DNA of 64,000 nt from a bacterium (lineage in GTDB: Bacteria > Oederibacteriota > Muellerivitia > Muellerivitales > Muellerivitaceae), in the NCBI GenBank assembly GCA_035549195.1, contig DASZRK010000012.1:62001-126000 (forward strand), given 5' to 3'. The notes under the pieces are model-generated. The model saw only the letters and a program-made list of their open reading frames with translations. It was not told the DNA's origin and did not search any database. The position numbers were made by a program, and so were the translations under genes. This document shows positions 1-64,000 of the stretch, in pieces. The first letter of the stretch is position 1; every line of letters starts with the position of its first letter.

Positions 1-77
1 ACGGATGGTTAAGTCTTCCGGACTATCCCATTCATCGCCTTCATCGGTGGCCAATCCATTCTTTCGGCGGTGATTTA

Positions 78-641
78 GTGGGCAAGATCGCAATGATGTT
101 CCTGAAGGGGATCGGACTGGGGCTTGGCATCGGCCTGTGCCTGGCGGGCGGGGTCGCCCTTTTGTTCCGGGGTCTTTATCCCGCGACTTCAGCCAAACCG
201 TTGATCTATATCTTCGTGGTGGGGGTCCTGAACGGCGCTTTCGGGGGTTGGGTCTTCTCGCTCCAGATGGTCCTGGAGAGCCTCCTGGGTTCGCTCTTCC
301 TCAAGGCGGCGGAGTTAGTGCCCCTGCCGGCCCGGGTGGTGGGGCGGGAATGGGCGCAAAAGATGGAGACCTTTTTTCGGGAGGTCGTCCGGCCCTTCCC
401 GGGGTTCTTCCGCAAGTTCATCGAGTTCTTTCTGGTGGCCCGCTTCGAGAATATCGACCGCATCAACCGCGCCCTGGACAAGGCGGAGCGCAAAGGACAT
501 TCCCAAGGGGCCACCCATCAGTGGGCCCTGATGGTCATCCTGCATTACCTGCTGGAACCGCTCTGGGTCTTTTTCTACGCGGTCTATGCGATACTATTGC
601 TCCTGAGCTGTGCCCTTTGGACCTTTCCGTTCTTTCGGTGA
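78..641 (+). CDS. Membrane protein of unknown function
   Basis: I do not recognise the family. The 187-residue product has two N-terminal hydrophobic segments (about residues 8-30 and 41-62), a charged middle part (about 90-150) rich in Arg, Lys and Phe, and a C-terminal hydrophobic stretch (about 150-185), so it is probably an inner-membrane protein with a cytoplasmic central domain. The chosen start is GTG at 78; ATG codons at 93 and 96 are alternatives, and no clear ribosome-binding site marks any of them. The frame stays open to the left edge of the window, so the gene could begin upstream, but those residues do not look membrane-like. A methyltransferase gene follows after 34 bases. Confidence 0.6.
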   Translation: MGKIAMMFLKGIGLGLGIGLCLAGGVALLFRGLYPATSAKPLIYIFVVGVLNGAFGGWVFSLQMVLESLLGSLFLKAAELVPLPARVVGREWAQKMETFFREVVRPFPGFFRKFIEFFLVARFENIDRINRALDKAERKGHSQGATHQWALMVILHYLLEPLWVFFYAVYAILLLLSCALWTFPFFR

Positions 642-675
642 AGTGAGTCCCTGATCATCCTTCGGAAGGTATCCG

Positions 676-1461
676 TTGACCGAATCCAATTACCAAAAAT
701 GGAGATCCCTTCAATCCCATTGGGATGACGACGACTTCCTCAAGTCCCTGACCGCCCTCATGAGGCTCCGCTACCGGCGCTTGGACGAGAAGGTCGAGGC
801 CATCCTGGACAAGAATTTCCATGAGTCCGGGGCCATGACCGGCCGTCCGCTTTTGGTGGACCTGGGAGCCGGGCGGGGTGAATTCGCCGCATTCCTCCAA
901 GCTCGTGGGCGTGCCAGGGTCTGGAATTACCTGGGGGTGGAACCCTCCGGGGAGCAGTTGAAACAAAGGGATATCGAGACTTTCGGGATAGGCTTCATCC
1001 GGGGCATGGCCGAACAGGTGCCCCTGCCCGATATGACCGCCCAGGGTGTGCTGGTGAAGGAAGCCATCGATCATTGTTACGACCCGGCCAGGGTCTTTGC
1101 CGAGGCGAGGCGGCTTTTGAAGCCCGGCGGGGTCCTGGTGGTGACGGTGACCAACGACAAGTCCTACTTCAAAAGGCTCCTGCCTTTCGTGAACAAGGCC
1201 CACAAGGCCAAGCAGACCGACCATCTTTTCTTCTTCGGTCCCGCCGAACTGAGGGAGTTGGGCCGGAAGGCGGGGTTCGAAAGCGTGACCGTCGAGACCA
1301 TCCATTTCCTTAAATTGCCCCGGTTTTTGGAGAGGCTATTGGGTCTTTTGGGCGAGCCATTCGGCCGTGCAGTCCTGGATATTACGGATATAATCGGGAA
1401 CGGTCTTTTGCCCGGCATGGGCGGGGGGATCGTCCTGACCGCTAAGACGAGGCAGTTTTGA
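676..1461 (+). CDS. Class I SAM-dependent methyltransferase
   Basis: This 261-residue protein has the class I methyltransferase layout. The glycine-rich SAM-binding motif is LLVDLGAGRGEF at about residues 59-70, an acidic residue follows at the end of strand 2 (LGVEPS), and the post-motif LLKPGGVLVVTV sits near 150. It probably methylates a small molecule or glycan, given the adjacent sugar-transfer genes, but the substrate is not visible. The start is TTG at 676, supported by GGAAGG six bases upstream; no ATG fits. A Trm112-like zinc protein is encoded 95 bases downstream. Trm112 proteins are known activators of some methyltransferases, so a partnership is possible but is inference. Confidence 0.85.
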   Translation: MTESNYQKWRSLQSHWDDDDFLKSLTALMRLRYRRLDEKVEAILDKNFHESGAMTGRPLLVDLGAGRGEFAAFLQARGRARVWNYLGVEPSGEQLKQRDIETFGIGFIRGMAEQVPLPDMTAQGVLVKEAIDHCYDPARVFAEARRLLKPGGVLVVTVTNDKSYFKRLLPFVNKAHKAKQTDHLFFFGPAELRELGRKAGFESVTVETIHFLKLPRFLERLLGLLGEPFGRAVLDITDIIGNGLLPGMGGGIVLTAKTRQF

Positions 1462-1466
1462 GTTTT

Positions 1467-1523
1467 TAATTCTTAATTTTTAATGGACGAAATTAAGCAT
1501 TAAAAATTCAAAATTAAGAATTA
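1467..1523 (+). repeat. AT-rich imperfect palindrome
   Basis: The left arm at 1467-1485 (TAATTCTTAATTTTTAATG) is almost fully complementary to the right arm at 1498-1523, with a bulge where the right arm carries extra bases. The element is far more AT-rich than the flanking genes. A related block lies at 6569-6668, which suggests a small dispersed intergenic element. It could also fold as a hairpin after the methyltransferase gene, although it lacks a GC-rich stem. Confidence 0.6.
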
Positions 1524-1556
1524 GAAGAATCCAAAACCTCAAAGGAAAGTGAAATT

Positions 1557-1724
1557 ATGATCTCGAGCGAGCTACTCAATATCTTGATCTGCCCGGCCTG
1601 CGGTTCGGCGGTACGGGAGAAGGACAATGCGATCGAATGCACGGCCTGCCACAACCGCTACCCTGTCGAGAACGGCATTCCCGTGATGCTCGTTGACCAT
1701 GCCGAAAAGACAAGAAAGAAATAG
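1557..1724 (+). CDS. Trm112/YcaR-like small zinc-ribbon protein
   Basis: The 55-residue product runs from ATG at 1557 to TAG at 1722-1724. It contains LICPACGS and a second pair, CTACHNRYPV, followed by a hydrophobic ending (NGIPVMLVD). This two-CxxC arrangement and the IPVML tail are the hallmarks of the Trm112p-like family (COG2835). In eukaryotes and archaea such proteins stabilise methyltransferases; bacterial members are often found near lipid or glycan genes and have no single established role. AAAGGAAAG at 1541-1549 is a good ribosome-binding site. The preceding gene is a methyltransferase, which fits the family theme. Confidence 0.85.
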   Translation: MISSELLNILICPACGSAVREKDNAIECTACHNRYPVENGIPVMLVDHAEKTRKK

Positions 1725-1725
1725 T

Positions 1726-1757
1726 CCACCGCCAAGACGCCAAGACGCCAAGAAAGG
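1726..1757 (+). repeat. Period-8 GCCAAGAC tandem repeat
   Basis: GCCAAGAC is repeated directly after CCACC (GCCAAGACGCCAAGAC then GCCAAG). It lies between the Trm112-like gene and the next glycosyltransferase. A sister copy reading GCGAAGAC occurs at 3892-3920 inside a gene, and a more degenerate one occurs at 11074-11099. These match a short dispersed element type seen in many environmental bacterial genomes. Confidence 0.75.
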
Positions 1758-1768
1758 CTATTGAGGTC

Positions 1769-2920
1769 ATGGCAAAACCCCCCGGCAAGAGAACCGTCTC
1801 CCAACGACCTCTCTACATCGGGATCGACGCCCGGTTGGCCTACAAGCGGGGCGTCGGCACCTATACGGCCAATCTGATCCTGGGCCTCTCCCGCGTCGAC
1901 AAGGTCAATCGTTACGCGCTTTTCAACGCGCCCAAGGCCCTCCGGGACCGGCTTTCCAACCCCCGATTCCGTGGGGTCGAAGTGCCCATTTCGAATCCCG
2001 CTTATTACGAACAGGTCCTTTTGCCCAGGGCGGCCGAACGGATGGGGCTCGACCTGCTCCATTACACGGACAATTCGGGTACGACCTTTGGCGATCTCCC
2101 CTATGTGCTGACCCTGCATGACACCTTCCACTTGAGGCCCTTGCGGGAAGTGCGGCCCCACGCGGGACCCTGGTACCGCCTGGTCTATCTCTATAAACGT
2201 TGGGCCAATCCCCGCTCGGCGGAAAAGGCCCGGGCCATCCTGACGGTCTCCGAGTACTCCAAGAAATGCATCGTCGAACAGATGGGCGTCGCTCCAGGAA
2301 AGATCACCGTGACCCTGGAAGGCGTGGACCGGAGCCTTTTCCCCCGGCGGCCCCGCAAGCCCTCGAAGCTCTTCAAGATCCTGGTGCATGGCGCGGCGGA
2401 TGAGCGAAAGAACATCCCGAACATCCTCAAATGCGCCAAGTGGTTGAAGGACGAGGGGTTTTCCTTCCAGATGGTCATCGTGGGGATGGACCAGGCCGAA
2501 CTGCGGTCCACGAACTACCTGGAGGAGGCCATCCAGTTGGGTGTGGGCGACCGGCTGGAATGGGCGGGCCAGGTCCCATCCTGGGTCTTGGCCGCCACCT
2601 ACGCCGAAGTGGACCTGTTCCTTTTCCCCTCCTTGCTGGAAGGTTTCGGCTTGCCGGTGTTAGAGGCTTTTTCGAGCGGGGTTCCGGTGGTGACCTCCAA
2701 TGGTTCGGCCCTGCCCGAGGTGGCGGGGGACGCGGCGCTGACCGTGGACCCGAGGGACCCGGTGGCCATGGCCAAAGCGGTGGAGAGGGCCATGAAGAGC
2801 CCGGCTCTTCGAAGGTCGCTCATCCGGAAGGGCCTCAAGCGGGCCGCGTTGTTCAATTGGGACCGCACCGCCCGGGAGACCCTGAAGGTCTATGAGAAGG
2901 TGAAAGGTTCCGCCCTTTGA
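1769..2920 (+). CDS. Glycosyltransferase family 4 (GT-B fold)
   Basis: The 383-residue product has the two-domain GT4 layout. The N-terminal part opens with YIGIDARLAYKRGVGTYTAN, the glycine-rich acceptor-side loop. The C-terminal half carries the nucleotide-sugar-binding region: VHGAADERKNIPNI, the EGFGLPVLEAFSSGVPVV stretch with the conserved E-x7-E pattern (about residues 290-307), and SNGSALPEVAGDAAL. It should transfer a sugar from an NDP donor to a growing glycan or lipid at the cytoplasmic membrane face. The ATG at 1769 is preceded by AAAGG at 1753-1757. The next gene overlaps its stop codon by four bases (TTGA), so the two are probably translated together. Confidence 0.9.
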   Translation: MAKPPGKRTVSQRPLYIGIDARLAYKRGVGTYTANLILGLSRVDKVNRYALFNAPKALRDRLSNPRFRGVEVPISNPAYYEQVLLPRAAERMGLDLLHYTDNSGTTFGDLPYVLTLHDTFHLRPLREVRPHAGPWYRLVYLYKRWANPRSAEKARAILTVSEYSKKCIVEQMGVAPGKITVTLEGVDRSLFPRRPRKPSKLFKILVHGAADERKNIPNILKCAKWLKDEGFSFQMVIVGMDQAELRSTNYLEEAIQLGVGDRLEWAGQVPSWVLAATYAEVDLFLFPSLLEGFGLPVLEAFSSGVPVVTSNGSALPEVAGDAALTVDPRDPVAMAKAVERAMKSPALRRSLIRKGLKRAALFNWDRTARETLKVYEKVKGSAL

Positions 2921-4629
2921 ACTTCGCGATCCTTCCCGACAGTCATACGAACTTTTCTTTGTCCTTCCAGTTCCTCTGGGTCTTGCCCTTCGTTGGGTCG
3001 CTCCTTTTGTTCCTGGAATGGGCGCTGGCGAAGAAGCTCCTGCCGAAGAAGGTCGGACCCTTCTGGAAGCCGATCCTCCTGACCCATTTGCCCTGGCTTG
3101 GGTTGCTGGCGGCGCCTTGGGTGTTGTCCTTGCACTTGCCCGCCCCGCACGACTTCCCGGAAAGGAAACTGGAGGTCCTTTTCGGCGTCCTTTGGCTCAC
3201 CCACCTGTTCCTTTTCGCGCGGTTGCTGTTGGCGGGTTCCTATAAGACCGGCCCCAAGGATTCCACCTTGTTCGGATCCGTCGGCCTGTTCCTTTTCCTG
3301 GGCGCGACCTTATGGACGGCCTCCGTTTGCGACCTGAGCGGCGACGAACCTCATTACCTTTTGATGGCCTATAGCCTGGCCCATGACGGGGACCTGGACC
3401 TGGCGAACAACTACGCCAACCACGACTACGAAAAGTTCTATCACCGGGGAGTTTTGGAGCCCCAAGGGTTGGAGCATGTGATCGAGGGACGGCGTTATAG
3501 TCATCATCCTTTGGGGCCGGCCTTGCTGGTCCTGCCGGGTTTCGTCCTGGCGGGACGATTGGGGGCGGCCCTGACCATGGCCCTTCTAGCGGCCCTGGCC
3601 CTTTTTCTTTCCCTCCGGGTCCTGGAGGAATCGGGGGCCAAGGGTTGGCCGGTCCACGCGACGGGCATCATCGGTCTTTTCTCGAGCCCGCTCCTTTTGT
3701 TCTCGGGACTGGTGTTCCCGGAGATCCCCACGGCGGTCTTGGTAGCCTTGGGAATGCTCCTTTTCCTCAAAAAACGTTGGAACTGGCTGGGTTTGACGCT
3801 GGGCCTGATGCTTTGGATGCACAACCGTAACGCGCTGATCCTGATCCCATTTGGGTTGGTGACGCTCTGGGAGATCTTGAAAGAAAAGGATTCACCGCGA
3901 AGACGCGAAGACGCGAAGAAAAACAAAATCCCTAAAACCAAATTTCGGGACATTTTGAATCTGGCGGTGGGATTCGCCATACCCGTGGCTTTGTTGTCCC
4001 TCTACTTCCGCGTCCTCTACGGGGTTTGGACGCCCTTGGGCGCGCATAACGAACCCTTCACTTCGCTCTTCCGGTTGGACCACTTCTGGAACGGTTTTTT
4101 CGGGCTTTTGCTCGACCAAGAGTGCGGGCTCTGGTTCCACTTCCCGGCCTTCGGTTTGGCGGTGACGGGTGGCGCCTTGCTGTGGATGGGGAAAAAGCCC
4201 TTGGGGCGTTTGGTGGTGGCGACGAGCCTCTTCTTCTACCTTTTCATGTCCTTCTACGAAAATCTGGGGCTGACCCCCGCCGCCCGTTACTGGGTGGGAC
4301 TCACCCCCATGCTCCTGGTGATGATCCATCCGGCGGTGGAGGACCTGAAGAACGATGGATGGGGAAAGCGGCTGGCGTTGCTTTCGGTGGCCGTTGGGGT
4401 CCTGGTGGATTGGCTTTTGGCCGCCGTGCCCTGGATGCGGTATAACAAGCTGGAAGGCGAGAACATGATCCTCAAGATCGCCGGGGGCTTCCTCCATCTT
4501 CCCTTGGCCTCCTGGGAACCGGCCTTCCAAGCCCCGGTGGTGGCTTGGCAAAGCTACGTCGTCGGCGCTTTTTGGGTGCTCGTGTCGGTCGGGTTCACGG
4601 CCTGGGTCGCGAAAAGGAAGACCCATTGA
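2917..4629 (+). CDS. GT-C-like integral membrane glycosyltransferase
   Basis: The 570-residue polytopic protein has about ten or more hydrophobic segments. A large first loop holds SGDEPHYLLMAYSLAHDGD (about residues 138-156). The DE pair followed by His-Tyr recalls the acidic catalytic motif of GT-C enzymes of the PMT/ArnT type, which use polyprenyl-phosphate sugars on the outer membrane-leaflet side. A basic cytoplasmic loop (about residues 325-345) contains SPRRREDAKKN, encoded by a dispersed repeat. The start is TTG at 2917, overlapping the upstream stop codon. The gene sits between two GT4-type genes and is coupled at both ends by TTGA overlaps, which supports a role in the same glycan pathway. 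The family assignment rests on topology and the one motif. Confidence 0.7.
   Translation: MNFAILPDSHTNFSLSFQFLWVLPFVGSLLLFLEWALAKKLLPKKVGPFWKPILLTHLPWLGLLAAPWVLSLHLPAPHDFPERKLEVLFGVLWLTHLFLFARLLLAGSYKTGPKDSTLFGSVGLFLFLGATLWTASVCDLSGDEPHYLLMAYSLAHDGDLDLANNYANHDYEKFYHRGVLEPQGLEHVIEGRRYSHHPLGPALLVLPGFVLAGRLGAALTMALLAALALFLSLRVLEESGAKGWPVHATGIIGLFSSPLLLFSGLVFPEIPTAVLVALGMLLFLKKRWNWLGLTLGLMLWMHNRNALILIPFGLVTLWEILKEKDSPRRREDAKKNKIPKTKFRDILNLAVGFAIPVALLSLYFRVLYGVWTPLGAHNEPFTSLFRLDHFWNGFFGLLLDQECGLWFHFPAFGLAVTGGALLWMGKKPLGRLVVATSLFFYLFMSFYENLGLTPAARYWVGLTPMLLVMIHPAVEDLKNDGWGKRLALLSVAVGVLVDWLLAAVPWMRYNKLEGENMILKIAGGFLHLPLASWEPAFQAPVVAWQSYVVGAFWVLVSVGFTAWVAKRKTH
3892..3920 (+). repeat. Period-8 GCGAAGAC repeat inside a coding region
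   Basis: After TTCACC the sequence reads GCGAAGAC twice and then GCGAAG. This is the same element as at 1726-1757 with one base changed per unit. Here it is read in frame as SPRRREDAKK in a predicted cytoplasmic loop of the membrane glycosyltransferase. Confidence 0.8.
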
Positions 4630-5855
4630 ACATCCTTGTCCTGACCCCCCTCGTCCCCTATCCGCCCCACGATGGGGACAAGCTCCGCCTTTACCATTTC
4701 CTCCGCTACCTCAAAAGCCGCGGCCACAAGATCGATCTCTTCTGCCTGACCCGGGTCGAGGAGGACTTGGCCCACCTCGGGAAGTTGGAACCGCTCTGCC
4801 GCCAGGCCACGGCCCTGCCCATCCATGACCTGGACTTCTTCTTCAACCTCTTGGGCGGGGCCTTGATCGGCCAGTCCCTGAACGTGTCGGCCTATTTCTC
4901 CCCGGACCTGCGGGAGATCCTCAAGGGCTACTGGGAGACCCCGGACGGCCGGTCCATCAATGTGGTCCTGGCCCATCGCCTTCGCATGGCGCCCGCGGCT
5001 TTCGAGGGGAACCCCGGCGTTCCCGTCGTGATGGAACTGACCGACAGCCTGGCGGGCTATTCCGGCCAACTACGGAACATCCCGAATGCCCGGTTCTCCC
5101 GGCGGATGGCGGCCAAGTGGGACCATTGGTTCCTCCAGAGGGAGGAGGTCGAATGGTCCGACAAGGCGGCCCGGACGGTCGTCATCAGCAGGACCGACGC
5201 GCAGGTCCTCCTGGAGAACGGCGTGCCCGCCGGCAAGGTCGTCGTCATTCCCAATGGGGTGGATCCCCAAAAGCCGGCGGGATCGAAGAAGGACCGGATC
5301 TATCCCTCGGATAAGGCCGTCAGCTTCGTCGGGAACATGGGCTACGCCCCCAACGAGGATGGAGCCCTTTGGTTCCTGAAGAGGGTCTGGCCCAAGGTCA
5401 AACGAGAGGTCCCGGATGCGGTCTTCGCCGCGGTGGGGGGGAGCCCCCGGAGGAGATTGGCCCGATATCACAATGGCCGGGACCTTTTGGTCACCGGATG
5501 GGTGCCTTTCGTGGAACCTTATGTGTCCCAGGCGTGTCTGACCCTGGCGCCCTTACGGGTCGCCTCGGGGATGCAGAACAAGGTCGCTTTATCGCTCGCG
5601 ATGGGGGTTCCGGTCGTGGCCACGCCCCAAGCGGTGGGCTGGCTACCGGCCAAGGACCGCAGCGGGGTTATAGTAGGTGGGACCGAAGGGGAACTGGCCG
5701 CCCAGGTGGTCAAGGTCCTCAGATCCCCCCGCCGTTACCAGACCGAAGCGAAAAAGGGCAGGCGCTTCATCCTCAAGAATTACCGATGGAAGGCTTCGGG
5801 CGCCCTTTTGGAAAAAGTGCTGAAAGAGGCCGCGAGGAAAGGTGGCAAGGCATGA
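4626..5855 (+). CDS. Glycosyltransferase, GT4 type (PEP-CTERM/EpsH-associated-like)
   Basis: The start is TTG at 4626, overlapping the upstream TGA, which gives 409 residues. The N-terminus reads NILVLTPLVPYPPHDGDKLR, close to the pattern of sugar transferases called PEP-CTERM/EpsH1-associated (TIGR03087). The C-terminal domain has VIPNGVDP, FVGNMGYAPNEDGALWFL and a donor-binding region ending PLRVASGMQNKVALSLAMGVPVV. It probably adds a hexose to an exopolysaccharide or lipid-linked oligosaccharide. An in-frame extension back to 4545 is possible but lies inside the preceding gene and lacks family similarity. The next gene overlaps the stop by four bases (ATGA). Confidence 0.85.
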   Translation: MNILVLTPLVPYPPHDGDKLRLYHFLRYLKSRGHKIDLFCLTRVEEDLAHLGKLEPLCRQATALPIHDLDFFFNLLGGALIGQSLNVSAYFSPDLREILKGYWETPDGRSINVVLAHRLRMAPAAFEGNPGVPVVMELTDSLAGYSGQLRNIPNARFSRRMAAKWDHWFLQREEVEWSDKAARTVVISRTDAQVLLENGVPAGKVVVIPNGVDPQKPAGSKKDRIYPSDKAVSFVGNMGYAPNEDGALWFLKRVWPKVKREVPDAVFAAVGGSPRRRLARYHNGRDLLVTGWVPFVEPYVSQACLTLAPLRVASGMQNKVALSLAMGVPVVATPQAVGWLPAKDRSGVIVGGTEGELAAQVVKVLRSPRRYQTEAKKGRRFILKNYRWKASGALLEKVLKEAARKGGKA

Positions 5856-6568
5856 GAACGATCAAGAATAGGAACTGGATGGTGTTGAGTTTTTTCGTCC
5901 TGGCGGTGAGCGGGGCTTGGGCCCAGGACATTTCCAAACAACGCACGGTGCGGGTGCAGGGAGAAGGGAAGATCACGGCGGTGCCCGACCAGGCGGAGAT
6001 CGTCTTCGGGGTGGTCGAGGACAGCGCCCAACTCAAGGACGCGTCGGCCAAGGCCCGCAAGAAGATGCAGGCCATCTTCGCCGCCATCAAGTCCTTCGGC
6101 ATTTCCGAGAAGGACTTCCAGACCATCGATTACAACATCCAGCCCAAGTACAAATACGACAAGAACGGCAACCAGGCCCAACGGGTGGGTTATACCGTGA
6201 CCAACCGCATCAAGGTCCTGGTCAAGGACCTGGACCAGGTGGGGCAGGTGCTGGAGGCGGTGACCGAGAAAGAGGTGGGCCAGGTCGAAGGGCCCAGCTT
6301 CGGTTTTTCGGACCCTTCCAAATTGGGACTGGAGGCCCTCAAGGCCGCCATGGCGGACGCCCATACCAAGGCCCAGACCCTCGCCCGCTCGGCCGACGCC
6401 GAACTGGACAAGGTCTTTTCCATCAACCAAGTCTCGTCCTATATCCCCACTCCGCGCCCCATGATGGCCATGCGGGCGAACGTCGCGATGGAGTCGAACG
6501 CGCCCCCCATCGCCCAAGGACAAAGCGAAGTGAACGCCCAGGTGGAAGTGGTCTATCTGCTGAAATAA
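5852..6568 (+). CDS. SIMPL (DUF541) domain periplasmic protein
   Basis: This 238-residue protein begins with a clear Sec signal peptide (MRTIKNRNWMVLSFFVLAVS, with cleavage predicted after GAWA). The mature part opens RTVRVQGEGKITAVPDQAEI, the typical beginning of SIMPL/DUF541 proteins (COG2968, the BP26/Omp28 type), and continues through the family's alternating beta-alpha pattern to the C-terminus. Related proteins form periplasmic or outer-membrane-associated channels or oligomers, but their biochemical role is unsettled. ATG at 5852 overlaps the upstream stop (ATGA) and is preceded by AGGAAAGGTGG. It may be the last gene of the glycan operon, as an AT-rich repeat follows. Confidence 0.85.
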   Translation: MRTIKNRNWMVLSFFVLAVSGAWAQDISKQRTVRVQGEGKITAVPDQAEIVFGVVEDSAQLKDASAKARKKMQAIFAAIKSFGISEKDFQTIDYNIQPKYKYDKNGNQAQRVGYTVTNRIKVLVKDLDQVGQVLEAVTEKEVGQVEGPSFGFSDPSKLGLEALKAAMADAHTKAQTLARSADAELDKVFSINQVSSYIPTPRPMMAMRANVAMESNAPPIAQGQSEVNAQVEVVYLLK

Positions 6569-6668
6569 AATTTTGAATGTTGAGTTCTTGATTTTGAATG
6601 ATGGTCCATTTCCACGAAGTGGAAATTCCTCGAATTCATAATTCAACGTTAAGAATTGAAAATTGGGG
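6569..6668 (+). repeat. AT-rich intergenic repeat with inner hairpin
   Basis: The gap between the SIMPL gene and the amidotransferase gene is AT-rich, unlike its neighbours. It contains a short hairpin, CCATTTCCAC-GAA-GTGGAAAT, flanked by loosely complementary arms (ATTTTGAAT-type on the left, TTAAGAATTGAAAATT on the right). The right arm resembles the arm of the palindrome at 1467-1523, so both may belong to one family of small elements. Confidence 0.45.
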
Positions 6669-6676
6669 TGTTCTGC

Positions 6677-8566
6677 ATGTGCGGCATCGCCGGTTTCAAC
6701 CAATTCAAGCCGGGCCTGCCGCTGAAGATGCGGCACCTGGAAGCCATGACCGAGGCCCTCAAACACCGGGGCCCGGACGATCACGGCTATTACCAGAAGG
6801 GTCCGGTGGGCCTGGGCATGACCCGCCTTTCCATCGTGGACGTAGAGGGTGGCGCCCAGCCCATGTCCAACCACCGCAACAACATCTGGGTCGTCTGCAA
6901 CGGCGAGATCTACAACCATAAGGAATTGCGGGAGCCCCTTCTCGAGAAGGGACACCATTTCTCCAGCCATTCGGACGTGGAGGTCCTCGTCCACGCTTAC
7001 GCCGAATACGGCGAGAAGTTCGTGGAGAAACTGCGGGGCATGTTCGCCTTCGCCTTGTGGGACGAGACCTACCAAAAGCTCGTCCTGGGCCGGGACCACC
7101 TGGGGGTCAAACCCCTCTATTACACGGTGGCCGACGGCAACCTGGTCTTCGCCTCCGAGATCAAGTCGCTCCTGACGCTCGACACGGTGCCGAGGACCGT
7201 CGATTCGAAACAGATCCTCACCCTCATGACCCTGCAATATGTGCCGACCCCCGACACCCTTTTCAAAGGCATCCGTAAGCTCCCGGCGGGCCACACGCTG
7301 GTCTGCCAGGGCGGGCGTATGGCGGTGAAGCCCTTTTGGACCCTGCCGAAGGTCACCACCCACAGCAAGGAAAAGGTCAGCGCCTCGGAGGAGAAGAGCC
7401 TGGTCGAGGAACTGCGCATCCGGTTCTCCGAGAGCGTCAAGGAACAGCTGATGGCGGACGTGCCCCTGGGGGCCTTCCTTTCGGGCGGGGTGGACTCCTC
7501 CTACGTGGTGGCGACCATGGTCCAGTTGGGCCAGAAACCCATCCGTACCTACGCGGTGGGTTTCGAGAACCAACGTGATTTCAACGAATTGCGTTTCGCC
7601 CAGAGGGTGGCCAACCACTTCAAGACCCAGCACCGGGAGATCATGGTCAACGCCCAGATGCTGAACGACCTCATTCCCAAGTTGATGAAATACCAGGACG
7701 ATCCGGTCATCGATCCGGCCATCCTGCCCACTTTCGTGGTATCCCTTTTCGCCCGGCAGGAAGTGAAAGGCGTGCTGACGGGGGAGGGGGCGGACGAGCT
7801 TTTTGGAGGCTACCGCCGCTATTCCTACGACCAGCTTTCGGGCAAGGTGAGCCTGGCGCCTGGCTGGCTCAAGGCCTTGGTGCCCTTCGTGACGGGAAGG
7901 ATGAAGGACCCGTACAAACAGGCCTGGCAGGCCTTGAACAAAGAGGACCTGGTGAAGCGCCATATCGCCTGGTCGAGGCTTTGCCTGGAGGAGACCCTGC
8001 AGGGGCTGGCCGGGGACAAGCTTTTGTACGAGATGGAACATTCCAAGGTCGAGGAATCACTGGAGCGAATCTTCGAGGGCGCCGAGCCCTATGGCTTCGA
8101 CAACCTGAACCTGATGCTCTATATGGACCTGAAGACCTGGCTACCGGACGATCTCTTGACCAAGGTGGACCGCATGAGCATGGCGGCTTCCTTGGAGGCC
8201 CGGGTGCCCTACCTGGACCACCGTTTGGTGGAATTCGCCTTTTCGTTGCCTTCGAGCTTAAAACTCAAGGGAAGCACGGGGAAATACATCCTCAAGAAGG
8301 CTGCGGCCAAGAATCTGCCGAAAGAGATCATCAACCGCCGCAAGATGGGTTTCGGCGTGCCCCTGGGCCCCTGGTTCCGGAAAGAATTAAGGCCTCTGTT
8401 GGTGGATATTCTCCATTCCGAGAAATTTCAGAAGCGAGGCTATTTCAATATCGCCCGCACCGAGGAACTGTTGCAGGAGCATCTGTCCGGCAAGAAGGAT
8501 CATCACCTGCTTTTGTATGGGTTGTTGACGGTGGAGTTGTGGCATAGAAGGTTCATCGACGAATAA
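6677..8566 (+). CDS. asnB: Glutamine-dependent asparagine synthase-type amidotransferase
   Basis: The start is set at ATG 6677 so that Cys2, the class II glutaminase nucleophile, follows the initiator (MCGIAGF); an upstream in-frame ATG at 6656 would bury it. The 629-residue protein has the N-terminal Ntn glutaminase domain (RGPDDHGYY, CNGEIYNHKEL) to about residue 200. A C-terminal ATP-PPase domain carries the AMP-binding PP-loop LSGGVDSS near residue 270 and KVDRMSMAASLEARVP downstream. It makes Asn from Asp, Gln and ATP, or amidates a sugar: its length and setting beside glycan genes resemble exosortase/EPS-associated amidotransferases (TIGR03108-like). I cannot decide between these two roles. 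Confidence 0.88.
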   Translation: MCGIAGFNQFKPGLPLKMRHLEAMTEALKHRGPDDHGYYQKGPVGLGMTRLSIVDVEGGAQPMSNHRNNIWVVCNGEIYNHKELREPLLEKGHHFSSHSDVEVLVHAYAEYGEKFVEKLRGMFAFALWDETYQKLVLGRDHLGVKPLYYTVADGNLVFASEIKSLLTLDTVPRTVDSKQILTLMTLQYVPTPDTLFKGIRKLPAGHTLVCQGGRMAVKPFWTLPKVTTHSKEKVSASEEKSLVEELRIRFSESVKEQLMADVPLGAFLSGGVDSSYVVATMVQLGQKPIRTYAVGFENQRDFNELRFAQRVANHFKTQHREIMVNAQMLNDLIPKLMKYQDDPVIDPAILPTFVVSLFARQEVKGVLTGEGADELFGGYRRYSYDQLSGKVSLAPGWLKALVPFVTGRMKDPYKQAWQALNKEDLVKRHIAWSRLCLEETLQGLAGDKLLYEMEHSKVEESLERIFEGAEPYGFDNLNLMLYMDLKTWLPDDLLTKVDRMSMAASLEARVPYLDHRLVEFAFSLPSSLKLKGSTGKYILKKAAAKNLPKEIINRRKMGFGVPLGPWFRKELRPLLVDILHSEKFQKRGYFNIARTEELLQEHLSGKKDHHLLLYGLLTVELWHRRFIDE

Positions 8567-8582
8567 AAACCGGGGATAGGCA

Positions 8583-8981
8583 ATGTCCAAAGAGCGATTT
8601 GAAAAAGGGTTCAAAAAATTCGAAGAGATCCATGGCCCGGTCGCTAAGGCGACCTTGGAGAGCGTGAAGGACATCGCCCCGGACCTAGGGAGGTTCGTGA
8701 CCGAGTTCGCCTTCGGGGATATCTATACCCGCCCAGGGTTGGACTTGAAGACTCGCCAACTGTTGACCATTGCCTCCTTGACCACTTTGGGATCGGCTCC
8801 GCTCCAACTGAAGTCCCATATCAAAGGGGCCTTGCGAGTGGGATGTACCCGGGAAGAGATCGTGGAGACGCTCCTGCAGATGTCGGTCTATGCGGGGTTC
8901 CCTAAGGCCATGAACGCGATCTATAACGCGAAGGAAGTGTTCAAAGAGCTGGACCGGAAGAAAAAGAAGTCCAAGGGATGA
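8583..8981 (+). CDS. Carboxymuconolactone decarboxylase (AhpD-fold) family protein
   Basis: The 132-residue helical protein matches the single-domain CMD pattern: RPGLDLKTRQLLTIASLTTLG, then LKSHIKGALRVGCTREEIVETLLQ, then YAGFPKAMNAI. The family includes PcaC and AhpD-like proteins. The AhpD CxxC redox pair is absent here; the only Cys is in the VGCTREE segment, so peroxidase-partner activity is unlikely. No protocatechuate genes are nearby, so a PcaC role is not supported either. ATG at 8583 follows GGGGATAGG. It lies 16 bases after the amidotransferase gene and may be co-transcribed with it. Confidence 0.85.
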   Translation: MSKERFEKGFKKFEEIHGPVAKATLESVKDIAPDLGRFVTEFAFGDIYTRPGLDLKTRQLLTIASLTTLGSAPLQLKSHIKGALRVGCTREEIVETLLQMSVYAGFPKAMNAIYNAKEVFKELDRKKKKSKG

Positions 8982-8994
8982 TTTATTTAGACTG

Positions 8995-9049
8995 GGGTTG
9001 CTTCGTCATAAACGTCCGCCTATTCGGCGGCCATTCATCGCAATGACAG
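8995..9049 (-). repeat. Dispersed palindromic repeat overlapping the rluA-family start
   Basis: On the minus strand this reads GTCATTGCGATGAATGG, then an inner hairpin (CCGCC-GAATA-GGCGG), then GACGAAGCAACCCC. It matches the widely dispersed GTCATTGCGAGG...GACGAAGCAA type of repeat known from many unrelated bacterial genomes. The right end on the + strand, TCGCAATGACAGC, supplies the ATG at 9043 used as the start of the following gene. Confidence 0.7.
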
Positions 9050-9708
9050 CTATTAAAAAGACCCTGCGCGTCATTTTTGAGGATCCCCACCTCATCGTGG
9101 TCGATAAGCCCGTTGGGCAATTGGTCATTCCCGGGCGGGGAGAGGAGCAAGGAACCCTCCTAGTCGATGAGGTCTCCAGCCATATCCGAAAAAAGGCCTA
9201 TGTGGTCCACCGGATCGACCGGGAGACCAGCGGCCTCGTCGCTTTCGCCAAGGACGCCCCGACCCACCGGGCCTTGAACCTTCTTTGGGAAGGCCGGGAG
9301 GTGGGCAAGACCTATCTCGGCTGGGTGCAAGGGGTGCCTGACCCCCGGGAGGGTCGCATCGATTCTCCCCTGAAGACCTTCGGGTCGGGGAGGGTGGGGG
9401 TGGACCCCAAGGGTAAACCCAGTCAGACCATCTACCGTGTCCTGAAAGTGGATGAAAGCCCTGATAGCACAGGCTCCAGGGGGTCCGTCAGCCTTCTGGA
9501 ACTGGACCTTTTGACCGGACGGCGGCACCAGATCCGGGTCCATCTCTTCCGCTTAGGTCATCCCCTTCTGGGGGACCCCCTCTATGGCGACCCATTGCCG
9601 GTTGGAGGCTATCCCCGCCTGATGCTTCATGCCTATCGGCTGACCCTGCCTTGGGAGAGCAAGACCCTTTCGGTCCAGGTGGACCCTCCTACCGACTTCC
9701 ACCCTTAG
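9043..9708 (+). CDS. RluA-family pseudouridine synthase
   Basis: The 221-residue protein has the RluA core without an N-terminal S4 domain. VVHRIDRETSGLVAFAKD (about residues 48-65) contains the catalytic Asp of the HRxDxxTSG motif. TYLGWVQG, TGRRHQIRVHLFRLGHPLLGD and RLMLHAYRL follow in the usual order. It isomerises uridine in rRNA or tRNA; the exact site cannot be read from sequence. The start is uncertain: ATG at 9043 lies inside a dispersed repeat and has no good ribosome-binding site, and TTG at 8998 is the main in-frame alternative. An insertion of the repeat may have replaced the original start region. Confidence 0.88.
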   Translation: MTAIKKTLRVIFEDPHLIVVDKPVGQLVIPGRGEEQGTLLVDEVSSHIRKKAYVVHRIDRETSGLVAFAKDAPTHRALNLLWEGREVGKTYLGWVQGVPDPREGRIDSPLKTFGSGRVGVDPKGKPSQTIYRVLKVDESPDSTGSRGSVSLLELDLLTGRRHQIRVHLFRLGHPLLGDPLYGDPLPVGGYPRLMLHAYRLTLPWESKTLSVQVDPPTDFHP

Positions 9709-9742
9709 TTGTTCAAAGGGTTTTAAAGTAAAATCTTGGGCC

Positions 9743-9896
9743 AAAAATAAGGCTTTTTCAGGCTTTCATACTCGACTGTTTGACGGCCTGGATAAGTTCC
9801 TGTAAAATGCCCCCTCTTTTGCCAAAAAAACCGCTAAAAATAAGGGTTTTTTTAGGTTTTTTGTGTAAAAAGTCAACAAAATAAGGGTTTTTCCTG
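9743..9896 (+). repeat. Three AAATAAGG-T(n) motifs in the efp leader region
   Basis: The motif AAAATAAGG followed by G or C and a T-run occurs at 9743-9760, 9836-9853 and 9878-9892, in the 208-base gap before efp. Around the second copy AAAAACC (9826-9832) can pair with GGTTTTT (9844-9850), giving a weak hairpin. The rest of the gap shows nothing else convincing. The motifs could be leader or terminator structures or a simple AT-rich repeat. Confidence 0.45.
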
Positions 9897-9916
9897 ATTC
9901 CTCTGGAGGCTTTTCG

Positions 9917-10474
9917 ATGATCACTGTCATGGACCTGCGGGCCGGCAATATGGCCGAATTTGACAATATCCTCTACCGGGTCGTTTCTTTTCAGCACGTG
10001 AAGCCGGGCAAGGGCGGGGGGTTTGTCCGCTTGAAGCTTAAGAACGTCGAAATGGGCACCGTTACCGATAAGACCCTGGATAGCTGGGAATCGGTCAAGG
10101 AGCCGCCGGTCGAAGAGAAGGAAATGCAGTATCTCTATAAACAAGGCGATAAGTTCGTCTTCATGGATACCGAGACCTACGAGCAGTTAGAACTCACCGA
10201 GGATGAAGTGGGCGAGGGGCATCAATGGCTGAAGGACGAGATGGCCATCGAGGTCCTTTTTTACAAGGAGCGCCCCATCAGCGTGAAGCTGCCGATCACC
10301 GTCAACCTGAAGGTCGCATCTTCCGAACCGGGCATCAAGGGCGATCGCGTGTCGAACGCCACCAAGCCGGCGACCCTGGAGACCGGAGCGGAGATCCAGG
10401 TCCCCCTTTTCGTGAAAGAAGGGGACACGATCAAGGTCGATACCCGCACCGGCGAATACATCGAGCGCGTCTAA
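9917..10474 (+). CDS. efp: Translation elongation factor P
   Basis: The 185-residue product has the three-domain EF-P layout: the KOW-like N-domain, the central OB domain (MQYLYKQGDKFVFMDTETYEQ) and the C-terminal OB domain ending GDTIKVDTRTGEYIERV. EF-P binds between the P and E sites and rescues ribosomes stalled at polyproline. The tip loop VKPGKGGGF carries Lys32, equivalent to the lysine that is beta-lysylated in E. coli; no epmA or epmB gene is in this window. GGAGG at 9905-9909 precedes ATG at 9917 with ideal spacing. Genes for acetyl-CoA carboxylase subunits follow after 40 bases, an efp-accB-accC order found in many bacteria. Confidence 0.97.
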   Translation: MITVMDLRAGNMAEFDNILYRVVSFQHVKPGKGGGFVRLKLKNVEMGTVTDKTLDSWESVKEPPVEEKEMQYLYKQGDKFVFMDTETYEQLELTEDEVGEGHQWLKDEMAIEVLFYKERPISVKLPITVNLKVASSEPGIKGDRVSNATKPATLETGAEIQVPLFVKEGDTIKVDTRTGEYIERV

Positions 10475-10514
10475 CCCAACCTTTACCAGCCGTTCCTATC
10501 CGAAAGGAGCCGTC

Positions 10515-11063
10515 ATGTCGAACGCCGCTGAAAAGAGCGAAGGATCCAAGCCCGAAAAGAAAAAGAAGGTCGAGACCCCGGCCGTGAAGAAGGTCAAGGT
10601 CAGCTCCAAACTCGCCCTCGTCCAGGACGTCATCGCCCTGATGGATGCTTCGGACCTCTCCGAGGTCCATTTCGAGCAGGGCGGGATGAAGGTCCACCTG
10701 CGCCGTGGGCCAGCCGCCGCTTACGCCGCTCCCATGATGCCCGCCATGCCGATGGTCGCCGCTGCGGCCGCCCCTGCTTCCGGCGCCCCGGCTCCGGCCG
10801 CTCCCGCCGCCAAGGCGGAATCCGGGAATACCCTGAACTCCCCCATGGTTGGCACCTTCTACCGGTCGCCGTCGCCTGACGCGAAGCCCTTCATCGAGGA
10901 AGGGGACTCCATCAAGGTGGGCCAGGTCTATTGCATCATCGAAGCCATGAAGCTCATGAACGAAGTGAAATCCGAGGTGGCCGGCAAGGTCACCAAGATC
11001 CTGGTGCAAAATGGCCAGGCCGTCGAGTTCAACCAGCCCCTGATCGTCGTCGAATCGAATTAA
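10515..11063 (+). CDS. accB: Biotin carboxyl carrier protein of acetyl-CoA carboxylase
   Basis: The 182-residue BCCP is the mobile biotin carrier for the first step of fatty-acid synthesis. It has a Lys-rich N-terminus, a helical part around 32-64, an Ala/Pro/Met-rich flexible linker (about 66-102) and the C-terminal biotinyl domain. The biotin attachment motif is EAMKLM with Lys146. AAAGGAG at 10501-10507 precedes ATG at 10515. accC follows after 86 bases, forming the usual AccB-AccC pair; accA and accD are not in the window. Confidence 0.97.
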
Positions 11064-11073
11064 GACCAAAACC

Positions 11074-11099
11074 CGGCGCGGAGACACGGGGACGCGAAG
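11074..11099 (+). repeat. Degenerate GACGCGAAG-type repeat
   Basis: Between accB and accC the sequence CGGCGCGGAGACACGGGG is followed by ACGCGAAG. It is a looser relative of the period-8 repeats at 1726-1757 and 3892-3920 and occupies part of the 86-base spacer. Confidence 0.45.
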
Positions 11100-11149
11100 T
11101 AAGGCCGCGCCTTGAAGAACATCAACAGACCAACAAAGGGAAACATCGA

Positions 11150-12523
11150 GTGTTCAAAAAGATCCTGATCGCCAACCGCGGGGAGATCGCCCTGCGCATC
11201 ATCCGGGCCTGCAAGGAATTGGGCGTGAAGACCGTGGCGGTCTATTCCCAGGCCGACGCCGATTCGCTCCATGTGCACCTGGCCGACGAGAGCGTCTGCA
11301 TCGGCAAGGCCTTCAGCAAGGAAAGCTACCTCAACATCCCGGCCCTCATCAGCGCCGCCGAGATCACCGACGCCGAGGCCATCCATCCCGGCTACGGCTT
11401 CCTCGCCGAGAACGCGCACTTCGCCGAGGTCTGTTCCAGCTGCCAGATCAAATTCATCGGCCCCAAGCCCGAGGTCATCCGTCTCATGGGCGACAAGGTG
11501 GCGGCCATCCGCACCGCCAAGGCGGCCGGTGCGCCGACCACACCGGGTTCCGACGGGCCGGTGAAGGACGAGAAGCAGGCCCTCGAGGTCGCCAAGCGGG
11601 TGAAATACCCGGTCATCATCAAGGCCTCCGCCGGCGGCGGCGGCAAGGGCATGCGGGTGGCCCACACCGACCTTTCCCTGACCCAGGCCTTCCAGACGGC
11701 CCGCACCGAGGCCGAGGCCGCTTTCGGCAACCCCGAGGTCTATATCGAGAAATACATCGAGGACCCGCGCCACATCGAGGTGCAGATCCTGGGCGACGAG
11801 TTCGGCCATGTGATGCACTTGGGCGAGCGGGATTGCACCATCCAACGGAACCACCAGAAGCTCATCGAAGAGGCGCCTTCCTCCGCCCTGACCGACAAAA
11901 TGCGTAAAAAGCTGGGGAAATACGCCCTAAAGCTGGCCAAGGAGGTCAAATACACCTCCGCCGGGACCATCGAGTTCCTCATGGATAAGCACGGGGATTT
12001 CTACTTCATGGAAATGAACACCCGTGTCCAGGTCGAGCATCCGGTGACCGAGCTGACGACCGGGATCGATATCATCAAAGAACAGATCAAGATCGCGGCG
12101 GGCGAGCGCCTGTCCATCAAGAAGGACGTGCTGGAGCCCCGGGGACATGCCATTGAATGCCGCATCAACGCCGAGAACCCGGACGACGGCTTCCGCCCCT
12201 CGCCGGGCACCGTCACGACCTACCATGTGCCGGGTGGCCCCGGTGTGCGGGTGGATACGCACCTTTATCAGGGCTACAAGATCCCCCCCTATTACGATTC
12301 GATGCTCGCCAAGATCATCGTCCATGCCCCTACCCGGATCGAGGCCATCAAACGCATGCTCCGTGCCTTGGATGAGCTGGTGGTCGAGGGGGTGTACACC
12401 ACCACCGACTTCCTGAAGGTGATCCTGGAGAGCGACGCCTTCAAGCGGGGACATTATTCGACACACTATGTGGAGCAGTTCATGAAGAACAAGAAGGACC
12501 GGGGCGGGGACAGCCAACACTGA
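11150..12523 (+). CDS. accC: Biotin carboxylase of acetyl-CoA carboxylase
   Basis: Starting at GTG 11150 (AAAGGG at 11135-11140) the protein is 457 residues, near the 449 of E. coli AccC. It begins [19 protein letters not shown], the family's N-terminal signature, followed by the ATP-grasp glycine loop [13 protein letters not shown], the [17 protein letters not shown] segment and [15 protein letters not shown] with catalytic residues. AccC carboxylates biotin on AccB using ATP and bicarbonate. An in-frame extension upstream to 10931 lies inside accB and is rejected. The C-terminus is slightly longer than usual, with a basic tail ([14 protein letters not shown]). Confidence 0.97.
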
Positions 12524-12554
12524 CCTGGGACCGTTGCCGTTATAAATCCGATCG

Positions 12555-13604
12555 ATGGAGCCGCCATTGAAGATCACCGTCTATTTCGAGTTCAAGGACG
12601 CCAAGCCGACGGTCATGCAGAACGCGACCGTGGTGCTGGCGGATGTCCTGCGCGCCACGACCTCCATCCCCGTCTATCTCTACCACGGCGCCACGGCGGT
12701 GGCCATGTGCCCCGAACCGGGTTCGGCCAAGAGGATCTTCGAGAAACAAAAGCGCGGCGAGGGTCTCCTGGCCGGTGAGCGTGATTGGGAGAAGATCCCC
12801 GGGTTCCACCTGGGGGGCTCTCCGTTGGATTCGAACCGTGATAAGGTGAAGGGGAGGTTGGTGGCCTTCTCCTCACCCTCTCCCCTGCGTCTCCTGAAGA
12901 ATACCAAGGCGACCCTGTTGGGTTCCTTCGTGAACCTGGGCGATGTCTATGATTCCTGCCTTCGCGCCAAGCGCGATGTGGTCGTGGTCTGTGCCGGCGG
13001 TCCGGAAGATTCGGTCTTCGCGGGCATGTTGGTGGATTTCCTCCAAAGCACCTTGGGCTCCGATCCGGTGGTCCTGAGCGAGAGCGCCAAGGAAGCGCTG
13101 GCCTATTACAAGCCTTGGCAAGGACGCATCCCTGACCTGTTACGCGAGGTCAACGAGGGAAAGGCGCTGATCCAAAAGGGCTATGGGAAGGACCTGGATT
13201 TCGCAGGCAAGATCAGCCGTATCTCGGCCGTGCCCATCCTCAAGAATGACGTTTTTGTGAAGGAAGAGGTCCCCAAGCGCAAGACTTCCTCCGACGAGGC
13301 CAGGAAGCCCGTGACCCCCCAAAAGGGCAAGTCCATCAAGATCACCGCTCCCCTCTTCCCGAAGAATCCCGAGCACCCGGTACCGGGCATGGACAAGGGC
13401 AAGAAACCCGCCGTTCCTCCGGTGGAGGACAAAAAGGCCGCGGCCGCAAAAGGCGACAAGAAGGGGGACAAGGGTGCTGCTCCTTTGGGCAAGAAGAGCG
13501 AGGTCAAAGGGACCCTCTTGAAGCCCAAGAAGGCCCCCAAGCCCATGTTCAGCAAGAAGACCGTAGCCAACGCGGTCCCCAAGATGGTCCGGAAGGAATC
13601 CTGA
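12555..13604 (+). CDS. ComB-like (2-phosphosulfolactate phosphatase family) protein with basic tail
   Basis: Residues 5 to about 230 match the ComB family: VVLADVLRATTSIPVYLYHGA, LLAGERDWEKIPGFHLGGSP, and VVVVCAGGPEDSVFAGMLVD in order. ComB hydrolyses 2-phosphosulfolactate in coenzyme M synthesis, but family members are widespread in bacteria without coenzyme M and their substrate is then unknown. From about residue 240 the 349-residue protein continues as a low-complexity Lys/Pro/Ala-rich tail of about 110 residues, which is unusual for the family. ATG at 12555 is the assigned start; TTG at 12567 with GGAG at 12556-12559 is a good alternative. It lies 31 bases after accC. Confidence 0.8.
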   Translation: MEPPLKITVYFEFKDAKPTVMQNATVVLADVLRATTSIPVYLYHGATAVAMCPEPGSAKRIFEKQKRGEGLLAGERDWEKIPGFHLGGSPLDSNRDKVKGRLVAFSSPSPLRLLKNTKATLLGSFVNLGDVYDSCLRAKRDVVVVCAGGPEDSVFAGMLVDFLQSTLGSDPVVLSESAKEALAYYKPWQGRIPDLLREVNEGKALIQKGYGKDLDFAGKISRISAVPILKNDVFVKEEVPKRKTSSDEARKPVTPQKGKSIKITAPLFPKNPEHPVPGMDKGKKPAVPPVEDKKAAAAKGDKKGDKGAAPLGKKSEVKGTLLKPKKAPKPMFSKKTVANAVPKMVRKES

Positions 13605-13641
13605 GGATCTCCCCTTTTTTCCCGCATGGACGAGGGTCTTT

Positions 13642-14061
13642 TTGAAAACTTCTCCACCGATCCGGAAGGTCCAACGTGCCCTGGATGCCAACTGCAACCG
13701 GGTCCGTGAGGGTTTGCGGGTGGCCGAGGATGTGGCCCGGTTCCTCCTGGACGACCCCGCCCTTTTGAACCGATTGAAAAAACTCCGCCACCAAGTGACC
13801 GAGGCCGAAAAGGGCCTGTTCGCTTCCGACCGCCTGCGCCGGATTTCCCGGGATGTGGCGGGCGATCTGGGGCGTGGCACGAGGGAAAACGGCGAGAAAC
13901 AACGGGGCAATGCGGGCGACCTTTTGAAGGCCAACTTGAAGCGGGCCCAGGAGGGCCTGCGATCATTGGAGGAATTCTCCAAGCTCCTGGGGCATCCCGC
14001 CGCCTTGAAGTTCAAGAAGATCCGCTATGGATGTTACCGGGTGGAAGAGGGTTTGCCCTGA
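13642..14061 (+). CDS. Stand-alone ThiD2-type (HMP-P kinase) domain protein
   Basis: The 139-residue helical product begins RALDANCNRVREGLRVAEDVARF, continues LNRLKKLRHQV and ends with LKRAQEGLRSLEEFSKLL, then YGCYRVEEGL. This is the pattern of the ThiD2 domain normally fused N-terminal to ThiE; it phosphorylates HMP phosphate in thiamine synthesis. Here it stands alone and is followed 117 bases later by thiC, whose product makes HMP phosphate. The context therefore fits successive steps of the pyrimidine branch. The start is TTG at 13642 with GAGGG upstream. The ThiE partner domain is absent from the window. Confidence 0.75.
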   Translation: MKTSPPIRKVQRALDANCNRVREGLRVAEDVARFLLDDPALLNRLKKLRHQVTEAEKGLFASDRLRRISRDVAGDLGRGTRENGEKQRGNAGDLLKANLKRAQEGLRSLEEFSKLLGHPAALKFKKIRYGCYRVEEGLP

Positions 14062-14154
14062 GGAGCCAAAGGCGTCTCGAAGGGTTGCCCTAGAGCCTGG
14101 GTTCGGTTGCAATCCCCCTTGGTCGCCTTTATGCTTTCCTTTACACGTTTTTAA

Positions 14155-16029
<1,875 letters not shown>

Positions 16030-16063
16030 TATTTTCTAGAAGAGATTATCGGGCAAGGTCTTC

Positions 16064-17044
16064 ATGAAAATTCGACAGCTTTTAAGATGGCGAGTATTGG
16101 TCTATTTGTTGTGTTTCTTGATTTTCAGCTCGTTAATTTATGTTTTTGCCTTGCCTCAAGTATTGAGCCAAGGTTACCTATGGCTAGCCAACAGAAACAA
16201 TGCGACCGCCCAGTTCAAAATTGGAGCTTATTTCGAACAGGGCTATGGTTTTTCGAAAGACTACAAAACGGCCTTTGAATGGTATTTGAGAGCTGCACGT
16301 GGTGGTTATTCTAAAGCTGTCGAAAAATCGGCGAACCTTTGTTCTCAAGGCTTGGCGGATATTATTGTCCGACCAAATGGCCAGATTGTCCTTGGCGATC
16401 TCCTAAACCAAACGATCGAAATAAAAGACGATTTTGATGTTTTGTATTTCAAGGCCGAACATCTGGAAGAGAAAATAAAAGTCAAAAACGTATGGGCGTT
16501 GGAAAAAGCATTTGACAACGACGTTCTTTGTTTTTTTGTGAAATTAGAAGATGGTGACTATGTCTTGTGTGGTTCGGAAAAAATTGACAATGTTGTTCAG
16601 GATTTACCCGATGCATTTTCATTGATTGGCGACGCTGTTAGACGAGATATTTTGATACAGTCGCTCACTACTGAATATAAGGGAAATGTGTTCGATCTTA
16701 GCGGGCTGAGTTATCAATATGTTATGGATGTAATTCGTGAAAAAGGCGATTACGACCCGGCAGATTTTGGAAACAACGTGAGCTTTACTGATGACGGAAG
16801 TATGAATGTCGTTACAAGTGCAACTATGCATCATAATGACGATGCTGACATAAGAAAAGTTAATGGAAAGATTGTCATTACTTACCACAATTACTCGGTC
16901 GATCCAAAAACGGCAGATAGAGGAATGTGTTGTGTTGATTGGATTGAGGAGAAAAGGGTGGAAGAGATACCTGTTCATCGAAATACAAAATGCGATCCCG
17001 CTAGCTACACAAAGGAACTCGGGAAAATGTATTACTATTTCTAG
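16064..17044 (+). CDS. AT-rich orphan: membrane-anchored protein with Sel1-like repeat
   Basis: The family of the main domain is not recognised. The 326-residue protein has one N-terminal hydrophobic segment (about residues 9-32, signal anchor or signal peptide). A short Sel1/TPR-like unit follows (NNATAQFKIGAYFEQGYG then AFEWYLRAARGGYSKA, about 44-82), and the remaining 240 or so residues look globular, with many Asp, Val and Tyr. The composition is clearly AT-richer than the thiC and dnaJ neighbours, and codons such as AAA, GAT and TTT dominate, so recent acquisition is likely. The gene starts at ATG 16064 and ends just before a terminator shared with the convergent ferredoxin gene. Confidence 0.7.
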   Translation: MKIRQLLRWRVLVYLLCFLIFSSLIYVFALPQVLSQGYLWLANRNNATAQFKIGAYFEQGYGFSKDYKTAFEWYLRAARGGYSKAVEKSANLCSQGLADIIVRPNGQIVLGDLLNQTIEIKDDFDVLYFKAEHLEEKIKVKNVWALEKAFDNDVLCFFVKLEDGDYVLCGSEKIDNVVQDLPDAFSLIGDAVRRDILIQSLTTEYKGNVFDLSGLSYQYVMDVIREKGDYDPADFGNNVSFTDDGSMNVVTSATMHHNDDADIRKVNGKIVITYHNYSVDPKTADRGMCCVDWIEEKRVEEIPVHRNTKCDPASYTKELGKMYYYF

Positions 17045-17065
17045 TTCTAGGGTTAGTGAAATAAA

Positions 17066-17098
17066 AAAGGCCGCTCCCCTTTGGGGGAAGCGGCCTTT
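17066..17098 (-). terminator. Rho-independent terminator between convergent genes
   Basis: AAAGGCCGCT pairs with AGCGGCCTTT, extended by CCCC/GGGG across a small loop. Read on the minus strand the stem is followed by a run of six Ts, so it serves the ferredoxin gene best; on the + strand it may also stop transcription from the orphan gene. Confidence 0.85.
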
Positions 17099-17111
17099 GT
17101 CGTCTTAAGCC

Positions 17112-17429
17112 TTAGTTGACCAGCTTGTTGACGTCCGGACGCTTCGGAGGATCGTTGGCCGGGCGGGTGGCGACCGGAGGATTGTTCTTGAAGGTCGGGG
17201 CCAATTCCGCGTTGATCTTGGCGTATTCCGGATCCTTGTCCGCGCCTTCCACGATGGCGCCGATGGGGCAGGCCGAGTAGCAGCTGGTGCATTCGGTGCA
17301 CTCCTCGGGGTTGATGATCATGAAGGGCTGGCCCTTGTAATCCCCCGGGTGGATGCAATTCACGGGGCAAACATCGACACATTGGGCATAGACCTCGCCC
17401 AGGCACTTCTCGGTAATCACATAAGGCAT
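17112..17429 (-). CDS. 7Fe-type (3Fe-4S/4Fe-4S) ferredoxin
   Basis: The 105-residue protein starts at the minus-strand ATG (17429-17427) preceded by GAAGGAGG, a near-perfect ribosome-binding site; the longer open frame back to 17729 is not needed. Cysteines sit at 9, 17, 21, 25, 44, 47, 50 and 54. In the Azotobacter FdI/FdxA pattern, Cys9, 17 and 54 would bind a 3Fe-4S cluster and Cys21, 44, 47 and 50 a 4Fe-4S cluster. A C-terminal extension of about 45 residues follows, as in FdxA. It should act as a low-potential electron carrier in the cytoplasm; its partner is not evident here. It is divergent from dnaJ. Confidence 0.92.
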   Translation of the reverse strand: MPYVITEKCLGEVYAQCVDVCPVNCIHPGDYKGQPFMIINPEECTECTSCYSACPIGAIVEGADKDPEYAKINAELAPTFKNNPPVATRPANDPPKRPDVNKLVN

Positions 17430-17600
17430 GATCTGCCTCCTTCTAATTTCGCTCTCCCCGTGGGGAGGGACCCATGCTTTTCCTTGAAAAAGCTTTCGTA
17501 GTTTAGAAGAGAAGAGCTTTTTATCGCAAGGCCAATTTGATCTTTTTCCCCGATAACTGCCCTCTTTACGCCCCTGAGCCCCAATGGTAGTTTGAGCGCG

Positions 17601-17706
17601 ACGAGGCGGTCCGAAATCGAACGGACCGTGAAACCCGCCCCACGACCCTCGTGCCGGTGATTGAAACCCGGCGGCTCCCTCCCTAAATTTCAGGCGTTTG
17701 GGAGCT
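17601..17706 (+). promoter_or_regulatory. Structured dnaJ leader, possible RNA thermometer
   Basis: Upstream of dnaJ, ACGAGG (17601-17606) can pair with CCTCGT (17647-17652), enclosing a perfect hairpin CGGTCCG/CGGACCG (17607-17628). Directly after comes a second hairpin, GCCGG/CCGGC (17653-17672). Finally GGCTCCC (17673-17679) can pair with GGGAGCT (17700-17706), which contains the dnaJ Shine-Dalgarno GGGAG; six Watson-Crick pairs plus one G-U. Masking of the ribosome-binding site of a heat-shock gene is the hallmark of RNA thermometers, but folding energy was not computed. A CIRCE element was looked for and not seen. Nothing else was recognised in 17430-17600. Confidence 0.4.
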
Positions 17707-17710
17707 GAAA

Positions 17711-18883
17711 ATGAAAGAAACCATGGCAAATAAAAAAGATTATTATGAGCTTCTCGGAGTTCCCAAGTCCGCGTCGGCCGATGACCTCAAGAAGGCCTAT
17801 CGGACCATGGCTAAAAAATACCATCCGGACGCCAATCCCAACAACAAAGAGGCCGAAGAGAAGTTCAAAGAGATCAACGAAGCCTATGAGGTGCTTTCCG
17901 ATCCCCAGAAGAAGACCGCCTACGACCAGTTCGGCCATGCCGGGGTCGGGGCAGGCGGCCCGGGAGGGTTCGGTGGCGGGGGCTTCCGGCCCCAGGACTT
18001 CGGAAATGCCGCCGACTTCGAGGATATTTTCGGGGACGTTTTCAGCAACTTCTTCACCGGTGGCGCCGCCGGCGGGCGGGGACGGGCCCGGTCCCAAGCC
18101 CAGGAGGGCGACGACCTTCGCTATGACCTGCACCTGACCTTCGAAGAGGCCGCCTTCGGGACCTCGAAGGAGATCAAGGTCCAAAAGCTGTCCACCTGCG
18201 AGACCTGTCACGGATCCGGCGCCAAGCCGGGATCGGGCCGGGTGGTCTGCACGACCTGCAAGGGGACCGGACAGATCCGTGCTTCCCAAGGGTTCTTCAC
18301 CATTGCCCGGACCTGCACCCGTTGCGGGGGCCAAGGCGAGATGCCGGGTTCACCCTGCACCACCTGCAAGGGGAACGGCCGGGTCGAAAAAGAAAAGGTC
18401 ATCTCCGTAAAAGTGCCCGCTGGGGTGGATGAGGGTTCCCGCTTGCGCCTGCGCGGTGAGGGGGAAGCCGGGGTGAACGGCGGTCCGGCGGGGGACCTTT
18501 ACGTGTTCCTCCATGTGGAGGCCCATGACTTTTTTGAGCGGGATGGGAGCGATCTTCATTGCAAGGTCCCCATCTCCTTCGTGCAAGCCGCGCTTGGCAC
18601 CGAGGTCGAGGTCCCGACCCTGACGGGTCCGGTCAAGATGAAGGTGCCGGCGGGGACCCAGTCGGGCAAGGTGTTCCGTCTGCGAGAAAAAGGGATGAAG
18701 AACCCGCAAACGGAAGATACGGGCGATCTGATGGCGACGGTCGTGGTGGAGACCCCGACCGACCTGAATTCCAAGCAAAAGAAACTGTTGGAGGAGTTCC
18801 AGGCCATGACCCAGGAGAACAATACGCCTCAGATGACCAAGTTCCTGCATCAAGTCAAGAACCTTTTCGCCCGCAAAAAATGA
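17711..18883 (+). CDS. dnaJ: Chaperone protein DnaJ
   Basis: The 390-residue type I (class A) J-protein is the co-chaperone of DnaK. The J domain has the HPD motif ([11 protein letters not shown]) at about residue 37. A Gly/Phe-rich region spans about 78-100, the zinc domain holds four CxxCxGxG repeats ([32 protein letters not shown]; about 165-230), and two C-terminal substrate-binding domains follow. GGGAG at 17700-17704 fits ATG at 17711; ATG at 17723 (MANKKDYYE) is the more usual DnaJ beginning and an alternative. rsmE follows with an ATGA overlap. dnaK and grpE are not in the window. Confidence 0.97.
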
Positions 18884-19674
18884 CCGGGCCTGAAGGCCCA
18901 CCCGAGGGACCGGTGAGCTTCATTCCGCGACTTTTCCTGAAGAAGGTGGCCGCTGACCGGACCGAGGTCCGTCTTGAGGCCTCCGCTTCTTCCTATCTTC
19001 TCAAGGTCCTGCGTTTTTCCGAAGGCGCGCCGCTCAAGGGTTTCGATGAGAGTGGCCATGAGTACGACATGATCCTGGTCGATACAGACCCGGAGGCGGC
19101 AATGGTCCGGATCGTCTCCCGAAAAGGGCCTTCTTCGCAAACGACGGGGGCGCGGATCACCCTGGCCCAAAGTCTTCCCAAAGCTTCCAAAATGGACCTA
19201 GTCCTCCGGCAAGGATGTGAGGCCGGAGCCGATGGATTCATTCCCTTCCTGTCGCGACGGAGCGTTTCCAGACCCGATCCCGCCCAGTTCGGGCATAAGA
19301 ACGATCGTTGGGGAAAGATCCTTGTGGAAGCCTGCCGGCAATCGGGCCGTAATCAGGTTCCCGGGTTGGATCCGGTGACCGAGTGGGAGGACCTCTTGGC
19401 CCGGTTCAAGGATTTCGACCTGGTCCTGCTTCCCTATGAAAAGGAAGCCCCGACCCTACGCACGGTGCTAGAATCAAAATCAAAGGCGGGAAAGATCCTG
19501 GTCTTGGTCGGACCCGAAGGTGGTTGGGACCCGGACGAGGTCCGGGAAGCCGAACTGCAAGGGGCCCTCGCGGTCCACCTGCCGACACCTATTTTGAGGA
19601 CCGAGACGGCCGGAGTTTCGATCCTATCGATGTTGCAATTCTTTTATGGGGGGATCTCCCCCATGGGAGCCTGA
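18880..19674 (+). CDS. rsmE: 16S rRNA m3U1498 methyltransferase RsmE
   Basis: The protein (264 residues from ATG 18880, or 253 from GTG 18913) has an N-terminal PUA-like domain beginning [10 protein letters not shown]. Its SPOUT/trefoil-knot C-terminal domain carries the two family motifs, [15 protein letters not shown] and [17 protein letters not shown]. RsmE methylates N3 of U1498 in 16S rRNA. ATG 18880 overlaps the dnaJ stop (ATGA), while GTG 18913 has GAGGG just upstream and gives a more typical N-terminus; the choice is open. The dnaJ-rsmE order is common in bacteria. Confidence 0.95.
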
Positions 19675-19688
19675 CCCTGGAGGGCCGA

Positions 19689-20537
19689 ATGAGCCGTCCT
19701 TTCCTTTTCTTGATGGGTCATCCGGTGAGCCATAGTTTTTCACCTGCCATGCAGAACGCCGCCCTACGGGCATTGAACCTTCCCTGGGACTTTGTCCCCA
19801 TCGATCTTTTGTCCGAAGAGATCCCGCAAGCCCTTGAGCGCTTCAGGGCGTCCGGTGTCTTGGGTGGCAACGTCACGGTCCCGCATAAAGAGAAGATCTC
19901 CCCTTGGATCGATCGAGTGGAGGGAGCGGCACGGGACCTGGGATCGGTCAATACGGTCTATCGAAAAGGTGGACGCTGGATCGGGACCTCCACCGACGGT
20001 GAGGGATTCCTACGTTCTCTGGGACCTTGGAGGAAAAAGCTGAAGGGATCCCGTGGGTTGCTGATCGGGGCCGGAGGATCGGCCCTAGCGGTGGGGCATG
20101 CCATGGCCTTGAGCGGTGTGCGGGAGATATGGGTCGGGAACCGGACCCTTAAAAATTCGGAAAGGATGATCCGCGTCCTTCGGGAACGATTCCGAGGCTT
20201 ATCCTTGGTCGCCCTGCCCCTTGCAGAGAGCGAAAGGGCGCTTCGGAGCCGGGATTGGGTCATCCAAACGACCTCGTTGGGCTTGGATACTGGGGATCCC
20301 TCACCGATCCGATTGGCAAGGGCACGTCCGGGGACCTGGGTGGTCGATCTTCTTTACCACCGGGAGACCGCTTTTCTTCGCCTGGCCAAGCGGCAAGGGT
20401 TACCCGCTTTGGGAGGTTTGGGGATGCTTCTGCATCAGGGAGCCCTGTCTTTGGAACTTTGGACCGGCCGGAAGGCTCCGCTGGAGGTCATGAAGCGGGC
20501 CTTGCTGGACCGCTTGTCCCAATCGAGGGTTCGATAG
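19689..20537 (+). CDS. aroE: Shikimate dehydrogenase
   Basis: The 282-residue enzyme reduces 3-dehydroshikimate to shikimate with NADPH. It has the substrate-binding opening GHPVSHSFSPAMQNAAL, the catalytic Lys/Asp region GNVTVPHKEK, SVNTVYRKGG, and the Rossmann glycine loop LLIGAGGSALAVGHAM. GGAGGG at 19679-19684 supports ATG at 19689; an upstream extension to 19524 would overlap rsmE and is rejected. Three other shikimate genes, aroC, aroK and aroB, lie on the far side of the pilus cluster. Confidence 0.95.
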   Translation: MSRPFLFLMGHPVSHSFSPAMQNAALRALNLPWDFVPIDLLSEEIPQALERFRASGVLGGNVTVPHKEKISPWIDRVEGAARDLGSVNTVYRKGGRWIGTSTDGEGFLRSLGPWRKKLKGSRGLLIGAGGSALAVGHAMALSGVREIWVGNRTLKNSERMIRVLRERFRGLSLVALPLAESERALRSRDWVIQTTSLGLDTGDPSPIRLARARPGTWVVDLLYHRETAFLRLAKRQGLPALGGLGMLLHQGALSLELWTGRKAPLEVMKRALLDRLSQSRVR

Positions 20538-20555
20538 GCCCTGGTCCCACAATCG

Positions 20556-20584
20556 TTGACTTAAAAATTCTTGGATTTTATACT
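20556..20584 (+). promoter_or_regulatory. Sigma-70-type promoter before pilB
   Basis: TTGACT at 20556-20561 and TATACT at 20579-20584 are separated by 17 bases, a near-consensus arrangement located in the aroE-pilB gap. The pilB ATG is 50 bases downstream of the -10 box. Confidence 0.75.
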
Positions 20585-20634
20585 TTTTCCCGAAGTTCCG
20601 TTCCTGCCGCCACCTTTCCCATCCGAGGGTTTCC

Positions 20635-22404
20635 ATGCCTGAATCAATGAAAAAGCGCCTCGGCGAAATGCTGGTCGATGAAGGCATTATCAGCGAGGAA
20701 CAGCTCCAAGAAGCCCTTCATGAGCAGAAGATCAAGGGGGGACGTCTCGAGAAGATTCTGATCAGCCAGGGTTACGTCACTCAGGACGTCATCATGGCAT
20801 TCGTCGGCACTCAGTTAGGCATCCCGCACGTTAACTTGACCGAGATAGGCGATATCCCGAACGATGTGGTCTTTTCGGTCCCCGAATCCATCGCGGTCAA
20901 CCATTGTTTGATCCCCATCGTCAAAAAAGACAAGAAGCTTACTGTGGCCATGGCGGATCCCCTGAACGTATTCGCCATCGACGATATCAAGATGATGACG
21001 GGGTTCGAGGTCGAACCGGCGATTGCAGGCGAGACCGAGATCCGTGCCATGCAATCCAAATACTATGGGTCGGCTGCGGCCTTGGGCGGTGGTGGCGGAG
21101 GTGCGGAAGCCGGCGGGGACATGCAGGAGATCATCAACTCTATGGGAGCTGGGGATAACCTGGAGGTCATGGAGGAGAAGGCCGAGGAGATGGACATCTC
21201 CAAACTGGAAGCCGCGGGCGAGGATGCCCCGGTGGTTCGGTTGGTGAACCTGATCCTCACCGAGGCCGTGCGCTCAGGCGCCAGTGACATCCATATTGAA
21301 CCCTACGAGAAATCACTGCGGTGCCGTTACCGGATCGACGGTGTGCTCCACGAAGTCCAGTCGCCGCCCCGGCAGTTATCAGCGGCCATTTCGTCCCGCC
21401 TCAAGATCATGTCTTCCTTGGATATCGCGGAACGCAGACTTCCTCAGGACGGACGCATCAAGATTAAGGTTTTGGGCAAGGAGATCGATCTTCGTGTTTC
21501 CATTTGTCCCATTCAATTCGGGGAAAAGATCGTCATGCGTATCCTGGATTCTTCCAACCTTTCCCTTGACCTTCCTAAATTGGGTTTCGAGGATGATATT
21601 CTTCCGAAATTCGAAAAAGCCATTGTGGAACCTTATGGATTGGTCCTGGTCACGGGCCCCACGGGGTCCGGAAAATCCACAACGCTTTACTCGGCGCTCC
21701 ATTACATCAATGATCCCGACACCAATATCTCCACTATTGAGGACCCGGTTGAATACAACCTGCCTGGTATCAACCAAGTCAATGCGAAGGCTGGTATTGG
21801 CCTGACCTTTGCGGCGGGCTTGAGATCCTTCTTGCGGCAAGATCCGGATGTCATCATGGTCGGTGAAATCCGTGATAAGGAGACGGGTGAGATCGCTATC
21901 AACGCGGCCTTGACCGGCCACTTGGTTTTTTCGACCCTTCATACCAACGATGCTCCCGGGGCCGTCACTCGCATGACCAATATGGGGATCGAGCCATTCC
22001 TGATCACGTCCACCGTCCATTGTGTCGTGGCTCAGCGTTTGTTGCGGCGTATCTGCAAGGATTGCAAGGAGTCCTTTGAAGCGACCCCGGAGTTGCTGGA
22101 GGAACTCGGAATGGATCCAAATGGGGAAAAGGTGACTCTTTACCGTGGAGCGGGATGTGCTACTTGTTCCAGTACCGGTTATAAAGGCCGTATGGCGATC
22201 CACGAGGTCATGATCTTGAGCGAGGATTTTAAGAAAGGTGTTCTCCAGAGAAAACCCGCCTCTGAATTGAAGAAATTGGCTCGGGCCGGTGGTATGCAAA
22301 CGCTGCGGGAATGTGGGGTCAAGAAGGTCCTCAAAGGGATGACCACGGTGGAGGAACTTCTCCGCGTGGCCCATGCGGACGAGGCGGATGATGAAGGGCA
22401 TTGA
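20635..22404 (+). CDS. pilB: Type IV pilus assembly ATPase PilB
   Basis: The 589-residue GspE/PilB-family ATPase powers pilus extension. An N-terminal MshEN/T2SSE_N domain (about 1-150) is joined by a Gly-rich linker. The Walker A motif GPTGSGKST is at 341-349, the Asp box is STIEDPVEY, Walker B is PDVIMVGEIRDKETGEIA, and the His box is TGHLVFSTLHTND. A zinc tetracysteine of PilB/GspE type is at Cys474, 477, 508 and 511. GAGGG precedes ATG 20635. MshEN domains in some homologues bind cyclic di-GMP, which is a possible input here. pilT and pilC follow on the same strand. Confidence 0.96.
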   Translation: MPESMKKRLGEMLVDEGIISEEQLQEALHEQKIKGGRLEKILISQGYVTQDVIMAFVGTQLGIPHVNLTEIGDIPNDVVFSVPESIAVNHCLIPIVKKDKKLTVAMADPLNVFAIDDIKMMTGFEVEPAIAGETEIRAMQSKYYGSAAALGGGGGGAEAGGDMQEIINSMGAGDNLEVMEEKAEEMDISKLEAAGEDAPVVRLVNLILTEAVRSGASDIHIEPYEKSLRCRYRIDGVLHEVQSPPRQLSAAISSRLKIMSSLDIAERRLPQDGRIKIKVLGKEIDLRVSICPIQFGEKIVMRILDSSNLSLDLPKLGFEDDILPKFEKAIVEPYGLVLVTGPTGSGKSTTLYSALHYINDPDTNISTIEDPVEYNLPGINQVNAKAGIGLTFAAGLRSFLRQDPDVIMVGEIRDKETGEIAINAALTGHLVFSTLHTNDAPGAVTRMTNMGIEPFLITSTVHCVVAQRLLRRICKDCKESFEATPELLEELGMDPNGEKVTLYRGAGCATCSSTGYKGRMAIHEVMILSEDFKKGVLQRKPASELKKLARAGGMQTLRECGVKKVLKGMTTVEELLRVAHADEADDEGH

Positions 22405-22441
22405 TGGGCCGTCAAATCGATAAAGGAGATTCCCGGACCCT

Positions 22442-23506
22442 ATGGTAAATATCGACACATTGTTGAGGCTGATGTTCGAGCGGGGTGCGTCCGACCTTCA
22501 TATCACTGCTGGAGCCCCCCCCATGCTCCGCGTGGATGGGGTCATTACTCCAACCGAATATGAAAAGTTGAGGCCCGAGACGACACAGCAACTCATCTAT
22601 AGTATCCTCACCGATGAACAAAAGGAGAAATTCGAAAAAGATAACGAATTGGATGTTTCCTTCGGTGTGGAAGGCGTTGGACGTGTCCGTATGAACGTTT
22701 ACCAGCAACGCGGGGCCGTTGCGGCCGCTCTTCGTAACATTCCTACCAGTATCCGTTCCTTCGAAGACCTTAAACTTCCTGCTGTGGTCCAGGACATCGT
22801 GAAGCTTCCCAAGGGACTGGTATTGGTAACAGGGCCAACGGGTTCAGGGAAGTCAACGACCTTGGCCGCCATGCTGGACTGGATCAATACAAACCAACAA
22901 CACCATATCATCACCATCGAGGACCCGATCGAGTACGTACATACCCACAAGTCCTCCATTGTGAACCAGCGGGAAGTCGGGACCGATACCCACACTTTCG
23001 CCACGGCGCTCAAATATGCACTTCGTCAAGATCCTGACGTGATCCTCATCGGGGAAATGCGCGATCTGGAAACCGTCAATGCCGCCTTGACCATCGCCGA
23101 AACGGGCCATTTGGTCTTTGCAACCTTGCATACGGTCGACGCTATCCAAACCATTAACCGTATCATCGACGTTTTCCCGGCGGGACAACAACAGCAGATC
23201 CGGGCTCAGAGTTCATTCGTGCTTCAAGCCGTGCTTTCCCAGCAACTCCTGCCTAAAGCTTATGGATCCGGTCGTTGCATGGGCATTGAAGTTCTGATCC
23301 CCACGGCGGCTGTTCGTAACCTGATCCGCGAGGAAAAGATCCATCAGATATATTCATCCATGCAAACCGGAACCGAGTACGGGATGCAAACCATGAACCA
23401 ATCCCTTTTCGAGCTCTACCAAAAGCAATTGGTGACCTATAACGAGATTTTTTCCAGAACCTTGGATCCCAAGGAACTTCAGCGGATGATCAAAGGTGTA
23501 ATTTAG
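22442..23506 (+). CDS. pilT: Type IV pilus retraction ATPase PilT
   Basis: The 354-residue hexameric ATPase depolymerises the pilus for twitching and DNA uptake. It starts MVNIDTLLRLMFERGASDLHI, as PilT proteins do. It has Walker A GPTGSGKST from about residue 131, the Asp box IITIEDPIEYVH, Walker B DPDVILIGEMRD, and the PilT-specific C-terminal motif in the AIRNLIRE position (here AVRNLIREEKIHQIYSSMQT). It lacks the PilB zinc motif. The best ribosome-binding site, AAAGGAG at 22422-22428, is 13 bases from ATG 22442, longer than ideal. Confidence 0.96.
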   Translation: MVNIDTLLRLMFERGASDLHITAGAPPMLRVDGVITPTEYEKLRPETTQQLIYSILTDEQKEKFEKDNELDVSFGVEGVGRVRMNVYQQRGAVAAALRNIPTSIRSFEDLKLPAVVQDIVKLPKGLVLVTGPTGSGKSTTLAAMLDWINTNQQHHIITIEDPIEYVHTHKSSIVNQREVGTDTHTFATALKYALRQDPDVILIGEMRDLETVNAALTIAETGHLVFATLHTVDAIQTINRIIDVFPAGQQQQIRAQSSFVLQAVLSQQLLPKAYGSGRCMGIEVLIPTAAVRNLIREEKIHQIYSSMQTGTEYGMQTMNQSLFELYQKQLVTYNEIFSRTLDPKELQRMIKGVI

Positions 23507-23530
23507 GACTTTCTTTTTTTAAGGGGAACT

Positions 23531-24748
23531 GTGCCAACATTTAAGTACAAAGCCAAGAACAGTATGGGCAAGGTAGTGGATGGGACGATTGATGCACAGA
23601 ATGAGGCGTCCGCTGCCGCCGCGATCCGACAGAAGCGTTTAGAGATCGTTTCCATTTCGGCGCTGAACAGCATCGATGCTTTCCTAGCCTCCCTGACAAA
23701 AAAAGGCGGAAAAGTAACCACGAAGGATATCGTCGTTTTCAGTCGTCAATTCTCCACTATGGTCAATGCTGGGCTTCCGATCCTTCAAGGATTGACGATC
23801 GTTGCAGAACAGGCGGAGAATCCGGAATTTCGAACGGTCATGACCAAAGTTCGTGATGATATTTCAAACGGTGTTCCTTTATCCGAAGCTATGGCAAAGT
23901 TCCCAAAAGTCTTTAATACCCTCTATGTCAATATGGTCAAAGCGGGAGAACAAGGGGGTATTTTGGATGTCATTTTTGAACGATTGTCCGAGTACCTTGA
24001 AAAGGCAGAAGGCGTCGCGAGGAAAGTTAAATCGGCCATGATGTACCCAGTGGTGGTCATGTCAGTCGCGGTTTTGGTTGTTATATTTTTGATGGTGAAG
24101 GTTGTGCCGACATTTCGCGATGTTTTTGCTTCTTTTGGTGCCAAGCTACCGGCGCCGACCCAATTTTTGATTAATGTGAGCGATTTTCTATCTAGCAAAA
24201 AAGCACTTCTTTTACTCGTCTTTTTTGCATTAGTGTGGGTCGCCGTTGCTCTGTATCGCAAAACCAAGACGGGCGCCTATAACTGGGACAAAATGATATT
24301 GGGATTGCCTATTTTTGGAATATTGGCTCAAAAAGCGTCCGTTGCAAAGTTCGCAAGGACCCTGGGAACACTGATCAAATCAGGGGTTCCGATCATGGAT
24401 GCATTAGAAACGGTTGCCAAGACTTCGGGAAATTTGGTTTTGGAAAGGGCCATTTTCAATGCCCGGGATTCGGTAAGAGAGGGGAAAACTCTTACCCAGC
24501 CTTTGAAGGAAAGTAAGGTTTTCCCGCCAATGGTCACTCAAATGATCAATGTCGGAGAAGAAACAGGTGCTTTGGACACGATGTTGTCTAAAATCGCAGA
24601 TTTTTATGAAGATGAAGTTGATGCTGCCGTTGAAGGTCTTACGTCCATTATTGAGCCGATTTTGATCGTTTTTCTTGGGGTAACAATTGGTTTTATTGTT
24701 GTTGCCATGTTTATGCCGATGTTTGAAATCGGAAATGTTGTCGGGTAA
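23531..24748 (+). CDS. pilC: Type IV pilus inner-membrane platform protein PilC
   Basis: The 405-residue protein has two T2SSF domains: residues about 70-195 beginning FSRQFSTMVNAGLPILQGL, and about 270-395 beginning FARTLGTLIKSGVPIMDAL. Three hydrophobic segments near 170-190, 220-240 and 375-395 complete the GspF/PilC topology. PilC couples PilB and PilT to pilin assembly at the inner membrane. GTG at 23531 follows AAGGGGA. The downstream half of the gene becomes noticeably AT-rich compared with pilB and pilT. Confidence 0.95.
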   Translation: MPTFKYKAKNSMGKVVDGTIDAQNEASAAAAIRQKRLEIVSISALNSIDAFLASLTKKGGKVTTKDIVVFSRQFSTMVNAGLPILQGLTIVAEQAENPEFRTVMTKVRDDISNGVPLSEAMAKFPKVFNTLYVNMVKAGEQGGILDVIFERLSEYLEKAEGVARKVKSAMMYPVVVMSVAVLVVIFLMVKVVPTFRDVFASFGAKLPAPTQFLINVSDFLSSKKALLLLVFFALVWVAVALYRKTKTGAYNWDKMILGLPIFGILAQKASVAKFARTLGTLIKSGVPIMDALETVAKTSGNLVLERAIFNARDSVREGKTLTQPLKESKVFPPMVTQMINVGEETGALDTMLSKIADFYEDEVDAAVEGLTSIIEPILIVFLGVTIGFIVVAMFMPMFEIGNVVG

Positions 24749-24756
24749 GGCTCAAG

Positions 24757-24786
24757 TTGACAAAAAAAGTTCCGTAAAGGTAAAAT
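24757..24786 (+). promoter_or_regulatory. Sigma-70-type promoter before pilA
   Basis: A consensus TTGACA at 24757-24762 is followed after 18 bases by TAAAAT at 24781-24786. It sits between pilC and the major pilin gene, which usually needs its own strong transcription. Confidence 0.75.
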
Positions 24787-24837
24787 TTGTACAGGCTTAA
24801 TGGGTCGAAAATTAGGCCTAGAAAAATGGAGGTAGTT

Positions 24838-25293
24838 ATGATTCGTTTGAAGAACAAGGGGTTTACCCTTATTGAACTGATGATCGTTGTCGCGATCATC
24901 GGTATTTTGGCCGCAATCGCTATTCCGCGGTTTGCGCAAATGTTGGAAAAGTCGCGCGAAGGATCAACCAAAGGAAACTTAGGTTCCTTGAAATCCGCCG
25001 CTTCGATTTATTATGGGGATCAACAGGGTATTTGGCCTACCACGTTGAACTCTTTTAGCACGTACGCTTTCAGCCGCTATTTGGACAACATTTCGCCCGT
25101 TAAAGTGACGGGGGCGTTCGTTGCCAATGCGACTAGCCCTTCGGGGAGCGGTGTGGCTTTGACCGGTCAAAGCCAGGTTCCGACAGGTAGCGCTACGGGC
25201 TGGATGTATGATTCTGGCTTGGGGAATGTTTATGTAAACAGCACTGTCAAGGATTCAAAAGGCATTCCTTATTCCTTCTATGGTTTTGAATAA
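24838..25293 (+). CDS. pilA: Type IV major pilin (prepilin)
   Basis: The 151-residue prepilin has a short basic leader (MIRLKNKG) cleaved before FTLIELMIVVAIIGILAAIA, the textbook class III signal and hydrophobic spine with Glu5 of the mature protein. The rest (about 115 residues) is a small Ser/Gly-rich globular domain with no cysteine pair, unlike Pseudomonas PilA; it resembles short pilins of delta-proteobacterial type. GGAGGT at 24828-24833 fits ATG 24838. A promoter precedes the gene and a strong terminator follows it, so it can be expressed by itself. No prepilin peptidase gene is present in the window. Confidence 0.95.
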   Translation: MIRLKNKGFTLIELMIVVAIIGILAAIAIPRFAQMLEKSREGSTKGNLGSLKSAASIYYGDQQGIWPTTLNSFSTYAFSRYLDNISPVKVTGAFVANATSPSGSGVALTGQSQVPTGSATGWMYDSGLGNVYVNSTVKDSKGIPYSFYGFE

Positions 25294-25314
25294 TTAAGGA
25301 AATTTTGGCCGCGA

Positions 25315-25348
25315 AAAACAATGGGCGGTATAAGCCGCCCATTGTTTT
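25315..25348 (+). terminator. Strong terminator after pilA
   Basis: AAAACAATGGGCGG and CCGCCCATTGTTTT form a perfect 14-bp stem around the loop TATAAG, with Ts at the end of the right arm. Confidence 0.9.
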
Positions 25349-25521
25349 AACCTCAAACAAGAGGTGGAAATATTTTTCCGACGCCTTTACAACTCTTATC
25401 GATTTGTAAAATTCAAGCCGTACCAGCCGACTCTTCAAGCCCCAGTCTTTTTCCTTCCTGTGTTCCTTTCATTTGGCATTCCCCAATAAACTATTTTCAT
25501 GGCCTTTTCAAACATAATATT

Positions 25522-25549
25522 TTGGTTTTAAAGCTAAGTTTTTTAGAAT
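25522..25549 (+). promoter_or_regulatory. Possible promoter before pilM
   Basis: TTGGTT at 25522-25527 and TAGAAT at 25544-25549, 16 bases apart, lie in the 240-base AT-rich gap between the pilA terminator and pilM. Nothing else was recognised in that gap. The match is modest, but a promoter is needed after such a terminator. Confidence 0.4.
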
Positions 25550-25591
25550 CAACACAGGCAGATGTTTTAAAAAAGGCAAACTAGGAAAAAA

Positions 25592-26695
25592 ATGTCTCTC
25601 TTTTCCAAGAACATAGTCGGATTGGATATAGGTTCCTCCAGCATTAAGGCTATTCAGGTCAGGAGCCAGAATGGTCAATTTCATTTGGTCAACGGTGGGA
25701 TGATCGAAATCCCGAGAGATTCAGCTGATACGAAAGTATTTGACGGACAAAAAGGCCTATTGGCCGATTCAATTAAAAAACTATTCAAAGATACCGGAAT
25801 AAAAACGAAAAATGTTGTCACTTCTTTATCCGGTGACTCGGTGATCATCCGTTATGTAAAACTACCATTCATGACTCCGGAAGAACTTCGTGGAGCAATT
25901 TCGAAAGAGGCTGAGCAATACATTCCTTTGAATATCGATCAGGTGGTCCTTGATTTTCAGATTTTGGGTGAGACGCAGGAAGATGGGCAAAAAAAATTAG
26001 ATGTTCTCTTGGTAGCGGCAAAAGTGGATGTGGTCGATCAACACCTTTCTACCCTAAAGAGCTTGGGGCTGATACCCAGAATAATTGATATTGATGCTTT
26101 TGCCCTTCAAAACGCTTTTGAAATTAACAAAGTCGAAGATAGTGATGAAACAGTAGCGTTGATAAACCTGGGAGCTTCTCTAACTACGATCAATATTCTC
26201 GAGGGCAAAAACACTCGATTTACGCGGGATGTTCCGGTTGCGGGAAACGAATTCACTAGAGAAATTCAAAAAGAGTTTAATATAAAGTTTTCAGAAGCAG
26301 AGGAGCTGAAAAAATCCCATGGAGCAATTTCCATGGAAGAAGATGATTTTAGTTTGTCGACCGTTTCCCAAAAAGATGACAGGGTGCTTAGGATGTCGGA
26401 TGTCATGACTCCGATCTTGAATAAACTCTTGGGGGAAATTAGACGCTCGTTCGATTATTATGAAACCCAAGCTAGGAAAAAAACGGTCGAGAGAGTGATA
26501 TTACTTGGTGGAAGCGCCAGACTGAAGAATGTAAATAGGTTTTTGGCCAATAAATTGGGTATCCCTGTAGAGCTTTTTTCCCCATTCAGAAATTTGGAAC
26601 TGAACAAAAAAGACGCAAAGGCTGAAGCCCTTTCCGAAAAGGAATATCACATGGGAGTTTGTTTAGGGCTTGCTTTGCGTCAAGGGGAAAAATAA
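25592..26695 (+). CDS. pilM: Type IV pilus actin-like ATPase PilM
   Basis: The 367-residue protein begins NIVGLDIGSSSIKAIQV, the phosphate-1 loop of the actin/FtsA fold. It later has VALINLGASLTTINILEG (phosphate 2) and RVILLGGSARLKNVNRFLA (adenosine loop), which is the PilM/COG4972 pattern. PilM is cytoplasmic and docks to the N-terminal tail of PilN, linking the alignment complex to the motor. ATG 25592 is preceded by AGGAAAAAA. pilN starts two bases after the pilM stop. Confidence 0.95.
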   Translation: MSLFSKNIVGLDIGSSSIKAIQVRSQNGQFHLVNGGMIEIPRDSADTKVFDGQKGLLADSIKKLFKDTGIKTKNVVTSLSGDSVIIRYVKLPFMTPEELRGAISKEAEQYIPLNIDQVVLDFQILGETQEDGQKKLDVLLVAAKVDVVDQHLSTLKSLGLIPRIIDIDAFALQNAFEINKVEDSDETVALINLGASLTTINILEGKNTRFTRDVPVAGNEFTREIQKEFNIKFSEAEELKKSHGAISMEEDDFSLSTVSQKDDRVLRMSDVMTPILNKLLGEIRRSFDYYETQARKKTVERVILLGGSARLKNVNRFLANKLGIPVELFSPFRNLELNKKDAKAEALSEKEYHMGVCLGLALRQGEK

Positions 26696-26697
26696 AC

Positions 26698-27264
26698 GTG
26701 ATTAGAATCAATCTAGTTCCCGTTAAAGAGAAAAAAAAGCGCCAAGAATTTATTTTTATTTTGGGCGGGATAGGTGTTTTAGCATTTGTGGTTTTAACTC
26801 TGGCGTATTTTTATGTCCAAAAAGTAAGAGTTGTTAATGATTTGAACAAACAAATCGAGGAAGTTCGAAAAGAGTCGGAAAGTTATCAGGATAAAATCAA
26901 CGAAGTAAAAGATTTGGAAGGGAAAGAGGCGAGCCTAGCGGCTGCTAAAAAGACAATTGGAACGATCACGGAAACCCAAAGAAAGGTTCTTGTTGCCGTT
27001 GACCTAATTGCTTTAAATATGCCCGATGGTGTTTGGATAACAGCGATTACGCAAGGTACTGGAAATGATTCGAATAAATTCACAGTCAAAGGTAATTCCT
27101 TTACCGACCAGGGCTATCGAAATTTTTGGAAAAATTTTCAAAAATCGCAGGGATTAGTGAAAGACATATTGTTTGACGAAACCAATCCGGCTGCGGTGGT
27201 TGGAATCAATTCCAAAATGCGCCAATTCACCATTGATTTTAGAGTAATGGATTCAAATCAATGA
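26698..27264 (+). CDS. pilN: Type IV pilus alignment protein PilN
   Basis: Beginning at GTG 26698 (AAGGGGAAA upstream), the 188-residue protein opens IRINLVPVKEKKKR, the conserved PilM-binding tail INLLP-type. One transmembrane helix (about 17-38), a coiled-coil stretch and a periplasmic ferredoxin-like domain follow. With PilO and PilP it forms the inner-membrane ring that joins the PilC platform to the PilQ secretin. The stop overlaps pilO by four bases (ATGA). Confidence 0.92.
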   Translation: MIRINLVPVKEKKKRQEFIFILGGIGVLAFVVLTLAYFYVQKVRVVNDLNKQIEEVRKESESYQDKINEVKDLEGKEASLAAAKKTIGTITETQRKVLVAVDLIALNMPDGVWITAITQGTGNDSNKFTVKGNSFTDQGYRNFWKNFQKSQGLVKDILFDETNPAAVVGINSKMRQFTIDFRVMDSNQ

Positions 27265-27812
27265 AATTGACCCCCATTCAACAATACCTCATCCTTGGTG
27301 TGATCTTGGTTTGCGGATTGGTTTTTGCCTACTATCAATTTTTATTAAAACCAAAAATGGCTGAAATAGAAAAATTGCGCAGTACTTTGGAAGAGAAAAA
27401 AAAGGACTTAGAAGACGCAAAAAAGATCGTTGCGAAGTATGCTGAATTTAAAAAGCGGGCGGATACAGTTCAGCGTGAATTGGAGTGGGTGCAAAATCGG
27501 ATCCCAAAAACGATTGACAAGTCTAAATTGGTTGAAGCCATTGGGCTCATACAAAACCGTTCGGGTGTTTACTTGACTAATTTCAACATGAATACCGGTC
27601 CTAGTTCTAGGGATGTTTTTGTGGAACTTCCCGCTATCGTAAGGATTTCTACGAATTTCGATGGTCTATTGCGGTTCTTAAAAGAGATAAGTCTCAATAG
27701 CGGATTTCTCATGATTGCAAAGGACCTCTCGGTTACGCCTTTGGGTTCAACCGATGATCCAAAAATAACTATTTCCGCCCAAATGACAGTATGTGGAGTG
27801 CAAGCAAAATGA
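27261..27812 (+). CDS. pilO: Type IV pilus alignment protein PilO
   Basis: The 183-residue bitopic protein has a short cytoplasmic N-terminus (MKLTPIQQYL), one membrane helix (about 11-30), a charged coiled coil (about 33-75) and a periplasmic domain containing the FDGLLRFLKEISL motif typical of PilO. It heterodimerises with PilN. Both gene ends overlap neighbours (ATGA at pilN and at the next gene), indicating tight translational coupling. Confidence 0.92.
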   Translation: MKLTPIQQYLILGVILVCGLVFAYYQFLLKPKMAEIEKLRSTLEEKKKDLEDAKKIVAKYAEFKKRADTVQRELEWVQNRIPKTIDKSKLVEAIGLIQNRSGVYLTNFNMNTGPSSRDVFVELPAIVRISTNFDGLLRFLKEISLNSGFLMIAKDLSVTPLGSTDDPKITISAQMTVCGVQAK

Positions 27813-28216
27813 AAATGCTCAGTATTTTTCTTTTGATGTTTTTTTCCCTGATATTGGATCGATCCTTTTGTCAGCAACAGGATGTTCCAGAACCGGTCTT
27901 TGTCAATTTTTCTATAACCGTTCCTTATGTTCCGACCTACAAAGGAAGAGACCCTTTTGTGCCATTGGACAACATGGATCGGCCCACACAAATTTCAATC
28001 GCCGATTTGGAATTCCACGGAACCATAGTAATGAATGGTGAAACTTATGGACTCTTTGCCTGGAAAGGGAATCCAAGCATTCGTTATACTTTGAAATCAA
28101 GAAGGCTTTACAGTGACTCGAACGAGCTTATTGACGGTGTAATAGGTGACATAACGGATAGCAAAGTAATCTTGATCCAAGGGGACCAGAAGGTCGCTTG
28201 TTCTCGAGAAAGATAA
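27809..28216 (+). CDS. pilP: PilP-like pilus assembly protein
   Basis: The 135-residue product has an N-terminal signal sequence (MKMLSIFLLMFFSLILD) and then a proline-rich linker with VPTYKGRDPFVPLD, matching the GRDPF motif of PilP. A small beta domain (LEFHGTIVMNGETYGLFAW ... SKVILIQGDQKVA) follows. PilP links the PilN/PilO ring to PilQ. PilP is usually a lipoprotein; the Cys in DRSFCQQQ lacks a convincing lipobox, so lipidation here is uncertain. It is shorter than the 175 or so residues of Pseudomonas PilP. Position between pilO and pilQ supports the call. Confidence 0.82.
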   Translation: MKMLSIFLLMFFSLILDRSFCQQQDVPEPVFVNFSITVPYVPTYKGRDPFVPLDNMDRPTQISIADLEFHGTIVMNGETYGLFAWKGNPSIRYTLKSRRLYSDSNELIDGVIGDITDSKVILIQGDQKVACSRER

Positions 28217-28228
28217 AGGAGAATTTAA

Positions 28229-30514
28229 ATGAGATGTTTGGGTCAAAATAAAATGCTCCTGTTTGTCCTGTTCTTTTTGATGTTTAGTTTTGGTTTGGCG
28301 GCCGATCTTGACATTGATTTAAGTGGAGGAGAAAAACCGAAGGTTGTCGCCAATTCGGAAGACACAAAAAAGGAACCAATTAAGCCAAAGGGTGATCAGT
28401 CAAAGATCAAGAAAAATGATGACGAAAGTTCAATCGCCCAAATAAACCATGTGGGAAGCCCAGATGAATCATTGGAGATCATCGGAAAAGCTCTTCCTGA
28501 ACCGTCAGAAGATTCAAGCGATTCTAAGATTGTTTTCAAATTCAAGAATACAAAACTTCAAATTAAATCCCTTATCAAACTTGGTGGAGAGCGTATCTCG
28601 CAAATTCGCTCTTCAATGCACGGGACTACCGCTTGGTTGGTAGTTGATGGAAGAGGTTTAAAATCATTCAAGCTTATAAAAAATGACAATGGTTTTGCTC
28701 TTGAGTCAGGATCGTCTGAGGAGAAAGCCAATGAGACTGGGGCGAAAATCCAGGCCAACAAAGAGAGTCACGAAAAGAACATTTTTTCAAGGCTTATCGA
28801 TGCTTCCATACGGCCAACCAATAGTGGATTGAAATTAGTTTTGACGGCGGATGGGCCTTCAAAATATACGGTTCGCAAATTGACACAGCCTGAAAGGCTA
28901 ATTATCCATTTAAACGACACCAAACTTGAAATTTCTTCAAAAGTAAAGTCTTTTAAAAGTGACGCAGTCGAGGCCAAGCAAGGAGGGCTACTCTCGATCG
29001 AATTTCGGCAGATACGCCAAGGATTCTCTCCCATGACCGAAATCCTTCTTTCGATCCTTCCTGGAACAACGTATCAGGTGGACCGAGACCTCAATCAAAT
29101 AGTTGTTTCTCTTTCTGCCCCCGAGCCGGTCGTTAAGGATAATGAAAAAAAAGGAAATCTTAATCAATTGGTTTCCCTTGATGTGGAGAGTGCGGATATC
29201 AATCTTGTTGTCAAGACGCTGGTATCTGAAGCTGGGTTTGATATTAACTTTGTAGGCGGCCCTCTCAACGGAATTGTTTCTCAAAAATTTAAAAACATAC
29301 CGTTTAAAGCTGCCCTTTCGGATCTTCTTTCTCCTGGTAACTATGATTATGATCTTCAAGGGAATACGTTAAGAATTGGGCAACAGGCTGTTTTGAAGCA
29401 GGCAAAAGCGAATCTTCCACATGTTACAGAGTTAGTCACGCCAGCGGGGGGGCTTAATTCTGCTAATTTGGACCTTATGGTCCGACAAATACTTCCGACT
29501 TCAAACGCTGTCAATTCAATCATCGATCCCAGCAGAAATGTAATTGTTCTTAACGGAACAAGTGCAGACATTGATGGTTACAAAAAAGCAATTAAAGATT
29601 TGAAACTAGATAGTGATTCGGCCAGCGATAAAATTACGCGTGTCGTAAAGTTGAATTATGCGGATCCAACAAGTGTTAGTACGGTTCTTAAGCCTTATAT
29701 ATCGGCCGTTGGGTCGATTCAAATAAATGGAAATAGTTTGGTGATATGGGAAACAGCATCAAACATGGGTGTTCTTTTGGAGCTAATCAAAGAGTTGGAC
29801 GCAAAGCCGGCCCAAGTCCTGATTGAATCCAGTATTATCGAAGTCGATGATGAAAATGATCTTGGTATTGGCGTCAATTGGAAAGGGAATAAGACAACTG
29901 GAGATCCCACGTTCACCGCAGGCGTAAGCCAAGTGCCTTCGAATGGGGTGGCTGGAATCCTTACCTTTGGCACTGTGCGGAGTGGGTTGAACATCAACGC
30001 GACTATTGAAGCGATTGTCACGAAGAAAAAGGGAAAAGTAGTTTCGCGCCCAAGGGTTGCGACGCAAAGTGGTCATCCGGCCGAAATCCAGGAAACTGAG
30101 AACGTCATCATTACACAAAAGACCGACACGACTGTGCCGAATGTCGGTATTCAAACAACCACTACTTTTCAACAAGTGGGACTACCAATCGACCTTAAAG
30201 TAACACCGCTTATTACTGATGATGGAAGAATTACCACGGATATCAATGCCTCCATCACATCGCAGTCGGGGCCAGCACCACCCAGCGGCCCTCCACCCAC
30301 TAACGTCCAGACCGCAACGACGAAGTTGACAACAAAAAATGGTGAAACAATCGTGATTGGGGGGTTGGTTCGGGAGGTTTCCACGGATCAAGTCAATGGT
30401 GTTCCCCTTCTTTCGAGTATCCCGATCATTGGGGGGTTGTTCCAAGATCACGAGAAGGTGAATAGGAAGCAGGAACTTATCATCTTCATCACTCCAACTA
30501 TCTTAGAGGATTAA
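28229..30514 (+). CDS. pilQ: Type IV pilus secretin PilQ
   Basis: The 761-residue outer-membrane secretin has a signal peptide (MRCLGQNKMLLFVLFFLMFS, cleavage near GLAA). A charged linker is followed by two AMIN-like peptidoglycan-binding regions (about 95-160 and 190-295). Next come an STN domain (VSLDVESADINLVVKTL, about 315-375), short N-domains and a C-terminal secretin domain (about 530-755) ending with GVPLLSSIPIIGGLFQ and the family's LIIFITPTI. PilQ forms the gated pore through which the pilus exits. A terminator directly follows, closing the pilM-Q operon. Confidence 0.95.
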   Translation: MRCLGQNKMLLFVLFFLMFSFGLAADLDIDLSGGEKPKVVANSEDTKKEPIKPKGDQSKIKKNDDESSIAQINHVGSPDESLEIIGKALPEPSEDSSDSKIVFKFKNTKLQIKSLIKLGGERISQIRSSMHGTTAWLVVDGRGLKSFKLIKNDNGFALESGSSEEKANETGAKIQANKESHEKNIFSRLIDASIRPTNSGLKLVLTADGPSKYTVRKLTQPERLIIHLNDTKLEISSKVKSFKSDAVEAKQGGLLSIEFRQIRQGFSPMTEILLSILPGTTYQVDRDLNQIVVSLSAPEPVVKDNEKKGNLNQLVSLDVESADINLVVKTLVSEAGFDINFVGGPLNGIVSQKFKNIPFKAALSDLLSPGNYDYDLQGNTLRIGQQAVLKQAKANLPHVTELVTPAGGLNSANLDLMVRQILPTSNAVNSIIDPSRNVIVLNGTSADIDGYKKAIKDLKLDSDSASDKITRVVKLNYADPTSVSTVLKPYISAVGSIQINGNSLVIWETASNMGVLLELIKELDAKPAQVLIESSIIEVDDENDLGIGVNWKGNKTTGDPTFTAGVSQVPSNGVAGILTFGTVRSGLNINATIEAIVTKKKGKVVSRPRVATQSGHPAEIQETENVIITQKTDTTVPNVGIQTTTTFQQVGLPIDLKVTPLITDDGRITTDINASITSQSGPAPPSGPPPTNVQTATTKLTTKNGETIVIGGLVREVSTDQVNGVPLLSSIPIIGGLFQDHEKVNRKQELIIFITPTILED

Positions 30515-30526
30515 ACTTAACCTTTT

Positions 30527-30555
30527 AAAAGCGCCTGCAAAGGCGCTTTTTTTTT
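30527..30555 (+). terminator. Terminator after pilQ
   Basis: AAAAGCGCCT and AGGCGCTTTT form a 10-bp stem with loop GCAA (a stable tetraloop), followed by five more Ts. Confidence 0.92.
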
Positions 30556-30579
30556 GCCACAACGCTGAAGTTATGGAGT

Positions 30580-31749
30580 TTGAAATTGCCAATTCGTTAT
30601 TTGACAGCCGGTGAATCCCACGGAAAAGGGTTGATCGCCATCCTGGAGGGTATTCCCGCTCACCTTTCCGTTCTTCCGGAGGAGATCGATCGAGATCTAG
30701 CTCGCCGTCAAAAAGGCTATGGTCGGGGTGGTCGTATGAGTATTGAAACGGACCGGGTCGAGATTCTTTCCGGCGTTCGGAAAGGGAAGACCTTAGGTTC
30801 GCCCATCACCCTTTGGGTCGAGAATAAGGACTATGAGAACTGGGAAAGGATCATGTCCCCCGAGATCGGGGAAGGGACGATCGAGCGCGCATTGGTCCGT
30901 CCGCGACCGGGACACGCGGACCTGCCCGGCGGATTGAAATACGACCATCGGGACCTTCGCAACATCCTTGAGAGGGCAAGCGCCCGTGAAACGACAATTC
31001 GGGTCGCGGCCGGAGCGGTGGCGAAGAAATTCCTGGCTTCTTTCGGGATCCAGGTGCAAAGTTTTGTCTTGGCCCTGGGACCGGTGACCGCCAAAGCGAT
31101 GAAATTTAATGAGAAGTCCCTCAATACTTTGGCAGACCGTTCGCCGGTGAGGATGTTAGACCATTCCGCGGAGCAAAAAGCGATCCAGGCCATCGATCAA
31201 GCCAAATCCAAGGGAGACACCTTGGGCGGGATATTTGAAATTAGGATCACGGGTGTTCCGGCGGGTCTGGGTAGTCACGTTCAATGGGACCGGAAATTGG
31301 ACGGACGGTTTGCTCAAGCCATGATGAGCATCCAAGCGGTCAAAGGCGTGGAGATCGGATCCGGTTTCGAAAATTCCCTCAATTACGGTTCCAAGGTCCA
31401 TGACGAGATCGCCTATTCACGAAAGAATGGTTTTTTCCATCCGACAAATCGAGCTGGAGGCATCGAGGGGGGGATGAGCAATGGAGAAACGATTGTGATC
31501 CGGGTTGCTAAAAAACCCATTTCGACCTTGAAAACCCCCCTCCGGTCGGTGGATATCAATACAAAGAAAGTCCTCAAGGCGGCTTATGAGAGGTCTGATG
31601 TTTGTGCTTTACCGGCCGCTTCGGTCATAGGCGAATCGGTCGCTGCTTGGGTCTTGATGGACGCTTTTTTAGAAAAAATGGGTGGCGACTTCATGGCCGA
31701 GATAAAAAAGCGATATAGCCAATATTTAAATCATCTCAAAAATTACTAA
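30580..31749 (+). CDS. aroC: Chorismate synthase
   Basis: The 389-residue enzyme removes phosphate from EPSP to make chorismate, using reduced FMN. It shows YLTAGESHGKGL at the N-terminus, RPRPGHADLPGGLKY, RASARETTIRVAAGA and the C-terminal NRAGGIEGGMSNGE, all standard AroC signatures. The start is TTG at 30580 with GAAG upstream. The coding sequence is more GC-rich than the flanking pilQ and aroK. It replaces the more usual direct pilQ-aroK junction. Confidence 0.96.
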   Translation: MKLPIRYLTAGESHGKGLIAILEGIPAHLSVLPEEIDRDLARRQKGYGRGGRMSIETDRVEILSGVRKGKTLGSPITLWVENKDYENWERIMSPEIGEGTIERALVRPRPGHADLPGGLKYDHRDLRNILERASARETTIRVAAGAVAKKFLASFGIQVQSFVLALGPVTAKAMKFNEKSLNTLADRSPVRMLDHSAEQKAIQAIDQAKSKGDTLGGIFEIRITGVPAGLGSHVQWDRKLDGRFAQAMMSIQAVKGVEIGSGFENSLNYGSKVHDEIAYSRKNGFFHPTNRAGGIEGGMSNGETIVIRVAKKPISTLKTPLRSVDINTKKVLKAAYERSDVCALPAASVIGESVAAWVLMDAFLEKMGGDFMAEIKKRYSQYLNHLKNY

Positions 31750-31750
31750 T

Positions 31751-32296
31751 TTGAAAACCCGGATCCCCGATTCAAAGAATATTGTGCTGATCGGGTTCAT
31801 GGGGTCTGGAAAATCCGTTGTTGGTAAAAAAATAGCTAAAGTTTTGAATATTGGTTTTTATGATTTAGACCATTGGATCGAGCAAAAAGCTCGGTCACCG
31901 ATACATGTGATCTTCAAATCGAAAGGCGAAAAATATTTTCGAAAAATAGAGCGCCAAGGAGTGCGTGTTCTCACAAAAAAAAAATCAGTTGTTTTGGCCA
32001 CCGGCGGGGGGGCTTGGGCCGACCCTGAAAACCGTCGGCGATTAAGGCGATGGGGGAAGGTCGTTTGGCTTAGGGTGAAATTTAACACAGTTTGGAAGAG
32101 GGTCGTTAAAAAGAGAACTCAAAGACCTCTGGTCGGAATTTCAAAAAAACCAACTCCCGAATTTAAAAATCTTTTTTCAAGCCGAGAAAAACTCTATTCC
32201 ATGGCCGATATTATGATCCGAACAGATGAAAGAACCCCAGCCCAATCCTGTAAACTACTCCTGAAGAAATTGCTAATGAAGAATTCTTCTCAATAA
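31751..32296 (+). CDS. aroK: Shikimate kinase
   Basis: The 181-residue kinase phosphorylates shikimate at the 3-hydroxyl. It has the P-loop IGFMGSGKSVVGKKIA (about residues 14-29), the shikimate-binding DLDHWIE, the YFRKIERQGV segment and GGGAWADPENRR, and a lid region RTQRPLVG. TTG at 31751 begins one base after the aroC stop. The gene is AT-rich. The pilMNOPQ-aroK-aroB order recalls the proteobacterial locus. Confidence 0.93.
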   Translation: MKTRIPDSKNIVLIGFMGSGKSVVGKKIAKVLNIGFYDLDHWIEQKARSPIHVIFKSKGEKYFRKIERQGVRVLTKKKSVVLATGGGAWADPENRRRLRRWGKVVWLRVKFNTVWKRVVKKRTQRPLVGISKKPTPEFKNLFSSREKLYSMADIMIRTDERTPAQSCKLLLKKLLMKNSSQ

Positions 32297-32322
32297 ATCC
32301 AAAGATTTTTGGAGCTCGAGCC

Positions 32323-33429
32323 TTGACCTTTCGAATCGATCTTTCCCTCGGAAGAAACGGTTATCCAATATTTGTCCGGGCTGGAATGCTCAAAAATCCA
32401 GAAAAGGGGCTCGTCCGCCATTTTTTCCCCAGGAAGACGGCAATCGTCGCATCAAAGAAAATATATCGTGTCCATGGAAGGCAACTGGCCACCTGGCTCT
32501 CAAGGCAGGGGATTCCAGTTCAAAAGATATTTGTAAATGATTCGGAAACAAGGAAGAATGAGAAAACTCTTTTCGCTATCTTAAGAAAAATGGCGGAATT
32601 TGGGTTTAATCGTGATTCGGGTTTGGTCGCCTTAGGTGGTGGCGTAATCGGCGATATGACCGGCTTGGCCGCTTCTTTATATATGCGTGGGATACCCTAT
32701 ATCCAATGTCCAACGACACTGCTTGCACAGGTCGATGCCGGTATTGGTGGAAAAACCGCAATCGATTTCTGCGGGACCAAGAATCTGATTGGTGCCTTTT
32801 ATCAACCCAAAGCAGTTTTGATAGATCCGGACGCTCTTAAAACACTTCCCCAAAGACAATTCATTTCCGGCTTGGCAGAGGTTGTCAAATATGGAGTTAT
32901 TCGGGACGAGAATTTGTTCAGTTTTATGGAGGCGAATAAACAGCCGATATTGAGCCGTGATTCAAAGTTTCTTCGGTATATCATCGCTCGCTCTTGTGCG
33001 ATTAAAGCCGATGTTGTTTCGCGTGACGAAAGGGAAGGCGGACTGAGAGCTGTGTTGAATTATGGCCATACCTTAGGACACGCCCTCGAGTCCTATTTTG
33101 AATACGAATATCTGACCCACGGCGAGGCAATTTCCTACGGAATGTGGTTTGCGGGGTTGCTTTCGTCCTCATTGGGACTTTGTGGTCAAGAAATCGTTGA
33201 TCGACAAGTAAAGCTTCTGCAGTCACTGGGTCTCTTCCGTGCGCTCCCCAAGTTGGATAACAATCGGCTTCTCAAAATAATGGCATTAGACAAAAAGTCG
33301 AAAAATGGCCAAGTCCAATTTGTATTGACAAGAAAAATAGGCCTTGTTAACATTCGAAAAAATATTCCCCGGTCCACAATCCTTTCGGCCTTAACCCGGC
33401 TCCAGGCTGAAGCAAGAGAGTTAATTTAG
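32323..33429 (+). CDS. aroB: 3-Dehydroquinate synthase
   Basis: The 368-residue NAD-dependent enzyme cyclises DAHP to 3-dehydroquinate. It contains LVALGGGVIGDMTGLAASLY, CPTTLLAQVDAGIGGKTAID, KNLIGAFYQPKAVLIDP, the metal-site region GLAEVVKYG and LNYGHTLGHALES. GGAG at 32311-32314 supports TTG 32323. The next gene starts four bases after the aroB stop, suggesting one transcript with the roadblock genes. Confidence 0.96.
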   Translation: MTFRIDLSLGRNGYPIFVRAGMLKNPEKGLVRHFFPRKTAIVASKKIYRVHGRQLATWLSRQGIPVQKIFVNDSETRKNEKTLFAILRKMAEFGFNRDSGLVALGGGVIGDMTGLAASLYMRGIPYIQCPTTLLAQVDAGIGGKTAIDFCGTKNLIGAFYQPKAVLIDPDALKTLPQRQFISGLAEVVKYGVIRDENLFSFMEANKQPILSRDSKFLRYIIARSCAIKADVVSRDEREGGLRAVLNYGHTLGHALESYFEYEYLTHGEAISYGMWFAGLLSSSLGLCGQEIVDRQVKLLQSLGLFRALPKLDNNRLLKIMALDKKSKNGQVQFVLTRKIGLVNIRKNIPRSTILSALTRLQAEARELI

Positions 33430-33433
33430 GCTC

Positions 33434-34771
33434 ATGGCCAAGGATACCCTCTCCCCCGAAATCGCCGAACTGAAGAAAAAACTCGAAGAAAATCCAGACT
33501 CCCTCGTTTTTGCCCCCCTTGCAGACAACTATCGGAAATCGGGTCAACTTGATGAAGCTCTTTCTATCTGCAAAAGAGGGCTCGAAAAGCATCCCAATTA
33601 CACTAGCGCAAGAGTAGTCTTGGGCCGGGTTTTTCAAGATCAAGGAAAGACCGACGAGGCCCAAACTGAGTTCAAGAAGGTCCTTGATTCCGATCCGGAA
33701 AATATCCAGGCCCATTCATTATTGGGATCGCTTTTTATCCAAAAAGGGGAGCATCAGGCCGCCATTGAGGAATTCCAAAAGGTCTTGACGCTGAACCCGG
33801 ATGATGAACAGGTCCAAGAATCTTTGCGCCAGGCCATTGAGAAAGCGGCATCCCAGCAAAAAAATCCAAAAGCAGACAAAAAAGAAACGGCCGCGATAGA
33901 AAAAAAGACGGGTACAAAAGATTCAACCGCTTCCGTTACGATCGCCGAACTTTATCTCAAACAGGGACACTTTGACAAAGCTATTGAGGTCTACCAAGAG
34001 CTTTTGGGAAATGACCCACAAAACCTGATGCTGCGGCAGAAATTGGCGGAGGTCGTCGAAAAGCAACAGAAGGAAAATTCCAAAGAGGTCTCGGGATCCG
34101 GATTGAAGAAAAGCGAGTTCACAAAACCCCCGGACCAAAAGGAAGACGTCCTTGAGGAAACGGTCGAAACAAAACAATTCGGAAAACCTAAGAAAGAAGA
34201 CGACTCGAAGTTCACTAGCGATGAGATCCTCCAAGTTATGAGACGTGGAGGGAAAGATGATGTTGTGGTCGAAGATAAAAAAAGAGCGACTCCAAACACG
34301 AAAGCCCCGCCAAATTCCGGTGATTCTGTTATTCCTTCGGAACCTGCTCCGACCGCAAGTTCTTCGGGGTCGACAAAGGCTTCTGCGGTTTCGAAAGACA
34401 TGGAAGTTATCCCTGCCGACAAGGTGGATGGCTATAAGGGAATCCTGGCGGACCTTAGCTCCGTGGAAGGCATCATGCGAAGCTTCATCACCGATTCCAA
34501 AGGGGCTCTTTTGGTTGCGTTAGGGGAGAGCGGGAACAATGCGGATCATGGAAAACAGGCGGCGGCCATCTTTGAAAGCACTCACCGCTCGGTTTCTCAA
34601 TTGAACCAGGGGAAGATCAATCAGGTCCTGGTCACGGCTGAAACCGGTCACATTTTACTGGTTTCTTTTGCCAAATATATTCTTGTCGTGTTGGCCAACA
34701 GCAGAACAAACCTCGGGCTTTTAAGATTGGCCCTGGATTCGGCCCAGAAAAAACTCGAAAAAATCTTGTAG
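33434..34771 (+). CDS. TPR protein with C-terminal roadblock/LC7 domain
   Basis: The 445-residue soluble protein starts with tetratricopeptide repeats (about residues 1-130: LADNYRKSGQLDEALSICKRGLEKHPN, and the unit LGSLFIQKGEHQAAIEEFQK). Another TPR unit lies near 170-190, then an acidic, Lys/Pro/Ser-rich linker (about 200-325) and a C-terminal domain (about 332-445). The last contains LADLSSVEGIMRSFITDSKGALLVAL and a strand-helix pattern typical of roadblock/LC7 folds, which bind and regulate small GTPases. The context after pil and aro genes and before a second roadblock protein suggests a role in cell polarity or pilus placement; that is inference. Confidence 0.78.
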   Translation: MAKDTLSPEIAELKKKLEENPDSLVFAPLADNYRKSGQLDEALSICKRGLEKHPNYTSARVVLGRVFQDQGKTDEAQTEFKKVLDSDPENIQAHSLLGSLFIQKGEHQAAIEEFQKVLTLNPDDEQVQESLRQAIEKAASQQKNPKADKKETAAIEKKTGTKDSTASVTIAELYLKQGHFDKAIEVYQELLGNDPQNLMLRQKLAEVVEKQQKENSKEVSGSGLKKSEFTKPPDQKEDVLEETVETKQFGKPKKEDDSKFTSDEILQVMRRGGKDDVVVEDKKRATPNTKAPPNSGDSVIPSEPAPTASSSGSTKASAVSKDMEVIPADKVDGYKGILADLSSVEGIMRSFITDSKGALLVALGESGNNADHGKQAAAIFESTHRSVSQLNQGKINQVLVTAETGHILLVSFAKYILVVLANSRTNLGLLRLALDSAQKKLEKIL

Positions 34772-34839
34772 TTTTCTCAGCCTAAAAAACATAACATTGT
34801 TCCTCTTGTACATCCCCGCAGATGCTTTTTGGGAAGGCC

Positions 34840-35199
34840 ATGGATTTCAAAAAAATATTGGAAGAAACACTGTCGAATGTTGAAGGCGCCATTGGGGCCG
34901 GATTGGTCGGGATGGACGGAATTGTCATCGACCAAATCTCTCATAATACCTCGTTCGATATCAATGCCGTCGGTGCGGAATACTCCAGTATCATCAAGAA
35001 CGCGATGCGCGCATCCTCCAATTTTGGATTGGGAAATACAGCGGAGATATTGATCACGACGGACAAGGCCACCATGATCATGATGATGGTCGGGCAAAAT
35101 TATTTTGTCACCTTGGCCATCAATCTAGATGGCAATCTAGGACGTGGACGGTTAGAACTCAAAAAAGCCATCCCCAAATTCGAGAAAGAGCTGGCCTAA
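34840..35199 (+). CDS. Roadblock/LC7 domain protein (MglB-like)
   Basis: The product is 119 residues from ATG 34840 (GGGAAGG just upstream); ATG 34822 would add six residues without a ribosome-binding site. The whole protein is one roadblock domain: LEETLSNVEGAIGAGLVGMDGIVID, a central EYSSIIKNAMRASSNFGLG helix and a strand pair (ILITTDKATMIMMMVGQNYF). MglB in Myxococcus is such a protein and is the GAP of the polarity GTPase MglA. No MglA-type GTPase gene is present in the window. The preceding gene ends with a similar domain, so the two could dimerise. Confidence 0.8.
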   Translation: MDFKKILEETLSNVEGAIGAGLVGMDGIVIDQISHNTSFDINAVGAEYSSIIKNAMRASSNFGLGNTAEILITTDKATMIMMMVGQNYFVTLAINLDGNLGRGRLELKKAIPKFEKELA

Positions 35200-35202
35200 A
35201 AT

Positions 35203-36036
35203 TTGGATGCTGATCCAAATATGCTTGTTCCTTTCGATGAAGAAAAACTGCAAGTTTCCCTTCCTCCTTCAGAAGTGTTTCGCACTTGGTTCTGGTCCTA
35301 TTACGATCAATTCGGATTCTTACTATTACTCAATTTGGGGTGGGCCCTTCTTGCGTTAGGGATCGCTTGGCTATGGTCTTTGATCTGGACATCGCCTCTG
35401 GGGATATTAAAGCCCTTTTTAATATTTTTTTTCGTTCTTTCCGAATCCGTAGTTTCAATCGGATGGGCCTATGGGGTTTTCAAGAATTGCATGGACCGGA
35501 AAAGCGCCTGGATGGATATTCTTGATGGGTACTCATTTTTTTGGGCCAAAGGAATGGCGGTCGCCGGGATCTTTTGGCTCGTGGCGATATTAGGCGCTTT
35601 CAACCTTCAGTTCCTATGGTTCCATCCTTTGCCACATCGAATACTGAACTATGGGTTAGTCATCGGGATAGTTTGGATCCTTATCTTTTGGATATTGATC
35701 GGGTTCTATCTTTGGCCGGTTCTTTTTTTTCAAAACGCCCCCATTTCAAAGGTTTTTTACCGGTCATTCCTACTGGCTTGGGATTCGGGTGCCAAGAATA
35801 TCCTCTATTTGACAAGTATTGGAATTTTGGCAACTGTATTCACGATCTTCTGGCCTCTTTGGTTCTTCGTCGGACCGACCTCCATTTTTGCCTTACAAAG
35901 TGTTGCCCTTGAAAAGGCCTTTTTAAAATATAAAATAACCTTCAAGGATAAGGACCTTTCGGGGTTTTTAGAAAACTTGGAGCGCGAAAGGAATCGTACT
36001 TGGCGAGAGTTTTTGCGGCCATGGGAACATCGATGA
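35203..36036 (+). CDS. Polytopic membrane protein of unknown function
   Basis: I do not recognise the family. The 277-residue protein has about six hydrophobic segments (roughly residues 37-60, 65-90, 110-135, 145-170, 195-215 and 215-235) separated by short loops, with an acidic N-terminus and a basic C-terminal tail (FLENLERERNRTWREFL). The topology suggests an inner-membrane protein like the DUF975/GlpM-type unknowns, without enzymatic motifs. TTG at 35203 is the assigned start, with ATG 35221 as alternative. It starts three bases after the roadblock gene and overlaps ftsB by ATGA, so it is part of that operon. Confidence 0.65.
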   Translation: MDADPNMLVPFDEEKLQVSLPPSEVFRTWFWSYYDQFGFLLLLNLGWALLALGIAWLWSLIWTSPLGILKPFLIFFFVLSESVVSIGWAYGVFKNCMDRKSAWMDILDGYSFFWAKGMAVAGIFWLVAILGAFNLQFLWFHPLPHRILNYGLVIGIVWILIFWILIGFYLWPVLFFQNAPISKVFYRSFLLAWDSGAKNILYLTSIGILATVFTIFWPLWFFVGPTSIFALQSVALEKAFLKYKITFKDKDLSGFLENLERERNRTWREFLRPWEHR

Positions 36037-36323
36037 AAAATTCCCAGAGAAAATGGATCGGGGCCTTGCTCGTCCTGGCCGGGATATATCTTTTCATTGG
36101 CGGGAACAGGGGACTTTGGAATCTTTATAAACTTCACGAGGATAAGGCCCAACTCCAGAAGGAAGTCGGACAATTGAAGGCCGATATCATGCGCGGCCAT
36201 GCGGAATACCAAGCTTATCAAAATGATCCTTCGGTCATTGAAAAACAGGCCCGCGAGGAATTGAACCTGGCAAAGCCCGGAGAGATCATCTATCGCTTTT
36301 CCGCCGCTCCTTCCGAACATTGA
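36033..36323 (+). CDS. ftsB: Septum formation initiator FtsB/DivIC family
   Basis: The 96-residue bitopic protein has one membrane helix (about 8-26) followed by a leucine-heptad coiled coil (LYKLHEDKAQLQKEVGQLKA, about 33-60). It ends with the family's conserved DPSVIEKQAREELNLAKPGEIIYRF pattern, seen here near 68-90. FtsB forms the FtsQ-FtsB-FtsL complex that activates septal wall synthesis. ATG 36033 overlaps the preceding stop (ATGA); ATG 36021 or TTG 36000 would extend it. It is the last gene before a tRNA promoter. Confidence 0.88.
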   Translation: MKNSQRKWIGALLVLAGIYLFIGGNRGLWNLYKLHEDKAQLQKEVGQLKADIMRGHAEYQAYQNDPSVIEKQAREELNLAKPGEIIYRFSAAPSEH

Positions 36324-36334
36324 CGCTTTCCCGG

Positions 36335-36363
36335 TTGACTTGACATCGGGAGGCCGATATCCT
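36335..36363 (+). promoter_or_regulatory. Promoter of the tRNA-Leu/tRNA-fMet unit
   Basis: TTGACT at 36335-36340 and TATCCT at 36358-36363 have 17-base spacing. They lie about 95 bases before tRNA-Leu and directly after ftsB. A TTGACA at 36340-36345 overlaps but has poor spacing to this -10 box. Confidence 0.65.
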
Positions 36364-36456
36364 AACCCTTCTTTCGTCCACTTGTTCGAAGTCGAATTTT
36401 TTTGGGAAAGTCTTAGGTTCCCCCGCGGCATTGTTCGGGAAAGCGAGCTGGGCCGA

Positions 36457-36544
36457 GCCGAGATGGCGGAACTGGCAGACGCAAGGGACTTAAAATCCCT
36501 CGGGCCTAAAGCCCGTCCCGGTTCGATTCCGGGTCTCGGCACCA
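36457..36544 (+). tRNA. tRNA-Leu (TAA anticodon)
   Basis: GCCGAGA pairs with TCTCGGC to form the acceptor stem, with A73 and encoded CCA. The anticodon stem AGGGA/TCCCT holds the loop CTTAAAA with anticodon TAA at 36491-36493. A long variable arm (TCGGGCCTAAAGCCCG) and GGTTCGATTCC T-arm confirm a class II tRNA of Leu type. Length is 88 bases including CCA. Confidence 0.96.
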
Positions 36545-36574
36545 AAATTCCAGGCGCGATGAGCGCCAAAAAGA

Positions 36575-36651
<77 letters not shown>

Positions 36652-36655
36652 ACGA

Positions 36656-36688
36656 AGCCCCCTTTAATCCAAAGGGGGCTTTTTTTTT
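36656..36688 (+). terminator. Terminator of the tRNA unit
   Basis: AGCCCCCTTT and AAAGGGGGCT form a 10-bp stem with loop AATCC, followed by eight Ts. Confidence 0.94.
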
Positions 36689-36700
36689 ATCAAGGCAGCC

Positions 36701-36931
36701 ATGGAAACTTTGAGACTTTCTATCGTGAAAAAGGACCGGGGAGGAAAGATAGTGACCCTGGTCTCTGGATTCACCCGCCGTCAAGGGGAATTGGAGGTTC
36801 TTTCCAGTCGTCTTAAAAAAGCCTGTGGTACCGGTGGAACGGTCCGGGGACAGGTCCTTGAGATCCAAGGGGATGCCCGATCGCGTCTTCGCGATCTCCT
36901 GGCGAAAGACGGCTTCGAGGTCCGAGGATAG
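36701..36931 (+). CDS. SUI1/YciH family translation initiation-like factor
   Basis: The 76-residue protein is a bacterial SUI1 (eIF1-like) domain: KKDRGGKIVTLVSGF, LKKACGTGGTVRGQVLEIQGD and RDLLAKDGFEVRG follow the YciH pattern. E. coli YciH can influence initiation fidelity in vitro, but the in vivo role of bacterial members is unclear. It starts 12 bases after a terminator with ATG 36701, so its own promoter is not obvious; leaky read-through from the tRNA unit is possible. The initiator tRNA gene directly upstream is a suggestive neighbour. Confidence 0.88.
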   Translation: METLRLSIVKKDRGGKIVTLVSGFTRRQGELEVLSSRLKKACGTGGTVRGQVLEIQGDARSRLRDLLAKDGFEVRG

Positions 36932-36932
36932 C

Positions 36933-37739
36933 ATGAGACTCGTTCCTTCCATCGGTCCTTGGCTCCCCGCGCTTCGAGACCTTTTGACCCAATCCGTTCT
37001 TTTAGGCGGAAAAGCCGCCGAACTTTATTATTTTTCGATCCTGGAAAAACCGACACCTGCGTTGTTGGTGCGAGAAACCCGATTCGGAGTTGAAAAAGGA
37101 GGCAAGGCCATGCAATCACTGCATGAAGCCTTGATCCGTCAAGGGTTCCAACGCCGGACCATGACCGCCGTTGGATCCAAATCCGTTTTACCTCTTTATC
37201 ATCGGGAAGACCTGGGGTCCCTTGAATTCCTCTGCCCGGATCGGGGCATCCTGAAGAATCCCTATGCGACCGGTTTGGCGGCGGTCCCGGATCCGATGGT
37301 CGAGTTGCTTTTGGAGGATCCCCATGAAGTCGGCATCAAATATCTTGGCGATGATTATTCGGTCCGTATCCCCCAAACAGGTCGGTTCATTCTCGTGAAC
37401 GGCCTCCAACTGAAGGTCGGCCTTAAGGCCAAACCGGAGTTACACTTCCGGGCGGCCCAAAGTCTCATTCTGATCCTCTATTTGCTGGTCCTTCACGAGG
37501 ATCTTCGCGAGGAAGCTCTGAACGATCTTTTGCATGTTCGCCAGGCTTCTTTGATCAGGGACTTTCAACAGAACTTGAAAGATAATGGTCCTGGGTCAGC
37601 CGTTTGGGAAGCCGCCCAACGGTCCTTTTTGGAACTTTTCCCTGAAGCCAAAGCCGTCCAACTCACGACCTGGTATTGGAAATTCCTTCCCGCCTTGACC
37701 AAGGTATTAAAAGAGCAAAGGGAAGATAAGGAAAAATGA
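36933..37739 (+). CDS. Nucleotidyltransferase-fold-like protein of uncertain function
   Basis: The call is tentative. The 268-residue protein (ATG 36933, GAGG upstream) begins with QSVLLGGKAAELYYF, similar to the opening GG-x-A helix of GSU2403-type nucleotidyltransferases (NTP_transf_8). It has a later segment ILVNGLQLKVGLKAKPELHFRAAQ that resembles the helical tail where such proteins read out KLxxxxR and KxxKD. The usual catalytic DxD pair is not seen, so it may be an inactive relative or something else. It starts two bases after the SUI1 gene, so it is co-transcribed with it. Confidence 0.4.
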   Translation: MRLVPSIGPWLPALRDLLTQSVLLGGKAAELYYFSILEKPTPALLVRETRFGVEKGGKAMQSLHEALIRQGFQRRTMTAVGSKSVLPLYHREDLGSLEFLCPDRGILKNPYATGLAAVPDPMVELLLEDPHEVGIKYLGDDYSVRIPQTGRFILVNGLQLKVGLKAKPELHFRAAQSLILILYLLVLHEDLREEALNDLLHVRQASLIRDFQQNLKDNGPGSAVWEAAQRSFLELFPEAKAVQLTTWYWKFLPALTKVLKEQREDKEK

Positions 37740-37746
37740 ACGAATC

Positions 37747-38487
37747 TTGAAATCTTCACGCCGATCCAAAAATCCAGTTGTTTTGATCACCGGAAGCGCC
37801 AGTTTTCTGGGAGCAGCGATCAGTCGTCGGTTCGCCGAATCGGGTTATGACCTGGGACTTCATTACCGCCGTTCGAAGGGGAAGACGCAGAAATTATCCG
37901 TTGAAATGGAAGGATTGGGGATCCGGACCATGATCCTCGCGGCTGACTTAGAAGTGGAAAATGACGTGAGGACATTGGTCCCAAAAATCCTGAAGAGGTT
38001 CGGTCGCCTGGATGTCCTCGTGAACAATGCTTCACTGTTCTTGCCGGACCCGCCGCTGCATCGCTACCAAGAAAAGAAGTCACTCTTTTCGACGAATGTT
38101 TTCGCGCCTTTTCTCTTGGTGGACCAGGCTAAGCCCCATCTGAAGAAAACCAAGGGTAGTGTGGTCAACTTGACCGATATTTATGGAGAGAAGCCCATCC
38201 TGAAAGGTTATGAGACCTATAGTGCCACCAAGGCGGCTTTGATCAATCTGACCCGAAGCCTGGCCCGGGAATTGGGGCCCGAGATCCGGGTGAACGCCGT
38301 TTCGCCTGGGGCATTCTTTATCCCTAAGACCTACAGCAAGGAAAAAACAAAAAGCCTTTTGGACAAAAGTGCGCTCAAGCGGAGCGGGGAGCCCCGTGAA
38401 TTGGCCGAGGCCGTCTATTTCATGGCTTCCCACCCCTTTATCACCGGCCAAGTCCTGAACGTGGACGGCGGCAGGTTCCTGATCTGA
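37747..38487 (+). CDS. Short-chain dehydrogenase, pteridine reductase (PTR1/FolM)-like
   Basis: The 246-residue SDR has the cofactor motif ITGSASFLGAAI, which like PTR1 lacks the last two Gly of the classical TGxxxGxG. LGLHYRRSKGKTQ, with Arg/Ser for the NADPH phosphate, is strikingly like the LHYHRS of trypanosomatid PTR1. NNASLFLPDPPLH and the catalytic YSATKAALINLTRSLA follow. The family reduces biopterin, folate or monapterin. Its neighbour on the other strand is a FolB-FolK fusion and other folate genes are in the window, so a pterin substrate is likely. The start is TTG 37747. The 3' end overlaps the convergent gene by 73 bases. Confidence 0.8.
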   Translation: MKSSRRSKNPVVLITGSASFLGAAISRRFAESGYDLGLHYRRSKGKTQKLSVEMEGLGIRTMILAADLEVENDVRTLVPKILKRFGRLDVLVNNASLFLPDPPLHRYQEKKSLFSTNVFAPFLLVDQAKPHLKKTKGSVVNLTDIYGEKPILKGYETYSATKAALINLTRSLARELGPEIRVNAVSPGAFFIPKTYSKEKTKSLLDKSALKRSGEPRELAEAVYFMASHPFITGQVLNVDGGRFLI

Positions 38488-39323
38488 CGGATCTTTTGGT
38501 CCTTGGCCTTGAAAGAATGGGCCAATTCAACGACAGGTCTTTCCAATCCAGGGATCACCAAGTTCGGGGCGATCTCCAGTAACGGAAACAGAACGAAAGC
38601 CTTTTGGGTGATGTCGGGATGGGGAAGGGTGAAACCTTCAAAATGACCCGAGAGATTTCCCCAAAGGACCATATCAATGTCCAGGGTCCGGGCTCCATTA
38701 CGGTCCTTGCTCCTTTTCCGGCCGGCCTTTTTTTCGGTAGCGATGATCCATTGACGGATCGAAATGGGATCCAAGCTCGTTCCCACTGAGGCCATCAAAT
38801 TCAGGAAAGATGGCTGACCCCTTCTCCCGCCAACGGGCGATGTTTCATAAAGGTGGGAAAGAGAACTGATCCCAAAACGACGGTCCAGGGATTCCAAGCC
38901 TCTTTTGATGTTGAAAAGGGGTTCAATGTTCGAGCCGAAACTGAAATAGATCCTTTCGGTATTTTCGGCCGTAGCTTCTCGAAGTATTTCAACTCCCACG
39001 TTCTGGGAGCCTCGGATGGCCCCTGGTTTTGAGACGCTTAGCCTGACGCGAGGAAGACCGAATTTTTCGATCAAATGCTGGGCCAACCGCTCGGCCAAGG
39101 TTTCGACCAATTGGTAACTACTTTTTTCCACGAAAGCGATCGTGGACTTGGCGATCCTTTTGTAATCCAGGGCGTCCTGGATCCGATCCCTTTGGGCGGC
39201 CCGGGCAACGCTGGTAGGAAAGCTCAGGTCCAAAATTACATCCTGCTTCCTTTTCCTTTCCCATTCGAAGATCCCGATGATGCAACGGACCTTTAGACCT
39301 TTCAGATGGATCAAATCGCCCAT
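38415..39323 (-). CDS. FolB-FolK fusion: dihydroneopterin aldolase and HPPK
   Basis: The 302-residue bifunctional protein joins two folate steps. Residues about 1-118 are dihydroneopterin aldolase (IHLKGLKVRCIIGIFEWERK, DYKRIAKSTIAFVEKSSYQLVETLAERLA, VRLSVSKPGAI). Residues about 123-270 are HPPK (YFSFGSNIEPLFNIKRGLESL, YETSPVGGRRGQPSFLNL, then KDRNGARTLDIDMVLWG and LPHPDITQKAFVLFPLLEI). A C-terminal tail of about 30 residues overlaps the end of the convergent SDR gene. GAGGG precedes the minus-strand ATG at 39323. Together with FolE and FolP, also in the window, most of the pterin branch is present. Confidence 0.93.
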   Translation of the reverse strand: MGDLIHLKGLKVRCIIGIFEWERKRKQDVILDLSFPTSVARAAQRDRIQDALDYKRIAKSTIAFVEKSSYQLVETLAERLAQHLIEKFGLPRVRLSVSKPGAIRGSQNVGVEILREATAENTERIYFSFGSNIEPLFNIKRGLESLDRRFGISSLSHLYETSPVGGRRGQPSFLNLMASVGTSLDPISIRQWIIATEKKAGRKRSKDRNGARTLDIDMVLWGNLSGHFEGFTLPHPDITQKAFVLFPLLEIAPNLVIPGLERPVVELAHSFKAKDQKIRQIRNLPPSTFRTWPVIKGWEAMK

Positions 39324-39411
39324 GGATGCCCTCTCGTTCTTTTACCTGAATTTCCCTTAATCCTTCAAAAAAGCTGTTGACGGGGTCTGGCCCCTTTGTT
39401 CCCATGAATCC

Positions 39412-41712
39412 ATGGTCAAAACCCAATTCCCCCGAGCCCCTGGTCCTTGGACCGCCCTCGTCATCCTGGCCGGGCTTAACCTCATCCTTTTCGGGGATGT
39501 CCTTTTTAACGGGGGGGGGCGGGTCCTTTCAAGCGAACAGAACGATCTTTTCCTGCATTTTTCGATCTGGCGTCAGTTTGCCCTGGAACAGCTTCGACAG
39601 GGCCATTTTCCACTTTGGAATCCCCACTATCTTTGTGGCTCCCCTTTCCTGGGAAATTTCGAGTCGGCGCTTCTTTATCCCTTGTTTTGGCCAGGAGCTT
39701 GGATGGGACTCCCCTTGGCTTTGAACTTTGCGCTGGTGACGCATGTCCTTCTGGCGGGTCTTTTCACTTTTCTTTGGGCCCGCAACCGGGGTTTGTCGTT
39801 CCAAGGTAGCCTCTTGTCCGGGGTCATTTTCATGTGGGGTGGGGCTTTCTATCTCCATCTTTACGCGGGGCACCTGCCTAATTTGACGGTCATGGCTTGG
39901 GCGCCCCTTTATTTTCTCGCGTTGGACAAGTTGTCGGAAGAAAGCGGAAGTTCTTGGTTCTTTTGGGGCGTCCTCGCCTTGAGCATGCAGGTCTTGGGAG
40001 GCCATCCCCAGTATGTTTATTTCACCTCCATTTTGGGTGTTTTTTACATCGCATTTTCATGGAGAGGAAAGGTCGTTCGCACCCTGGGACGATTCGTTTC
40101 CATCTATATCGGGGCGGGGTTGATCACGGCCGCCCAATGGGGTCCCGGTCTGGAAGCCTATCTGGAAAGCGTTCGCCGGATCCCAATGGACCCAACCTCC
40201 GCGAAAGCCTTCTCATTTTCTCCGGAGAACATACTGACCCTTTTTCTCCCGGATCTTTTCGGGAACCTGCATTCGTGCCCCTATTGGGGCCGCTGGTACT
40301 TATGGGAGGTCTCGTTGTTCATGGGAGTGGCCCCTTTCATCTTGGCCGCGATAAGCGTTGTCGCCGGGGGAAAAAGGGCGATCAAGTTGGCCATCTTGGC
40401 CGGTATCGCATTCGTTTTTTCTTTGGGAGCCTTTACCCCACTTTTTCCCGTCCTCCAATGGATCCCAGGTTTTCAGGGTATCCGGGGCATGTGTAAATTC
40501 GATTTTTTAACGGCACTTTTCTTGGCGATGCTTGCGGGACAAGGGTTGGATATCCTTCCGAGCAAAAAAATCGACCGGGTGACCTTGTTGAGGGTCGTCT
40601 CCATCCTTGGGATCGGAATAGCCGCTTTTTCCATTATTTTGTTCGATTCATTGCAATCGGGATGGAGGGGACTTTGGGGTGGGTTCTTTTCCCGTGTTCC
40701 TTGGCTCACCCAAACGCTCTCGTCCATGGACCCGATCGCAAGAGGGGACTATGCCCTCCATTCCGGGCTCCAAGCCGCGCATAGTTTATTTTGGGGAAGC
40801 GGGACCATGGCCGCTTTCTGTGTACTTTTGGTGATCCGAAAAGTGCCCGCACTGTCGAGTTTTGGCGTCCCCGCATTGGCGGCCCTTGAACTGTTCCTTT
40901 TTGCCCGACCGAACCGCCCCACCTTCAATATTCATGACCTTCAAGACCGAATTGGCCAAGTCCGTGCCCTTTACCAAAGGGACCCGGGTGATTACCGGGT
41001 CTATGGATCGGTGGACGCGGCCATGGGAATGGGAGGTTACGACATTTGGGAGGATGAGCCGATGGTCCCCCTTCGTTATGCCCAATTCTTATGCCGGACC
41101 CAAGGGATCCCCGCGGACAAATTCTTTTCGACATCCCCTTTCTTCACTCGCTTTAACAAAATCTATTCCTTGATCCGGTTGAAATATCTTTTGGGTTGGG
41201 GAACCCATGGACTGGAAGCCTATCGTCTTCCTTTTGAACCGTTGCCGAGGATGATCCTTCTTTCCGATTGGGAAAAGGCCGAAGGAGGGAACACTTTGGA
41301 CCGCCTTTTGGACGGTGGATTCGACCCCCGAAAGAAGGTCCTCCTCGAGCGCGATCCTTCCCTCCCTCCGATCGCGGGGAAGCCTGAAGGAAACGTTCAA
41401 TGGAAGGACCTTACCAGCGATTCGATCGAAATAACCGCGGATATCCCCAAACCCGAGATCCTTTTAGTAACGGATAATTTCGCGAAAGGCTGGAAAGCCG
41501 AAGCTTTCCCGGACAGCTCCTGTGCCCGCTATATCGTCATTCCGGGGGACTATTTCCTTAGGGCCGTGCCCTTGGCGGCCGGTCATCATCATTTTCGGAT
41601 GGTTTACCGGCCGTTATGGTTCGTGGCGGGGAAGTGGGTCTCGATTCTTTCTTGCCTTTTATTCGGCGCTATGTTTTTATCCTGGCGTCTTTCATCCCCG
41701 GTCATCGAGTAG
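39412..41712 (+). CDS. YfhO-like polytopic membrane protein (GT-C-like)
   Basis: The 766-residue protein has about twelve transmembrane segments and a C-terminal soluble part of about 250 residues. The first outer loop has SSEQNDLFLHFSIWRQFALE and LRQGHFPLWNPHYLCGSPFL, patterns typical of YfhO (Bacillus) family proteins that act in glycosylation of teichoic acid or similar polymers. The Asp/Gln in the first loop may be the GT-C catalytic acid; this is inference. It is monocistronic or paired with metF six bases later. A weak ribosome-binding site precedes ATG 39412. Confidence 0.72.
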   Translation: MVKTQFPRAPGPWTALVILAGLNLILFGDVLFNGGGRVLSSEQNDLFLHFSIWRQFALEQLRQGHFPLWNPHYLCGSPFLGNFESALLYPLFWPGAWMGLPLALNFALVTHVLLAGLFTFLWARNRGLSFQGSLLSGVIFMWGGAFYLHLYAGHLPNLTVMAWAPLYFLALDKLSEESGSSWFFWGVLALSMQVLGGHPQYVYFTSILGVFYIAFSWRGKVVRTLGRFVSIYIGAGLITAAQWGPGLEAYLESVRRIPMDPTSAKAFSFSPENILTLFLPDLFGNLHSCPYWGRWYLWEVSLFMGVAPFILAAISVVAGGKRAIKLAILAGIAFVFSLGAFTPLFPVLQWIPGFQGIRGMCKFDFLTALFLAMLAGQGLDILPSKKIDRVTLLRVVSILGIGIAAFSIILFDSLQSGWRGLWGGFFSRVPWLTQTLSSMDPIARGDYALHSGLQAAHSLFWGSGTMAAFCVLLVIRKVPALSSFGVPALAALELFLFARPNRPTFNIHDLQDRIGQVRALYQRDPGDYRVYGSVDAAMGMGGYDIWEDEPMVPLRYAQFLCRTQGIPADKFFSTSPFFTRFNKIYSLIRLKYLLGWGTHGLEAYRLPFEPLPRMILLSDWEKAEGGNTLDRLLDGGFDPRKKVLLERDPSLPPIAGKPEGNVQWKDLTSDSIEITADIPKPEILLVTDNFAKGWKAEAFPDSSCARYIVIPGDYFLRAVPLAAGHHHFRMVYRPLWFVAGKWVSILSCLLFGAMFLSWRLSSPVIE

Positions 41713-41718
41713 CCCCCC

Positions 41719-42600
41719 ATGAAGATCAAGGACATTTTTGGGGCCCAAAAGCGGGTCCTTTCCTTCGAACTCTTTCCCCCGAAAAGGGACGGCAACTTGG
41801 AAGGGCTTTTCCGCACCGTGGGAGAGCTCAAAAGATCGAGCCCGGATTATGTTTCCATTACCTATGGAGCCGGTGGCTCCACTCGGGAGATGACCACCGA
41901 GATCGCTTTTCGCCTCAAGGACCAAGGCCTCCTTCCGCTGGTCCATTTCACCTGCGTGGGCCACTCCCGTTCCGAGATAAGACAACTCCTGTCCAAGCTG
42001 CGTGACGCGGGCATCGAGAACCTCTTGGCCTTGAGGGGCGACCCTCCCAAAGGTGAGGCTACCTTTACGCCCGCTCCGGATGGGTTCCGCTATGCCCAGG
42101 AACTGATCCGTTTCATCCGGTCCGAGGGATTCGATTTCTGTCTTGGGGTGGCCGGCTATCCTGAAGGCCACCCGGAAGCCCTGTCCAAGCAGGACGACCT
42201 ATTGAACCTGAAAGCCAAACTTTCGGCGGGTGGCGATTTCGTCGTGACCCAGTTGTTCTTCGACAACCAGGATTATTTCGACTATGTGCAACGGCTCCGG
42301 GCATTGGGGGTCGCCCAACCCATCCAGCCCGGCATTTGGTTACTGACGGATTATGTTCAGATCGAGAAGATCTGCCATCTCTCCGGCGCCAAATATCCGC
42401 AATCATTGAAGGACGTGATCGAGCCGATCAAGGGGGACAAGGAAAAGGTCGCCCAGGCCGGCATCGAATACGCGGCCCAACAGTGCGAAGAATTGTTGCG
42501 AAAGGGAGCTCCCGGCATCCATTTTTATGTGATGAATAAAAGCCAATCGGTCCAGGCGGTTTTGGCCCTTCTGAAAGATCGCGGTTTGATGTTCCATTGA
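41719..42600 (+). CDS. metF: 5,10-Methylenetetrahydrofolate reductase
   Basis: The 293-residue TIM-barrel flavoenzyme reduces methylene-THF to methyl-THF for methionine synthesis. It contains VLSFELFPPKRDGN with the catalytic Glu, YVSITYGAGGSTRE, LLALRGDPPKGE and FVVTQLFFDNQDYFDYV, all MetF signatures. ATG 41719 lies six bases after the YfhO-like gene. A promoter for the next gene follows its stop codon. Confidence 0.96.
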   Translation: MKIKDIFGAQKRVLSFELFPPKRDGNLEGLFRTVGELKRSSPDYVSITYGAGGSTREMTTEIAFRLKDQGLLPLVHFTCVGHSRSEIRQLLSKLRDAGIENLLALRGDPPKGEATFTPAPDGFRYAQELIRFIRSEGFDFCLGVAGYPEGHPEALSKQDDLLNLKAKLSAGGDFVVTQLFFDNQDYFDYVQRLRALGVAQPIQPGIWLLTDYVQIEKICHLSGAKYPQSLKDVIEPIKGDKEKVAQAGIEYAAQQCEELLRKGAPGIHFYVMNKSQSVQAVLALLKDRGLMFH

Positions 42601-42621
42601 TACTGGCCGGGTTTTCGCCCT

Positions 42622-42649
42622 TTGTGAGCCGTAATTTTCGGGATATACT
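42622..42649 (+). promoter_or_regulatory. Promoter before the cyclic-nucleotide-binding gene
   Basis: TTGTGA at 42622-42627 and TATACT at 42644-42649 have 16-base spacing in the gap after metF. Confidence 0.5.
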
Positions 42650-42684
42650 CCTCTTCGAGCCCATCCTTGCCAGCGGAGAAGGTC

Positions 42685-43119
42685 ATGACCGATACCGCCT
42701 CTATCTTCAGCCGTTTGCGTAACGTCCTACAGAACACCTATTTCTTTCAATCCCTTAAACTGAACGAGTTGGATGAATTGATCGGCCACCTCCGGATGAT
42801 CCGGGTCCAAAAGGGCTATGAGATCATCAAACAAGGGGATCCGGGCGATGCCTTCTATTTGATCGCGTCGGGCAAGGTCTCTGTTTGGATGAAGAAGGGT
42901 TTCCGCAAGTCCCAGGTCGCCGCCCTCCAGGCCGATGACTTTTTCGGGGAAATGGCCTTGATCTCCAATGAACCCCGCAATGCCACGGTGGTGGCCGAGG
43001 AGGTCACCGAGCTTTTCATCCTCCAACGTTACGATTTCGATAAGATCCTCATGAAGAATCCGGTCATCGCCCAAGAGCTCAAAAAAGCCTATTACGAGCG
43101 GAAGAAAAAGAACGGGTAA
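42685..43119 (+). CDS. Cyclic-nucleotide-binding domain protein
   Basis: The 144-residue protein is a single CRP-type cNMP-binding domain: FFQSLKLNELDELIGHL, KGYEIIKQGDPGDAFYLIASGKVSV, FFGEMALISNEPRNATVVAEE. The phosphate-binding cassette reads FGEMALISNEPRNATV, with Glu at the ribose position and Arg in the expected place. There is no DNA-binding helix-turn-helix, so it acts by protein contact or is a sensor without an output domain. ATG 42685 follows GGAGAAGGT. It stands alone, with its own promoter and followed by a tRNA gene. Confidence 0.88.
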   Translation: MTDTASIFSRLRNVLQNTYFFQSLKLNELDELIGHLRMIRVQKGYEIIKQGDPGDAFYLIASGKVSVWMKKGFRKSQVAALQADDFFGEMALISNEPRNATVVAEEVTELFILQRYDFDKILMKNPVIAQELKKAYYERKKKNG

Positions 43120-43136
43120 ACCCCGCCTCAATCGAA

Positions 43137-43165
43137 TTGACATCCCCTTTCAAGATTGGCATATT
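43137..43165 (+). promoter_or_regulatory. Promoter of the CAT-anticodon tRNA
   Basis: Consensus TTGACA at 43137-43142 with CATATT at 43160-43165 after 17 bases; TATTCT at 43162-43167 is an alternative -10 box. It lies about 65 bases upstream of the tRNA. Confidence 0.6.
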
Positions 43166-43229
43166 CTTCGCCCTGGCCCGGGTCTCCGGCCTTTCCCTTG
43201 GGTGTCCAAGGGCACCTCATTCACCGGAT

Positions 43230-43306
43230 GGCGGGGTAGCTCAGTTGGTTAGAGCGACGGTCTCATAATCCGTAGGTCGAGAGTTCGAATCTCTCCCCCG
43301 CTACCA
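43230..43306 (+). tRNA. tRNA with CAT anticodon (elongator Met, or Ile2)
   Basis: GGCGGGG pairs with CCCCGCT (G1-T72 wobble), followed by A73 and CCA. The D arm is GCTC/GAGC, the anticodon arm ACGGT-CTCATAA-TCCGT has a mismatch at its innermost pair, and the T arm is GAGAG-TTCGAAT-CTCTC. The CAT anticodon suits elongator tRNA-Met or, after lysidine modification, tRNA-Ile2. It is not an initiator because position 1 is paired. tilS, whose product makes lysidine in tRNA-Ile2, begins 26 bases downstream, which keeps the Ile2 reading open. Confidence 0.93.
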
Positions 43307-43332
43307 TTTTCATCGGTCCCAGGCTTGTCCCC

Positions 43333-44358
43333 ATGGAAAGCATCCTCCGTCTTCCCCAAGCTCCTTTCTCTCCCAAGGATCGGCTGATCGTGGCCGTTTC
43401 GGGCGGATCCGATTCCGTCGGCCTCCTTTTCCTTCTCCTACGGGACCTTCCCGATGCGTCCGAACGCTTGAGGGTGGCCCATGTCAATTATGGCCTGCGG
43501 GGCAAGGCTTCGTTGGCCGATGAAAAAAAGGTCCGCGACCTATGTTCGGACCTGGGGATCCCTTTTCGATGCTTTCGCATCCGGGGATTCGAGGGAATGG
43601 TCCGAAAAGAAAAAAGGTCCCCGCAAGACCTGGCCCGGACCATCCGTTACGCTTTTTTCCAAGATCTCGCTCGGCGGGAACGGGCATGGGGGGTCGCCGT
43701 TGCCCATCATTGGGAGGACCAGGTGGAGACCCTTTTGGACCGCTTGCTCAGGGGAGCCGGGCCGAAAGGGCTTTCGGGTCTTCGACCCCTCCAAACTTTG
43801 GGCCTGACCGCCCGGGGGCGGCCTCTAAGGGTCTGGCGGCCCCTGCTTGGTTTTCCCAAGGCCCGGATCCAGGGATTCCTCAAAAGTAATGGGATCCCGT
43901 GGCGGGAGGACCGGTCCAATCGAAAAGATGCCTATCGTCGCAACCAGATCAGGCATCAAATCATCCCCTTCCTTTCCCGATGGAACCCCGGCTTCTCGAG
44001 GAACCTGGTCCGACTCGCCGAGGTCCTCCAGGCTGAAAATGAGTTCATCGAGGGACTTCTCCCTTTTCTCGATAAAAAGTTAAGGAGCCGTCGTCGGGGA
44101 AAAGACCATGAGTGTTCCTCGTCCGCTTTCTTACGGATGCCCTTGGCCCTCCAAAGGCGATGGGTCCGGCGGGTCGCGGAGGGGTTCACGCCCTTGGCCC
44201 GGGGATTCTCGTTCGAAAGGGTGGAAGCGGTCCTTCGGGTCTGGAAGGGGGAGGAAAAAGGGCCTCGGGACCTCGGGTTCGGGCTTTCGGCCGATCGCCG
44301 GGGCCAAAAGTTGGTCTTAGCCTATCAGCGGCTACCCTCCAAGGTTTCCCGCCGGTGA
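43333..44358 (+). CDS. tilS: tRNA(Ile)-lysidine synthase
   Basis: The 341-residue N-type ATP pyrophosphatase has the PP-loop SGGSDS at residues 23-28. VAHVNYGLRGKASLADEKKVRDL and VAVAHHWEDQVETLLDRLLRGAG follow, with the HHxxDQ-type motif in the form HHWEDQ, and then the RPLLGFPK and NGIPWREDRSNRKDAYRRNQIRH region that is diagnostic for TilS. It attaches lysine to C34 of tRNA-Ile(CAU). It is shorter than E. coli TilS (432) and lacks the full C-terminal domains. ATG 43333; ftsH follows, as in many bacteria. Confidence 0.94.
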   Translation: MESILRLPQAPFSPKDRLIVAVSGGSDSVGLLFLLLRDLPDASERLRVAHVNYGLRGKASLADEKKVRDLCSDLGIPFRCFRIRGFEGMVRKEKRSPQDLARTIRYAFFQDLARRERAWGVAVAHHWEDQVETLLDRLLRGAGPKGLSGLRPLQTLGLTARGRPLRVWRPLLGFPKARIQGFLKSNGIPWREDRSNRKDAYRRNQIRHQIIPFLSRWNPGFSRNLVRLAEVLQAENEFIEGLLPFLDKKLRSRRRGKDHECSSSAFLRMPLALQRRWVRRVAEGFTPLARGFSFERVEAVLRVWKGEEKGPRDLGFGLSADRRGQKLVLAYQRLPSKVSRR

Positions 44359-44379
44359 TGGATCGGTAGGGGTCCTTTT

Positions 44380-44394
44380 GGGCCTTTTCGGCCC
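44380..44394 (+). terminator. Small hairpin after tilS
   Basis: GGGCC-TTTTC-GGCCC forms a 5-bp GC stem followed by TTGCTT. It is a weak terminator candidate only. Confidence 0.35.
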
Positions 44395-44398
44395 TTGC

Positions 44399-44428
44399 TT
44401 GCAAATGGAAAAGTGGCTCGGTTATCAT
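44399..44428 (+). promoter_or_regulatory. Possible ftsH promoter
   Basis: TTGCAA at 44399-44404 and TATCAT at 44423-44428 are 18 bases apart in the 152-base gap between tilS and ftsH. Apart from the small hairpin nothing else was seen there. Confidence 0.4.
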
Positions 44429-44510
44429 TCTATTCCTTGCTTCCCTGGATGATCCTTCCTAGGTTGTCCTTGGATCTCACCGCCCATTCCCGTCTTAGAG
44501 GAGCCCTTTC

Positions 44511-46448
44511 GTGAACCAAACCTTCAAAGTCATCGCCGGTTGGCTGGCCTTCTTCGTGATCTTCATGTATTTCGTCAAACAGTTCAACAATACCAAGACC
44601 CAGGAAGAGATGGACTATTCGCAGTTCGTGGCCACGGTCCAGAACGGCGAAGCCCAAGCGGTCACCCTCCATACCGAGGATAAGACCATCACCGGCACCA
44701 CCAAGGACAAGAAGGAGTTCCGGGTGGCCATGCCGGACGATCCGAACCTGGGCCTGACCAACATGCTCCTCAAGGCCGGTGTGGATGTGAAGGTGGAACC
44801 GCCCGTCAAGATCGGGCTGGTTTGGCAGATCCTCCTGGGCGCCCTTCCTTATCTCATCATCTTCGGATGGATCTACTTCATGATGCGCCAGGCCCAGTCG
44901 GGCAGCGGGGGGGCCTTGGCCTTCGGCAAAAGCCGGGCCCGGCTCGTTACTTCGGGGCAACAGAAGGTCACCTTCGCGGATGTGGCCGGGGTGGAGGAAG
45001 CCAAGACCGAGTTGATGGAAGTGGTCGATTTCCTCAAGGACCCCAAGAAATACCAACTCCTGGGCGGCAAGATCCCCAAGGGCGTGATCCTTTTGGGCCC
45101 CCCGGGGACGGGGAAAACCCTGTTAGCCAAGGCCGTGGCCGGGGAGGCGGGCGTACCGTTCTTCTCCATTTCAGGTTCGGATTTCGTGGAAATGTTCGTC
45201 GGGGTCGGGGCCGCGCGCGTGAGGGACCTTTTCGAACAAGGCAAAAAACACGCACCCTGCATCATCTTCATCGATGAGATCGACGCGGTCGGGCGCCAAC
45301 GCGGCGCCGGACTGGGAGGCGGCCACGACGAGCGGGAACAGACCCTGAACGCCATGTTGGTGGAGATGGACGGTTTCAATACGAACACAGGCGTCATCCT
45401 CATCGCAGCCACCAACCGCATGGACGTGCTCGACCCGGCGTTGCTCCGTCCCGGCCGTTTCGACCGGCAAGTGGTCGTGGACCGCCCGGACCTGGGCGGC
45501 CGCGAGGCCATCCTGCGGGTCCATGCCAAGAACGTGAAGCTGGCCGACGGCGTGGATCTGGCGGTCATCGCCCGCCGCACCCCTGGTTTTTCGGGAGCGG
45601 ACCTGGCCAACCTTATCAATGAAGCGGCGCTCTTGGCCGCCCGGCGGAACAAAAAGGCCGTTGAAATGCCCGAGATGGAAGAGGCGATCGACCGTGTCAT
45701 GGCGGGGCCCGAGCGCCGCACCCGGGTCATTTCCGACGAAGAAAAGAAGATCGTGGCCTTCCACGAATCGGGGCACACCATCGTGGGCAAGATCGTGGAT
45801 AAATCCCACAATGTGCACAAGGTCTCCATCATCCCCCGGGGTCACGCCGCCTTGGGCGCGACCTGGTACCTGCCCAACGAAGAAAGGTTCCTTTCTTCCA
45901 AGACCGAGTTGCTCAACAGCATTACCGCCCTATTGGGCGGCCGGACCGCCGAAGAGCTGACCTTTGGGGACGTGACAACCGGGGCCGGGAACGACCTGAA
46001 CCGGGCCACCGATATCGCTCGGGCCATGGTCTGCGACTACGGTATGAGCGAGAAGTTGGGGTCCATCACCCTGGGCCGGAAGGACGACATGGTCTTCATC
46101 GGCCGGGACCTCATGAAAGAAAAGACCTATTCGGAACAGACGGCCCAAATGATCGACGCCGAAGTGAAACGCATCGTGGAGGATTGCCACAAGCGCGCCA
46201 TGGAGATCCTCAAGAAAAACCGGAAGACGCTCAAGCTCATGGCCGAAGTACTGTTGGAAAGGGAGGTGTTGGATGCTTCGGAGGTGGACTCCCTGATGGC
46301 CGGTAAAAAGCTGCCCCCCAAGCCTCCCTCAAAGGACAACGCACCCCCGTCCACTCCTTCCTCCCCGGCTCCCGTCGCGCCTGGTGTGGTGCTGAAGCCC
46401 CAGACATCGCCTTCCCAAGCCATCCGGGGTGGTATGGACCTTGGATAA
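44511..46448 (+). CDS. ftsH: ATP-dependent zinc metalloprotease FtsH
   Basis: The 645-residue membrane protease has two N-terminal transmembrane helices (about 8-22 and 103-122) around a small periplasmic domain. The AAA+ module has Walker A GPPGTGKT at 196-203, Walker [10 protein letters not shown] and a second region of homology ending RPGRFDRQ. The M41 peptidase carries HESGH at residues 418-422 and the third zinc ligand Asp in [11 protein letters not shown] Pro/Ser-rich tail ends the protein. FtsH degrades membrane and regulatory proteins. GTG 44511 follows AGAGGAG. folE overlaps its end. Confidence 0.97.
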
Positions 46449-46998
46449 GGCCCGGATCGAAAGAGCCGTCCGTGAGATCCTCATCGCCATCGGGGAGGAC
46501 CCAAAGCGGGAAGGGCTGAGGGATACCCCCAAGCGGGTCGCCCGCATGTACGAAGAGGTCTTTTCCTGCATCGGCAAGGACCCCCAGAAGGCCATCACGG
46601 TCTTCGAAACCGAGGGGCATGAGGAAATGGTCATCCTCAAGGACATCCCCTTCTATTCCATGTGCGAACATCACCTCTTGCCTTTCTATGGGAAGGCCCA
46701 TGTGGCCTATATCCCCAAGAAGGACCGTTTGGCCGGGCTCTCCAAATTGGCCCGGGTAGTGGAGATGGTCTCCCGGGCTCCCCAATTGCAGGAACGGATC
46801 ACGACGCAAGTGGCCGACACGCTCATGCGGGTGCTCAAGCCCCACGGGGTCTTGGTCATCGTGGACGCCGAACACCTTTGCATGACCATGCGGGGGGTCA
46901 AAAAACCAGGTTCCCATATGACCACTTCCGCCGTCCGGGGGGTCTTCCAAAAGAACGACATCACCCGCAAGGAAGCCCTTCAGCTCATCGGAAGGTAG
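46441..46998 (+). CDS. folE: GTP cyclohydrolase I
   Basis: The 185-residue enzyme makes dihydroneopterin triphosphate, the first folate precursor. The zinc and GTP site residues are in [19 protein letters not shown] and [15 protein letters not shown], and the [14 protein letters not shown] segment is typical of type IA. TTG at 46441 with GGGGTGG at 46426-46432 is the best start and overlaps the ftsH stop; GTG 46429 is an alternative without a ribosome-binding site. Length is close to the usual 180-220. Confidence 0.95.
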
Positions 46999-47056
46999 AC
47001 CCCTCCGAACCCCGAGCATCCACCCGGTGATCTCCGATCCGCGCGAGGCCATCCCA

Positions 47057-47929
47057 ATGAAATCCCAAGCTTGGTCCCTTCCCTTGGCCCAGGGGAAACC
47101 TTTCCGCTGGAAGGGACGCACCTTGGTCATGGGCATCCTGAACGTTACCCCCGATTCTTTTTCCGATGGAGGGCGTAGCTTGGATCCGGCCCATGCGGTC
47201 GAACATGCCCTTCAAATGCAGGAAGAGGGGGCTGATTGGATCGATGTCGGCGGGGAATCCACCCGTCCCGGGGCCCATGGGGTGACCCCCTCCGAGGAGA
47301 GAAAAAGGGTCCTACCCGTTTTGAAGGCCTGCGCCAAGGTCCTGAAGATCCCCCTTTCCATCGACACCTATAAGTCGGAAGTGGCCGAAGCAGCGGTCGA
47401 GGCCGGCGCAAGGCTTGTCAATGATGTGGGGGCTTTGAAGCTGGACCCGCGCATGGCCAGGACCCTGGCGCGTCTCCAAGTGCCGGTCATCCTCATGCAT
47501 ATGAAGGGCAAGCCCCGTACGATGCAAAAAGCCCCCCGTTACCGGGACTTGATGGGCGAGTTGATCGGGTTCTTCGAGGAAAGGGTCCGATACGCCGTTT
47601 CCCAGGGGATCCTAAAAGAAAGGATCCTGTTGGACCCGGGATTCGGGTTCGGGAAGATGCCTTGGCACAACATCGAAATGACGCGGCGCTTGGGCGAACT
47701 CCAGTGCCTGGGGCGGCCCATTGTTTTTGGCCCCTCCCGTAAATCCACCCTAGGCCATCTTTTGGGCGGTCTTCCGCCGGAGGAACGGGTCGAGGCCACC
47801 GCGGCCGCGGTAACGGCGGGCATCCTCCACGGAGCCGACTGGGTGAGGGTTCATGATGTCAAAGCCATGGTCCGTGTGGTAAAAATAGCCGATGGCATCC
47901 GTTACGACCGGGGGCTGACCCAACCTTGA
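47057..47929 (+). CDS. folP: Dihydropteroate synthase
   Basis: The 290-residue TIM-barrel enzyme condenses HPPK product with p-aminobenzoate; it is the sulfonamide target. It contains VMGILNVTPDSFSDGG, WIDVGGESTRPGA, ILLDPGFGFGK and FGPSRKSTLG in the usual order. ATG 47057 has GAGG nine bases upstream; GTG 47027 would add ten residues. The stop overlaps cdaA by TTGA. With folE, folB-folK and MetF, a large part of folate metabolism lies in this window. Confidence 0.95.
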   Translation: MKSQAWSLPLAQGKPFRWKGRTLVMGILNVTPDSFSDGGRSLDPAHAVEHALQMQEEGADWIDVGGESTRPGAHGVTPSEERKRVLPVLKACAKVLKIPLSIDTYKSEVAEAAVEAGARLVNDVGALKLDPRMARTLARLQVPVILMHMKGKPRTMQKAPRYRDLMGELIGFFEERVRYAVSQGILKERILLDPGFGFGKMPWHNIEMTRRLGELQCLGRPIVFGPSRKSTLGHLLGGLPPEERVEATAAAVTAGILHGADWVRVHDVKAMVRVVKIADGIRYDRGLTQP

Positions 47930-48690
47930 ACAACCTGTCCGCGCTGTTTTCCAACCTGCGGCTGGCCGACCTTTTGGACATCCTGGTCGTCAGTTTCCTC
48001 ATCTATCAACTCCTCCTGCTCATTCGCGAGGTGCGGGCGGTGAGGATCGTCCTGGGTTTCACCATCCTTTTCCTGGCCGCGGCGGTGGCCAGCCAGTTCC
48101 ATCTGCTCACCCTGGACTGGCTCTTGAGCAATTTAGGCCCCTTTTTTCTCATCGCCTTCGTGGTCGTCTTCCAGCCGGACCTGCGGCGCCTCATCACCCA
48201 ACTCGGCCGGGGCGGCCTCTGGGGCGGGGTCTTCCAGGGGGATGCGGTCCTTTTCAAGGAGATCACCCAAACGGTCCGCGACCTGGTCAAATCCAAACGG
48301 GGCGGCCTCATCGTCCTGGAGCGGGACGACAGCCTCCAGAGCGTCATCGAGACCGGGACCAAGATCGAGGCCGAGGTGACCTCCGAGTTGATGGGGGCCC
48401 TTTTCGTGCCCCGCTCCCCCTTGCATGACGGGGCCGTCGTCATCCGCTCCGGAAAGATCGCGGCGGCGGGCTGCATCCTGCCCTTGAGCCAGAACCCGCA
48501 GCTCAGCCGATCCTTCGGAACCCGGCACCGGGCGGCGGTGGGAATCACCGAGGAGACCGACGCCCTGGCCATCGTGGTATCCGAGGAGAACCATACCATC
48601 GCCTTCGCCATGGCCGGCAAGGTCACGCCGGAGATCGACGGGGACACCCTGGAAGAGATGCTGACCCTTTACGGCACGAAGGTGGACTGA
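47926..48690 (+). CDS. cdaA: Diadenylate cyclase CdaA
   Basis: The 254-residue protein makes cyclic di-AMP from two ATP. Three N-terminal membrane helices (about 16-35, 38-58 and 62-82) precede the DisA_N catalytic domain, with the DGA motif LHDGAVVI (Asp168-Gly169-Ala170) and the GTRHRAAVG motif (Thr199-Arg202). TTG 47926 overlaps the folP stop. The next gene encodes the YbbR partner that regulates CdaA in Firmicutes. glmM, the third member of the Firmicutes operon, is absent here and pdxJ takes its place. Confidence 0.95.
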   Translation: MNNLSALFSNLRLADLLDILVVSFLIYQLLLLIREVRAVRIVLGFTILFLAAAVASQFHLLTLDWLLSNLGPFFLIAFVVVFQPDLRRLITQLGRGGLWGGVFQGDAVLFKEITQTVRDLVKSKRGGLIVLERDDSLQSVIETGTKIEAEVTSELMGALFVPRSPLHDGAVVIRSGKIAAAGCILPLSQNPQLSRSFGTRHRAAVGITEETDALAIVVSEENHTIAFAMAGKVTPEIDGDTLEEMLTLYGTKVD

Positions 48691-49103
48691 TGAAACGGCT
48701 TTTCTTCGAGAACCTGGGGTTGAAGATATTGGCGGTCCTGATCGCCATCGTGCTTTGGGCCTATGTGGGTTCCCGCCAGGTGCTGGAACGGCGATTGAGC
48801 CTGCGGATCGAATATTCGGAGATCCCCCCCAGGATCACCCTCGGATCCAATGTCCGGACCTGGGTACAGGTCACCCTCATCGGCCGCAAGGACAGCGTGC
48901 TGGACATCAACCCGGAGGACCTGAAGGCGACGGTCAGCTTGAAGGGCTATCCGGTCGGCCAAAAGGAGATCCTGGTGCATCCCAAGGTGCTGAACCTGCC
49001 GGCAGGAGTGATCGCCAATGTAGCCGATTTCACCGTTCCATTGGTCATCCAGCCGGAGGCCAAGCCGTCACCGGGCCCAGCCAGGCACAACGGAAAGAAG
49101 TAA
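48690..49103 (+). CDS. cdaR: YbbR-domain protein CdaR, regulator of CdaA
   Basis: The 137-residue protein has a short cytoplasmic end, one membrane helix (LKILAVLIAIVLWAYVG, about 10-26) and a single YbbR domain outside the membrane. Firmicutes CdaR carries three or four such domains, so this is a minimal version. It begins with the last base of the cdaA stop codon (TGATG), a strong sign of co-translation. CdaR binds CdaA and adjusts c-di-AMP output in Bacillus and Listeria; the same role is inferred here. Confidence 0.88.
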   Translation: MKRLFFENLGLKILAVLIAIVLWAYVGSRQVLERRLSLRIEYSEIPPRITLGSNVRTWVQVTLIGRKDSVLDINPEDLKATVSLKGYPVGQKEILVHPKVLNLPAGVIANVADFTVPLVIQPEAKPSPGPARHNGKK

Positions 49104-49105
49104 AG

Positions 49106-49834
49106 ATGGCCAAACTTTGCGTGAACATCGACCATATCGCGACACTGCGCCAGGCCCGGTTGGAAGAGGAACCGGATCCGATCCAGGCGGCGCGCCTTGT
49201 GGAAAGGGCCGGCGCCCATGGCATTACCGTCCACCTTCGGGAGGACCGCAGGCACATCCAGGACCGTGATGTCCTTGAGCTGCGAAAAAAGGTCGAGACC
49301 AAGCTCAACCTTGAGATGGCCGCCACCGACGCCATGATCCGTTTCGCCCTCAAGGTCAGGCCCGACCAGGTGACCTTGGTCCCTGAAAAACGGAAGGAAC
49401 TGACCACCGAAGGAGGTCTTGCTTTGGCCGGCTCTCCGGCCCGCTATGAGCGGGCCATCGACATGCTCCAGTCCCAGAACATCCCCGTGTCCCTGTTCAT
49501 CGCGCCCATCGCCCGGGACATCCAGCTCTCCTCGAGGCTGGGGGCCACCTTCATCGAGCTCCACACCGGATCCTATTCCCGGGCCTTTCGACAGGGTGGT
49601 CCGGTCCGTAAGGAGTTCGTCAAGCTCGCTCTCGGGGTCCGGCTGGCCCATGACCTGGGTTTGCGGGTCCATGCGGGCCACGGGCTGACCTACCAGAACG
49701 TGTCCCCGGTGGCCGAAATGCGCGAGATCGAGGACCTCAACATCGGGCATAACATCGTCGCCCGGGCCGCTATGGTAGGATTGGAGAAGGCCACCCGGGA
49801 GATGTTGGCCATCCTGAAAAAAGCCGAACGTTAG
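49106..49834 (+). CDS. pdxJ: Pyridoxine 5'-phosphate synthase
   Basis: The 242-residue TIM-barrel enzyme joins 1-deoxyxylulose 5-phosphate and aminoacetone phosphate to form pyridoxine phosphate. It starts KLCVNIDHIATLRQAR, with HLREDRRHIQDRDV, NLEMAATDAM, VTLVPEKRKELTTEGGL and ELHTGSYSRAF, all PdxJ signatures. ATG 49106 begins just after the cdaR stop with GGAAAG close upstream; the open frame further upstream is a shadow of cdaR. pdxA is not in the window. Confidence 0.96.
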   Translation: MAKLCVNIDHIATLRQARLEEEPDPIQAARLVERAGAHGITVHLREDRRHIQDRDVLELRKKVETKLNLEMAATDAMIRFALKVRPDQVTLVPEKRKELTTEGGLALAGSPARYERAIDMLQSQNIPVSLFIAPIARDIQLSSRLGATFIELHTGSYSRAFRQGGPVRKEFVKLALGVRLAHDLGLRVHAGHGLTYQNVSPVAEMREIEDLNIGHNIVARAAMVGLEKATREMLAILKKAER

Positions 49835-49842
49835 GGGGGAAC

Positions 49843-50160
49843 ATGGGTAAATTCATCGTTGTTGTGGCGTTGCTGATCGCGGGATGGATCGGCTGGTACC
49901 TATGGAGCCAGGTCCAAGAGGCGCCCAAGGAAGCCACCTACGACGCCTATACCAAAAGGGTCGTCGCCCAGGAACAAAAGGCCAAAGTGGTGGCCTCGGG
50001 GGCGAACGTGGAAACGGTCCGCGATGCCGTCGAAAAATACAAGAGCATGAAAGGCGGCAATCCCGCTTCCTTGCAAGACCTTGTTCCCGATTATCTCGAC
50101 CACATCCCGGGTGGTGTGGGTTATGACCCCGCTTCAGGCGCCGTTTCCGCCATCCAATGA
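49843..50160 (+). CDS. Small single-helix membrane protein with pseudopilin-like tail
   Basis: The family is not recognised. The 105-residue protein has one N-terminal membrane helix (FIVVVALLIAGWIGWYLW, about 4-21) without a prepilin leader. A charged stalk follows, and then VRDAVEKYKSMKGGNPASLQDLVPDYLDHIPGGVGYDPASG, which resembles the C-terminal pattern of type II/IV pseudopilins (AV-x2-Y...G-x-P-x-SLQDLVP). AGGGGGG precedes ATG 49843. A terminator follows the stop, ending the ftsH-pdxJ transcript. Confidence 0.6.
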   Translation: MGKFIVVVALLIAGWIGWYLWSQVQEAPKEATYDAYTKRVVAQEQKAKVVASGANVETVRDAVEKYKSMKGGNPASLQDLVPDYLDHIPGGVGYDPASGAVSAIQ

Positions 50161-50179
50161 CCGAAGGGGATCCCACTTG

Positions 50180-50208
50180 AAGGGCCGGATCCTTCCGGCC
50201 CTTTTTTC
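50180..50208 (+). terminator. Terminator before recX
   Basis: AAGGGCCGGA and TCCGGCCCTT form a 10-bp stem around loop TCCT, followed by a T-run. Confidence 0.92.
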
Positions 50209-50213
50209 TTCCC

Positions 50214-50717
50214 ATGAAACGATCGAAGCCCCTCCAAACCGAAGACCAAGCCTACCGTTACGCCCTTTGGCTCCTGAACCGCCGGGCCCATAGCCGTGGG
50301 GAGATGATCGGGAAATTGAAGCGAAGGGACCTTCCCTTCGAACTCCAAGGGAAGGTCCTGGCCCGGTTGGAGGCCAAGCGCTTCATCGATGACCGGCAGT
50401 TCACGGAGATCTTCATCCGGTCCAAACGTTCGCAGAATTGGGGCCCCCGCAAGATCGAACTGGCACTTTTACAAAAGAAGGTGCCCCGGGAACTCGTCCA
50501 AAGGTCCTTAGGCACGGATTTCACCCGGGACCAGGAGAAGGAACAGGCTCGCGAATTATTGAGCCGGCAAAGAGCGCGTTTTATGGGCCAAAAGGAGAAA
50601 AAGCCCGGGGACCGCAAGCGCAGGGCCTTCGACTTCCTGGCCCGCAAGGGCTATTCCCTGGAGGCGGCCCGCCTCGCGGTGCTGGAAATTTTCCGCTATA
50701 ATCCCGAACTTCCTTGA
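50214..50717 (+). CDS. recX: Regulatory protein RecX
   Basis: The 167-residue helical protein follows the RecX pattern: AYRYALWLLNRRAHSRGEMIGKL, FIDDRQFTEIFIRSKRSQNWGPRKIELAL, and a C-terminal repeat KRRAFDFLARKGYSLEAARLAVLE. RecX caps RecA filaments and limits recombination. recA, the usual partner, is not next to it. ATG 50214 starts just after a terminator, so its promoter is not evident. alaS follows, an order also seen in other bacteria (recA-recX-alaS). Confidence 0.88.
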   Translation: MKRSKPLQTEDQAYRYALWLLNRRAHSRGEMIGKLKRRDLPFELQGKVLARLEAKRFIDDRQFTEIFIRSKRSQNWGPRKIELALLQKKVPRELVQRSLGTDFTRDQEKEQARELLSRQRARFMGQKEKKPGDRKRRAFDFLARKGYSLEAARLAVLEIFRYNPELP

Positions 50718-50743
50718 ACGAGGAAAATTCCCCGAGGGGCCCC

Positions 50744-53416
50744 ATGAAAGTTCCCACCACCGGTCATGAGATCCGCCAAGCCTACCTGGACTTCTTCAAG
50801 TCCAAGGACCACAAGGTCGTGCCTTCGTCCTCCCTGGTCCCCGAGAACGACCCTTCGCTCCTCCTGTCCAATGCCGGAATGAACCAGTTCAAGCCCTATT
50901 TCCTGGGGACCATCCCTTTCCCCCACAAGGTCCCCTATGCCGCTTCCTGCCAGAAATGCTTCCGCACCGGCGACCTGGAACGGGTGGGTTATACCGCCCG
51001 CCACCATACCTTCTTCGAGATGCTCGGCAATTTCTCCTTCGGCGGTTATTTCAAGAAAGAAGCCGTCGAATGGGCCTGGGAGTTCGTGACCGGCATCCTG
51101 CAACTGGACAAGTCCCGGCTCTGGGTCTCGGTCTATGAGAAGGACGACGAAGCCATCGAACTGTGGAAAAAGGCCGCCCAACTGCCCCCGGAGCGGATCG
51201 TCCGAATGGGGGAGGATTCCAATTTCTGGACCATGGGGCCGACCGGGCCTTGCGGGCCCTGCTCCGAGATCTATGTGGACCTTCAACCCGAAAAGGGCTC
51301 CCCGAAGGATTTTGAAAAAGAGGCCGATGCGGGCCGGTTCCTGGAGATCTGGAACCTGGTCTTCACCCAATTCGATCGCCAAGCGGACGGGACGCTCAAA
51401 CCCCTGCCCAAACCCAATATCGACACCGGGATGGGCCTGGAACGGGTGGCCAGCGTCATGCAGAAAGCGCCCTCCAATTTCGAGACCGATTTGATCGCGC
51501 CCCTCATGCAGGCCATCGCGAAGGCCGGCAACATCCAGTTCCAGCCCGATGGTTCCCAAACCTATACCTCCATGAAGGTCATCAGCGACCACCTGCGGGC
51601 CACGACTTTCCTCATCGCCGATGGGGTGCTTCCCTCCAACGAGGGCCGGGGTTATGTGCTCCGCCGGATCCTGCGTCGGGCGGTGCGGCACGGGAAATTG
51701 ATGGGGTTCAACGGGCCTTTCCTCGCCCCCTTGACCCTGAAGGTCGGGGAGCTGATGGGTTCGGTCTATCCCGAGGTCAGGGACCGCAAGGACCATATCG
51801 TGAACGTGGTGCGCGCCGAGGAAGAGCGCTTTTTTGAAACGCTGGCCGCGGGCACCGAACGTTTGCTGGAGAAGATCGAGGGTCTGAAGAAGACCCAGGC
51901 GACCGTTCTCTCCGGCGAAGAAGCCTTCACCCTCTACGATACTTATGGGTTCCCCTTGGACATCACCAAGGAGATCCTCCGGGAAAAGGGTTTCGGATTG
52001 GACGAGGCCGGTTTCGAAAAGGCCATGGAAAGCCAAAAAGAGAAGGCCCGTTCCGGCTGGAAGGGAAGCGGCGACGCCGCCCTGCCCCCTCTTTATAAAG
52101 AGATCGCCGCCAAGGTGCCCGCGACGCAATTCAAAGGCTATGAAAAGACCAAGGACCTGGGCCAAGTGATCCATTTGACCCGGGTGAAGGACAAGAAACA
52201 CGAATCGGTGGCGCAGTTGAACGAAGGGGAATACGGGTTCGTGATCCTGAACCAAACCCCTTTCTACGCCGAGAAGGGCGGACAGGTGGGCGATAAGGGC
52301 GTCCTCCAAGGCTTCAATTCGGCCGAGATGTCCTGGGCCGATGTCCTGGATACCCAGATGGTTTCCGACACCCTGGTGGGCCATTGGTGCTTCATGAAGC
52401 GGGGCAAGCTCGAGGTGGGCCAGAAGGTGGAGGCCACGGTCGAGGAAAGCGAACGACGGGCCACCATGCGCAACCACACCGCCACCCACCTGCTCCACGC
52501 GGCCCTTCGGCAGGTCCTGGGCACCCATGTGGGCCAGGCCGGTAGTTACGTGGGTCCGGACCGTCTCCGCTTTGATTTCACCCATTTCGAAGGTGTCAAG
52601 CCCGACCAATTGCGCCGCATCGAGACCTTGGTCAACCAGCGCATCCTGGACAATATCGAGGTCACCAAGCAGGAAATGTCCTTCGATGAGGCCAAGAAGA
52701 AGGGCGCCATGGCCTTCTTCAGCGAGAAATACGGGGAGCGGGTCCGGGTGGTGGATGTGCCCGGGTTCTCGACGGAGCTTTGCGGCGGCACCCACGTGAC
52801 GCGGACGGGGGACATCGGGTTCTTCAAGATCGAGAGCGAGGCCTCCGTGGCCTCGGGGGTCCGTCGTATCGAGGCGGTGACGGGCGAGGGCTCCATGAAC
52901 CGGGTCTATCAGGAAGAAGAGACCCTGAAAGGGATCGGCCAATTGCTCAAGACCCCGGTCCCCGACGTGGCGGCCAGGGTCCAGGCCCTTCTGGATGAAT
53001 TGAAGACGAAGGAGAAAGAGCTCTCCTCCCTCAAATCCAAGCTCGCGGGAAGCCTGGTGGACGAGGTCCTGGGAAAGAAAAAGGACATCAAAGGGATCCC
53101 GGTGGTGGTGGCCCGTACCGACGAACTGGATGCCGAAGGGATGCGCCAATTGATCGATACCCTGAAATCCAAATTGGGGAGCGGGGTGATCGTGTTGGGG
53201 AGCGGAAAGCCCGACCAGATCGCCTTTATCGCCGGGGTCACCAAGGACCTGACGGCCAAGGTCAAGGCCGGCGATATCGTCAAGGAAGTGGCCAAGATCA
53301 CCGGCGGCGGTGGCGGCGGCCGGCCCGACCTGGCCCAGGCCGGGGGCAAGGACGCCTCCAAGGTGGATGAGGCCTTGCGGCAGGTCTTCCTTATCCTCGA
53401 AAAGAGCATTCCCTGA
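50744..53416 (+). CDS. alaS: Alanyl-tRNA synthetase
   Basis: The 890-residue class II synthetase has the catalytic core beginning HEIRQAYLDFFKSKDH with motif 2 in RTGDLERVGYTARHHTFFEM. The editing domain carries the zinc motif HTATHLLHAAL and CGGTHV, and the C-terminal C-Ala domain has the GGGGGGRPDLAQAGG glycine stretch. ATG 50744 with GAGGGG at 50734-50739 is the natural start (MKVPTTGHEIRQ); TTG 50714 overlaps the recX stop and is an alternative. It charges tRNA-Ala. Confidence 0.97.
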   Translation: MKVPTTGHEIRQAYLDFFKSKDHKVVPSSSLVPENDPSLLLSNAGMNQFKPYFLGTIPFPHKVPYAASCQKCFRTGDLERVGYTARHHTFFEMLGNFSFGGYFKKEAVEWAWEFVTGILQLDKSRLWVSVYEKDDEAIELWKKAAQLPPERIVRMGEDSNFWTMGPTGPCGPCSEIYVDLQPEKGSPKDFEKEADAGRFLEIWNLVFTQFDRQADGTLKPLPKPNIDTGMGLERVASVMQKAPSNFETDLIAPLMQAIAKAGNIQFQPDGSQTYTSMKVISDHLRATTFLIADGVLPSNEGRGYVLRRILRRAVRHGKLMGFNGPFLAPLTLKVGELMGSVYPEVRDRKDHIVNVVRAEEERFFETLAAGTERLLEKIEGLKKTQATVLSGEEAFTLYDTYGFPLDITKEILREKGFGLDEAGFEKAMESQKEKARSGWKGSGDAALPPLYKEIAAKVPATQFKGYEKTKDLGQVIHLTRVKDKKHESVAQLNEGEYGFVILNQTPFYAEKGGQVGDKGVLQGFNSAEMSWADVLDTQMVSDTLVGHWCFMKRGKLEVGQKVEATVEESERRATMRNHTATHLLHAALRQVLGTHVGQAGSYVGPDRLRFDFTHFEGVKPDQLRRIETLVNQRILDNIEVTKQEMSFDEAKKKGAMAFFSEKYGERVRVVDVPGFSTELCGGTHVTRTGDIGFFKIESEASVASGVRRIEAVTGEGSMNRVYQEEETLKGIGQLLKTPVPDVAARVQALLDELKTKEKELSSLKSKLAGSLVDEVLGKKKDIKGIPVVVARTDELDAEGMRQLIDTLKSKLGSGVIVLGSGKPDQIAFIAGVTKDLTAKVKAGDIVKEVAKITGGGGGGRPDLAQAGGKDASKVDEALRQVFLILEKSIP

Positions 53417-53431
53417 AGAGTGGTGTCCCTA

Positions 53432-53447
53432 TGGAACGATCGTTCCA
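53432..53447. promoter_or_regulatory. 16-bp perfect palindrome, LexA-box-like
   Basis: TGGAACGATCGTTCCA is a perfect palindrome containing GAAC-N4-GTTC, the core of the Firmicutes and actinobacterial LexA operator (CGAAC-N4-GTTCG). It lies in the alaS-ruvX gap, 69 bases before the ruvX start. A second inverted repeat, GCCGTTC/GAACGGC at 53456-53462 and 53476-53482, follows. No lexA gene is in the window, so regulator identity is inference. Confidence 0.45.
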
Positions 53448-53516
53448 CCATTCCGGCCGTTCGATCCCGATGGGTGAACGGCGCAAGCCGACCCTTTGTG
53501 CTGGGGGGATCGTCCG

Positions 53517-53963
53517 ATGAAGCGTTGGCTGGCGCTGGACCTCGGTCAAGTCCGCATCGGTGTGGCCCTGTCGGACCCGCTCGGGATCACGGCCCAACCC
53601 CTGACCGTCCTCAAGGCCGCCGGCACCCAAAAGGACATCATCGCTATCGGGGAGTTGGTCGACCAGAACCAGGTCACCCAGGTCATTGTGGGGCTTCCCC
53701 TCAACATGGACGGGACCGAAAGCACGACCACGCAGCGCGTCCGGGATTTCACCCGAAAACTTGCCGGGCGGTTGAGCGTTCCCGTCCTTTTCGTCGATGA
53801 ACGCCTGACCAGCAAGCAGGCCGAACGTATCATGATCGAAGGGGATACCCGCCGGGAGGACCGCCGGGAGAAGATCGATAAAGTGGCCGCCGCCCTCTTG
53901 TTGCAATCCGCCCTCCAGGGGGCGGCCCTGGTCCCGTTGGATCCCCCGAAGGAACAAGCATGA
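53517..53963 (+). CDS. ruvX: Holliday-junction resolvase-like RuvX (YqgF)
   Basis: The 148-residue RNase H-like protein begins WLALDLGQVRIGVALSDPLG with the first catalytic Asp. VIVGLPLNMDGTES (Glu/Asp region), VDERLTSKQAERIM and the final Asp in KIDKVAAALLLQ follow. Family members act in pre-16S rRNA maturation and may resolve junctions. GGGGGGA precedes ATG 53517 with good spacing. The stop overlaps mltG by ATGA, the common yqgF-mltG pair. Confidence 0.94.
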   Translation: MKRWLALDLGQVRIGVALSDPLGITAQPLTVLKAAGTQKDIIAIGELVDQNQVTQVIVGLPLNMDGTESTTTQRVRDFTRKLAGRLSVPVLFVDERLTSKQAERIMIEGDTRREDRREKIDKVAAALLLQSALQGAALVPLDPPKEQA

Positions 53964-54979
53964 AGATCCTCAAGATCTATGGTTATGTTTTCCTGGTCCT
54001 GTGCCTGGCGGGGACCTTCCTCTTCGTCCCGACCTTTTTCTTCCCCGGCCCCGAATCGGATGTCCCGGTCTATTCCAAGACCACGGCCCGCCAGATCGCC
54101 CAAAGCCTGGAGGAAAAAGGGATCATCCATTTTCCGGTGTTGTTCCGGGCCCTGGCCAAGTTCACCCACGCCGATCGGAAACTGAAGGCGGGTCTCTACC
54201 GGTTGAACCCCCGCATGAGCCTTTGGCAGGTCCTTTCCATCCTGGCGGAGGGCCGAAGCCAACTCCTGGCGCTCAAGGTCCCGGAAGGCTATACGGTCGA
54301 GCAGATCGGGAGGGAACTGGAACGGATGAAGGTCATGCCCATGACCGATTTTGTCGCGGCCGCCGAGGACAAGGAACTCCTGAAGGCCCTGGGCATCCCC
54401 GGCCCCAGCGCGGAGGGCTATCTTTTCCCCGAGACCTACCGGGTGCCGGTGGGCGCCAGCGCCCAAGCCTTGGTGGAGCTCATGGTCCGCCAATTCTTCG
54501 ATTCCGTCGGGGCCGATTTCGAACCCAAGGCACGGGCCAAGGGATTGAGCCCTTATCAAGCGGTCATCCTGGCTTCCATCGTCGAGAAGGAAACGGGGCG
54601 CGCCGAGGAAAGGCCGCTGGTGGCGGCAGTGCTCTATAACCGGCTCCACCAAAAGATAAGGTTGGAGGTCAACGCCACCCTCAATTACATCCTCTCCGAC
54701 AAGCGGGCTTGGCTGACCCATGAGCAGTTGGGCACCCAATCCCCCTACAACACCTACCAGCACCGGGGGCTCCCGCCGACCCCCATCTGCAATCCGGGTT
54801 TGGCGGCCTTACAGGCGACCCTGGATCCGGCCGAAGTTCCCTATCTTTTCTATGTCGCCAAGGGTGACGGGACCCAGCTTTTCTCCTCGACCTTGGCCGA
54901 GCATGACCGCAACGTAGCCCTGGCCAAAAGGATCCGCCATCAGCAGCGGCTCAAAAAAAAGCTGGAAGGGTCCCAATAG
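53960..54979 (+). CDS. mltG: Endolytic murein transglycosylase MltG
   Basis: The 339-residue membrane-anchored enzyme has one N-terminal helix (about 7-27), a LysM-like part with VPVYSKTTARQIAQSLEEKG, and the YceG catalytic domain. The latter holds AEGYLFPETYRVP and VILASIVEKETGRAEERP with the catalytic Glu of the EKE motif, and NTYQHRGLPPTPICNPG. MltG cuts nascent glycan chains and sets their length. ATG 53960 overlaps ruvX. The 120 bases after it show nothing notable before ftsE. Confidence 0.95.
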   Translation: MKILKIYGYVFLVLCLAGTFLFVPTFFFPGPESDVPVYSKTTARQIAQSLEEKGIIHFPVLFRALAKFTHADRKLKAGLYRLNPRMSLWQVLSILAEGRSQLLALKVPEGYTVEQIGRELERMKVMPMTDFVAAAEDKELLKALGIPGPSAEGYLFPETYRVPVGASAQALVELMVRQFFDSVGADFEPKARAKGLSPYQAVILASIVEKETGRAEERPLVAAVLYNRLHQKIRLEVNATLNYILSDKRAWLTHEQLGTQSPYNTYQHRGLPPTPICNPGLAALQATLDPAEVPYLFYVAKGDGTQLFSSTLAEHDRNVALAKRIRHQQRLKKKLEGSQ

Positions 54980-55100
54980 GTCCGCGGCTTAGCTTTCCCT
55001 TGCTCTCCCTCGTCTCCTGCCTTAATTTAGCTTCCATGTCGTCCTTCCTCCGGGCAATCCATGACCAGCCTCCGGGCCCTTCCCGCGGGAGCGCCGCCGA

Positions 55101-55790
55101 ATGATGATCCAGGCCTTCCACCTGACCAAGGTCCATCCTTCGGGCGTCAAGACGCTCGATGACGCCCATTTCTCCGCCACTGAGGGCTCTTTTACGGTGA
55201 TCGTGGGCGAAAGCCGCACCGGGAAAAGCACTTTCTTGCGGATCCTGGGCGGGGAGGAAAAGCCCACTTCGGGCGTGCTCCGCGTCGACCACAAGGATAT
55301 CCATTCCCTGAGCTCCCGGGAAAAGCGGGAATGGCTCTCGGAAGTGGGGTTGGTCCTCTCCGACCTCACCCTTTTTCCCGAAAAGACCGTGGAGGAGAAC
55401 ATCCTTTTCATCCTCCAGATGAAGGGCGCGGCGGGTGAAGGGGACCGGGAAGCCATCCGGAAGCTCTTGGCCAAGGCCGGCCTGGGTTCCAAGATCGGCG
55501 CCAAGCCCAAGGACCTTTCCTCCGGAGAGCATCGGATGGTACTGGCCTTGCGCTCCATGATCTTCCGGCCACGGTTGCTCCTGGCCGATGAGCCTTTCCA
55601 GGGATTGGACGAGGCGAGCGTGGCGGTCCTTTCCAAGTTCTTCCTGGAGCTCCATAAGGGCGGTTGCACCATCGTCCTTTCGACCCAGGAGGCATCCTTC
55701 CTCACCGAACTCCGGAAACAGGGAGCCCAGGGATCCATCCAGTGGACCAAGTTGGAAAAGGGCCGCTTGTGGCCCATGGAGGCCCTATGA
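55101..55790 (+). CDS. ftsE: FtsE-like cell-division ABC ATPase, degenerate motifs
   Basis: The 229-residue ABC protein lies directly before ftsX and shares FtsE length and Walker A (GESRTGKST, 36-44) and Walker B (LLLADEP, 159-165) motifs. Other catalytic motifs deviate. The Q-loop Gln is Ser87 (LVLSDLTLF against the usual FQD), the signature is LSSGEHR at 139-145 against LSGGEQQR, and the H-switch His is Gln196 (LSTQE against ATHD). The Glu after Walker B is kept. FtsE with FtsX gates EnvC-driven amidase activity; ATP binding is plausible here, efficient hydrolysis less so. It ends in an ATGA overlap with ftsX. Confidence 0.88.
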   Translation: MMIQAFHLTKVHPSGVKTLDDAHFSATEGSFTVIVGESRTGKSTFLRILGGEEKPTSGVLRVDHKDIHSLSSREKREWLSEVGLVLSDLTLFPEKTVEENILFILQMKGAAGEGDREAIRKLLAKAGLGSKIGAKPKDLSSGEHRMVLALRSMIFRPRLLLADEPFQGLDEASVAVLSKFFLELHKGGCTIVLSTQEASFLTELRKQGAQGSIQWTKLEKGRLWPMEAL

Positions 55791-56686
55791 ACCCCTCTCG
55801 CCTTTTTTATGTCCTCCGGGAAGGGTTGGCCCAGGTGCTGCGGGCCAAGGGCCTTTCGGCCGCCGTCATCGTCATCGTCGCCTCCACCTTGCTCCAGCTT
55901 TCGGTCTTCCTGGGAATCTCCAAGACCTTCGAGAGGGCCTTGGGAACGGCCCGGGAAAAATTCGAAATGGCGGTCTTCCTCACCGCCACCGCCGACAAGA
56001 CCGACCATCAGAGGATCCAGAACCTCCTGTTGGGCGACCCCCGGGTGGCTTCGGTGCGGTTGGTCACGAAGGAGGAGGCCCTGCAGGAGTTCCGCAAGGA
56101 TCCCGAGATCGACCGGATGCTGGATGCCCTGGACGAGAACCCACTGACCGATTCCTTCACGGTGGTCCTACGGCAGGATGTTTCCGGGAAGTTGGACGAT
56201 CTAGCGGGGACATTAAAGAGCGACCCGAGGGTCGAGGACGTGGATTATGGTAAGGGCGAGTGGGAAACGGTCTCCAATATCTCCCGCCTGGTCCGTTGGG
56301 GCGGGGTGGGCCTGGGTTCCCTGGTGTTCCTCGCGGCCCTTTTCATCGTTTCCAACACCCTGACGCTGGCCCTTTGGGCCCGCCGGGAGGACCTTCTGCT
56401 CATGGCACGCATGGGGGCCCCGGGATGGATGCAGAAGGGCCCTTACCTGGTCGAAGGGATCCTGCAAGGGCTCCTGGGTGCCCTACCGGTCCTGTTTTTC
56501 CTGGAGCTCCTGCGGCACGGTGTCGTGTTCGCGGCCCAGGAATGGGCGGGACTCCAGGCTTGGTTCGACCTGCCCCGTTCGGATTGGTGGGAGCTTTACG
56601 GGATCCTCCTGTTCCTCGGGACCATCCTGGGCTTCTTGGGGGCCTTCCTGGCCGTCCAAAAGAAATGGGTCCGGGAATTGAAGTGA
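55787..56686 (+). CDS. ftsX: Cell-division membrane protein FtsX
   Basis: The 299-residue protein has the FtsX layout. A first helix (about 24-46) is followed by a periplasmic loop (about 50-165) with MAVFLTATADKTDHQRI and VTKEEALQEFRKD, and then three more helices near 175-200, 225-250 and 268-290. FtsX transmits FtsE state across the membrane to EnvC-type amidase activators. ATG 55787 overlaps the ftsE stop. Confidence 0.93.
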   Translation: MNPSRLFYVLREGLAQVLRAKGLSAAVIVIVASTLLQLSVFLGISKTFERALGTAREKFEMAVFLTATADKTDHQRIQNLLLGDPRVASVRLVTKEEALQEFRKDPEIDRMLDALDENPLTDSFTVVLRQDVSGKLDDLAGTLKSDPRVEDVDYGKGEWETVSNISRLVRWGGVGLGSLVFLAALFIVSNTLTLALWARREDLLLMARMGAPGWMQKGPYLVEGILQGLLGALPVLFFLELLRHGVVFAAQEWAGLQAWFDLPRSDWWELYGILLFLGTILGFLGAFLAVQKKWVRELK

Positions 56687-56714
56687 GATCCATCCGCGCT
56701 GAAGGAAGGGCCGT

Positions 56715-57923
56715 TTGAAGACAATCCTCAAGATCTTCCTCCCCATGGCGTTGCTTGCGCCCGCCGTTCTTTCCGCCCAAGAAGCGGCCCCCACCCCCAG
56801 CTACCGCCAGATCAAGAAGAACCTCCGCCAACACAAGAAGGACCTGGACGCCATCCGCAAGAAGATCGACGAAGAAAAACGGAAGAAGCATATCGATGAG
56901 GTCCGGGAGAAAAGGACCCTCGGCCGATTGGAACAGGTGGACCGTGCCTTGGGGAGATTGAAACGGGAAAAGGAGGTCAACCAAGCCGACCTCCAGGAGA
57001 CCCGGACGCGGCTTTCCGCGTTGTTGGACCGTAAAGCCCTCAATGAGAAGGACCTGGCGGCCAGCCGGGCCCTGTTGAAAAAAAGGCTCCGGGACCTTAA
57101 CCGCATGTCCTTCCGCAAGCCCTTCCTCGGCGGGCTCCTGGACTCGGAGAACTTCAGCGAACTTTCCCGTAAACTCCGGTTCGAACTGATGCTCGCCCAG
57201 AGCAATGAAAAGATATTGAACGCCACCCTTTCCCAAAAGGACCGCTTGGACAGGTCCACCGCCCTTTGGGACAGCGAGCAACGCCGGAAAGAAAGGGTGT
57301 TGGGGGCCCTGGGCCGCCAGGAAAAGAACTATTCCCGGGAAAAAAAGAACCGGACCCGGATCCTGGCCTCCATCCAAAAGAAAAAAGAAGACCACGAACG
57401 TTATATCGAGGAGCTCAACCAAGCCGCCCGGGAGCTCCAGGAGAAGGTCTCGGTCTTCCTCAAACAGGCGGAAGAAGCCCAGAAACAGAAAGCCGCTTGG
57501 GTGCCCGCCGGGAAGGGCCTGGCCTCCGGCCGGGGACGACTGGCTTGGCCGGTGTCCGGACAGGTCATCCAGCACTTCGGGCACCGCAAGAACGTCCAAT
57601 TCAAAGAGGTGGTGGATAACAGCGGTATCCAGATCCAGGCCGACGCCGGAACGCCCATCAAGGCCATCGCCGGCGGCAAGGTCCGTTTCGCCGATTGGTT
57701 CAAAGGTTATGGAAAACTGGTGATTTTGGACCATGGGGAAGGGTATTATTCCATCTACGCCCAAGCCTCGGAATTGGCCGTGGCCGAGGGCCAAACCGTG
57801 GCTTCCGGTCAGGTCATCGGCGCCGTGGGGGATACGGGTTCCCTGGTCGGGAACAGTCTCTATTTCGAGATCCGCAAGAACGGCATTCCCCAAGACCCCC
57901 TTCTTTGGCTCAAGCCCCGCTAG
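56715..57923 (+). CDS. envC: EnvC-like amidase activator (degenerate LytM/M23)
   Basis: The 402-residue periplasmic protein has a signal peptide (about 1-21, before AQEAA), a long charged coiled coil (about 27-265) and a C-terminal LytM fold (about 275-400). In active M23 peptidases the zinc ligands include the His of YAH and HLH; here these read YAQ (Gln350) and NSLYFE (Ser381, Tyr383). The same SLYFEIR ending is found in E. coli EnvC, which has no peptidase activity and instead switches on amidases. Position right after ftsEX agrees. The start is TTG 56715. Confidence 0.92.
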   Translation: MKTILKIFLPMALLAPAVLSAQEAAPTPSYRQIKKNLRQHKKDLDAIRKKIDEEKRKKHIDEVREKRTLGRLEQVDRALGRLKREKEVNQADLQETRTRLSALLDRKALNEKDLAASRALLKKRLRDLNRMSFRKPFLGGLLDSENFSELSRKLRFELMLAQSNEKILNATLSQKDRLDRSTALWDSEQRRKERVLGALGRQEKNYSREKKNRTRILASIQKKKEDHERYIEELNQAARELQEKVSVFLKQAEEAQKQKAAWVPAGKGLASGRGRLAWPVSGQVIQHFGHRKNVQFKEVVDNSGIQIQADAGTPIKAIAGGKVRFADWFKGYGKLVILDHGEGYYSIYAQASELAVAEGQTVASGQVIGAVGDTGSLVGNSLYFEIRKNGIPQDPLLWLKPR

Positions 57924-57968
57924 TCACCGCCATTCCCGCACCCAAATACGCCGTCTTCGGAGGTCTTC

Positions 57969-59525
57969 ATGGATCGTCGTCCATCACCCTGGAAAGTGAC
58001 CCTTTTGCTCCTGGCCCTTTGCGGGGTCAGTTTCGCCGCCGGGGTGGCCACCCAATCCATCAGCCAAAAGAAGGCCGACCAAGAGGATGTCTATAAATAC
58101 CTCCAGCCCTTCGCGGACGCGCTGGCGATCATCCGCGAGAAATACGTGGATGTGGACAAGACCGATCCCAAGGCCCTCGTTTACGGGGCCCTGAACGGCA
58201 TGGTCAATACCCTGGACCCCTTCAGCCAGTTCATGCCGCCGGACCAGTTCAAGGACATGCAGACCGAGACCTCCGGCAAGTTCGGGGGGCTGGGCATCGA
58301 GATCGCCATGAAGGACGAGCGGCTGACCATCATTTCCCCCATCGAAGGGACCCCGGCGGACCGGGCGGGCCTGAAGGCGGGGGACCGTATCGTCAAGATC
58401 AACGACATCACGACCCTGGGCATGACCATCAACGACGCCGTCAAGCGCCTGCGCGGCAAGGTGGGGACCAAGGTCACGATCTCCGTCCTGCGGGACGGCC
58501 TGGCCGAACCCTTCGACGTGACCCTGGTACGGGACAACATCAAGATCGAGAGCATCCACGCCTATATGCTGCCCCATGACATCGGTTATGTGCGCATCTC
58601 GGAGTTCATCGACAACACCACCGATGATTTCATCAACGCCGTCCACAAGCTCCAGGAACAGCATGCCCTGAAGGGCCTGGTGGTGGACCTGCGCAACGAT
58701 CCGGGCGGTCTTTTGAACGAGGCCATTGGGGTCTCCGATTATTTCGGAAAACCGGGGGATATGATCGTCTCCACCAAGGGACGCAGTGAATACCAGACCC
58801 AGGAATACAAGGCGTCCAACGGTGAGAAGTTCGATGAAAAGAAGCCGGTGGTGGTCATGGTCAACGAGGGAAGCGCTTCGGGCGCCGAGATCGTGTCGGG
58901 GGCCTTGAAGGACTGGAAAAGGGCCGTCCTAATCGGTTCCAAGACCTTCGGCAAGGGGTCGGTCCAGACCATCCTGCCCCTGGAGGGCAGCGATGGGGCG
59001 GCCCTGCGGCTCACCATGGCCAAGTACTACACGCCCTCGGGCGTCTGCATCCACGGCATCGGGATCAACCCGGACCTGGACCTGCGGGGGCATGACCTTT
59101 CCGAATCGACCCTGAAGGTCTACAGCAAGCAGATGCCCGAGAAGTTCGCCGAGGAGAAGGTGAAAACGGGCCTCCCGGCCGGCGCGGACAACGAAGTGAC
59201 CCCGGCGCTCATGAACGAATTCCTCGATTATTGCGTGAAGAACGTGAAGAAGGTGGACCTGGAGGAACTGAAAAAGGACAAGGATTATCTGTCCGACAGC
59301 CTCTACGTGGAGCTGATGCAGGAAAAGGTGGGGGAAAAGAAGGCCCGCGAATTGGCCGTGATCCACGATCCGCAGGTGAAGGTGGCCGAGGAGATCGTTG
59401 AGAACGGGGGCCGTATCAGCAAGGATCTTTACGCCAAATACCCAAAACGCAGGGATGATGAGAAGGCCGGCGAGAAGAAGCTGGAAGAACAAAGGGCCAA
59501 CAAGCACGGGGATGACGGAGAATAG
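57969..59525 (+). CDS. ctpA: C-terminal processing peptidase CtpA (S41)
   Basis: The 518-residue secreted serine protease has an N-terminal signal or anchor helix (about 9-27) and a PDZ domain with GLGIEIAMKDERLTIISPIEG (about 100-185). The S41 core follows with VVDLRNDPGGLLNEAI, catalytic Ser304 in NEGSASGAEIVSGAL and catalytic Lys329/Gln333 in KTFGKGSVQ. A charged C-terminal extension of about 130 residues ends the protein. CtpA trims periplasmic targets such as cell-wall hydrolases. The envC-ctpA-yibQ order is known from proteobacteria. Confidence 0.95.
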   Translation: MDRRPSPWKVTLLLLALCGVSFAAGVATQSISQKKADQEDVYKYLQPFADALAIIREKYVDVDKTDPKALVYGALNGMVNTLDPFSQFMPPDQFKDMQTETSGKFGGLGIEIAMKDERLTIISPIEGTPADRAGLKAGDRIVKINDITTLGMTINDAVKRLRGKVGTKVTISVLRDGLAEPFDVTLVRDNIKIESIHAYMLPHDIGYVRISEFIDNTTDDFINAVHKLQEQHALKGLVVDLRNDPGGLLNEAIGVSDYFGKPGDMIVSTKGRSEYQTQEYKASNGEKFDEKKPVVVMVNEGSASGAEIVSGALKDWKRAVLIGSKTFGKGSVQTILPLEGSDGAALRLTMAKYYTPSGVCIHGIGINPDLDLRGHDLSESTLKVYSKQMPEKFAEEKVKTGLPAGADNEVTPALMNEFLDYCVKNVKKVDLEELKKDKDYLSDSLYVELMQEKVGEKKARELAVIHDPQVKVAEEIVENGGRISKDLYAKYPKRRDDEKAGEKKLEEQRANKHGDDGE

Positions 59526-59530
59526 CTTCC

Positions 59531-60415
59531 TTGGGTCTTTTCGCGAGGCGTTATCGGATCTCTGAGAAAGGGGCCCTTGGGCCCTGGTTGGCCATCCTTT
59601 TGGCCTTGGTCGTTGCGGGGGCGGCCATTTGGCTCTACCTACGGACGCCCGCTCCCCCGGAGAACAACCCACCGACCCCCATTCCCAGGGCGGCGACCCC
59701 GACGCAGGTCGCCGTGGCCCCGTCGCCCGTGCCGACCCTCTCCCCGGGCCCCAAGATATGCCTCATCATCGACGACGGGGGCTATCAACGGGGTGAGGCC
59801 CTGAAGGCCCTCTACACCATCCGGGTCCCCATCACCGTTTCCATCATCCCGGACGTGGAATTCTCCACGGTTTTGGCCGAGGAGTTCCCGGAGCACGGGA
59901 TCGAGGTGATGTGCCATATGCCCATGGAAGGCCATGAAAAGGGAATGGTCGGCAATGCCTACAAGGCGTTGTTGCGCAAGGGGATGGATCCGTCCCTGGC
60001 CCGGCAACAGGTCATCGATGCCTTGAAAGGCCTGCCCCATTGCCGGGGCCTGAACAACCACATGGGAAGCGTGGCGACGGAGGACCTGACCTTGATGAAA
60101 GCGGTTTGTTCGGTCCTCCGGGACCAAGGCCTTTATGTCATTGATTCCAGGACGACCGCGAAAAGCCAGGTGGCCCGTGCCGCCCGGCAGGAAGGGGTCC
60201 CTTGCGCTTCGCGCAACGTGTTCCTGGATAATCAGGAAACACCGGGCGCCATCCAGGCTCAATTGGTCCAAGCGGCCGCTTATGCCCGAAAGCATGGGCT
60301 GGTCGTGGCCATCGGTCATTTCAAGGTCACCACCTTGAGGACCTTGAGCGAGGTCATCCCAGGGCTCGAAGAACAGGGTTTCCAGTTCGTCCATCCCAGC
60401 CAAGTGGTGAAGTGA
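59531..60415 (+). CDS. yibQ: Divergent polysaccharide deacetylase (YibQ) family protein
   Basis: The 294-residue protein has an N-terminal membrane helix (about 17-37), a Pro-rich spacer (about 40-70) and a NodB-like barrel: ICLIIDDGGYQRGEALKAL, MCHMPMEGHEKG, GLNNHMGSVATED and VAIGHFKVTTL. These match the DUF610/YibQ group, whose members keep a deacetylase-like site but have no proven substrate. The start is TTG 59531. Its stop overlaps tsaD by GTGA. Placement after envC and ctpA repeats the proteobacterial cluster. Confidence 0.92.
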   Translation: MGLFARRYRISEKGALGPWLAILLALVVAGAAIWLYLRTPAPPENNPPTPIPRAATPTQVAVAPSPVPTLSPGPKICLIIDDGGYQRGEALKALYTIRVPITVSIIPDVEFSTVLAEEFPEHGIEVMCHMPMEGHEKGMVGNAYKALLRKGMDPSLARQQVIDALKGLPHCRGLNNHMGSVATEDLTLMKAVCSVLRDQGLYVIDSRTTAKSQVARAARQEGVPCASRNVFLDNQETPGAIQAQLVQAAAYARKHGLVVAIGHFKVTTLRTLSEVIPGLEEQGFQFVHPSQVVK

Positions 60416-61431
60416 GGATGGCCCGGGAAAAGGACCTGGTCCTGGGGATCGAATCCTCCTGCGATGAGACCGCGGCCGCGGTGGTGTTGGACGGGCACCG
60501 GGTCCTGGCCAACGAAGTGGCTTCCCAAGTCGATATCCATTCGCGTTATGGCGGCGTCGTACCGGAGGTCGCCTCCCGCCGCCATTTGGAGACCCTGCCC
60601 CTCCTGGTGGAAGAGGTCCTCAAACAGTCCCAGGTGGCCTATGACGATCTGTCGGGGATCGCCGTCACCGCTTCTCCCGGCCTGATCGGAGCCCTTTTGG
60701 TGGGGCTCTCGGCGGCCAAGGGCCTGGCTTTTCGTTTGCGCTTGCCCCTGGCCACGGTCCATCACATCGAGGCCCATCTTTATGCGGTCCAATTGGACGC
60801 CGACCCGGTGGTGTTCCCGGCGGTGGGGCTCGCCATTTCTGGAGGCCATACCGAGCTCTATCGGATCGAGGATTGGGGGTCCTACCGTCTGCTGGCCTCG
60901 ACCCGGGACGACGCGGCCGGGGAGGCTTTCGATAAGGTGGCCAAGTTGATGGGGTTGGGCTATCCGGGAGGACCGGTCATCGAAAAGCTCGCCCAAAGTT
61001 CCTTGGGGCCGGTCGATCGGTTCCCGGTTTCCCGGATGAAGGACGGGAGCCTCGATTTTTCCTTCAGCGGCTTGAAGACGGCGGTGATGCTGGAGATCAA
61101 GAAGACCCCTCCCCGGGATGACGGCGACCGGGCCCGGCTGGCCGCCCGTTTCCAGAAGACGGTCCTGGAAGAGGTCCTGACCCGGGTCGAAGAGGTCTTG
61201 GACCGGGAAAGACCGAGGTCCCTGGTCATGGGTGGCGGGGTGGCCTGCAACCAGGCCCTTCGCGAAGGATTGGGAACGGCCGCCCGGTCCCGGGGCATCG
61301 CCTTCCACGTTCCGCCCCCCAAATATTGTGCCGATAACGCCGCCATGATCGCGGGTTTGGGCGCCTATCGGATCGCCAAGGGCCAGGTCGCCTCCCTCTC
61401 GGCCACTGCCGCCCCTTACGCCAAGTTGTGA
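60412..61431 (+). CDS. tsaD: tRNA threonylcarbamoyltransferase subunit TsaD
   Basis: The 339-residue ASKHA-fold protein transfers the threonylcarbamoyl group to A37 of ANN-reading tRNAs. It starts VLGIESSCDETAAAVV, contains the metal-binding HHIEAHL, the phosphate loop ISGGHTEL and LMGLGYPGGP, DFSFSGLKTAV, and MGGGVACNQAL. The start is GTG 60412 overlapping yibQ, or ATG 60418. It needs TsaB, TsaC and TsaE, which are not in the window. Confidence 0.96.
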   Translation: MRMAREKDLVLGIESSCDETAAAVVLDGHRVLANEVASQVDIHSRYGGVVPEVASRRHLETLPLLVEEVLKQSQVAYDDLSGIAVTASPGLIGALLVGLSAAKGLAFRLRLPLATVHHIEAHLYAVQLDADPVVFPAVGLAISGGHTELYRIEDWGSYRLLASTRDDAAGEAFDKVAKLMGLGYPGGPVIEKLAQSSLGPVDRFPVSRMKDGSLDFSFSGLKTAVMLEIKKTPPRDDGDRARLAARFQKTVLEEVLTRVEEVLDRERPRSLVMGGGVACNQALREGLGTAARSRGIAFHVPPPKYCADNAAMIAGLGAYRIAKGQVASLSATAAPYAKL

Positions 61432-61447
61432 CCTGGGCCGCCAAGCC

Positions 61448-61477
61448 TTGGGGGCCCTAATTCGGACCTGCTACAAT
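61448..61477 (+). promoter_or_regulatory. Possible promoter for a leaderless mgtC transcript
   Basis: TTGGGG at 61448-61453 and TACAAT at 61472-61477 are 18 bases apart, and the mgtC ATG begins six bases after the -10 box. No ribosome-binding site is visible, so the transcript may start at the ATG. Confidence 0.4.
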
Positions 61478-61483
61478 GCCCCT

Positions 61484-62161
61484 ATGAACGACCTCCCTTT
61501 TTTCCAGGATATCGGCCCCATCGCCATCCGGCTTTTGATCTCGATCTTTTGCGCCGGACTCATTGGATGGGACCGCGAGCGCCTGAGGAAGCCCGCGGGG
61601 CTGAGGACCCATATCCTGGTGGGGATCGGGGCCTGTCTCATGACCCTGATCTCCCTTTTGATGAGCCGGGTCGAGAACGGAACGGTGATCTTCGATTCCC
61701 GGATCGCGGCCAATGTGGTGGTCGGGATCGGATTCCTGGGGGCGGGAACCATCCTCCATCCGCGGGAAGGGGTGGTGTCGGGTTTGACCACGGCCGCCAG
61801 CCTCTGGGTCGTGGCCGGGATCGGCATCGCGGTGGGTTGCGGCTTTTATGCCGGGGCTTTTTTGACCACGGTCCTGGTGCTTTTGACCCTCTATCTCATG
61901 AACCGACTGGACGACCACATCGAGGGCACCCTTTACCATAGTGTGACCATCCATGCTAGGATGACGCCCCATTTGACCGAAGATGCCAAGGAACTCCTGA
62001 GGACCATCGGCATCAGGATCGTCCGGACCATGACGGTCAACGAAGCGCCGGAGGGAAAGACCGTGACCATCCATATCCATCCGGTCCCCCTGGCCAAGGG
62101 AAAGCAGGCCGCCCGCCGCATCGAGAAACTCAGGGGCGTCCGGGAAGTGGAGTTGAACTGA
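61484..62161 (+). CDS. MgtC/SapB family membrane protein
   Basis: The 225-residue protein has an N-terminal membrane part of about four helices with the MgtC pattern: ICAGLIGWDRERLRKPAGLRTHILVGIGA, VVVGIGFLGAGTILHP and VSGLTTAASLWVVAGIGIAVG. A cytoplasmic ACT-like tail (about 145-225) follows. MgtC modulates the F1Fo ATP synthase and magnesium adaptation in some pathogens; elsewhere its function is unclear. ATG 61484 is chosen, as the open frame back to 61448 does not match the family. dusB starts on the last base of its stop codon. Confidence 0.9.
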   Translation: MNDLPFFQDIGPIAIRLLISIFCAGLIGWDRERLRKPAGLRTHILVGIGACLMTLISLLMSRVENGTVIFDSRIAANVVVGIGFLGAGTILHPREGVVSGLTTAASLWVVAGIGIAVGCGFYAGAFLTTVLVLLTLYLMNRLDDHIEGTLYHSVTIHARMTPHLTEDAKELLRTIGIRIVRTMTVNEAPEGKTVTIHIHPVPLAKGKQAARRIEKLRGVREVELN

Positions 62162-63279
62162 TGAGCGTGCTGCCACGAGAGGATAAAGGGGCCATCGACC
62201 AGGCCCCAGGGACCCCGCCCCCCCAGGCCCTGGATGGCGCCCCCATGGCCGCGTTCGGCAAGGCCGCCCGCGAGTTCAAGCTGGGCGACCTGATCCTGAA
62301 CGGCCGGGTCTTCCTGGCCCCCATGGCGGGGTATACGGATACCGCCTTCCGCCGCCTGGCAAGGCGCTATGGCGCGGCCATGGTGGTCACCGAGATGGTG
62401 TCCTCGCGGGCACTGATCGCCGGGAGCGACAAGACCAACGACCTGATGGAATTCACCGAGCCCGAGCGTCCCGTGGGCGTGCAGCTTTTCGGCGGCGACC
62501 CCGGCATCATGGGGGAAGCGGCGGCCCGGGTGGCCGAGGAAGTGAAGCCCGACCTCATCGACATCAATTTCGGCTGTCCCGTGGGAAAGATCCTCAAGTG
62601 CGACGCGGGGGCCGCGGTCCTGAAGGAGCCCCAACGGGCCGGATGGATCGTGGAGGCCATGGTGAAGGCCACGGACGGCAAGGTGCCCATCACGGTCAAG
62701 ACCCGGGCCGGGTTCGACACCATGGACAATTCGGTCTTCGAGCTCTTGCAGTCGGTGGAAGAGGCGGGGGCCTCGGCCCTGGCCATCCACGCCCGCACCC
62801 GCAACCAGATGTTCGAGGGAAAGGCCGATTGGGAGATCATCGCGAGGCTCAAGCAGAAGGCGCACATCCCCATCATCGGGAACGGGGACGTGAAGAGCGC
62901 CGCCGATGCCTATCGCCTATTCCAGCAGACCCATTGCGACGGCATCATGATCGGGCGGGGAAGCATGGGCGCGCCCTGGATCTTCGAGGAGATCAACCAT
63001 TACCTGGAAACGGGGAAACCCCTGCAGGGTTTCAGCCTGAAATTCCGCTTGGGAGTCGCCCTCGAACAGTTGAAGTGCTCCATCGAGGTGAAGGGACCGA
63101 GGATGGGGCTCATGGAGATGAAAAAGCACCTGACCCATTACCTCAAGGGCTTCGAGGGCGCGAAGGACCTTCGACAGAAATTGCTCACTTCCGACGACGC
63201 CGATTGGGTGGTCAAAACCCTGGGTGAGATCATCGGGACATTGCCCGAAATGGACCCTATCCCGGTCCAGGCTTCCTGA
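62161..63279 (+). CDS. tRNA-dihydrouridine synthase (DusB-like)
   Basis: The 372-residue FMN enzyme reduces uridine to dihydrouridine in tRNA. It contains VFLAPMAGYTDTAFRRLARRYG, VGVQLFGGDPGIMGEAA, NFGCPVGKILK with the active Cys139, IHARTRNQMFEGKADW, IIGNGDVKSAADA and MIGRGSMGAPWIF. This matches the bacterial DusB branch. An N-terminal extension of about 38 residues, Pro-rich, precedes the core; a later start may be used. The ATG overlaps the mgtC stop (TGATG). Confidence 0.93.
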   Translation: MSVLPREDKGAIDQAPGTPPPQALDGAPMAAFGKAAREFKLGDLILNGRVFLAPMAGYTDTAFRRLARRYGAAMVVTEMVSSRALIAGSDKTNDLMEFTEPERPVGVQLFGGDPGIMGEAAARVAEEVKPDLIDINFGCPVGKILKCDAGAAVLKEPQRAGWIVEAMVKATDGKVPITVKTRAGFDTMDNSVFELLQSVEEAGASALAIHARTRNQMFEGKADWEIIARLKQKAHIPIIGNGDVKSAADAYRLFQQTHCDGIMIGRGSMGAPWIFEEINHYLETGKPLQGFSLKFRLGVALEQLKCSIEVKGPRMGLMEMKKHLTHYLKGFEGAKDLRQKLLTSDDADWVVKTLGEIIGTLPEMDPIPVQAS

Positions 63280-63282
63280 CCC

Positions 63283-63897
63283 TTGGAGGACCTCCTCTAT
63301 TCGGCGGACGTGGCGGTCTTCCGTTGGATCAACCGGGGCTGGTCCTGCCCCTTCCTGGATTCTTTTTTTTCCTATATCACGGACTACCGTCATCCCCTCA
63401 TGTTGGCTCTCATTGTGGTCCCGGTCTTTTATTGGCTTTGGAAGGGAGGGTCCCAGGGGCGCTGGCTGGTCTTGAGCCTTTTCGCCGCCGTCCTGATCTC
63501 CGACCAGACGGCCAGCCATGCGATCAAGGGCCTGGTCGAACGGGTCCGGCCCTGCAACGCCCTGGACGGTGTGCTGACCCCCTTGGGGAAGAGCGGGGCT
63601 TTCTCCTTTCCCTCCAGCCACGCGGCGAACATGGGTTCTTCCATGTTCCTTTTGTCGATGGCCTTTCCCGCCCGGCGGCCCCTCTTCCTCCTCATCGCCC
63701 TTTTGGTCGGTCTGTCTCGGGTCTATTTAGGCCTCCATTACCCTTCGGACGTCCTTTCGGGTTATGTCCTCGGGGTCCTCTGTGGTTGGGGTGTTTGGTG
63801 GATGGTGGAAAGGATAAGAAAACCCGTTTTGGAGACCGGGGAGGTCAAACGGGGACCATTGGCCGCGAAGAAGCGAAGGAAAACCAAAAAAGCGTAG
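63283..63897 (+). CDS. PAP2-family membrane phosphatase
   Basis: The 204-residue polytopic protein has the three phosphatase motifs: KGLVERVRP (KxxxxxxRP), FPSSHA (PSGH type) and SRVYLGLHYPSD (SRxxxxxHxxxD), with the catalytic His in the last. Around five membrane helices and a basic C-terminal tail (AAKKRRKTKKA) complete it. Likely substrates are undecaprenyl diphosphate or phosphatidylglycerol phosphate; the sequence does not decide. TTG 63283 lies four bases after the dusB stop. Confidence 0.93.
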   Translation: MEDLLYSADVAVFRWINRGWSCPFLDSFFSYITDYRHPLMLALIVVPVFYWLWKGGSQGRWLVLSLFAAVLISDQTASHAIKGLVERVRPCNALDGVLTPLGKSGAFSFPSSHAANMGSSMFLLSMAFPARRPLFLLIALLVGLSRVYLGLHYPSDVLSGYVLGVLCGWGVWWMVERIRKPVLETGEVKRGPLAAKKRRKTKKA

Positions 63898-63951
63898 AAT
63901 ATGGGATATTCGCGCCTTCGGCTCTTCGCGGTGCGATCCAGGAAAGTATGA

Positions 63952-64000
63952 ATGTCCGAAAAGAACGCCATTAAACCCGCCACCCTTTACCTGGTCGCCA
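63952..64000 (+). CDS. rsmI: Start of a probable rsmI (16S rRNA 2'-O-methyltransferase), cut by the window edge
   Basis: The last 49 bases encode MSEKNAIKPATLYLVA. RsmI proteins begin with GTLYLVATPIGN, so TLYLVA at this place is a good but short match. GGAAAG at 63941-63946 precedes ATG 63952 by five bases, while ATG 63948 is out of frame. Only 16 residues are visible, so the call depends on that one motif. Confidence 0.55.
   Translation, partial: MSEKNAIKPATLYLVA

What the first reader, a model, noticed from the sequence alone, without database searches (positions are those of the whole stretch)
55101..57923. FtsEX-EnvC module with a degenerate FtsE
FtsE keeps Walker A and B but has Ser87 for the Q-loop Gln, LSSGEHR for the signature and Gln196 for the H-switch His. 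The partner EnvC-like protein lacks the LytM zinc ligands, as E. coli EnvC does. FtsEX-driven amidase activation normally needs ATP hydrolysis, so this lineage may use ATP binding alone or a changed cycle.
Basis: partly seen in the sequence, partly recalled or inferred. Interest (0 to 1): 0.55.

Follow-up and report, generated by a model that had tools for sequence, protein, structure and literature searches.

The report
Cell-division FtsE with decayed ATPase site
In a family of uncultured bacteria the motor subunit of a cell-separation switch has kept its shape and its place in the operon but lost much of its ATP-burning site, and similar losses turn up in other bacteria, so this switch may not always need its motor.

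Summary
The FtsE homologue (55101-55790) keeps Walker A and B but has Ser87, LSSGEHR and Gln196 where canonical FtsE has the Q-loop Gln, LSGGE and the switch His. It is not an error: 8 of 8 held genomes of its family (candidate division FCPU426) lack the Gln and the His, the catalytic Glu is Asp in 6 of 8, and one genus has lost Walker A. The order-mate keeps the Gln but lacks the His. No FtsE over the family's cut-off was found elsewhere in these nine genomes. The gene is under purifying selection and is predicted to fold as an ABC domain; FtsX, an EnvC without zinc ligands and an amidase remain. Two sister families have no FtsE beside FtsX-EnvC. Outside the phylum, 11 of 85 FtsX-positive genomes have an FtsE-like protein beside FtsX without the switch His. 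Best reading: a pseudo-ATPase scaffold that recruits FtsX-EnvC, no longer driven by ATP turnover. 'ATP binding alone' fits the window but not the Walker-A-less genus. No biochemistry was possible. FtsX-EnvC without FtsE was already reported in Fusobacterium; I found no report of recurrent FtsE decay in the open-licence library.

The parts
55101..55790 (+). FtsE homologue with degenerate ATPase site (229 aa)
   Evidence: best NCBIfam model TIGR02673 131.9 bits, below the curated cut-off of 264.85; AF2 pLDDT 89.7; top Foldseek hit 8ymc FtsEX
55134..55136 (+). A-loop position, His12 instead of the Tyr/Phe of the canonical FtsEs of the phylum
55206..55232 (+). Walker A GESRTGKST, intact here, lost in sister genus G004
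55332..55340 (+). Trp78 (invariant in 9 of 9 f1+f2 FtsEs) and Leu79-Ser80 replacing the two arginines that contact the FtsX coupling helices in E. coli
   Evidence: E. coli contacts from PMC11491553 passage
55359..55361 (+). Q-loop position, Ser87 instead of Gln
55515..55535 (+). Signature LSSGEHR instead of LSGGEQQ
55575..55595 (+). Walker B LLLADEP with Glu164 kept here (Asp in 6 of 8 family members)
55686..55688 (+). H-switch position, Gln196 instead of His
55787..56686 (+). FtsX, overlapping ftsE by 4 bases
   Evidence: PF18075 FtsX_ECD above gathering score
55964..56242 (+). FtsX periplasmic domain
   Evidence: PF18075 residues 60-152
56715..57923 (+). EnvC-like protein with a LytM domain without zinc ligands
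57618..57863 (+). LytM stretch holding Asn302, Gln306 and Tyr383 at the zinc-ligand positions
53960..54979 (+). Upstream neighbour, MltG-like lytic transglycosylase (name from recall of the sequence type)
57969..59525 (+). Downstream neighbour, C-terminal processing protease (name from recall of the sequence type)

Best explanation
The window encodes an FtsEX-EnvC module in which FtsE has become a conserved pseudo-ATPase. It still folds as an ABC domain and is still made with FtsX from overlapping genes, but ATP turnover is no longer what drives the module. Most likely FtsE now acts as a structural and positioning subunit. It holds the FtsX dimer together through a remodelled contact (Trp78-Leu-Ser in place of the coupling arginines) and tethers it to the division ring. 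FtsX recruits EnvC to the septum, and EnvC, itself without zinc ligands, switches on the amidase encoded in the dcw cluster. Shown: the substitutions, their family-wide conservation, purifying selection, the predicted fold, the partners, and no second FtsE over the cut-off. Inferred: loss of ATP hydrolysis, the scaffold role, recruitment-based control of EnvC, the link to the ring, and which amidase is the target.
For: Q-loop Gln and switch His absent in 8 of 8 f1 genomes. Catalytic Glu is Asp in 6 of 8, so that position is not held to one residue. Walker A abolished in G004, whose protein is still predicted as an ABC domain. No FtsE over the cut-off in any of the 9 f1+f2 genomes; the five other best candidates tested there have LolD, not FtsE, as best model. 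FtsE dN/dS 0.09-0.20 in six f1 pairs. FtsE distance relative to FtsX is 1.09 in f1 against 0.31-0.86 in five canonical families, and relative to ribosomal proteins 2.75 against 0.77-1.46: relaxed but not abandoned. Partners kept: FtsX ECD and LytM, FtsA over cut-off in 7 of 8 f1 genomes, FtsA-FtsZ-amidase cluster, amidase with AmiA as best solved match. Families f4 and f12 have FtsX-EnvC with no FtsE beside it. In E. coli, EnvC recruitment rather than hydrolysis suffices for separation when the FtsA link is uncoupled and NlpD is present (PMC7343993).
Against: No biochemistry. The window protein keeps Walker A, Asp163, Glu164 and the signature Ser and Gly, and some ABC proteins are said to hydrolyse ATP without the switch His (recalled, no call). 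Seven of 8 f1 members keep the Walker A Lys, which suggests that nucleotide binding still matters in most of the family. FtsA is still present, and in E. coli a hydrolysis-dead FtsEX blocks septal synthesis through FtsA (PMC7343993), so that link would have to be rewired; not tested. Whether an NlpD-like second activator exists here was not tested. FtsX also evolves fast relative to ribosomal proteins in f1 (2.51 against 1.41-2.66 in five canonical families), so part of the FtsE speed-up may be shared by the module. The second coupling arginine is not universal: 5 of 69 otherwise canonical FtsEs outside the phylum have Lys or Gln there. The FtsE-FtsX complex was not modelled. A different ABC protein could serve FtsX in trans, as PMC5915739 speculates for Fusobacterium; not excluded.
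Confidence: 0.66

Rival explanations
1. Binding-only switch: FtsE still binds ATP and dimerises, which activates EnvC; hydrolysis is very slow or absent and the system resets by exchange or turnover of the complex.
For: Walker A, Asp163, Glu164, Ser140 and Gly142 intact in the window; Walker A Lys kept in 7 of 8 f1 and in f2. PMC12505981 passages: ATP binding drives EnvC activation and hydrolysis resets it.
Against: G004 has no Walker A; A-loop aromatic residue lost in 9 of 9 and Q-loop Gln in 8 of 9 f1+f2 proteins; the arginines that contact the FtsX coupling helices in E. coli are replaced.
Confidence: 0.2
2. Active but re-tuned ATPase: Ser87 and Gln196 are tolerated and the protein still hydrolyses ATP with altered kinetics or coupling.
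For: Glu164 and Walker A intact in the window; dN/dS shows a working gene.
Against: Concerted change at A-loop, Q-loop, signature, catalytic Glu (6 of 8), H-switch and coupling contacts; Walker A gone in one genus; the 22 canonical rows of the phylum all keep K, RR, Q, D, E and H.
Confidence: 0.09
3. Transitional decay: FtsE is on the way out, as in families f4 and f12, and has no important role left.
For: Faster evolution than in canonical families; absence beside FtsX in f4 and f12.
Against: dN/dS 0.09-0.20; 37 invariant columns across the nine f1+f2 proteins, Trp78 among them; open frames in all nine genomes.
Confidence: 0.05

Closest known systems
FtsEX-EnvC-AmiA/B of Escherichia coli
   Same: FtsE-FtsX gene pair, FtsX periplasmic domain, LytM without zinc ligands, an AmiA/AmiC-like amidase in the genome
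   Different: E. coli FtsE has the Q-loop Gln, switch His, catalytic Glu and coupling arginines, and hydrolysis-dead mutants are defective in division (PMC11491553 and PMC7343993, passages). In E. coli envC does not lie beside ftsX (recalled); here it does
FtsX-EnvC without FtsE in Fusobacterium nucleatum
   Same: FtsX and EnvC without an FtsE gene at the locus (PMC5915739, passages); like families f4 and f12 and genome G066 here
   Different: The window still has an FtsE homologue, under purifying selection, next to FtsX
Degenerate nucleotide-binding sites of heterodimeric ABC exporters
   Same: ABC sites with changed catalytic residues kept in a working complex (PMC7756269, PMC12038006: search-listing abstracts only)
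   Different: There one of two sites is degenerate and the other works; FtsE acts as a dimer (review passage) and would here have two identical degenerate sites (inference)

Membership tests
FtsE equivalog (TIGR02673) | Score above the curated cut-off | tested here: not met
   131.9 bits against 264.85; still the best-scoring NCBIfam model, next LolD at 102.2
FtsE equivalog (TIGR02673) | Gene adjacent to ftsX | tested here: met
   4-base overlap at 55787; FtsE homologue beside FtsX in 8 of 8 f1 genomes
FtsE equivalog (TIGR02673) | Complete ABC motifs incl. Q-loop Gln and switch His | tested here: not met
FtsE equivalog (TIGR02673) | ATPase activity | not testable with these tools
   needs purified protein
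ABC nucleotide-binding domain (PF00005) | Profile over gathering score and ABC fold | tested here: met
   86 bits against 25; AF2 model, Foldseek top hit 8ymc FtsEX E 3.1e-19, with YbbA and LolD close behind, so the fold alone does not single out FtsE
FtsX | FtsX periplasmic domain PF18075 | tested here: met
   56.7 bits against 23.5
FtsX | TIGR00439 equivalog cut-off | tested here: not met
   169.5 bits against 255; best of the three FtsX models
EnvC-type amidase activator | LytM domain without zinc ligands | tested here: met
   PF01551 106.3 bits against 28.7; Asn302, Gln306, Tyr383
EnvC-type amidase activator | N-terminal coiled coil that binds FtsX | tested here: inconclusive
   phmmer aligns residues 67-400 to full-length EnvC 8tzk, but the best match 8i6o scores only in the LytM part; no coiled-coil prediction was run
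EnvC-type amidase activator | NF008644 equivalog cut-off | tested here: not met
   97.2 bits against 270, best model
EnvC-type amidase activator | Activates an amidase | not testable with these tools
   candidate amidase at L135:6612-8075

The most novel reading that the evidence does not exclude
FtsEX is at root a recruiter of hydrolase activators, and its ATPase is an add-on checkpoint that bacteria can lose. Decay of FtsE (switch His lost, often with the signature, catalytic Glu or Walker A) or its complete loss has happened repeatedly in lineages that keep FtsX and EnvC, so ATP turnover is not a general requirement for EnvC-dependent cell separation.
Probability: 0.4. Interest if true: 0.75.

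Novelty: new variant of a known kind. Interest (0 to 1): 0.6.

Why it matters
FtsEX is described as an ATP-driven switch that opens EnvC. A family that keeps the whole module while its ATPase site decays in stages, with relatives that have no FtsE beside FtsX, makes the question of what hydrolysis is for testable with natural variants instead of mutants. It also warns against annotating every FtsX-adjacent ABC protein as an ATPase.

Tried and rejected
Sequencing or strain error: rejected, since eight genomes of the family share the changes; seven of them carry record titles from several differently named isolates and assemblies (two share the prefix JOPF). Hidden second FtsE: none over the cut-off in the 9 f1+f2 genomes. 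Limits: four of the nine (G001, G002, G004, G006) had 61-75 candidates of which 57 were scored, and G003 is 65% complete. I tested ten of the best other candidates, five from f1/f2 (L078-L081, L087; 200-220 bits for the FtsE model) and five from f4/f12 (L082-L086): none has FtsE as best model; LolD or MacB is best in all ten, below their cut-offs too. Loss of FtsA as the reason the ATPase became dispensable: rejected, FtsA is over cut-off in 7 of 8 f1 genomes (the miss is G003) and in 8 of the 9 f4+f12 genomes (the miss is G030). Loss of amidases: rejected, an Amidase_3 protein is present in 45 of 45 genomes. A single origin of the decay within the phylum: not decided, the ribosomal-protein tree has an unresolved backbone and long branches (42 of 45 genomes, three without an rplB hit). 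Number of independent losses outside the phylum: not decided; an FtsX tree needs 10 changes of the label 'His lost', but its well-supported branches force only 2, and many branches are long (G099 left out, its contig begins just before FtsX). Codon-based dS is above 1 in five of the six f1 pairs; only G002-G007 (dS 0.58) is comfortably below.

Searches for prior reports: (PMC open-licence library only; most subscription papers and all preprints are missing from it). No listing described degenerate FtsE. I saw the abstract and passages of PMC7343993 and passages of PMC11627006, PMC12505981, PMC5915739, PMC5607218, PMC3885570 and PMC11491553; every other paper was seen as a search listing only.

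Full report
What is there. The window lies in contig 12 of genome G000. Of the eight named relatives, six are MAGs titled candidate division FCPU426 and two carry other labels, 'bacterium' and 'Proteobacteria bacterium'. Gene order on the + strand is an MltG-like gene, FtsE homologue (55101-55790), FtsX (from 55787), EnvC-like (56715-57923), then a C-terminal processing protease (MltG and protease names from recall). FtsE, FtsX and EnvC models are the best NCBIfam matches, all below their strict equivalog cut-offs; the Pfam domains ABC_tran, FtsX_ECD and Peptidase_M23 are over theirs.

The ATPase site. Against solved FtsE chains, the window keeps Walker A, Walker B with Glu164, and the signature Ser and Gly. 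It lacks the Q-loop Gln (Ser87), the switch His (Gln196), the first signature Gly (Ser141) and the A-loop aromatic residue (His12). It also lacks both arginines that contact the FtsX coupling helices in E. coli (Leu79, Ser80) (E. coli contacts from passages of PMC11491553). Trp78 just before them is invariant in all 9 FtsEs of the family and its order-mate.

Family-wide, not a fluke. All 8 held f1 genomes have FtsE next to FtsX with Ser or Pro for the Q-loop Gln and Gln or Arg for the switch His. The catalytic Glu is kept in G000 and G003 and is Asp in the other six. G004 has SENVLAATA in place of Walker A. The order-mate G008 keeps the Q-loop Gln but has LSFSE, Asp for Glu and Leu at the switch. 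In the same phylum, the 22 full-length canonical FtsEs all keep K, RR, Q, D, E and H (one, G039, has Cys for the first signature Gly); G012 is canonical too and G035 is canonical in the part present.

Phylum tally (45 genomes held): canonical FtsE beside FtsX 24; degenerate 12 (f1 8, f2 1, f7 1, f5 2); no FtsE beside FtsX 8 (f4: G010, G016, G021, G030; f12: G024, G033, G036, G038); FtsX not located 1 (G027). In seven of the eight without FtsE the place before FtsX holds a cNMP-binding/HTH protein (Pfam-tested in three; the others read by eye). In G021 a long frame with a weak ABC match, UvrA-like by its place in its relatives, comes directly before a contig-cut FtsX. TIGR02673 is over its cut-off in 17 of the 39 genomes, and in none of f1, f2, f4, f5, f7 or f12. 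Ten of the best other candidates from f1, f2, f4 and f12 have LolD or MacB, not FtsE, as best model.

Still a working gene. dN/dS of FtsE is 0.09-0.20 in six f1 pairs; five of the six have dS above 1, and the least saturated pair gives 0.12. Its distance relative to FtsX is 1.09 in f1 against 0.31-0.86 in five canonical families, and relative to ribosomal proteins 2.75 against 0.77-1.46; FtsX itself is also fast in f1, 2.51 against 1.41-2.66. Relaxation, not abandonment. AF2 gives a confident ABC fold for the window protein (pLDDT 89.7) and for the Walker-A-less one (88.1). The closest solved fold of the former is FtsE in 8ymc, with YbbA and LolD close behind.

Partners. FtsX keeps its periplasmic domain. 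EnvC has Asn302, Gln306 and Tyr383 at the zinc-ligand positions. The dcw cluster holds FtsA, FtsZ and an amidase. Its catalytic part matches AmiA 8c2o best (E 2.6e-27) and AmiC 4bin (9.5e-27), aligned across the stretch between the two halves; CwlV 1jwq scores about as well (3.4e-27) but only in two pieces without that stretch. That this makes it an activator-controlled amidase is inference. FtsA is over cut-off in 7 of 8 f1 genomes.

Beyond the phylum. The same 192 genomes were searched with both families; 147 lie outside the phylum, with different family codes in the rows printed. Of these, 85 have FtsX_ECD; 64 of the 85 have an FtsE hit at E 1e-70 or better and 21 do not. I read 69 strong FtsEs, all the outside genomes with such a hit, including five without an FtsX_ECD match: 69 of 69 keep Walker A Lys, Q, D and E, and 68 of 68 readable keep the switch His. 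Of the 21, 17 have an FtsE-like protein beside FtsX, 3 have none (G066, G121, G137) and 1 is at a contig start (G099). Among the 17, 11 lack the switch His (G051, G053, G083, G110, G122, G139, G159, G172, G180, G186, G190) and 6 keep it (G057, G068, G080, G165, G169, G185). Three of the 11 also have Asp or Gln for the catalytic Glu (G053, G083, G122). Eight of these 11, plus G004 and G017 of the phylum, were sent to NCBIfam: all ten have FtsE as best model, all below cut-off. Limits: one search scored only the 14 best candidates per genome, so a second FtsE is less well excluded there, and the number of independent losses is unresolved.

Mechanism. PMC7343993 (abstract and passages) separates two uses of hydrolysis in E. 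coli: lifting an FtsA-linked block of septal synthesis, and optimal EnvC activity. Recruitment of EnvC alone gives cell separation when NlpD is present. PMC12505981 (passages) assigns activation to ATP binding and reset to hydrolysis. The window's lineage fits a module in which recruitment is kept and the ATP-driven part has decayed. FtsX-EnvC without an FtsE at the locus was reported for F. nucleatum, whose authors suggest that another ABC protein may stand in (PMC5915739, passages), and PMC5607218 (passage) infers an FtsE-independent function of FtsX in Caulobacter. What is new here, as far as my searches show (open-licence PMC only), is a conserved FtsE pseudo-ATPase and its recurrence.

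Noticed in passing
L025, L029, L030, L071-L074: Families f4 and f12 of the phylum carry a Crp-like cNMP-binding/HTH gene directly before FtsX-EnvC where FtsE would be expected (Pfam-tested in L025, L029 and L030).
   Followed up: partly
L076:2204-3016 (-) and L077:667-1404 (+): Family f5 has an extremely decayed FtsE-like protein (no Walker B Glu-Pro or switch His alignable; Walker A Lys replaced by Gln in L077) beside a diverged FtsX; no EnvC match in either 4-kb stretch.
   Followed up: partly
L024:682-1389 (+): Family f7 FtsE keeps the coupling arginines, Q-loop Gln and catalytic Glu but has an LARGE signature and Lys at the switch position: a milder form of the same decay.
   Followed up: no
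L139:103-2908 (-): Genome G066 has FtsX, EnvC and what looks by eye like an NAD kinase gene in a row with no FtsE, which resembles the locus described for Fusobacterium nucleatum.
   Followed up: no
L135:2664-8075 (+): FtsA, FtsZ, a polysaccharide-deacetylase-like gene (by eye) and an AmiA/AmiC-like amidase lie together in the dcw cluster of the window's genome.
   Followed up: partly
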